Of a DNA stretch of 29,090 nt, positions 1-29,090 are shown one piece after another. Positions within the stretch are counted from its first letter, which is position 1. Each line of letters begins with the position of its first letter. The notes under the pieces are model-generated. The model made no database searches. It saw only the letters and a program-made list of their open reading frames with translations, and was not told the DNA's origin. The DNA is from a virus, in the IMG/VR virus record IMGVR_UViG_3300037843_000931, positions 1-29,090 of that record. One strand, given 5' to 3'. A program made the translations under genes and the position numbers.

Positions 1-2
1 CC

Positions 3-209
3 AAACTCGATGGACAGAACGAGCCTACGAAGACGGAGGTCACCAATACCGGTGATGTCGCGATTACCGTGACGCTCGAGGCGATCATGTCCGCCAGGTC
101 TGCGGTAAACGCCAATCTGAAGCTACTGGAAACACATGGCACAAGCAGCGATGAACTTCCAGGAAGGACCCTTCCTGGACGAGAAGACGCTGAAGGCGGA
201 GAGAGATAA
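3..209 (+). CDS. Probable terminase small subunit, C-terminal fragment (5' end outside window)
   Basis: An open frame enters from the left edge and ends at TAA 207-209, giving about 68 residues. The stretch near its start (KLDGQNEPTKTEVTNTG, then DVAITVTLE) resembles the C-terminal tail of small terminase subunits, where a DGQ..P..TEV-like strand precedes the portal/TerL-interacting end. Position directly before the large subunit fits. The small subunit recognises phage DNA and loads it onto TerL. The frame overlaps the start of terL by about 74 bases, which is long for this otherwise compact cassette. The last 20 or so residues, read inside terL, look less protein-like and may be a tolerated extension. 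The call rests on a short fragment and on position, so it is moderate. Confidence 0.5.
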   Translation, partial: KLDGQNEPTKTEVTNTGDVAITVTLEAIMSARSAVNANLKLLETHGTSSDELPGRTLPGREDAEGGER

Positions 210-1809
210 GCTCCTTCACGTAGCGCTGAGCGGCAACGGTTCGGTCGAGTCGTTCCTCACGTTCTGCGGCTTACTGCAACTGGTGACCGACAAGGGCGGA
301 GACCGTATCCCGTTCTCTCTTTCGCCAATCCAGTATGCGTACACTAAGGCCAGGACGTCTCGCGACATCATCCTCAAACCGAGGCGCGCATACGTTACTA
401 CACTAGAGGTCGCTCGCGATATCTGGTGGTTCCTGTCGAAGCGTGGCGCTCACGTGCTCATGGTTGTCCCTCCACAGGATGATAACCGTGCCCGCAATAA
501 CATGGCGGAGATGTTTCGCATCTTCTTCGCCTCTCTAAAAGACGTCGGACTCGAGCTAAAGTTTGGCGGCGAGAAGGCTGTCAACACGTGGAAGCTCCCC
601 AGTCGGGACGCCGAGATGTCGATCATGTCGGCGGGCGGCTCGGAGATATCCGCGCAGAAGGGCGTCCGAGGCACCAAGTGTAACCGACTCCACATGACGG
701 AGGTCGCGTTCTGGGGAGACTACGCGGACGAGACCTACAAGGGCATCGAGCCTTGCCTGCCCATCGAGGGCGGCGAGGTCGTCATCGAATCTACACCCAA
801 CGGCGCCAGCGGGTTCTACTTCGACCAGTGGCGGATGGCGGTCGAGAACCGAAGCAACTTCATCCCGCACTTCTTCCCGTGGTGGCACCACCCGCTCTAC
901 CGGATGCCGCTCAAAGGGCCGTTCAGCCCTCAAACCGAGCGCGAGCGAAGCTTCCTGGCGCAGGGTGTGACGCCCGAACAGATCGAGTGGTACCGCTGGA
1001 AGTTGAAGGAAAAGGGCGGCGACGCCCGAGCGGTCGACCAAGAGTATCCGTCCGACCCGGACACGTGCTTCCTCGTCAGCGGTCGCACGTTCTTCGACGC
1101 GGTCAGGACGCAGACGATGACCGAGACGGCGCTTGCTGGCGCCGAGCCTGACGTATACAGCGTCGTCAAGCAGTCGGGGATGATGGTGCCCGTCCAGGTG
1201 GGCCGCAGTTCGGATTCGTTCGCGAAGCTCGATACGGTCCGCGTCTTCCACCGCCCCGAGCGTGGACGGCAGTATGTGCTGGCCCTGGACCCTGCAGCCG
1301 GCGAGGGCGGCGACCCCTCCGCGGGCATCCTGCTCGAGCGCGAGACGGGGCGCCACATGGCGACCATCTGGGGCCAATTCAGTCCCGTCCAACTCGCCCG
1401 CGTCGGCGCCATCGTCGCCAAAACGTACAATGTTGCGGCCATCGCGGTCGAGCGGCAGATGCACGGCTCGGCGGTCCTGCAGGCGCTCGACATCGCCCAC
1501 AACAGCATCGGCCTGTCGAAGCCATACCCTCGCATCTTCAGGGATGTCGACGGCAAGCCAGGTTGGAACAACACTGCGCCCGCCCGTACCGCCGCTCTCG
1601 ACAACTTGCAGGAGGCCCACACGCGAGGGGTCTTCACGACGCGGGATGTCGCGCTCTTGGCCGAGTTCCGGACCTTCATCGTCAACACGATGGGCAAGGC
1701 GGAAGGTGCCAAGGGCACACACGACGACCTCACGATGGGGACCGCGATAGCTTGGGTAGCGGTGTGCCGAGCCCAACCCAGGCACCACGACGACCTGCCG
1801 CCCCTATAG
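136..1809 (+). CDS. terL: Terminase large subunit (packaging ATPase/nuclease)
   Basis: This 557-residue protein is the DNA-packaging motor that docks on the portal, hydrolyses ATP to translocate DNA and cuts concatemers. The N-terminal ATPase shows a Walker A-like/adenine region (K81-T89, KPRRAYVTT, a variant without the usual GKT), a Walker B (L185-E189 in LHMTEVAFW) and the coupling motif ESTPNG (218-223). The C-terminal RNase H-like nuclease shows the three acidic positions expected of the fold: D385 in ALDPAAGEGGD, E439 in IAVERQ, and D530/D531 in the HDD motif. Length is normal for the family. ATG 136 was chosen because it gives full length with a weak GGA-type ribosome site upstream; ATG 151 is the alternative. 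The stop lies 3 bases before the portal start. Confidence 0.96.
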   Translation: MAQAAMNFQEGPFLDEKTLKAERDKLLHVALSGNGSVESFLTFCGLLQLVTDKGGDRIPFSLSPIQYAYTKARTSRDIILKPRRAYVTTLEVARDIWWFLSKRGAHVLMVVPPQDDNRARNNMAEMFRIFFASLKDVGLELKFGGEKAVNTWKLPSRDAEMSIMSAGGSEISAQKGVRGTKCNRLHMTEVAFWGDYADETYKGIEPCLPIEGGEVVIESTPNGASGFYFDQWRMAVENRSNFIPHFFPWWHHPLYRMPLKGPFSPQTERERSFLAQGVTPEQIEWYRWKLKEKGGDARAVDQEYPSDPDTCFLVSGRTFFDAVRTQTMTETALAGAEPDVYSVVKQSGMMVPVQVGRSSDSFAKLDTVRVFHRPERGRQYVLALDPAAGEGGDPSAGILLERETGRHMATIWGQFSPVQLARVGAIVAKTYNVAAIAVERQMHGSAVLQALDIAHNSIGLSKPYPRIFRDVDGKPGWNNTAPARTAALDNLQEAHTRGVFTTRDVALLAEFRTFIVNTMGKAEGAKGTHDDLTMGTAIAWVAVCRAQPRHHDDLPPL

Positions 1810-1812
1810 CCT

Positions 1813-4107
1813 ATGGCCCTACACTCCACCGCCGTGATCCAGGATTCGGCCCGCGTGCCGATCTTGCCGAAGGGTGGGGCGCCGGTCTCGTCCGTAGCGT
1901 CCACGTCGATGACGTATGGCCGCCTCAACGAGACGAACCCTGAGTACAAGGCGGAGACGTGGGCCACCATCGAGGCCCTCTACGTGGGCGGGTTCGGCAT
2001 CCAGAAGGACGCGTCGAAGCACGTCCAGAAGCTCTTCCTCGAGGCCGACGACCGGTACGCTGAGCGGTGCAAAATCGCTAGCTATCAGCCGTACTTCACG
2101 GAGATCATCGACCAGTTTGTCGCAGATGTCTTCGTTGAGCCGCTGAACATCAAGCCGCAGGCGGACGCGGACAACCCGGACACTCCCGGCGAGGAGCCCG
2201 ATCGGGACTACTACTCGTCGTTCGCCGCCAACTGCGACCGTCGCGGCCAGAAGTTCGCGGGCCTGCTCGAGATCACGCTTCGTGAGGCGCTGAAGAAGGG
2301 CGTCGCTATTGTCGCGCTCGACGCTCCCAATTTCGACGACGCGCTGGTTGCAGAGACTCGCGCGGACGAGGAGAAGAGCGGCGCGCTCGACCTCTACGCC
2401 TATGACGTGCCCGTTGAGGGTCTCCTGTCCTGGGAGCCCGACAATGAGGGCGGCCTGAAGTGGGCCATCATCAAGACCGTCTGTACTCCGCGGGAGAGCC
2501 CGATGGACGTGCGGGACACGGTCATCGAGACGTTCACGGTCTGGCGCAAGCTCGACGGCGTGGTCGACTGGACCCGCTACGAGTGCCGCCACAAGATCGA
2601 AGAGACGCCGAAGAACGAGTCGATCGTTGACCGGGTCGGTGGCGGGACGACGAGCTTCAAGCGCGTCCCCATCCTGCGGCTCGAACTCCCCCTCGGGCTG
2701 TGGGTTGGCAACAAGATCGGCACCCAGGCGCTCGAGCACTGGAACCGGTACTCGGCGCTCGTCGGCGCAGAGAACCGAAGTCTCTGCGCGATCCCGTACA
2801 TCAAGCGCGGCAGCGAACTTGGTGCGCCCGGCGGATCACTCCCGTCGGCCACCCAGCAAGACGAGCAGCGCGGCTCGAACCCTGTAGCCCGTTTCCACAA
2901 GAAGGGCTACGTCGAGATCGGCTCCGGGGACGAGCTTGGATTCGCTGAGCCGTCGGGCCACTGCTACACGGTCACGGCCGACCAACTCGACAAACTGAAG
3001 AACGCGATGTTCGCGGTCTCGCATCAGATGGCGGTCAGCATCCAGCCGACCAAAGCCGCGTTGCAGCGGTCGGGCCTGTCCAAGCAGAAGGACGAGGACG
3101 CCAAAACCAAGGTGCTCCGCGTCCTTGGCGCCATCATCCGCACCTTCGCCACGCTGGTCTACACAACGGTCAGCGAGGCCCGCGGCGAGAACGTCGTCTG
3201 GAACGCTCACGGCCTCGAGGACTACGTTGACGAGGACCGTCAGCAGCTCATCGAAGAAGCGGTGAGAATGGACACGATCCCGATCCCGAGCGTGACGTTC
3301 CGGCGCCACTACAAGCGCGAGATCGCCAGGAAACTCCTTGGGTCCGCAGAACCAGGGGTCCTCGACACCATCAACAACGAGATCAATGAAGGCGTAGACG
3401 CCGAAGAGGCGATGCGCTCCATGCAGGCGGATGCCCAGAAGGACGCCATCCTGAACCCTCAGGACCACGCTCCGCAGGGCGCCGTGAGGCCGGTCCAGCC
3501 CGTGAAGCCGGTTGCGCCGGTCAAGCTCGGAGCGGGCGACTCGCCGCAAGGCAGCGCTGCAAGCGGCGGCCAGCCTACCGGCCCATCGGCGTCGGCCCCC
3601 CTCGGCGACGGCGGCCAGCCGGAACTGCCCGAAGGTGCTCACTTGCAGACCGGGCAGCATGTGGACGCGCATGCTGTGTGGGATCTCCTCAAGGACGATT
3701 ACGAGGAGAAGGACATCGGTTGGGTCCTGCAGATTCCGTGGATTGGTCCGGTCGAAGTTCCGCTGGGATCGATCGACAGTAGCAACCGTGATGCTTGGGC
3801 GGCAGTCGACGATACAAAGAAGGTCGACAGGTTCGCCGACAAGATCGCCAACGAGGGGTTCTCCAAGCCGGTCATCCTGGTCAACGCGCCGTCCAACTCG
3901 GCCAAGATGCGGATTGTTGACGGACACCATCGATATCTTGCATATGAACAGAACGGTCAAGCTGTGATGGCATATGTGGGACAGGTAGGCACCACGTCTG
4001 GCCCATGGGACACTCTTCATGACCGCGAGGTCGACGCCCAGAAACCATCAGCGTCCGGCACCCTGAAGTCGAAGCAGGTCAGTCGACAATCGTCGAGGCA
4101 GAAGTGA
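1813..4107 (+). CDS. Portal protein with C-terminal ParB/sulfiredoxin-like domain
   Basis: The 764-residue product follows terL directly, as portals do. Residues from about 30 to 540 read like an SPP1/DUF4055-type portal: an N-terminal helical region (YAERCKIASYQPYFTEIIDQ, then a VADVF segment), a central beta-rich body and a long helical stem near 400-540. The portal is the dodecameric ring at one head vertex through which DNA passes. It is longer than the usual 450-550 residues. After a Pro/Gly/Ala linker (about 560-610), residues 617-735 form a separate domain with EVPLGSID near 648, KPVILV, the signature DGHHRYLA at 703-710, and GPWDTLH. This pattern matches the ParB N-terminal/sulfiredoxin-like fold, in which DGHHR lines the nucleotide pocket. 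Similar domains are known at the ends of some phage head proteins, but their role is unknown. The ribosome site is weak. Confidence 0.85.
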   Translation: MALHSTAVIQDSARVPILPKGGAPVSSVASTSMTYGRLNETNPEYKAETWATIEALYVGGFGIQKDASKHVQKLFLEADDRYAERCKIASYQPYFTEIIDQFVADVFVEPLNIKPQADADNPDTPGEEPDRDYYSSFAANCDRRGQKFAGLLEITLREALKKGVAIVALDAPNFDDALVAETRADEEKSGALDLYAYDVPVEGLLSWEPDNEGGLKWAIIKTVCTPRESPMDVRDTVIETFTVWRKLDGVVDWTRYECRHKIEETPKNESIVDRVGGGTTSFKRVPILRLELPLGLWVGNKIGTQALEHWNRYSALVGAENRSLCAIPYIKRGSELGAPGGSLPSATQQDEQRGSNPVARFHKKGYVEIGSGDELGFAEPSGHCYTVTADQLDKLKNAMFAVSHQMAVSIQPTKAALQRSGLSKQKDEDAKTKVLRVLGAIIRTFATLVYTTVSEARGENVVWNAHGLEDYVDEDRQQLIEEAVRMDTIPIPSVTFRRHYKREIARKLLGSAEPGVLDTINNEINEGVDAEEAMRSMQADAQKDAILNPQDHAPQGAVRPVQPVKPVAPVKLGAGDSPQGSAASGGQPTGPSASAPLGDGGQPELPEGAHLQTGQHVDAHAVWDLLKDDYEEKDIGWVLQIPWIGPVEVPLGSIDSSNRDAWAAVDDTKKVDRFADKIANEGFSKPVILVNAPSNSAKMRIVDGHHRYLAYEQNGQAVMAYVGQVGTTSGPWDTLHDREVDAQKPSASGTLKSKQVSRQSSRQK

Positions 4108-4550
4108 CCACCATCGCCTGGGACGGCAAGACGCTCGCGGCCGACACGCTGGCGACGTCGGACGGCCTGCGTCGCAAGTGCTCCAAACTGGTCGTGACAC
4201 CGTTGCACTTCTACGGCGGCACCGGCCTGGAAGGCGACATGGTGACGGTGGGCCACTGGGTCAAGGGTGGCGCGCCGCTTCAGCGTCCGACCGTTGAAGA
4301 AGACGGCATCCACGGCATCCTCGTGGACCGCAAGACCGGTCGGGCCTTCATGCTGATGGGGAAGAACCTCGCGGCGTGCCCCATCCACGACGCGACCGCA
4401 GCGTGCGGCAGCGGTCGCGACTTTGCGCTCGCAGCCATGCACCTCGGCAAGACGGCGGTCGAGGCCGTGGAAGTGTCGGCCAAGTTCGACGTGTGGACGT
4501 CGCTACCCGTCGAGTCGGCCGCGATCAACGACCCCGTCCCCGAGCCGTGA
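4104..4550 (+). CDS. Proteasome beta/HslV-like Ntn-hydrolase, candidate head protease
   Basis: This 148-residue protein begins (M)TTIAWDGKTLAAD, the hallmark start of HslV/20S proteasome beta subunits, in which removal of Met exposes the catalytic Thr. The expected landmarks follow: an acidic residue after the first strand (D13), basic RRKCSK near the Lys33 position, GGTG after the third strand, and CGSGRDFALAAM matching the GSG..(Y/F)A.AA helix of HslV. It is shorter than HslV (about 175), with the central helices reduced. The start is GTG 4104, overlapping the portal stop as GTGA, with GAGG just upstream. It sits between portal and MuF protein, the usual place for a prohead protease, and no ClpP-, S49- or U35-type protease is visible in the window. 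A maturation role is inference; the fold assignment is strong. Confidence 0.82.
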   Translation: MTTIAWDGKTLAADTLATSDGLRRKCSKLVVTPLHFYGGTGLEGDMVTVGHWVKGGAPLQRPTVEEDGIHGILVDRKTGRAFMLMGKNLAACPIHDATAACGSGRDFALAAMHLGKTAVEAVEVSAKFDVWTSLPVESAAINDPVPEP

Positions 4551-5455
4551 TCCTCACCGCCAAGTTGGAGGCAGCCCCCTCCAAGGGCCAGTCGAAGCTT
4601 CCGCCCCCCAAGGGCAAGCAGGCTGACGTCATCCGCATCTCGGCGGGCGCTCTCCTGGTCGCAGAGGCCAAGGCGCGCCGCGACCTGCAGCGGACGATGA
4701 AACTCCACTCGCTCGAGGCGTCCGAGAACGCCAGAGAGCAGCAGCGGGGCGATGGTACCGTCGAACTGGCCACCCTGGGCGCCATCCTTCTCCTGCACTC
4801 GAGGAGGATGTCGGCAGCGCTGGCTGAGCGACTGCAGTTGGCCAAGCACCACGCCCGCGAGGTCGGGGCTGCGAGGCTGAAGACGGAGTTGCGGGCCGCT
4901 GGTGGACAGAAGCTCCTCTGGCGGATCCCCGCCATCCAGCAACGACACGAGGATGCGCAGGCAATCATGGCCGCGGACTCGCTGTCGGTGCAGTGGCGCA
5001 CCCGCGCGCTCCAGAACGCGATGCAGAAGCAGCGTCTCGCCGCATCAGAGGACGAGGCTGCCGGCGTAGCTGCCGAGGAGGTCTATGGGGCCGCCGTGGC
5101 GACCTCCAGGTCCGTCGACAGAACTGCAGCCACTGAGGTGGCCAGGGCGTTCAACGAAGGCCACAGCGAGGCTGCTGTGGGTCTTCAAGACCTCGACGAA
5201 GAAGACCTCGCGGGCTTCCAAGGCTCCGGGATCTCCGGAGAGTTGGACGAGTACCCCGGCGTCACGGTCATGGACCGGTGGTCGGCCATTCTCGACGGTC
5301 GCACTTGCATGGAGTGCGCGGCGCTGGACGACACGTACACGCTCGTCGGCGAGCCGTTTCCATCAGGCTACGAGCCTGGCTGGCACCCATGGTGCCGCTG
5401 CATCCGGGTGCTCGAGTTCGTCACGGACCCGGTACCACTGAGGGAGATCACGTGA
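4547..5455 (+). CDS. Phage head morphogenesis protein, MuF/SPP1 gp7 family
   Basis: This minor head protein of about 302 residues associates with the portal and is ejected with or guides DNA in related phages. The N-terminal two thirds is helical and charged, rich in Ala, Arg and Glu. The C-terminus carries the family signature: RTCMEC with C254 and C257, followed by GWHPWCRC with H280, C283 and C285, a probable metal-binding CxxC...HPxCxC group. I chose GTG 4547 because it overlaps the preceding stop as GTGA, matching the coupling used at both neighbouring junctions. An upstream ATG in the same frame at 4376 would lie inside the Ntn-hydrolase gene and would add Arg-rich residues typical of out-of-frame reading. 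Gene order portal, protease, MuF is standard. Confidence 0.9.
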   Translation: MILTAKLEAAPSKGQSKLPPPKGKQADVIRISAGALLVAEAKARRDLQRTMKLHSLEASENAREQQRGDGTVELATLGAILLLHSRRMSAALAERLQLAKHHAREVGAARLKTELRAAGGQKLLWRIPAIQQRHEDAQAIMAADSLSVQWRTRALQNAMQKQRLAASEDEAAGVAAEEVYGAAVATSRSVDRTAATEVARAFNEGHSEAAVGLQDLDEEDLAGFQGSGISGELDEYPGVTVMDRWSAILDGRTCMECAALDDTYTLVGEPFPSGYEPGWHPWCRCIRVLEFVTDPVPLREIT

Positions 5456-5706
5456 GCAAGGCGTTGGAAGCGGGCGACCTCGTCGTCCTGAAGAGTGGCG
5501 GACCGACGATGGTTGTCACGGCCACCAGAATTGGCGACGGATCCGGCGCCCCCCTCAGTGAAGAGGGTGATCACGAACTTGCCGATGCCTTCGACGAGTG
5601 GGTTGGCTGCTCCTGGTTCGATGATCAGGCCCAATTCCATTCCGCAGCGTTCCCTCGCGTAGGCCTGGCCACGCAAGCGACAATGTTCGACTCGACGGCG
5701 GACTGA
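5452..5706 (+). CDS. DUF2158/YodC-like small protein
   Basis: The 84-residue product starts MSKALEAGDLVVLKSGGPTM and continues to a WVGCSWFDD segment and an AAFPRVGLA end. This matches the small YodC/DUF2158 beta-barrel proteins, whose conserved features are GD.V.LKSGGP.M near the start, a C.WF pair and a short FP..L end. The family has no established function and is found both in bacterial genomes and in phages. The start GTG 5452 overlaps the MuF stop (GTGA) and is preceded by GAGGGAGA, a good ribosome site. A longer in-frame ATG at 5278 would lie within the MuF gene and is rejected. Tight coupling to the MuF gene suggests co-production with head proteins, but there is no evidence that it is in the virion. 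Confidence 0.8.
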   Translation: MSKALEAGDLVVLKSGGPTMVVTATRIGDGSGAPLSEEGDHELADAFDEWVGCSWFDDQAQFHSAAFPRVGLATQATMFDSTAD

Positions 5707-6146
5707 TGAATTTCCAGGTCTCATGCCGCGTCGCCTTCACGGGTGGCGATGTCGGCGCACGCAAAGTGCTCCGTGCGGGCATTTCTAAGGAAGACGCCGA
5801 GAAGCTTGTCAAGACGATGTCTGACAGCGGCTATTCCAAAGCCTTCACCGACATCAAAGTCGAGCCCATGGATGGCGCGGCGCTGACGATCGAGAAGATC
5901 GTTCGGCAGAAGCCCGTCCCGGGCGTCGGGCAGATCACGGATACTACGGTCGTAAAGTCACGGTTTCCGACCATCTGCGGGTCCTTCCTGGCATTCCCAT
6001 GCTCGGCAGACGAAGTGCCTCCCGGAATCTACGGCAGCGCAGACAACTACGAAAAGGCCATCGCGTCTCACGATGAGCCTATTGGCCGCGGGCAAGACGC
6101 TTGTGCGGCGATTACAGACCTCGCCGTCCGAAACGCGGCGAGATAG
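5706..6146 (+). CDS. Hypothetical protein in head module
   Basis: This 146-residue protein overlaps the preceding stop by one base (TGATG). I do not recognise a family. The N-terminal half alternates short strands and a helix (GISKEDAEKLVKTMSDSGYS) in a pattern that could be a small alpha/beta fold. The middle contains VKSRFPTICGSFLAFPCSAD, and the C-terminus has a helix with one Cys (QDACAAITDLAVRNAAR). It has no signal peptide or membrane segment and is not visibly repetitive. Codon use resembles its neighbours, so it is very likely a real gene. Its place between a MuF/DUF2158 pair and a beta-rich protein suggests an accessory head role, but this is only from position. Confidence 0.75.
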   Translation: MNFQVSCRVAFTGGDVGARKVLRAGISKEDAEKLVKTMSDSGYSKAFTDIKVEPMDGAALTIEKIVRQKPVPGVGQITDTTVVKSRFPTICGSFLAFPCSADEVPPGIYGSADNYEKAIASHDEPIGRGQDACAAITDLAVRNAAR

Positions 6147-6155
6147 GACATCGCC

Positions 6156-6638
6156 ATGAGCCTGGTCAGTTTTACGTTCAATGAGGTCAGTCCCGCGTCG
6201 GCTGGTGGTGCGGCCTCATCTTTGCCGGTCGAGAACGCTGGGTCCATCTTTCCGGTTGGGCAGGCCGGTCCGTTCGACCTTGTGGGAGCCGTCGAAGTGC
6301 TTGCCAATCTGGTTGGCGCCACAGGCGGCCCTCTCGACGTTTACCTGCAGTCGAGCCAGGATGAGGGCGCGACCTGGCGGGACCAGATTCACTTCCCGCA
6401 GCTTCTGGCAGCAGCTTCGGCGGTAAGTTACCACGCCGTCTTGTCGGACCATCCGCAGGCTACGTCGGACACTGTAACGGTCATCGGCATCAACTCAACT
6501 CCTGTGCTTGCTGCTGGCAAGATCGTTCAGGGCACCGGTTTCAACCGACTCCGGCTTTACATGGTAGCTGGAACATCGACATCCGCTGGCGCCGTCGTGC
6601 AGGTCACGGTCTCCGGCAAGACCTGCAGTCACTGCTGA
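6156..6638 (+). CDS. Beta-rich hypothetical protein, possible head decoration protein
   Basis: The 160-residue protein follows a GATAGGA ribosome site. Almost the whole length reads as beta strands rich in Ser, Thr, Gly and Val. It includes the segment DVYLQSSQDEGATWRDQIHF, a pattern seen in phage beta-sandwich structural proteins in which a strand pair frames a D.GATW turn. It ends FNRLRLYMVAG, then VQVTVSGKTCSHC. No transmembrane segment or signal is seen. Its place ahead of the scaffold and capsid genes would suit a decoration or accessory head protein, but that is inference from composition and position. A receptor-binding or tail-associated beta-sandwich is an alternative. Confidence 0.7.
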   Translation: MSLVSFTFNEVSPASAGGAASSLPVENAGSIFPVGQAGPFDLVGAVEVLANLVGATGGPLDVYLQSSQDEGATWRDQIHFPQLLAAASAVSYHAVLSDHPQATSDTVTVIGINSTPVLAAGKIVQGTGFNRLRLYMVAGTSTSAGAVVQVTVSGKTCSHC

Positions 6639-6639
6639 C

Positions 6640-7746
6640 ATGGTCCACACGCCCGTCAGCGCCTTCGTCATCGCGAATGGCGATCCCCTGCTACCGCAGG
6701 CGATCGAATCGGTCCGCCCCTTCGTAGACGAAGTCGTCGTTCTCGACACGAGCGCCGCAAACTTCCCCGAGTGCAACGACGAAAACGGCTTCATGGCCGA
6801 CTTCTCGATGGCTCGCAACAGGGCGCTCGACCGATGCGCGTATTCGACGGCCCTCTGGTTTGACAGCGACGATGTCGTCGTCGGGTTGGAAAACCTCCAG
6901 GCCATCATCGCAGCGGCCAAGGACGAGGCTTCGGGTCGTGAGTGGTGCATCATCGCCCCGTACGAGTACGAGCGAGTAGGTGACCGCTGCGTGAGCTTGC
7001 AAGCGCGAGAGCGCATCGTATCGGACAAGTCCAAGTTCATCTGGCGGAAGCCGGTCCACGAGGTCCTGCTGCCGCGCCATGGTGTGGAGTGCCTCAACCT
7101 CGAGGTCCCCAGCCTTGTCTGGAAGCATCAGCGCGCTCAGTCCGTGCCTAGCGAACGCAACCTCCGCATCATGCGCAGGTACGTGGCGAGCTTCGCTGCA
7201 GCCGAAAAGTCTCTGCCGATCCAGGTTCGATACGACTACGGGATGGAACTGGCGAAGGCCGGTAGTCACATCGAAGCCATCGAGCACCTGACGCAGTACG
7301 TCCACGAGAGCAACTGGGACGACGCTCGAGTGCTGGCCTGCCTGCAGATGGTGCAGATGTACTCGTTCTACCCGGGCCGGCAGGATGATGCGCGGAAGTG
7401 CGCCGAGAAGGCCATCTCGATCAAGCCAGACTGGTGCGAGGGCCACTTCGCCATGGCGAAACTCGCGTACAAGCAGCGAGATTACGCGGCGACCGTCGAG
7501 CATGCCGAGCGAGGCATTGGTTGCCCCACGACGCAGACGACCATCAACGTCAACCCGCAGGACCGGCTCATCAACATCCCCAAGATGCTGGCCGATTCGC
7601 TGAGTCATCTCGGTCGCAACTCGGAGGCCCACCGTGCCTACGCGCTGGCTCTCGATGCGACGCCTGACGACCCCAACCTGAGAACGCTTCATCGGATCAC
7701 GGCGCCAGCGTTTGGGGCGCCCGCAGAACAGTACCATCACCCGTAG
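6640..7746 (+). CDS. GT2-type glycosyltransferase with C-terminal TPR region
   Basis: The 368-residue protein begins VSAFVIANGDPLLPQAIESV and continues VDEVVVLDTSA, the nucleotide-sugar half of a GT-A Rossmann-like fold. FSMARNRALDRC then leads into LWFDSDDVV, with the DxD motif at D75-S76-D77(-D78) that binds the metal and UDP/GDP-sugar. This order (R-N-x-x then L-x-D-x-D) is typical of family 2 glycosyltransferases. Residues from about 197 to 345 form helical pairs resembling three or four TPR units (for example around KCAEKAISIKPDWCEGHFAM), as seen in GT2-TPR proteins. It starts 1 base after the previous stop. The target could be a virion protein, as in phages known to glycosylate their capsids or tails, or a host glycan. 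No glycosidase or nucleotide-sugar gene is nearby. Fold call firm, substrate unknown. Confidence 0.85.
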   Translation: MVHTPVSAFVIANGDPLLPQAIESVRPFVDEVVVLDTSAANFPECNDENGFMADFSMARNRALDRCAYSTALWFDSDDVVVGLENLQAIIAAAKDEASGREWCIIAPYEYERVGDRCVSLQARERIVSDKSKFIWRKPVHEVLLPRHGVECLNLEVPSLVWKHQRAQSVPSERNLRIMRRYVASFAAAEKSLPIQVRYDYGMELAKAGSHIEAIEHLTQYVHESNWDDARVLACLQMVQMYSFYPGRQDDARKCAEKAISIKPDWCEGHFAMAKLAYKQRDYAATVEHAERGIGCPTTQTTINVNPQDRLINIPKMLADSLSHLGRNSEAHRAYALALDATPDDPNLRTLHRITAPAFGAPAEQYHHP

Positions 7747-7893
7747 CAAGCATGCCTCCGGCCGCCGTAAGGCGAGCGGCCGGGCCGGCAAGACAGCACA
7801 TCGCCCTCATGCCCACGAGCGCCAAGGCCGCGCTCGTCACGGCAAGACAGCACCCGGCCGCATGCCTGGCTTGCCAGGTAACAGGACACGTCC
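7747..7893 (+). other. Structured intergenic gap with hairpins and a direct repeat
   Basis: This is the longest gene-free gap in the window. It holds a hairpin (CCGGCCGC 7758-7765 with GCGGCCGG 7776-7783, 10-base loop), a perfect 13-base direct repeat GGCAAGACAGCAC at 7787-7799 and 7841-7853, and a small hairpin CCTGG 7865-7869 with CCAGG 7874-7878. An ACAGGA ribosome site for the scaffold gene follows. The first hairpin lacks a T-tract and so is not a standard intrinsic terminator. An open frame that starts at 7752 continues far into the scaffold gene in another frame and looks like a shadow. Possible roles are transcript processing, a weak terminator for the glycosyltransferase, or a scar of gene insertion. 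Confidence 0.6.
7787..7853 (+). repeat. 13-base direct repeat pair
   Basis: GGCAAGACAGCAC occurs at 7787-7799 and again at 7841-7853, 54 bases apart, inside the gap upstream of the scaffold gene. Both copies are near GC-rich palindromic sequence. It could be a duplicated protein-binding site or a recombination scar. No function can be read from it. Confidence 0.7.
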
Positions 7894-8625
7894 ATGCCTC
7901 TCTCTCCCGAGCAGATCGCCGAAATCCAGGAAGCCCTCGTCCCCGCCCTCGAAGCCAAGATGCAGGAGACGATCGTCTCTGCGCTCGGCAGGCCACTGAA
8001 CGACGCGATTTCGAAGCGGCTTGGTCAATTCGAGAAGACGTTTGGCGGAACGGTCGAGTCCTCAATCTCCAAGGCCATCGAGGGACTCAAGGCGCAGACC
8101 CCGGCTCCCCAGGGGGACGGCAACCAACGTCAGCAGGACCCGAAGGACCCCAACGCGGTGGCCCTGAAGACGGTCGAGACCAAGCTCGCGGACGCCCTAG
8201 CCCGCCTGGACGATGCCGACCGCCGCGTCGCGGCTGAGCGATCCAAGAACCGAAACACGAGCCTGACCGACACGGTCAAGGACCACCTCGCCAAACTCGG
8301 CATCGTGGATCCCGTCGCTCAGCGCCTTGCCGTCTCTCACCTCGTGCTCGCCGACAAGCGCGTGCAGTACGAGAGCGACGAGGACGACGCCCGCCCGCTT
8401 TTCGTGGGCGAGGACGGCGCTCCCGTGGACCTCTCGACCGGCCTGAAGAAGTGGTCGACGTCGCCCGAGGCGAAGCACTTCCTCCCCGCGATCGGTGCTC
8501 GAGGTTCGGGTGCAAACCCTCCTCAGCGTTCGCAACTCGCTCCGATTGGTCAGAAACTCTCAGTGGAACAGCAACGCGAAGCCGTGGGCAATGCGCTCGC
8601 GGATGCGCTCAACGCATCACGGTAA
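7894..8625 (+). CDS. Probable capsid scaffold protein
   Basis: The 243-residue protein lies directly before the major capsid gene, the normal place of a scaffold, which guides shell assembly and is then removed. It is acidic/charged and mostly helical. An N-terminal helical block (EQIAEIQEALVPALEAKMQE) is followed by a Gln/Pro-rich break near 68-85, then a coiled-coil-like segment around 90-125 (KTVETKLADALARLDDADRR). A Gly/Pro-rich linker leads to a short helical C-terminus (SVEQQREAVGNALADALNA) of the type that contacts the capsid protein. No protease domain is visible. An ACAGGA site precedes ATG 7894. The assignment is from position and composition, not from a specific family motif. Confidence 0.72.
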   Translation: MPLSPEQIAEIQEALVPALEAKMQETIVSALGRPLNDAISKRLGQFEKTFGGTVESSISKAIEGLKAQTPAPQGDGNQRQQDPKDPNAVALKTVETKLADALARLDDADRRVAAERSKNRNTSLTDTVKDHLAKLGIVDPVAQRLAVSHLVLADKRVQYESDEDDARPLFVGEDGAPVDLSTGLKKWSTSPEAKHFLPAIGARGSGANPPQRSQLAPIGQKLSVEQQREAVGNALADALNASR

Positions 8626-8654
8626 AAACGTCCTCTCGGCACCCGAGAGGTTTT
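8625..8654 (+). terminator. Intrinsic-terminator-like hairpin between scaffold and capsid genes
   Basis: CCTCTCGG (8632-8639) pairs perfectly with CCGAGAGG (8643-8650) around a 3-base loop, and is followed by TTTT (8651-8654) and preceded by an A-tract (8625-8628). This has the form of a compact rho-independent terminator, and the flanking A and T runs could also let it act on the opposite strand. The short T-run suggests partial read-through, since the major capsid gene starts only 14 bases later and has no room for its own promoter after the hairpin. An alternative is a 5' stabiliser for capsid mRNA after processing. Confidence 0.7.
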
Positions 8655-8668
8655 GAAAGGAACCCGCC

Positions 8669-9766
8669 ATGGGCGCCGAGAATCTCTCTTCCGTATTTCA
8701 GGCTCTGTCGTTCATTCTCGACCCCGAGATGGAGCGCCAGTGGAATCGCACGACCTACTTCATGGGCATGCTCAATGCCACGAAGGGGTCCGTCTCCGAG
8801 GGCGGCGGCAAGTCCGTCAACTTCGACACCGAGTTCACGGGTGCCACTGCACAGACCGTGGCCGAGGGTTCCGACGTTCTGGCGGCCGAGTACGCCAGCG
8901 ACGTCAACGTGCCCGCGGTGTTCCCGTGGTGCCACTACCGTACGTCGTTCCAGGTCAGCGAGACCGAGGTCGACGCGGCGGCAACGAGCGTCGGCACGGC
9001 CAGCGCCCTCATCGACCTGTTCGGTGAGCGCATCCTGAACGCGTCCGCCGTCCTCGCGCAGCGCATCGAGAACGACGCGCTCGTCGGTACCGGTGTCGAC
9101 GCGAGCGGCAACCCAGCCCTCATCGGCATCTACGGCGGCGCGCTCACGGCGACTGGTGCGTACGGCGGGATCAACGCCGCGACGTACCCGGAGTGGGCGT
9201 CGAACGTCGTATCGAACGGCGGGACCCCCCGCGCGCTCACGGCCGACCTCCTCGAGCAGGGTGACCAGGACATCTTCACGGCGTCCTCGCTGCCATGGAA
9301 CGCCGTCATGACATCGGCCGGGGTCCTCCGCAAGTACATCGGGCTCTTCACGAACCCGACTGCGCCCATGACCCGCATGAACGACGGCGCTGGCCAGCCG
9401 GCGTACGGCCTGAGCACGGCTCTCAATGCGCAGTCGCAGCAGATCGACGCGTTCTTCAAGGGCAAGCCGCTCATCCGGAACCCGCTGAACCCGACCGGCC
9501 AGCTCGCGCTGCTCAACACGAACAAGATCAAGGTCAAGTACCTGCCGCGCCGCCTGTCGGGAGCGGACATCGATTTCATGCGCAAGATCGGCCTCGAGGG
9601 GTCGAGCGGTGGCATGGCGCCGATTCAGGCGACTGGCATTCCGGCCCGTCTCGCGGTGCTCGCGAAGACCGGCGACTCGTACAAGGTCTCGATGAAGGTG
9701 TCGCTCGCGATGTCCGTCGTCCGCCGGAACGCTTGCGCCGTCATTACGGACATCAGCGAGACGTGA
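8669..9766 (+). CDS. Major capsid protein, HK97-fold type
   Basis: The 365-residue protein is preceded by the strongest ribosome site in the window (GAAAGGA), as expected for the most abundant virion protein. The N-terminus (LSSVFQALSFILDPEMERQW) is followed by a domain with many beta strands and Gly-rich turns. The segment near 130-160 (LAQRIENDALVGTGVDASGN) reads like the long spine helix leading into the P-domain loop. The C-terminal region (KVSMKVSLAMSVVRRNACAV) looks like the beta strands of the A-domain. Length suits an HK97-type shell protein. Position after the scaffold and before the connector genes agrees. No N-terminal delta domain or processing site is obvious, in keeping with a separate scaffold. 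Confidence 0.88.
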   Translation: MGAENLSSVFQALSFILDPEMERQWNRTTYFMGMLNATKGSVSEGGGKSVNFDTEFTGATAQTVAEGSDVLAAEYASDVNVPAVFPWCHYRTSFQVSETEVDAAATSVGTASALIDLFGERILNASAVLAQRIENDALVGTGVDASGNPALIGIYGGALTATGAYGGINAATYPEWASNVVSNGGTPRALTADLLEQGDQDIFTASSLPWNAVMTSAGVLRKYIGLFTNPTAPMTRMNDGAGQPAYGLSTALNAQSQQIDAFFKGKPLIRNPLNPTGQLALLNTNKIKVKYLPRRLSGADIDFMRKIGLEGSSGGMAPIQATGIPARLAVLAKTGDSYKVSMKVSLAMSVVRRNACAVITDISET

Positions 9767-9815
9767 TCCCGCTCGGTCGGCCCACATGGGTACGGCCGGG
9801 CCAATGGAGTAATTC

Positions 9816-10454
9816 ATGACCCAGCCTATGTTTGCCGACCATATCCTCCCTCCCATCGCCAAGTCGATTCCGGAGGACCCCGACGTCTACGAAGCCCGAC
9901 GCCGCGACATGACCTTGTGGGAGAACCCCACGGACAAGGAGGTCAGGATGCGGATGTACGTCGGGCTCGAGGGCGCCCCCCGACAGAAGTACACGCCGGC
10001 GGAACGTCTCAGCGTGTGGCGTGAATACATCATCGGGCCGCACAAGACCGAGATGATCCCGTCCAACATGGACCGGGGCATCCAGGACATCCGGTGCGCT
10101 CACTATGAGTGCGCCCTCAAGTCCCGTGAGTGCAAGAGCCCCGACCACCCGCACACGATCGTCGCCGGCCTCGGCCCGCGCCTGATCAACCGAGGGATGC
10201 GTAGCGTGCCGCTCTTGGCCCCGGCCCTCGACGACAATCGCGCCGCCCTCGAGGAGCGCCAGAAGACGGTCGACCAGTTGAAACTGCAGCAACTCACGGT
10301 GGCCGACCAGTTGGCTGCCGAAAAGGCTCAGCTCGCCGCGCTGCTCGCCGAGAAGAACAAGGTCGCCGCCACCCTGGCTGCCCTGAACGACGAAATCGAC
10401 GCCGTGACCGCTCCGCCTCCTGCGGGCAACAAGGCGCCGAAGAAGAACGACTAA
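9816..10454 (+). CDS. Hypothetical structural protein with C-terminal coiled coil
   Basis: The 212-residue protein follows the capsid gene with a GGAG ribosome site. Residues 1-140 are a globular part with a Cys-containing stretch (RCAHYECALKSREC) and a conserved-looking GLGPRLINRGMRSVPLL segment. From about 142 to 195 there is a long Ala/Leu/Glu/Lys-rich coiled coil (EERQKTVDQLKLQQLTVADQ and on), followed by a Pro/Lys-rich tail ending PKKND. I do not recognise the family. Its place immediately after the capsid gene suits a head-associated or neck protein. The four-Cys stretch could bind a metal. The 49-base gap before it holds only weak inverted repeats. Confidence 0.75.
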   Translation: MTQPMFADHILPPIAKSIPEDPDVYEARRRDMTLWENPTDKEVRMRMYVGLEGAPRQKYTPAERLSVWREYIIGPHKTEMIPSNMDRGIQDIRCAHYECALKSRECKSPDHPHTIVAGLGPRLINRGMRSVPLLAPALDDNRAALEERQKTVDQLKLQQLTVADQLAAEKAQLAALLAEKNKVAATLAALNDEIDAVTAPPPAGNKAPKKND

Positions 10455-10500
10455 CTGCCGTCATCGTGGCGGCGCTCACATACACATCACGGAGATTTCC

Positions 10501-10779
10501 ATGGGCATCGCCACCCCCGTCACTTCCCTTCGTTTCTACCTCGAGGACGACACCGCTACCACGGGCACCAGCGCCGGCAGCGGTGAAGACCTCACTCCGC
10601 AGTTCACCGCCGGCTCTGTGGCCGAGGCGCAGACGCTCGCAGCCGTCTGGTCGCAGCTCTTCCAGCGTTCCTGCCGGCTCGTGCAGGTCGGAGCCACCCC
10701 GCCGTACACCCCGCTCTATGCGCCGTGTACGTCGTGTCTGACCATCGCAACGCCGTACGTTCCCGGTATCGGGTACTGA
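10501..10779 (+). CDS. Small hypothetical protein in connector region
   Basis: The 92-residue product has a GGAGA ribosome site six bases before ATG 10501. It is Thr/Ala/Pro-rich with an N-terminal strand (ATPVTSLRFYLEDD) and a Cys pair (APCTSC) near the C-terminus, and ends YVPGIGY. No family is recognised. Codon use and a clear ribosome site support a real gene. Position between the coiled-coil protein and other connector-sized genes suggests a minor structural or assembly role. Confidence 0.65.
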   Translation: MGIATPVTSLRFYLEDDTATTGTSAGSGEDLTPQFTAGSVAEAQTLAAVWSQLFQRSCRLVQVGATPPYTPLYAPCTSCLTIATPYVPGIGY

Positions 10780-10793
10780 GAGGCTAGAGCCTA

Positions 10794-11225
10794 ATGGCGG
10801 CGACAAGCGAGGCCCAAAAGGTCAAGTATCGCCACTACTTAGGCTTTTCGCCCACGTTCAAACAGGCGGACCCGCGGCTCGAAAATGCGGCCCTCTCTAT
10901 CTGCGCCATCGCGGACGGCGGCTCTCAGCCAGACAACTCCAGCCAGTTGGCAATGTTCGTCATTCTGGGACAACTGGACGAGGTCGAAAAGAGGCTGAGG
11001 GAACTGTGGGTACAGCAGCAGGTCGTGGGCCAAGGCAACGTCAAGCTCGACGTGGCCCGGGGCACGGCGATGCTCAGGTCTGAAGGCCGCCGGCTCGTCA
11101 ATGGGCTGGCGGCCCTTCTCAGCACCTCCCCTCGCCGCGACATCTTCGGCCCAGCAACCATCAACGCGGAAGGCGATGCCTTCTACGACACCCCCGGCGC
11201 ATCCGGAACAGGACAGTCATGGTGA
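10794..11225 (+). CDS. Hypothetical protein, possible head-tail connector
   Basis: The 143-residue protein is mostly helical: KVKYRHYLGFSPTF at the start, a helical run ending LDEVEKRLRELWVQQQ, and a second helix VARGTAMLRSEGRRLVNGLA. A short flexible Gly-rich C-terminus follows. Small helical proteins of this size right after the capsid gene often act as head completion (gp6/gp15-like) adaptors that bind the portal, and I infer that possibility here; no diagnostic motif is present. The stop overlaps the next start by seven bases, so the two are likely translated together. Confidence 0.68.
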   Translation: MAATSEAQKVKYRHYLGFSPTFKQADPRLENAALSICAIADGGSQPDNSSQLAMFVILGQLDEVEKRLRELWVQQQVVGQGNVKLDVARGTAMLRSEGRRLVNGLAALLSTSPRRDIFGPATINAEGDAFYDTPGASGTGQSW

Positions 11226-11632
11226 CCGCGAATCACGCAATGAGCGGCAGTGGCGGAAGCTACTGCTGCCGTTGCTCATCGGCGATGGGCGAGGCCGTAA
11301 AGGTTCAGCCCACCATTGTTGACGGCTCCGTTTATTGTCCCAGGTGTTTTTGTTGGTGGCGGATGAACCAGAACACCGGCGAAGGCTTCCAGGGAGCCAA
11401 CCGGTTCAACGCGACGCAGGCTGCTGCGTGCAAGTGCCAGTTCTGCGGGTGGACGGTCATCAGTTTCGGCGCGCGACCTGGCGAGCGCCTTCGCTGTACC
11501 CACTGCAGCAGGCCTGGCTGCATCAAGATCCCGCTTGAGGAGGGGATGTTCACGAAGGTCGAGCGCGAGGCCATCGCGGACGCCGCTCGAGCGGGAGAGA
11601 AGCTCCTTCCGAGGATGCGTCGCACGGGCTGA
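11219..11632 (+). CDS. Zinc-ribbon-like protein with four CxxC motifs
   Basis: The 137-residue protein has four CxxC pairs: C16/C19, C40/C43, C73/C76 and C93/C96, plus extra Cys at 17, 45, 71 and 101. The spacing suggests two four-Cys zinc sites (ribbons or knuckles). The C-terminal 30 residues are a charged helix (KVEREAIADAARAGEKLLPR). An AGGA site precedes ATG 11219, which overlaps the previous stop; ATG 11240 (Met 8) is the alternative start. I do not recognise the family. A Cys-rich protein in a head-tail connector block is unusual. It might be a structural metal-bound plug, an assembly factor, or a DNA/RNA-binding regulator placed here. Confidence 0.75.
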   Translation: MVTANHAMSGSGGSYCCRCSSAMGEAVKVQPTIVDGSVYCPRCFCWWRMNQNTGEGFQGANRFNATQAAACKCQFCGWTVISFGARPGERLRCTHCSRPGCIKIPLEEGMFTKVEREAIADAARAGEKLLPRMRRTG

Positions 11633-11635
11633 CCG

Positions 11636-12121
11636 ATGCAGTTCCGCGAATCGATCCTGCCCGGCCTCGAGGCAGCGGACCGCGTCACCGCCATTCTTGA
11701 TCTCGCACCAGTCCAGGCGGCTGTCGTCACACGCAAGTGGTCTCGCGGCCAGATGAAACGCGGGACGCCGGGCGAGACTGAAGTACGACTTCCTGAATGG
11801 ATCACCGTCAAAGCGATGTCCGTGAGAGAGATCGCGCAGTCCGGCGGTAGGTTCGAGGTGGGGGACCTGAAGCTCGGGCCTCTGCGTCCAAAGTTCGGGT
11901 ACGGCGGCTTCACCCTCGAGGAACTCGACCCGAGCGTGAGCGACGGCTACGACGACGAATCGGCCGAGTACTTCTACAGGGTCCGCCAGACGCACCGCGA
12001 AGGCGCTGGCTACTCGGGCCATTACCATCTCATCGAGATCAGGCGCGACGACCCGCTCGAGATGTGGGCCATCGTCCGACGCCACCTAGAGCCCTCGGAC
12101 ATTCCTCACGAGGAAGTCTGA
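11636..12121 (+). CDS. Probable head-tail adaptor or head closure protein
   Basis: The 161-residue protein starts three bases after the zinc-ribbon gene. It contains a strand-rich core with TRKWSRGQMKRG, then ITVKAMSVREIAQSGGRFEV leading to GDLKLGPLRPKF. A 'coordinates/sequence-through-REI..SGG.YE.GD' run of this type occurs in small proteins between capsid and gp10-like genes. The C-terminus holds YRVRQTHREGAGYSGHYHLI, then a strand and EMWAIVRRH. Size and place, directly before the HK97 gp10-like gene, match a head closure protein that plugs the connector. The stop TGA shares a base with the next ATG (TGATG). Function is inferred from synteny. Confidence 0.62.
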   Translation: MQFRESILPGLEAADRVTAILDLAPVQAAVVTRKWSRGQMKRGTPGETEVRLPEWITVKAMSVREIAQSGGRFEVGDLKLGPLRPKFGYGGFTLEELDPSVSDGYDDESAEYFYRVRQTHREGAGYSGHYHLIEIRRDDPLEMWAIVRRHLEPSDIPHEEV

Positions 12122-12765
12122 TGGCTTACAGCAGCATCTCGGCAGCTATCCACCAGATCAAGAAGGATGTCGCCAAGACTGAGCGCAAACTACAAGACGC
12201 GATCACAAAGGCAGCTCGGCAGACGCGGGACTACGTGGCGCGCGAGAAGGTTCCTGTAGCCTTCAAGGAACTGCAGAACTCGCTCTACGTGCGCGACGTG
12301 CAGCCAGGCTGGTCTGAGGTCGTGGCGGATGCTCCGCACGCCGAGACGGTCGAAGTCGGGGCGCGGCCGCACATGCCGCCATTGGATCCCATCATCGCGT
12401 GGGTTCAGTTGCGTGGGCTTCAGGGTCTGACGCCGAAGGGGAACGTGAGGCGCCCCAAGGCTTGGCGCCTAGCTCCTGCCAGACTGGTGGCCCAAGAGCT
12501 TCACGGGCGTCTCGGTGGCTCCTACGGGGCCGCCGTGTGGCGTGCGCGAGAGTTCTCCAAGATCGGCGCTGGGAAGTTGACAGGAGCCGCCGGGGTGCCA
12601 GCCATGGCCGACCCCGAAACGGTCCGGATCGCTCGCCGTATCCAGCATTTCATAGCAAAAAACGGCACACGACCCCATCGATACATGATGACCAGCATGA
12701 CGCAGGCCGGCCAATACCTTGACCAGTTCGCCCGTGCCGCCATTCCAACTGCACCAGGATCCTGA
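12121..12765 (+). CDS. HK97 gp10-like neck/tail completion protein
   Basis: The 214-residue protein starts with a helix (IKKDVAKTERKLQDAITKAA), followed by the core APHAETVEVGARPHMPPLDP and a C-terminal GTRPHRYMMTSMTQA. This A.HA..VE.G.RPH.P..P pattern with a repeated RPHRYM near the end is the usual layout of HK97 gp10/minor tail completion proteins at the head-tail joint. A middle segment (about 100-165) is longer than in simple gp10 proteins. I chose ATG 12121 because it overlaps the previous stop; an in-frame ATG at 12064 lies inside the preceding gene and adds a shadow-like stretch. The protein probably acts in joining tail to head. Confidence 0.78.
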   Translation: MAYSSISAAIHQIKKDVAKTERKLQDAITKAARQTRDYVAREKVPVAFKELQNSLYVRDVQPGWSEVVADAPHAETVEVGARPHMPPLDPIIAWVQLRGLQGLTPKGNVRRPKAWRLAPARLVAQELHGRLGGSYGAAVWRAREFSKIGAGKLTGAAGVPAMADPETVRIARRIQHFIAKNGTRPHRYMMTSMTQAGQYLDQFARAAIPTAPGS

Positions 12766-12778
12766 GAGGTAGACCGCT

Positions 12779-13093
12779 GTGGACTTCGAGCTTGAGGCGC
12801 AACCATCGACTCCCGCCGCCTATCAGGTGGGCGCACAGAAGGCTCCCGACCTCGTCCAGCAATGGTGCGACGATTGGAATCTGGCGGCCAAGTCGCAGAA
12901 CGTCAACGCTCGGCTCCGAAGCTACACGAAGGTCCGCCCGAACGGGATGAACTCGACGCTGCAGTTGATCCTCGACGCCCCTGGTCATCACGTGAAGCAC
13001 TCCCTTCGCACGAACGCCACTCGCGAACTTTGCAAGGACGCGACGCTGTCACTCATCATGAGCGTCGGACTCCCGAAGGTTGCCTGCGACTAG
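12779..13093 (+). CDS. Small hypothetical protein in neck region
   Basis: The 104-residue product starts at GTG 12779, supported by GAGAGG just upstream. It has a helical N-terminal half (APDLVQQWCDDWNLAAKSQ), a basic strand segment (ARLRSYTKVRPNGM), and a C-terminal helix ending GLPKVACD. No family is recognised. It lies between gp10-like and tail terminator candidates and so probably belongs to the neck module. An alternative frame at 12862 is Arg/His-rich and looks like a shadow. Confidence 0.62.
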   Translation: MDFELEAQPSTPAAYQVGAQKAPDLVQQWCDDWNLAAKSQNVNARLRSYTKVRPNGMNSTLQLILDAPGHHVKHSLRTNATRELCKDATLSLIMSVGLPKVACD

Positions 13094-13108
13094 CGGTCTA
13101 AGACGGAC

Positions 13109-13825
13109 ATGGCCATCCAGCGCGTCTCCATCGGCAAGGCGTGCGCAAACGCACTTGCTCGGTGGCTGAAGACGTCGCTGACGGAAGATGTCAGGGTCTT
13201 CGACCACTGGCCGGCTTCCTCCAGGCTGAAGGGTAGAGCGGTCACCGTTGTCCGTGTTTCGACTCGAGAGAAGGACGATTCGTTCGGGTTCTACCAGCAG
13301 TCGGGCCGAACGAACCTGAGCCCAAAATCGGCGTCGATCGCGTTCAAGTTTGGCGATATCACCCAGCCTCTACAGCTTGATGCGTGGGCTGATTCAGAGG
13401 ATGGCCGTGATGATCTGATCGCTCAGCTTGACGATGTGCTTTGGGCAGGCGTCCCTCAGACCATGAACACGCCCAACGGGCCACAGACGTTCACAGGCAA
13501 CCCGTTCAGGGACGGCCTACTGCTACAGCTCGAGGACGGGTTCGAAGGCAATACCGTCGACATCGTATTCGATGACGTACACATCCACGATGATGCCGAG
13601 AGCATCGAGAGGCGCGAATACCGCGCCACATGGACTGGCCCCGCAGTTGCCAGTTACGCGGTTACCCGCACCGTCCCGCGCATGGTCCAGGCCGAACTGA
13701 AGGCCGAGATCACCGAAAAGCCTGTAGTGATGCCACCGTCGCCACCGTATTCGACCGTGACGCTGACCCTCAACCCAACGCCGCCCCCGGCCGTGACCGT
13801 CACGCTGGGCACCTCCGACAGTTAG
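13109..13825 (+). CDS. Probable tail terminator protein
   Basis: The 238-residue protein is directly upstream of the tail sheath gene, the usual site of the tail terminator, which caps the tube and sheath and binds the head. The N-terminal helix (IGKACANALARWLKTSLTED) is followed by strands and a helix-bearing segment LQLDAWADSEDGRDDLIAQL. This A.W.....RD.L...L pattern is common to tail terminator/neck proteins, where the mixed alpha/beta domain forms a hexameric ring. The last 40 residues are a Pro/Thr/Val-rich tail with a repeated TVTLTLNPTPPP and TVTLGTS pattern, probably an extended arm. The assignment rests on position and the helix-strand pattern. Confidence 0.62.
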   Translation: MAIQRVSIGKACANALARWLKTSLTEDVRVFDHWPASSRLKGRAVTVVRVSTREKDDSFGFYQQSGRTNLSPKSASIAFKFGDITQPLQLDAWADSEDGRDDLIAQLDDVLWAGVPQTMNTPNGPQTFTGNPFRDGLLLQLEDGFEGNTVDIVFDDVHIHDDAESIERREYRATWTGPAVASYAVTRTVPRMVQAELKAEITEKPVVMPPSPPYSTVTLTLNPTPPPAVTVTLGTSDS

Positions 13826-13834
13826 GACGACACC

Positions 13835-15337
13835 ATGGGACTCTTCATCACGTCGGACCCCGGGCCGCTTCGTGGCGTATTCGCACAGAGCGTGCCGCCG
13901 CCCGCAGTCATCACCCCTGCCGGTACCAGCACCAGCGTCATCGTCGGGCAGTTCCCGTGGGGACCGCCCGAGCAACTGACGTACCCTGGAGATTTCGGGA
14001 CCTTCGGACAGACGTACGCGCCGAAGGGAATGACGCGTACCGGATCGGCATGGCTGTCGGTCATCCGCAAAGGCTTCCCGGTCCTCGGCGCCGTCAGGGT
14101 CGCGGACACGAGCGGCGGCGCGATTGCTACGACGACCCTGGTGTCGTCTTCGCCCGAGAACCTCGTCACCATCCCGGCGCTCTATCAGGGCAGCCAGGGC
14201 AACTCGATCATCGCGACCGTGGGCGCCGCGTCCGACGGCAACGCCAACCACTGGAACCTGATCGTTTCGGTGTCTAGTGCGTCGGGTACGACGAGCGAGC
14301 TGTACCAGAACAACAACGTGTCCGGGTTGGGGCCCAACGTCCTGCCGAACACGACAAACTCGGTACTGATCGGTACGCCGACCTTCCTGAACTCCGGCAA
14401 CCCGGTCCCAGGCAACTACGTCCTCGGCAGCGCGACGCCTGGTGCGGATGGCACGGTCACCGCGAACATGTACGTCGGCACGCCCGGCACCGACGACCTC
14501 GGGTTCTCGCTGCTCGAGTCGGACGACACGATCGACTTCGTGTTCACCGACGACCCCGGCAACACATTCCGTCCGACGGTCAACCAGGGGCTCACGGCGC
14601 ACGCGATCCTCACGAGCGACCGCATCGGCTGCCTCAACGGCAACTCGGGCAACACGGCCGCTCAGGCGCAGACGGACGTGGCGAACTACCGGTCCATCAA
14701 CGTCGGCTACGTCGACCCGTGGGCCTACATCTCGGATGACACGGACGAGACCATCCGGAACTGCCCGTCGTCCTGCTGGATGGCCAGCGTCGGTTCGCAG
14801 ATCCCCCCGTCGCTCTCCATCTCAGCACGCATGCAGGCCGTCACGGGACTGCTGCAGGGAATCTCGAAGCTCGAGGCCAACCGCGGAGCCTTCCGGTCCC
14901 AGAACACGCAGGCTGGCATCGCCACGCTCATTCCCGGGCAGAACGGTGGCTTCACCTTCGAGGCTGGCGTCAACACTTCGGGCGTCCCTGGCCAGACGAA
15001 CATCACTCGCACCCGGATGGGCATCTACATCGCGGAGTCGGCGACAGAATCCTGGTACCCGTACATCGACGCGCCGAACGTCCCCTTCTTCCAGCAAGAT
15101 CTGGTCAACAGCCTGCAGGCCTTCCTGCAGACGTTGAAGGGCAACGCCACCATCAACCCGGCCGCGTTGCCGTACATCCTGAACTTCGGGATCGCCCCCA
15201 TTGCTGCATCGAACACGGCAGCGTCTCTGGCAAACGGCGACTTCACCGTTGCCACGCAGGTCCAGATCGGATCGAACATGTCGCGCATCTTTTTGTCGAT
15301 GCAGTACGGGGAAACCGTGGTTGTGAGCGTAGCCTGA
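13835..15337 (+). CDS. Contractile tail sheath protein
   Basis: The 500-residue protein forms the outer tail tube that shortens during infection. The N-terminus (PAVITPAGTSTSVIVGQFPW, then GPPEQLTYPGDFGTFGQTYA) is the classic sheath start, in which a strand pair leads to a G..P.G...P. loop. The middle has the expected long Ser/Thr/Gly-rich variable domain. The C-terminal third (TRTRMGIYIAESATESWYPY, then FFQQDLVNSLQAFLQTLKGN) is the conserved sheath core with the helix that packs against the tube. Length is usual for the family. The tube gene follows directly. This assignment is the main evidence for myovirus morphology. Confidence 0.9.
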   Translation: MGLFITSDPGPLRGVFAQSVPPPAVITPAGTSTSVIVGQFPWGPPEQLTYPGDFGTFGQTYAPKGMTRTGSAWLSVIRKGFPVLGAVRVADTSGGAIATTTLVSSSPENLVTIPALYQGSQGNSIIATVGAASDGNANHWNLIVSVSSASGTTSELYQNNNVSGLGPNVLPNTTNSVLIGTPTFLNSGNPVPGNYVLGSATPGADGTVTANMYVGTPGTDDLGFSLLESDDTIDFVFTDDPGNTFRPTVNQGLTAHAILTSDRIGCLNGNSGNTAAQAQTDVANYRSINVGYVDPWAYISDDTDETIRNCPSSCWMASVGSQIPPSLSISARMQAVTGLLQGISKLEANRGAFRSQNTQAGIATLIPGQNGGFTFEAGVNTSGVPGQTNITRTRMGIYIAESATESWYPYIDAPNVPFFQQDLVNSLQAFLQTLKGNATINPAALPYILNFGIAPIAASNTAASLANGDFTVATQVQIGSNMSRIFLSMQYGETVVVSVA

Positions 15338-15369
15338 ACAAAACCCCGTAAACGGGAAAGGATAAGACC

Positions 15370-15810
15370 ATGGGCGAGCCGTTTATCAGGGGCAGAAACA
15401 CAACCTTCAAGCTCTACTTCAACAACCAGCCGTTCGTCGTGAAGGTCAAGACGTGGTCGATCGAAGAGATCGCCGTCGAGGTGACCGATCAGGTGAACGG
15501 TGAGCAGCGCGCTCGGTTCGACATCGTCACCGACGGCTTCAAGCTCATGACGGACTGCTACGACGATTCGTCGTCGAACATCCTCACGAACATCATCGCA
15601 CAGATCACGGCCGCCGACGCCATCAACCCGGCGCTTCCGTTCTCTGGCGGCGTGCTCTTCCAGTACAACGACGGGCTCACGAAGGGGGCGTTCACGATGA
15701 ACGGCGCCGTCCGTACGCCCATGAAGGTCGCAAGCGGTGGCCGTACCGAGGCAATTGAGCACACGGTCGGCGCACGGTTCACTCAGTTCGCGAGCGCCCC
15801 AGCGGCGTAA
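15370..15810 (+). CDS. Tail tube protein
   Basis: The 146-residue protein follows the sheath gene, as tube proteins do in contractile tails. It starts MGEPFIRGRNTTFKLYFNNQ, then two beta-strand blocks (VKTWSIEEIAVEVTDQVNGE), a helix (SSNILTNIIAQITAADAINP), and a closing strand block ending EAIEHTVGARFTQF. This beta-hairpin/helix/beta-hairpin order matches the tube fold shared by T4 gp19 and type VI secretion Hcp. GGAAAGGATAAG gives a strong ribosome site. Tube subunits stack as rings inside the sheath and assemble on the baseplate hub with the chaperone and tape measure encoded just downstream. Confidence 0.85.
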   Translation: MGEPFIRGRNTTFKLYFNNQPFVVKVKTWSIEEIAVEVTDQVNGEQRARFDIVTDGFKLMTDCYDDSSSNILTNIIAQITAADAINPALPFSGGVLFQYNDGLTKGAFTMNGAVRTPMKVASGGRTEAIEHTVGARFTQFASAPAA

Positions 15811-15822
15811 GCCAGGAGTCTC

Positions 15823-16260
15823 ATGTCGGAACTGTCGCAGATCCATCTCCGCCTGAAGGGCATGTCTGGGCGGGCCATTCGGTACAGGCCCCTGTCGGCG
15901 TCCGAGGTGGACGCCATCGAGGTCGCCGAGGAGCGGGCGATTGCCGGCAACAAGGACACGTTGGTGTCCGAGGTTCGCCGCAACATCGCGATGACGGGCC
16001 TTTGCTCGATGATCAAGGCAGTGTCCGAGCCGTGTACGCCGGAAAAACTTGCTGGGCGTCCGGCGTCCGAGGGGGTCCCCGAGATCGCGCCAGCCAAGTG
16101 GCGATCGGTTGATGGCATGGTGCTCAAGCTCGAGTTTGCGACCCTGTTCAACGCCAGGGACACGGCAGCGCTCGTGAAGTTGTACCACGCCGAGCACTCC
16201 ATCTCCGCTGACGAGGTCGAGAGCTTGTTTGCGGGAAAAGTCAGCGTGCTCGAGGACTGA
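15823..16260 (+). CDS. Tail assembly chaperone, short (unshifted) form
   Basis: This 145-residue product is read in the zero frame and begins MSELSQIHLRLKGMSGRAIR. It is helical with a proline-containing middle and lies between the tube and tape measure genes, where the lambda G, P2 E and Mu analogues sit. Such chaperones coat the tape measure protein before the tube polymerises. AGGAG precedes ATG 15823. Near the 3' end the slippery heptamer GGGAAAA (16233-16239) lets part of the ribosomes enter the -1 frame, so this is the major form of a two-protein pair. Confidence 0.8.
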   Translation: MSELSQIHLRLKGMSGRAIRYRPLSASEVDAIEVAEERAIAGNKDTLVSEVRRNIAMTGLCSMIKAVSEPCTPEKLAGRPASEGVPEIAPAKWRSVDGMVLKLEFATLFNARDTAALVKLYHAEHSISADEVESLFAGKVSVLED

Positions 16261-16484
16261 GCGGGCGCTACTGGGAACTGACCCTCAGTCGGCTGCAAGA
16301 GGCCGCGGTGCTCTGCAGGTACGGGCATCAGGACTTCTATCGCATCATGGGGCGCGACCCGGCGAAGTCGCCCCTAAGCCGCATCGAGCGTAGCATCTTC
16401 GCGCGGTGCTTGGCAGAACTTTGGAATAACGAGGTCAAAGCGAACCCGGCATCAGAACTTGGGGCGCCTCCTCCAAACGACTAA
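15823..16484 (+). CDS. Tail assembly chaperone, long form made by -1 frameshift
   Basis: The zero frame ends at TGA 16258-16260, yet the -1 frame is open from before the heptamer to TAA 16482-16484 and encodes GRYWELTLSRLQEAAVLCRY, then DFYRIMGRDP and a Pro-rich end. Its composition is that of a real protein and it has no start codon of its own. Slipping at G_GGA_AAA (16233-16239) gives 139 residues of the short form joined to 81 residues in the -1 frame, about 220 in all. The join is predicted as K followed by SQRARGLSGRYW. This is the G/GT arrangement of lambda, widely conserved in contractile and non-contractile tails. The T-like extension binds tube subunits. Confidence 0.87.
16233..16239 (+). 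promoter_or_regulatory. -1 ribosomal frameshift heptamer GGGAAAA
   Basis: The zero-frame codons are GCG GGA AAA GTC, so the site reads G GGA AAA, a canonical X XXY YYZ slippery heptamer and one base different from lambda's GGGAAAG. It lies 18 bases upstream of the zero-frame stop. Two possible stimulators follow: a short GCTC/GAGC stem (16248-16251 with 16259-16262) about 8 bases downstream, and an alternative seven-base-pair stem at 16255-16261 and 16284-16290. The two cannot form together. Confidence 0.85.
16255..16290 (+). promoter_or_regulatory. Possible frameshift-stimulating stem-loop
   Basis: GACTGAG (16255-16261) is perfectly complementary to CTCAGTC (16284-16290), with a 22-base loop. 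The stem covers the zero-frame stop codon. The 15-base spacer from the heptamer is longer than the usual 5-9, so a stimulatory role is uncertain and a shorter competing stem exists closer to the heptamer. Confidence 0.4.
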
Positions 16485-16502
16485 ATCATAGGGAGGATCG
16501 CT

Positions 16503-17738
16503 ATGGCAGCCCCGATACTCCCGAGCGCAACCTTCGCCGAGACGGCCTTCATTGACGCCGTAACGGCCGCACGCCCTTCCACCCTGCAGTGGTTCAACGC
16601 GGGTGGTGTGTGGTCACGGCTGCCGACGATGTTCCGCGCGCAGGTATTGCTCAACCTGTCGCGCTTAGGAGATGAGGTCCAGGCCGCCAGGCTGAAGACC
16701 TCGACGGGTCCAGCCCTCCGCACGCTCGCGGCAAGCGAGTTCCAGTGCGTGCTCCCACCGACCCCGCAGACGGCGCTAGCGTCGTTGCTCCTGGTGAGGC
16801 CCAACGCGAACGCCGGAGCGGGGACTATTCCTTCGGGCACGACTTTCGTCAAGAAGGCGAACCCGCTGGCCGTGCCGCTGCCCATCGCGGCGGCGACGTA
16901 TACGACCCAGCAGGCCGTCTACATGCCCGAGAGCGGCCCCGTGTCGCTCTCCACGACGCTCCGCTTGGTCGCCACGGCACCCGGCGCTGCGGCCAACCTA
17001 CCCTCATTCAGCGGCTACGCTGGCGGCGGCATCATCGCCCCCGCTCAGCCGCTCTTCGACCCGACGCTGCTCCCCTTCTCGGCGGACACGTCGGGCCTTT
17101 CGTGTACCTCGGGTGGGGGATCTTCGGGGCTTCCGGACCCGGTTCTTGCTGCGGCTGCCAAGGCGTACGCCATCGGGCTCTTCGGCCCCAACGCAGCGGC
17201 CGCGGTTGCCGGTATGTACTCGACGCAGTCCGTCCGGCACTTCGCCCTCTTCCCAGCAAGCGCATACACACCGTTCGGGCAGGCATTCATCGCCGACGAG
17301 AGCTGGGGGTCGTCTCCTGCGTGGCATGCTCAAGTCGCCCAGGGTCTTACGGACTCATGGATCGGCTTCGGGGACCGGATCCACGTGGGCGGCGTACTGA
17401 ATCAGCAGATTGCGGTAGCGTCGCAAGTGGTGCTGAACTCCACCGACGATCTCAACGACACCTCGGACATCGATGCCAACATCCGGACGGCCGCAGAGTC
17501 CTACTTCAACGACCGACCAGACTGGTACCGGTGGCGGCTCGGATCGCTTCAGGCGATGATCGGCGCTGCAGACTCTCGCATCCAGCGCTGCTCAAGCGTG
17601 GTGGTGTCGGACGCCATCAGCGGCAACCCGCTCCCGGAGCCGCTCAACGTGTTCGGGCTTACGCAGATTCCGTGGCTCGTACATTACTGGCTCACGGACA
17701 GTAATTGCAACACAACATACCTGCCTCCGTCCTCCTAG
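16503..17738 (+). CDS. Baseplate J-like protein, second copy between chaperone and tape measure
   Basis: The 411-residue protein has a strong ribosome site (GGGAGGA). Its middle reads like a baseplate J barrel: GAGTIPSGTTFVKKAN, a strand with Y.T, then VSLSTTLRLVATAPGAAANL, matching the IPAGT.F...Y.T...V.V.A..PGAAGN pattern of the family. The C-terminal part (IGFGDRIHVGGVLNQQIAVA, then DIDANIRTAAESYF with a helix ending around SLQAMIGAADSRIQ) matches the second J domain, where paired strands precede a helix before the final strand. The usual DAE/D..L R motif is weak. J proteins bridge the gp25-like wedge and outer baseplate. This location, before the tape measure, is not usual; a clearer gpJ lies at 24183. 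Confidence 0.58.
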   Translation: MAAPILPSATFAETAFIDAVTAARPSTLQWFNAGGVWSRLPTMFRAQVLLNLSRLGDEVQAARLKTSTGPALRTLAASEFQCVLPPTPQTALASLLLVRPNANAGAGTIPSGTTFVKKANPLAVPLPIAAATYTTQQAVYMPESGPVSLSTTLRLVATAPGAAANLPSFSGYAGGGIIAPAQPLFDPTLLPFSADTSGLSCTSGGGSSGLPDPVLAAAAKAYAIGLFGPNAAAAVAGMYSTQSVRHFALFPASAYTPFGQAFIADESWGSSPAWHAQVAQGLTDSWIGFGDRIHVGGVLNQQIAVASQVVLNSTDDLNDTSDIDANIRTAAESYFNDRPDWYRWRLGSLQAMIGAADSRIQRCSSVVVSDAISGNPLPEPLNVFGLTQIPWLVHYWLTDSNCNTTYLPPSS

Positions 17739-17741
17739 CTC

Positions 17742-19511
17742 ATGTCCATTGTCTATGAGGTCGTACTAGCCCTAAAGACCGAAGGGGAGCTTGGCGTCAA
17801 GCTTGGACAGGTACATGCGAAGGCCGAACTCGCGAACGCGAGCATCAGCCGTGTCGGCGACGCGGTGGAACGCGCGGGAGACCGTGCAGCTACGGCGTTT
17901 GCGTCGGTCCGAGACAGGGTCTTCGGGCTCGCCGAGGGGCTGGCCAAGGTAGGGCTCGCGGCAGGCCTTGCTGCAGCCACGTATGGCGTCGTGGCGCTCA
18001 ATTCGAAGCTCGAGCAGACACAGATCAGTCTTGCCGCGGTCTTCACGGGCCAGGGTCTGTCGAAGACGTTCGAGCTTGGGATGGTGGGTGCGCGCGATCA
18101 ACTCAACAAGATGAAGGAAGACGTCAAGATCCTTCCAGGGGATCTTGGACAACTCGCCAACATCATGAAAACCATTGCATCGCCCGCAGCGCAGGCCGGC
18201 GCGAAGGCTGACGATATCCGGAAGCTCGCGGGTAAGGGCATGCTCTACGGCATGGGCCTCCAGGGGCTTGATGAGGGTATGGTCGCGCGCGAGCTGGCGC
18301 TTATGCTCTCCGGCCGTGTGGGCGCCCACAACGTCATTGCGATGCGACTAGGTCTCTCCGGATCGCAGGCCGGGTCCTTCAAGGACATGACGCCTGAGAA
18401 GCGGCTTGAGACCATCAACAAGGCCCTCGATACACAGATCGGCGGCTCGGCGGACGCTTTCGGCAAGTCGTGGATGGCCGTCATCACGACCGTCAAGAGC
18501 AACCTGAAGTACAACATCCTCGCACCACTGACTCAACCGCTTTTTGAGCATATCAAAGCGGACATGACGAAGATCAACGGATACTTCGACACCCACAAGG
18601 ACAAGATCGACGACGTCGTTCGTGTGGTCGGTGAGAAGTTGGCCGGAGCCTGGGACAATGTCGTCGAGGTGGTCGGCAGGATCGAACCCATCTTCGCCAG
18701 AATCTTCCGGTGGGTGGAAGATTTGGATGCCGACAAGTTGCGCTCTATCGGCCTGAAGGCCATGGAGATCAGCATGATCGCCCAGATGGCCCCGTCGGCC
18801 ATCCGCGCTGGAGCAAGCCTCGCAGGGAAGGCTCTCGCGTCTGGAGGCGGGGGTGCTATCGCAGGCGAGGCTGGAGGCCTTGCGGCGGCCCTTGGAGCAG
18901 GCACCGCATCACTTCCCGTGCTCGCGGCAGCCACCATCGCGCTCGCTGGTGTCGCCATCGCTAGCGCCGGGGCAGTCGACGTTCTGTCTGACACCACCAG
19001 CGAGTATCACGACCTAGCGGTCACGCACGTGGACTCCATCAGGGATAGCTTCGTCGAGATGGGCAAGGCGGCCGATACAATGCTGGTCGCCATGAAGCCG
19101 TCCATCGACATGATCGGCGAGATGTTCCTGGGGATGCTGGCCGACCTCGCAAGCGACACGGCCGACTACATGCGAGATACGGCTAGAGAAGTGAAGGGCA
19201 TCACCAATACGCTTGGCTACATCTGGAATGGCTTCTGGGACGACGTCGAGAACACGTTCAAGTCGACCATGATGCACGAACTTCACAGGTCCACATTCAA
19301 CGCGAACAATCCGATGGGGATGCCGCCAGGATGGGAATCGGCCAGGCCGCATACCTTCAACCAAACCAACCACATCACCTCCTCCATCACTATCTCCGGC
19401 GCTCAGGACCCTTCTCGTGTGGCGCGTATGACCAGAGAGTCGATCCTCAACCTGGCCAAGCACCCTACAAAGTCCCCATACGTGACGGATCACACTTTGA
19501 GCGTACGCTGA
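17742..19511 (+). CDS. Tail tape measure protein
   Basis: The 589-residue protein lies directly between the chaperone/J-like genes and the hub genes, and sets tail length inside the tube. It starts with a helix-rich block (GDAVERAGDRAATAFASVRD), followed by a hydrophobic Gly/Ala segment near 75-85 and a long central helical part (for example TKINGYFDTHKDKIDDVVRV). A strong hydrophobic stretch rich in Ala/Gly/Ile around 360-425 (VLAAATIALAGVAIASAGAV) may cross membranes during DNA entry. The C-terminus is polar. At about 1.5 angstrom per residue it would fit a tail of roughly 85-90 nm, which is short to moderate. There is no peptidase or transglycosylase motif. Confidence 0.85.
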   Translation: MSIVYEVVLALKTEGELGVKLGQVHAKAELANASISRVGDAVERAGDRAATAFASVRDRVFGLAEGLAKVGLAAGLAAATYGVVALNSKLEQTQISLAAVFTGQGLSKTFELGMVGARDQLNKMKEDVKILPGDLGQLANIMKTIASPAAQAGAKADDIRKLAGKGMLYGMGLQGLDEGMVARELALMLSGRVGAHNVIAMRLGLSGSQAGSFKDMTPEKRLETINKALDTQIGGSADAFGKSWMAVITTVKSNLKYNILAPLTQPLFEHIKADMTKINGYFDTHKDKIDDVVRVVGEKLAGAWDNVVEVVGRIEPIFARIFRWVEDLDADKLRSIGLKAMEISMIAQMAPSAIRAGASLAGKALASGGGGAIAGEAGGLAAALGAGTASLPVLAAATIALAGVAIASAGAVDVLSDTTSEYHDLAVTHVDSIRDSFVEMGKAADTMLVAMKPSIDMIGEMFLGMLADLASDTADYMRDTAREVKGITNTLGYIWNGFWDDVENTFKSTMMHELHRSTFNANNPMGMPPGWESARPHTFNQTNHITSSITISGAQDPSRVARMTRESILNLAKHPTKSPYVTDHTLSVR

Positions 19512-19514
19512 CCG

Positions 19515-20657
19515 ATGGGCGTATCAACCATCCTCTCCAACATCGGGCCGACGGAGTCAGGAGAGGTTTGGCAATTCACGCAACTGGGCGGCCCCGGCAC
19601 CGTGCTTCTGCTCGGCGGGTGGTCAGCCCCGTTCGGCCGCCCCCGTCACGAACCGATCTTCAACGCCGGCAACGAGGCCAGGTATACGAGGACGGACTAT
19701 GCTGGTGTTGGTCTTCAGCCGACCATCCATACGTTCGGAACGAAGCGACCGCCCGTAGACCTCCACGGTCGGTGGATGGACCGCACCATCACGGCCACGA
19801 ATGGCGCGCAGGCGCTTAGGCAGCAGTGGAACAAGTTCATCGACGACCAGCAGGTCGTGAGGATGCAGTGGGGCGGTATCATCAGCTATCTCATCTTCGC
19901 TACCAAGATCGACCTGGACTTCGAAAGCCCGGCCGAGATTGCGTGGAAGCTGAAGGCTGAGGTGTTGGTTGACGAGCAGACTCCTGTGAACGGGACCAAC
20001 ATCATCCCCACCACACCTACCGATGCGGCCGACCTGATGGCTGGGCTCATTAGCCAGATCAAGACGTACGTGGCCCCATTCGGCAGTTTGTTGGGGATGC
20101 TAAACGGGTTCTTCTCTGGCATCACGAACGCGCTCTTCGCCATCACGTCGGCCATCGACGCTCCACTGGCAACCATCGTCGGCATCTGCACGGCATGCTC
20201 GGACTTCTCTACAGCGCTGTCGACCGATCTCGGGGCGCTGACGTCTGGTTTGTCGTCGATGCAGACGGATCTTCTTGCCTTGCGCGCGACGAGCGACAAC
20301 ATCGTGTCGACCGCGGTGGCCATGAACCAGCCGGGCCAGTTGGGCATCCAGAACCTGTCGGGAGGGGCACTGTCTGGAGCCGATGTTTCAAGACTTGTCG
20401 TCAACAAGCAGAAGAGCGATCTCGCTACCCAGAATCTGCTGAGCCTCATCGCGTCGATGCAAGCCCAGATCGCCAATGTGGTCCGTGGCGTGCCGCAGAA
20501 GGCGTACACGGCCGAAACTGGCGACACGTGGGAAAGCATCGGGACGAAGTTGATGGGCAGTCCTGACGGCGGTCGAGCCATCCGCTCGATGAACGGTATC
20601 ACGTATGGCCAGCAACCGCTGTCCGGGCGTAAGTACAGTATCCCTAAGGGGTTCTAA
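19515..20657 (+). CDS. LysM-type baseplate hub/tail protein
   Basis: The 380-residue protein follows the tape measure. The N-terminal 150 residues (RWMDRTITATNGAQALRQQW, then VVRMQWGGIISYLIFATKID) match the tail proteins that bear an N-terminal beta domain found next to tape measures in many contractile phages. The middle (about 160-310) is a Ser/Thr/Ala-rich helical linker. The C-terminus (KAYTAETGDTWESIGTKLMG, then RAIRSMNG and PLSGRKYSIP) is a LysM-like module, which binds peptidoglycan or, in T4 gp53-like proteins, locks the baseplate wedge to the hub. It has no catalytic motif. Three bases separate it from the tape measure stop; the stop is immediately followed by the next start. Confidence 0.78.
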   Translation: MGVSTILSNIGPTESGEVWQFTQLGGPGTVLLLGGWSAPFGRPRHEPIFNAGNEARYTRTDYAGVGLQPTIHTFGTKRPPVDLHGRWMDRTITATNGAQALRQQWNKFIDDQQVVRMQWGGIISYLIFATKIDLDFESPAEIAWKLKAEVLVDEQTPVNGTNIIPTTPTDAADLMAGLISQIKTYVAPFGSLLGMLNGFFSGITNALFAITSAIDAPLATIVGICTACSDFSTALSTDLGALTSGLSSMQTDLLALRATSDNIVSTAVAMNQPGQLGIQNLSGGALSGADVSRLVVNKQKSDLATQNLLSLIASMQAQIANVVRGVPQKAYTAETGDTWESIGTKLMGSPDGGRAIRSMNGITYGQQPLSGRKYSIPKGF

Positions 20658-22238
20658 GTGCCCTGGCCGGTCTACGCACCACGGTGCCAAGCCACCCTGA
20701 CCATCTGCGGTGGTGGTGATAGTCCCAACGACCGCATTGCGGCCCAGACGAACGAGAATGCAATCGTTCTGGACGTACGACCGACGAAGGTCCGGCTCAC
20801 ATCGAATAGCATAAACGAGGCGGACGAGTGTGAACTGACGATCCCGTACGACCAAGTCGGAATGGATCCTCGGTACATGCGCGACTGCGAAGTCGCTGTC
20901 TATTTGGCCGATGCCGATCCGTCCCAGAACTTCTCCGGCTCGTTCGCAAACCAGCGGTTTCTTGGGATGGCGAAAGACGTCTCTCGAGTCTTCAACGAGA
21001 CCGAAAAGACCGTTACGATCAAGGCGCAGGACTACACGTGCCTGTTCCTTGAGATGAAGAACTATCCAAAAAGCCAGATCCCTGCACTGTCACTGACGCT
21101 GCCGCAGGCCTGGGCGCTGATCTGCAACAACACAGGATATGTGAACATCCCCACGGACGGGTCCAAGCCGTTCGTCACGTCATCCGTACCAAACCTGATC
21201 GACAAGATCGAGTATTGGGATGACGACGGCAACGTGGTCCCGCTCTCCGAAAGCAAAATATCCAGCGTCACCCTTGGAAGCGCTATGTCCAAGCGGGCGG
21301 CCAGGCTGGGGAAGGTCCAGCTTCATCATGAGGCCGATGCTTGGGCACTCTGGAAGAGTTGCTGCGATCAGATGGGGCTCATCACGTTCATCCGGATGGA
21401 CCGATGCGTGGTAACGACGGCCACAGACTTCTACACGAAGGACGACCCTCCCGTATTCATCTACGGGCTGAACGTCAAGACACTGAAGGAATCGCACGAC
21501 CTCGGTTCTCTAAGCTCCAAACTGGTATGCGTGCGCAGTTACGATCCCTTACTGGGCACGTCGCTCGAGGCGCTCTTCCCGCAGGAAGGCAGTTCGCTGG
21601 CAGCCAAGCGGCCGCGTCTTGGTGCCAGCGCCAAGAAGGCGACGAAGGTCTTGTCGACGCAGGAGTACGAATGCTTCGACCTGCCGTTCGCGGTGACGGA
21701 TCAGAACACGCTCAACAGTATTGCTGAGCGCATCTGGTATGAGCGTGTCCGACAGGAACTTTCCGGGACACTGACAACTGTTGACATGACGGTGCCTACG
21801 GTTTCGACGTCTGGCGTATCGTCCGGCCAAGTGAACAAGGCCGTCCGCGTGTTCGACATGCTGCAGCTTCAGAGCGGCGACGCTATTCAGATTGTCATCG
21901 AGCGCAACGCTCTCGATGCCATCCAAGCGGCCCTCACGCCATCGCAGCGAGCCAGACTGCTGACGAACATGGGCTACGAAGACGACATGGTGCAGTATAT
22001 CTCAAACAACACTACCGGCATCGACACCCTCCCCGGCCAATTCTTGGTGCATAACGTGACCACTGACATTGACTTCGGGACAGGCGATAGTGAGGGAACG
22101 TTCTCGATCGAAGTCAACTTCGTGAATCGCATCGATATCTCGGGCAGCGGGACGGTTGCGGTGGAGGTTGACGGTGCTCCGGTCGCTGGTGTGAAGCAGC
22201 CCCCGCTTGACCAGCAAAAGATCGTGACGGCCCAATGA
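20658..22238 (+). CDS. Baseplate hub protein, gpD/gp27-like
   Basis: The 526-residue protein starts at GTG 20658 directly after the previous stop, with AAGGGG upstream. It shows the hub layout: an N-terminal beta barrel (IVLDVRPTKVRLTSNSINEA, then DECELTIPYD), a second barrel (RFLGMAKDVSRVFNETEKTV, with TIKAQDYT), a helical insert around 125-215, and late strands. The late region (QSGDAIQIVIERNALDAIQA) and FSIEVNFVNRIDI near the end resemble the last barrel. In P2 gpD, T4 gp27 and VgrG a trimer of this fold caps the tube and mounts the spike, whose gene lies next here. It overlaps the spike start as ATGA. The C-terminal 30 residues are an extended Pro/Gln tail. Confidence 0.8.
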   Translation: MPWPVYAPRCQATLTICGGGDSPNDRIAAQTNENAIVLDVRPTKVRLTSNSINEADECELTIPYDQVGMDPRYMRDCEVAVYLADADPSQNFSGSFANQRFLGMAKDVSRVFNETEKTVTIKAQDYTCLFLEMKNYPKSQIPALSLTLPQAWALICNNTGYVNIPTDGSKPFVTSSVPNLIDKIEYWDDDGNVVPLSESKISSVTLGSAMSKRAARLGKVQLHHEADAWALWKSCCDQMGLITFIRMDRCVVTTATDFYTKDDPPVFIYGLNVKTLKESHDLGSLSSKLVCVRSYDPLLGTSLEALFPQEGSSLAAKRPRLGASAKKATKVLSTQEYECFDLPFAVTDQNTLNSIAERIWYERVRQELSGTLTTVDMTVPTVSTSGVSSGQVNKAVRVFDMLQLQSGDAIQIVIERNALDAIQAALTPSQRARLLTNMGYEDDMVQYISNNTTGIDTLPGQFLVHNVTTDIDFGTGDSEGTFSIEVNFVNRIDISGSGTVAVEVDGAPVAGVKQPPLDQQKIVTAQ

Positions 22239-23197
22239 TCTCCTCCTCCGGCATCTTCCATGGCACCGTCGGCTGGCAGGACGACATGTCCGAGCCAACC
22301 GACCTGGGAGACCCTCCCGGGCCTACGTCGGGTGGTACGAACGAAGGATCGAACCTCGTCAAGGTCACGCTGTTCTCCAATCGGGATCCGTCGGTACCCC
22401 TCATCCAAGGGGTTGCGCAGGGGCAGCAGATTCTCTGCCAACTCTCAGCGACCGTCATCGCCATCCCGCCCGTAGGTGCTCGGGTGGTGGTGGCCATCCC
22501 AGAGCCCGGGATGCACGTGCCCGGCAACGCGGTCATCCTCTGCTTGCTCTCAAACACGGCGACGTCTCTCCAGGGAAACGCGAAGCCTGGCGACGTCATC
22601 ATCCCGTGCCCAGCAGGGGTCGGTCGCCTCGTCCTAAGAGCCAACGGATCTTTCGCGTTCATCACGACGACGGACGGTACGGCGGCGACGGAGAGTCAGT
22701 TCCTGAGCTTCTCGCCGACCACCGGTTTCAACGTCAAGTGTCCCTTCGGCTCATTCAAAATGGGGCCCAATGGGACCTACATCACCGACGCTTCCGGCGC
22801 GCAATTACGGCTCTACGGCCTGTCTGGCATCCCGGGCGTCACGACCGTCGCCAAGCTGAAGGCATCGGCGGTGAAAGTAGATGGGGCCACGGTTTTCATC
22901 GGCCCAGACGCCCCTCAGACCGAGTGGGCATCGGCCATGGGAGTAGGCTCGTCGGTGGACGTGTCGGGAGCACCAGCGCCGACGTTGCTACAGTTCCTTA
23001 CGGCCCTGCAAGGCGTCCTGACGCCCATCCAAGGCGCGCTCGCAGCGCTTGCAACGGTGGTCCTGCCAGGGAATCCCATCGCGGATCAGTTGAACACGGC
23101 TCTAGCGACATTCACTGCGGCATGCGCCGCCCTCAACTCTCCTACCCCCGGAGCCGAGGGCATGGTCAACGCTCCCACCGTGAGGATTGCGCTGTAG
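22235..23197 (+). CDS. Baseplate spike protein, gpV/gp45-like
   Basis: The 320-residue protein is coupled to the hub gene by an ATGA overlap. The N-terminal half reads as an OB-fold (LVKVTLFSNRDPSVPLIQGV, then GQQILCQLSATVIAIPPVGA, RVVVAIPEPG). A run of strands follows, GVGRLVLRANGSFAFITTTD and SFKMGPNGTYITDASGAQLR, with the periodic Gly/Asn turns of the intertwined beta-helix in gpV and gp45. The C-terminal 80 residues include a helical stretch (LLQFLTALQGVLTPIQGALA) and a Pro-rich end, longer than in a minimal spike. The trimer forms the membrane-piercing tip. No HxH iron-binding pair is visible at its end. The tip may instead be the small protein encoded next. Confidence 0.8.
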   Translation: MISSSGIFHGTVGWQDDMSEPTDLGDPPGPTSGGTNEGSNLVKVTLFSNRDPSVPLIQGVAQGQQILCQLSATVIAIPPVGARVVVAIPEPGMHVPGNAVILCLLSNTATSLQGNAKPGDVIIPCPAGVGRLVLRANGSFAFITTTDGTAATESQFLSFSPTTGFNVKCPFGSFKMGPNGTYITDASGAQLRLYGLSGIPGVTTVAKLKASAVKVDGATVFIGPDAPQTEWASAMGVGSSVDVSGAPAPTLLQFLTALQGVLTPIQGALAALATVVLPGNPIADQLNTALATFTAACAALNSPTPGAEGMVNAPTVRIAL

Positions 23198-23449
23198 ATG
23201 GCCTGCATCTCACTTCCCCCGATCCCGCCGCTATCCCTCCCCATCGGCATCGGTGTGGGACCATTCACGATCGGTCTGGCGTTCAGCATCAATCTTCCGC
23301 TCTGCTGCAGGTACAACATCAACCTGCTTCCGCCCACCACGATCCCGCATCTTGGCTGGAACGCCAACCTGCTGAAGATCGTCAACGTCCTCATCGCCGC
23401 CGTGGACCTCGAGATCGACAAAGCCCAACTGGATTGTCCCCTCAACTGA
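23198..23449 (+). CDS. Small Pro-rich, Cys-containing baseplate-region protein
   Basis: The 83-residue product starts directly after the spike stop. It opens MACISLPPIPPLSLPIGIGV and continues GPFTIGLAFSINLPLCCRYN, a Pro-rich, hydrophobic, glycine-containing sequence with a CC pair. It ends with a short helix, VNVLIAAVDLEIDKAQLDCP. It is not a standard signal peptide or membrane anchor. Similar Pro-rich small proteins with a CC pair seem to recur between spike and gp25-like genes in contractile phages, but I cannot name the family. A tip or spike-associated cap is a guess from position; true PAAR motifs are not visible. Confidence 0.68.
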   Translation: MACISLPPIPPLSLPIGIGVGPFTIGLAFSINLPLCCRYNINLLPPTTIPHLGWNANLLKIVNVLIAAVDLEIDKAQLDCPLN

Positions 23450-23450
23450 C

Positions 23451-24179
23451 ATGACCCTTTCCATCGTCGCCGACACATTCCGAGGAGCCAGGCGATGGCG
23501 CTTGCTCTTTTCGGGGCCTCCGTCATCGGGAGCGTTCACGTCGACGAGCTACTACGTGGTCACGAGCGCTGACAACATCAGCGCCTCGCCAAACGTCGAG
23601 GCCGTATTTGCCATCGCGACGAACCCGAACGCGCTCGAGGTCTCGGTCGACTCGGACTTCACTCCCGGCGCCCAGTACACGCTTGCGGTCACTGGCATGC
23701 CGGCCCCCGGTGGCGCCGTCACCGCCAGTATCACCGACAGGGTGGCTTCTCCGGTCCAGGCGACGCCCGCGAACACGGAGCCCGAGCAGTCCGACCTCGA
23801 CGACCTGCTCTATGGCGTCGACATCGTGTGGAACGGGCAGGACATCGTCGAGGGGTCCAACGGCGACTTGGCGACCGTCTCGGGGCAGTCCAACTTCCAG
23901 GGCGCCATTGCTCGCAGGATGGCTTCTGACGGCCTCACGTGGGACGGGAGCTACGGCGCCAAGGCCGATCAGTTCGTCGATGCTCCGTCGCTCTACGCCC
24001 GGCCGCTCGCTGGCTTGTTCTTGGGGCAGGCGCAGCAGGACGACCGTACGCAGACCGCGTCCATCGGGGTGATGCAGGACCCGAACGACAACGAGTCGTG
24101 GTGGTTCGCGCTACAGATCACCGGCAAGGATGGTCTCGCCCTTCCATCTATCCCGCTCCCCGCGCTTCCGCCCACCTAG
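23451..24179 (+). CDS. gp25-like baseplate wedge protein with N-terminal beta domain
   Basis: The C-terminal half of this 242-residue protein fits gp25/gpW-type wedge proteins: DDLLYGVDIVWNGQDIVEGS, then DLATVSGQSNFQGAIARRMA, followed by LTWDGSYGAKADQFVDA. This matches the G.DI......GD...VSG..N..QAI.RRL.T..G....YG pattern. The usual gp25 protein is about 110-130 residues; the first 105 here form a separate strand-rich Ig-like domain (YYVVTSADNISASPNVEAVF, then QYTLAVTGMPAPGG) joined by a linker (about 106-118). This protein bridges inner baseplate and sheath. It starts two bases after the previous stop. The C-terminus is Pro/Leu-rich. Confidence 0.82.
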   Translation: MTLSIVADTFRGARRWRLLFSGPPSSGAFTSTSYYVVTSADNISASPNVEAVFAIATNPNALEVSVDSDFTPGAQYTLAVTGMPAPGGAVTASITDRVASPVQATPANTEPEQSDLDDLLYGVDIVWNGQDIVEGSNGDLATVSGQSNFQGAIARRMASDGLTWDGSYGAKADQFVDAPSLYARPLAGLFLGQAQQDDRTQTASIGVMQDPNDNESWWFALQITGKDGLALPSIPLPALPPT

Positions 24180-24182
24180 CCT

Positions 24183-25568
24183 ATGCCCGCCCAAACCCCG
24201 CTCCCCACGATCGCGCAGTTCGTCAAGGCGGCGGGCGATGCCCTGCATGGCGAGATCGACCCGAACCTCGATGCCCGGTCCGGAAGCATTTACAACGACA
24301 TCGCCGGGCCCATGGCGGTCCTTCTGTCACGCGAGGCGGACCGCGACGCTGACTTGTTCAAGAACATCTACTTCGCTTCGGCGGTAGGGGACGCGCTGAC
24401 TGCCAAGGGGCTGGCGATGTTCCATGTCCCTAGATACTTGTCGACGTACGGACAGGGCGCCTGCTCGTTCAAGAGGTCCTCAGCCGTCGCAGGCAATGGG
24501 ACGCTGCTTCAGGGCACGCGCATCCAAGTGAACAATGCGACGCCGACGGTCTATCATATCTCGACGGACACTCTTGTGATAGGGACCTCCGCCGCGAACG
24601 TGCCCATCCAGGCGACCGTTCTAGGGACGGGTCAGGCGGTCACCGGAGCCTCGTCGCTGACGCTGCTTGATCCGTGTTACGACCCACTATGGGCTCCAGT
24701 GTCGCTCACGTGCGCCGATGGAACCGACTTTGAGCCAGCCGCTGACTACAGAGCGCGATGCTTGTCGACGACCCTCAATGCGCGCAACGGGTACCTGCCG
24801 GAGATGATGCAGGTCTGTCAGAACGCTGGCGCCGCCAATGTGGTTGGCTTCCCTAGCTACTACGGACTGGCGCAAGGCGACTTCATCGACGACTTTGGGC
24901 TGAACGCCATCTACATCGGTGACGCATCCTACAGTTCGCCACCGTCCCTCGTGAATGCGTGCGCGGTCGCGCTTGACGGCGCCAGGATGGGAGGAGCGGA
25001 TCTGTGGGTTGGCGGCTTCAACAACTTGCCGCTCACCATCAACGCCCTCGTCAGGCTCAGGGACACTCCTTCCAAGTGTCCTCTCGTCTCTATCCGACGA
25101 GCAATTTGCCAGGCGCTCCTCGGCTACTTCGGTCCGTCAGATGCCGGCTTCACATGGAAGGCTCGAGGCCTTTCGGCATCGATGACGGCGTCGTCCTCGT
25201 ACATTCAGAGCGCTGGCGTTCCGCTCGAGTGGACGCCTCTAACGATGTATGGCGTAGGGGATCTGATCTTCAACATCCAGTACATCCTGTTCCATGCGCC
25301 ACGCGTGCAGACATATCAATGCGTTAGTGCTGGGCAAAGTGGAGCTTTGGCGCCCGCATGGCCTCCGTTCGCTTCCATTCCAGGAACGACCGTTCAAGAC
25401 TCGTCGGCGGAGTGGGAGGTTGTTACGCCGTCATCGCTTGGGGTCTATGCAGGCGGCAACATCCAAACGGCCGACCCAACACTGTCCCCCACCGTTTGGG
25501 CCGCCACGCTGAATCGCTATACTCTGGCCGGCAGGGGCATCAACCTGTTCTTCTCGGGCCCGATCTAG
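24183..25568 (+). CDS. Baseplate J protein with C-terminal fibre-type insertion
   Basis: The 461-residue protein starts with a helix and a J-typical N-terminus (IDPNLDARSGSIYNDIAGPM, the D...GS....I..P.A motif). The next core segments are LLQGTRIQVNNATPTVYHIS and the DGTDFEPAADYRARCLSTTL helix that matches the J family D.E....YR.R. AGAANVVGFPSYYGLA and LWVGGFNNLPLTINALVRLR follow. Between about 380 and 420 a fibre-type motif, YQCVSAGQSGALAPAWPPF and then GTTVQDSSAEWEVV, is inserted; this C..AG.SG...P.WP...G.TV.D....W unit occurs in many phage tail proteins and may be carbohydrate-binding. The protein links wedge and fibre. Placement after gp25 is the standard site of gpJ. Confidence 0.82.
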   Translation: MPAQTPLPTIAQFVKAAGDALHGEIDPNLDARSGSIYNDIAGPMAVLLSREADRDADLFKNIYFASAVGDALTAKGLAMFHVPRYLSTYGQGACSFKRSSAVAGNGTLLQGTRIQVNNATPTVYHISTDTLVIGTSAANVPIQATVLGTGQAVTGASSLTLLDPCYDPLWAPVSLTCADGTDFEPAADYRARCLSTTLNARNGYLPEMMQVCQNAGAANVVGFPSYYGLAQGDFIDDFGLNAIYIGDASYSSPPSLVNACAVALDGARMGGADLWVGGFNNLPLTINALVRLRDTPSKCPLVSIRRAICQALLGYFGPSDAGFTWKARGLSASMTASSSYIQSAGVPLEWTPLTMYGVGDLIFNIQYILFHAPRVQTYQCVSAGQSGALAPAWPPFASIPGTTVQDSSAEWEVVTPSSLGVYAGGNIQTADPTLSPTVWAATLNRYTLAGRGINLFFSGPI

Positions 25569-26798
25569 ATGCCGACACTTCCCCTTCCGATTGGTGGTTG
25601 TGCCATCGATGGCGGCGACTTGCCCGTGACGGATACGACAGATGTCGCGCCCGAGTGGCCCGGCGAGTTCAACGATCCGCCGGTCGCCCCCGTACGGGAT
25701 GCCATTCAGTGCGGACAGGCCAGCTTGCTTGTCGCTTACCAGGACATGTCCAGGTACTCGGCCGCGCAGAGCGACCCTGACCGAGCGACTGACGAGTATG
25801 AGGATGAGTGCGGCGAAGAGCGCAGTTGTTTCCGTCAGCAGAATGAGTCCAACAACGCCTTCAGGGTTCGCTACCTGGCTCGACCCGCTGTCGTTAGTCC
25901 GGCCGCTATCGTGGCGGCAGCGAACGCCGTACTGGCCCCGTACACGACCATATCATGTGTTTACGCAGAGCACTCGGACGGCTTCTTTGTGGAGGACGGG
26001 ACGGCCACATGGTCGTCGCACGTATTCGATATCACGAAGTCGATGGGTCTTGGAGCCTGCCCCAACTATCCGAATAGGCTCTATGCGGGGCAGGTCGCTG
26101 GCGCCATCGTTGCACCCGTGTACATCGGCACGGCCGACATCACCAACCCGCTGCTCTACGGAGTCTCAGGCTCAGGTCTAGACGGTCTCATCCTTGAGAT
26201 CGCAGTCAATGGCGGAGGGACGGTCACGGGGACCTTTGCCTATAGCACGACGTGCGCCACGCTGACGTCGTTCCTTGCGTACCTCAACGCTACGTGGACG
26301 GGGCTGACCTTCTCCCTAGGAGGCCCTCTTGGAAACAAGCTCGTCATCACGGATAACACTGTTGGCCCTTCCGCCCACTTCATCATCCTCATCGGCAGCA
26401 CGTCCCTCCCGACGCTTGGCCTTCTGGCGGGTTCTTCAGCGGACACGCTTGGATGGGGGCCTTGGTCCTCAAGCGCGCCTTCGCTCCCGCAGCGTCGACC
26501 ACCGGGTGCCATGGTCACCGGCGACATCTATGGCCGGTGGTTCCTGCTGCGCGCTCCGGACATCTCACTCATCGACTCCGAACTTGGCGCCGTGTTCACC
26601 GGGACCGAGACCGATCCAACCGACGGCCTCTTCGTCTTCAGCGGCGCCGAGACCTATCCAGGCGAAGGCGCCTTCCTGTTCGGCTTCGGCGCAACAACCG
26701 TGGACGACATCTACAACGCCGTCATCGGCGCTGTGAACATCCTCATCGGTCCAGGCATCCGGTGGGACTTCCTGGCCGATCCGACCCTCACCAGCTAA
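25569..26798 (+). CDS. Tail protein at the gpI position, with internal beta-domain insertion
   Basis: The 409-residue protein starts immediately after gpJ, where P2-type gpI lies. N-terminal features are a Pro/Asp-rich start and CFRQQNESNNAFRVRYLARP, then VSPAAIVAAANAVLAPYTTI, a helix pair plus strand. Residues about 185-290 (ITNPLLYGVSGSGLDGLILE, then AVNGGGTVTGTFAYSTTC and LIGSTSLPTLGLLAG) match a short domain seen in phage tail proteins, of the form L.L.VNGG...TFT....A.I.......L.I.......LG. This looks inserted, since the sequence then returns to GRWFLLRAPDISLIDSELGA and the end. The C-terminal part includes a Gly/Asp-rich region (TGTETDPTDGLFVFSGAETY). The role in baseplate assembly and fibre attachment is from position. 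Confidence 0.65.
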   Translation: MPTLPLPIGGCAIDGGDLPVTDTTDVAPEWPGEFNDPPVAPVRDAIQCGQASLLVAYQDMSRYSAAQSDPDRATDEYEDECGEERSCFRQQNESNNAFRVRYLARPAVVSPAAIVAAANAVLAPYTTISCVYAEHSDGFFVEDGTATWSSHVFDITKSMGLGACPNYPNRLYAGQVAGAIVAPVYIGTADITNPLLYGVSGSGLDGLILEIAVNGGGTVTGTFAYSTTCATLTSFLAYLNATWTGLTFSLGGPLGNKLVITDNTVGPSAHFIILIGSTSLPTLGLLAGSSADTLGWGPWSSSAPSLPQRRPPGAMVTGDIYGRWFLLRAPDISLIDSELGAVFTGTETDPTDGLFVFSGAETYPGEGAFLFGFGATTVDDIYNAVIGAVNILIGPGIRWDFLADPTLTS

Positions 26799-26808
26799 GC
26801 GAGACGTC

Positions 26809-28233
26809 ATGTCAGAACAGATCCTTCAGCAGACCTACAATGGGCAGGAGTTCACGACCGCCAACCAGAACACGGTTGGGGCGGTTGCAGGCCTTGCTGA
26901 CGACCACGTGCTCGCGGAACTTCTGCGACTGTCTCCGTTCGACGGAACCAACACGTACAAGGCCGTGCTGCCGTACTCGCAGCCCACGCAGTTTCGCAAT
27001 GTTCCGTACCCCGCGGGCGTAGGCCTTGGAATCGGCACCGTGCAACCTACGGGGTCGGCCGCCAACTCCATCAACATCATGCCGTTTCGGATGGTCGTTG
27101 GCTCACGCACCGCTGCAGCAACCAACCCGCCGGGCGACGCGTCGCTCGATACGGGCGCGATGGCCAACTGGCGCGACATCCGTTCGGGGGTATTCGTCGG
27201 CAGCGCGACCACGCTTGCCCAGACGATCACCATCGCCGCCTCGGGCGGATCGCATGCCCGATGGGATCTTGTCTACGCGACTCTCGCCGTCGACAGTAAC
27301 GGCCCGTCGGTCAACGTCAGGGTCAAGGATCCGACATCCGGCAACATCTCCGTGCAGTCGGCGCCGTCGTACCTCACCTCTCCGGTATCCGTGACCGTCG
27401 TCAAGGGTGTGGAGGATGGTACCTTCGCCTTCCCGGCCCTTCCGGCCGACAGCGGCGGCAACTACAACGTTGCCCTCGCCTACGTGCGCGTCGTGACCAC
27501 GGCCACCGGGACGTACAAGTTCTTGGCCGAGGACATTCGGGCGGTCATCGTGGGAGGCCTTGGTGCCTTCATCAGGGGGACCAGCGGCGAACTGACTCCG
27601 GCGAACGGCAACAATGACGCGAACAACTCGGCGTCCGCAGGGGCGAACGAATTCAACGACTCGGGGACCACCACCAGTCCGAGCATGTACTACACGCCCG
27701 CCACGTCAGGTACGCGGCCGCCGCTGTTCTTCTCGCCAGACTGGGTCGGCAAGGTCGAGCGCTTCGTGCTGGTCGACAACTCGACCACATCTGCGCCGGC
27801 CGCAGGCAACTGCTCGCACATCGCTGGTGGTGTCATCGACTCGTCCGTGGATTGGCGAAACCGATTCTTCAAGGTGACCATCGTGGTCACCGATAACGCT
27901 CAGGCCGCGGGGACCCCTCCAGCAGAGCCTACGGTCGCGCCGTTCCCGATGGCGGCGACGAAGAACGCCACCGTCCAGATGGGAAACAGTTTCTACCTCG
28001 ACGGTACGCTGCAGGTTCCCACTGCCGCGCAGACCGCATCCTGTATCGCATTCTGTAACTCGACAGCGACTCCGGGCGTTGATAGCTCGGCGACGTGCGG
28101 CATCTACGTTGATTCGACGACCGGGAACCTTCTCTGGTCGACGACGACGGCGCCCGCGAAAGCGTTCCTGTTCTTCTGGATCGAGGCCACAGGCCAACGC
28201 CCGAACGCCCCTGCCCCAGGCACGTACACCTGA
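26809..28233 (+). CDS. Tail fibre-like/receptor-binding candidate
   Basis: The 474-residue protein is almost wholly beta strands and Gly/Ser/Thr/Asn-rich turns. The N-terminal 90 residues (EQILQQTYNGQEFTTANQNT, then AGLADDHVLAELLRLSPFDG) are helix-containing and probably attach to the baseplate protein encoded just upstream. The middle (GGSHARWDLVYATLAVDSNG, then VNVRVKDPTSGNISVQSA) contains a repeated beta-sandwich pattern known from tail fibre shafts (the RWDLV.A.V..D..G motif). The C-terminal half is a strand-rich domain with two or three Cys. Position after gpJ and the gpI-position gene agrees with a fibre or adhesin. Receptor specificity cannot be inferred. Confidence 0.68.
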   Translation: MSEQILQQTYNGQEFTTANQNTVGAVAGLADDHVLAELLRLSPFDGTNTYKAVLPYSQPTQFRNVPYPAGVGLGIGTVQPTGSAANSINIMPFRMVVGSRTAAATNPPGDASLDTGAMANWRDIRSGVFVGSATTLAQTITIAASGGSHARWDLVYATLAVDSNGPSVNVRVKDPTSGNISVQSAPSYLTSPVSVTVVKGVEDGTFAFPALPADSGGNYNVALAYVRVVTTATGTYKFLAEDIRAVIVGGLGAFIRGTSGELTPANGNNDANNSASAGANEFNDSGTTTSPSMYYTPATSGTRPPLFFSPDWVGKVERFVLVDNSTTSAPAAGNCSHIAGGVIDSSVDWRNRFFKVTIVVTDNAQAAGTPPAEPTVAPFPMAATKNATVQMGNSFYLDGTLQVPTAAQTASCIAFCNSTATPGVDSSATCGIYVDSTTGNLLWSTTTAPAKAFLFFWIEATGQRPNAPAPGTYT

Positions 28234-28240
28234 GCGATCA

Positions 28241-29090
28241 ATGACCATCCTCTGGCAACCCACCTATCTGGCGCTGCAGAACGCTATGAGCGGGCTTGCC
28301 TCCATTCAGGTCACCAATCCTGGCGGAGGCTACACGTCTCCGCCGACCATCACCATCGACGAGCCGTCGCCTGGGGGGATCCAGGCTACGGCGCTGGCCG
28401 TGATGGGTGTCGGGTCGGTCAGCGTCACGGCTGGCGGCCAGTACGGGGCCACCCCCATCGTCGTCGCGTCACCTCCCGTCTTCGGCACGCAGGCTGTTTG
28501 CTATGCGGTCCTGACTCCGTTCACAGTTCAGTCGGTCAACATGGTCCGGCCCGGCAACGGCTACCTCAAGCCGCCAACCGTCCTGTTTTCTGGAGGAGGA
28601 GGATCTGGAGCGGCGGCACAGGCGAACCTTACGGGCGGAGAGATGGTAGCCATCAACCTGCTCAATGGAGGTTCTAGGTATACTTCTGTGCCCACCATAA
28701 ATATCGTCAGTTCTTCCGGGATTGGGGCAGAAGCTGCGGCTCTTATTTCAACCACCGGAGCTGTCACGACAATCGGTACGATCACTCCAGGTTCAGGATA
28801 TACCTCAGCTCCCACACTCACGCTGACCGGTACAGGGGCTCCGACCGGAACAGTGCTGATCGCATCTATATCTGGCGGCATCACGCTGCCCAACTATACC
28901 GGGCCGGGCTATTCATACGACAACGGCCAGGGTTCGCACAACGCTGGCATGGATGGCTACACTGGGCAAGAACTGAACGGAGGGACGCCTCCTCCGCCAA
29001 TCGTGAGCATAGACCCTCCCGATCAGCCTGGTGGCACGCAGGCACTCGTGACCGCAACCATTCAGGGCAGCGGGGCTTCTTGGGGATTCG
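28241..29090 (+). CDS. Repeat-rich tail fibre/adhesin, N-terminal part (3' end outside window)
   Basis: From ATG 28241 the frame is open for 283 codons to the window edge. It contains at least five copies of a GxGYTSxPTxTx repeat, at residues about 28 (GGGYTSPPTITI), 65 (GGQYGATPIVVA), 105 (GNGYLKPPTVLF), 144 (GSRYTSVPTINI) and 184 (GSGYTSAPTLTL), spaced 37-40 residues. Between copies there is a G.GA.A.A......G.V..I pattern. This type of repeat makes beta-prism or helical shafts in phage fibres and bacterial adhesins. A Gly/Tyr/Asp-rich hinge follows (around 205-250), then a Pro-rich segment. The stretch at 28670-28830 has lower GC than the rest of the window. The C-terminal receptor-binding part is beyond the edge. 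Confidence 0.72.
   Translation, partial: MTILWQPTYLALQNAMSGLASIQVTNPGGGYTSPPTITIDEPSPGGIQATALAVMGVGSVSVTAGGQYGATPIVVASPPVFGTQAVCYAVLTPFTVQSVNMVRPGNGYLKPPTVLFSGGGGSGAAAQANLTGGEMVAINLLNGGSRYTSVPTINIVSSSGIGAEAAALISTTGAVTTIGTITPGSGYTSAPTLTLTGTGAPTGTVLIASISGGITLPNYTGPGYSYDNGQGSHNAGMDGYTGQELNGGTPPPPIVSIDPPDQPGGTQALVTATIQGSGASWGF

Follow-up and report, generated by a model that had tools for sequence, protein, structure and literature searches.

A PPH-family proteasome-like hydrolase at the portal–MuF junction of a phage, with a probable accessory role

The gene lying between the portal and MuF genes of this phage encodes a further member of the already described phage family PPH, a compact proteasome-like Ntn-hydrolase with a conserved catalytic set, which probably serves as an accessory threonine hydrolase with host or phage proteins as its targets during infection, without an unfoldase of its own and not as the head maturation protease. 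PPH (proteasome-like homolog) was described by Fuchs, Alva and Lupas in 2021 as a family of proteins of ~140 residues, found in Caudovirales and in the hosts of these phages, that have neither helix H2 nor a propeptide (PMC8665760). The window, that is, the whole stretch of 29,090 bases analysed here, is a record classed as virus and may be a fragment. Its PPH gene is real, encodes 148 residues and lies at exactly the location first given for it, and a codon-usage gene caller recovered it within an unbroken row of genes on the same strand. As the preliminary description had it, the gene sits between portal and MuF. The terminase large subunit (TerL) lies further upstream, and scaffold and major capsid protein (MCP) lie downstream:

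136–1809, + strand: TerL, upstream of the portal gene
1813–4107, + strand: portal protein, 764 aa, with a C-terminal ParB-like domain; upstream neighbour of PPH
4104–4107, + strand: GTGA overlap of portal stop and PPH start, read from the sequence
4104–4550, + strand: PPH-family proteasome-like Ntn-hydrolase, 148 aa, GTG start
4547–4550, + strand: GTGA overlap of PPH stop and MuF start, read from the sequence
4547–5455, + strand: MuF-like head morphogenesis protein, 302 aa; downstream neighbour of PPH
7894–8625, + strand: head scaffolding protein (phrog_206)
8669–9766, + strand: MCP (SU10_MCP, PF17236)

Family membership, fold and active site

Because the protein matches PHROG 1040 ('peptidase HslV family', E 2.1e-26), finds 424 phage records by tblastn and has PPH relatives at 80 loci in viral contigs and 28 in bacterial genomes, mainly Proteobacteria, the gene stands far beyond chance. 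PHROG 1040 appears to correspond to PPH, and the match was used as a proxy for membership of the PPH cluster. No Pfam model matched in a profile search of the protein and nothing significant came from a single-sequence search of the PDB (best E 0.9); a profile search of the PDB matched HslV and BPH, the bacterial double-ring homolog (PDB 5ovs, 5ovu), at E 6e-9 to 2e-7. A single-chain structure model built from an alignment of 58 PPH members reached a mean pLDDT of 94.5, and Foldseek comparison with the PDB ranked BPH (E 2.4e-7, TM 0.69) and HslV (E 3.2e-7) at the top and proteasome beta subunits next, while its viral matches included further phage proteins that carry a proteasome or Ntn hydrolase annotation. 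Only three helices are present in the model (residues 43–54, 105–113 and 118–128), and H2 is absent. The cluster match, the high-confidence model and its best matches to BPH and HslV thus bear out the compact HslV/proteasome-type Ntn-hydrolase with reduced helices that had been read from the letters of the sequence.

The motifs reported there in HslV order are likewise present, their true positions being Thr2, Asp14, Lys28, Gly41 and GSG at 102–104. The corresponding codons, with conservation among the 58 aligned relatives, are:

4107–4109, + strand: Thr2, predicted nucleophile (Thr in 53/58, Ser in 5/58)
4143–4145, + strand: Asp14, equivalent to proteasome Asp17 (58/58)
4185–4187, + strand: Lys28, equivalent to proteasome Lys33 (58/58)
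4224–4226, + strand: Gly41, equivalent to oxyanion-hole Gly47 (58/58)
4407–4415, + strand: Gly102-Ser103-Gly104, equivalent to the proteasome Ser129 region (both Gly 58/58, Ser 45/58)

The catalytic set of Thr/Ser2, Asp14, Lys28 and Gly41 is complete in all 58, and the family sequence is highly varied outside the active site. At all loci examined but one (ATC), a start codon (ATG, GTG or TTG) immediately precedes the Thr or Ser. Short patterns served to recruit the viral relatives, and since one of these patterns is N-terminal, part of the Thr2 conservation among them reflects ascertainment. An independent check came from the phage set derived by tblastn, which was recruited without the N-terminal pattern: Thr directly follows the start codon in 13 of 13 cultured-phage members, Asp14 aligns in all of them and the Lys aligns in 10, with a Lys close by in the other three. 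Thr2 therefore keeps its standing as the candidate nucleophile, and, judged from the predicted fold and the conserved catalytic residues, the enzyme is very likely active.

With the published PPH proteins the window protein shares a compact length (148 against ~140 residues), a phage or prophage setting, the Thr/Asp/Lys/Gly proteasome core and the lack of both H2 and a propeptide; nothing of substance differs, and the exact portal–MuF site is absent from the cultured-phage members examined. BPH, although the best structural match and equipped with the same active-site set, has chains of about 185–200 residues, an H2 helix and a long acidic pore loop, and is 19% identical to the window protein. 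HslV, a dodecameric double ring, has the same fold and TT(I) start, and its Asp/Lys/Gly and GSG motifs follow one another as in the window protein, but it has a full helix set H1–H4 in about 175 residues; the window protein, without H2, is some 30 residues smaller and has no HslU gene in its window.

A BPH-like gene is mentioned in a paper on a single phage (PMC8953757). A label as a defence gene was dropped, since PADLOC, which covers defence systems, gave PPH no match. In the Aeromonas phage 4L372XY (5204–6600 of record L178), two 'peptidase HslV family' genes of 183 and 275 residues lie next to each other, an arrangement that may be of two subunits and recalls proteasome alpha/beta pairs.

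PPH is absent from the same junction in two relatives and mobile in position

The place between portal and MuF had been taken for a prohead protease slot, and comparison with other phages does not uphold this. The only diverged relatives of the window head module that we found are two fragments of 4–6 kb, L092 (TerL 53%, portal 43% and MuF 37% identical, the last at E 6e-33) and L093 (TerL 43%, portal 49% and MuF 38%, the last at E 8e-8). In both, MuF follows immediately after portal, with no PPH in between and none elsewhere on the fragment, and L092 keeps the GTGA overlap, there joining the portal stop to the MuF start. The phages behind these fragments could have PPH elsewhere or another protease. 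This junction holds PPH in the window phage and lacks it in the two relatives, and the gene looks, from the sequences compared, like a cassette that was inserted into the junction or lost from it. Searching viral contigs for relatives with the MCP or the portal brought up identical copies only.

A wider survey, which clustered the genes at offsets −4 to +4 around 60 PPH loci, placed homologous portals at −3, +1, +4, +1, +3, +3, +3 and +2 and homologous TerLs at −1, −2, +1, −2, −2, −4 and +2 from PPH. The larger neighbour groups have the sizes of, and partly match, head and packaging families; assigned by size and profile matches to portal, TerL, MCP and scaffold, they occur at many shifting offsets on both sides of PPH. 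No partner gene common to the 60 loci emerged from the clustering, and the PHROG families tallied at −2, −1, +1 and +2 included TerS, TerL, head–tail adaptors, holin, endolysin and regulators. Packaging genes are therefore frequent neighbours of PPH, which has no single slot among them; across the 60 relatives it lies variously near terminase, beside holin and endolysin or among early genes. It is found with several different capsid families.

Cultured phages extend this range of settings. PPH adjoins holin and endolysin in the Guernseyvirinae, a lysis-cassette layout repeated in another record, occupies a separate small operon on the opposite strand in Jedunavirus, and lies between TerL and portal in phiM5; in further cultured phages it is in replication or unassigned regions. 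The phiM5 proteins marked as present in particles include scaffold, portal and capsid but not PPH; a literature search found no virion proteomics of phiM5 or an Ent-type Salmonella phage.

Other proteases, unfoldases and the probable role of PPH

Among the scanned proteins of the window, which may be a fragment, there is no other protease and no AAA+ or HslU-like ATPase, in agreement with the preliminary description. Other PPH-bearing phages do have true or predicted head proteases. Klebsiella phage IME346 has both PPH and, adjoining its MCP gene, a clear separate protease for head maturation (phrog_530, E 4.5e-106), a complete Mu I protease (E 1e-112) is encoded by a Mu-like record (G011), and pSal-SNUABM-04 combines HslV-like genes with three predicted prohead proteases (PMC7823757).

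In a comparison by Pfam models, which are insensitive for this purpose and missed the head proteases of both IME346 and pSal-SNUABM-04, S78, S49 and ClpP were found in 0, 0 and 1 of 42 PPH records and in 4, 0 and 0 of 27 contigs picked at random with an arbitrary 16-mer. S78 is scarcer in the PPH records (Fisher p 0.02), and the three families taken together occur in 1/42 against 4/27 (p 0.07), both values being uncorrected and the records related. A control set based on endolysin was dropped, as it consisted mostly of one Salmonella phage lineage that itself bears PPH. The shortage of S78 is weak and confounded by lineage, and may mark head types in which S78 was never used.

These surveys bear most directly on the reading in which PPH is a Thr-dependent head maturation protease, co-assembled in the prohead and cleaving scaffold, capsid or MuF. 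The site between portal and MuF with its overlapping starts, the lack of another protease among the scanned window proteins and the scarcity of S78 are what speak for it. The known head maturation proteases (S78, S49, ClpP-type and Mu I; phrog_530), however, differ from PPH in fold and nucleophile, and the position of PPH resembles theirs in the window phage alone; across phages, neither position nor co-occurrence follows their pattern. The empty junction in the head-module relatives, the shifting position, the many phages with PPH beside lysis or early genes, the presence of true or predicted head proteases alongside it and the variety of accompanying capsids together rule this reading out as the leading explanation, and we consider it unlikely. 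A narrower form, in which an otherwise accessory PPH was recruited in the window lineage as an unfoldase-free Thr-dependent protease for scaffold or MuF, is a little more doubtful still; if true, it would be the first proteasome-type capsid maturation enzyme. The frequent nearness of PPH to terminase and portal leaves room for PPH to be tied to the late packaging region.

The accessory hydrolase that we favour would work as follows. Removal of Met1 would expose Thr2, which would attack the amide bond of a substrate, assisted by Lys28 and Asp14, as conservation and fold suggest, while Gly41 would help to form the oxyanion hole. HslU/Clp-type AAA_2 domains occur in 2 of 43 PPH records, one of which is a contig that also has ClpP and may be partly cellular. 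Because such ATPases are nearly absent, the substrates of a small oligomer acting during infection would probably be host or phage proteins that are unfolded or short, or specific ones; alternatively, a host unfoldase would be borrowed. Degradation of host proteins, which had been offered as an alternative to head maturation, may be part of this role, and a literature search on PPH function found no paper, with no substrate or activity reported for any PPH.

A more definite form of borrowing, about as doubtful as recruitment in the window lineage, would have PPH supply peptidase rings to host HslU or replace subunits of host HslV, redirecting the regulated proteolysis of the host. The HslV-like fold is compatible with it, the scarcity of AAA_2 in PPH records would mean that the ATPase must be the host's, and HslU is also absent beside the HslV-like genes of pSal-SNUABM-04 (PMC7823757). 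Against it, PPH falls short of HslV by about 30 residues and has no H2, and BPH, which has the same core, apparently needs no unfoldase partner (PMC8665760). Least probable of all is an Ntn enzyme of narrow specificity, monomeric or of low order, such as a protein ligase or amidase like connectase and not a general protease: the reduced helix set resembles in kind that of connectase, where the first helix pair is absent (PMC8665760), and the family varies strongly away from its active site, but the PPH model does not show the helical insertion that connectase has near its active site.

The case separates membership of a known family from the unsupported idea of a head protease. Hundreds of phages, many from Salmonella and E. 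coli, have PPH with an intact active site, and what PPH does in them is of more interest than the window locus itself, whose own interest is moderate to low.

Further features of the window head module

The window MCP had no tblastn match in 50,697 phage records and matched an identical copy only in viral contigs, so the head module is poorly sampled. The ParB-like domain of the window portal lies at about residues 662–714 (PHROG ParB families, E 5e-5); the L092 portal also bears this domain, and the L093 portal stops before it. Immediately 3′ of MuF, and overlapping it at the start, is a gene for a small DUF2158 protein (PF09926) at 5452–5706. A glycosyltransferase-like gene with TPR repeats (6640–7746, phrog_13126) lies within the cluster of head genes, preceded by those on the MuF side and followed by the scaffold.
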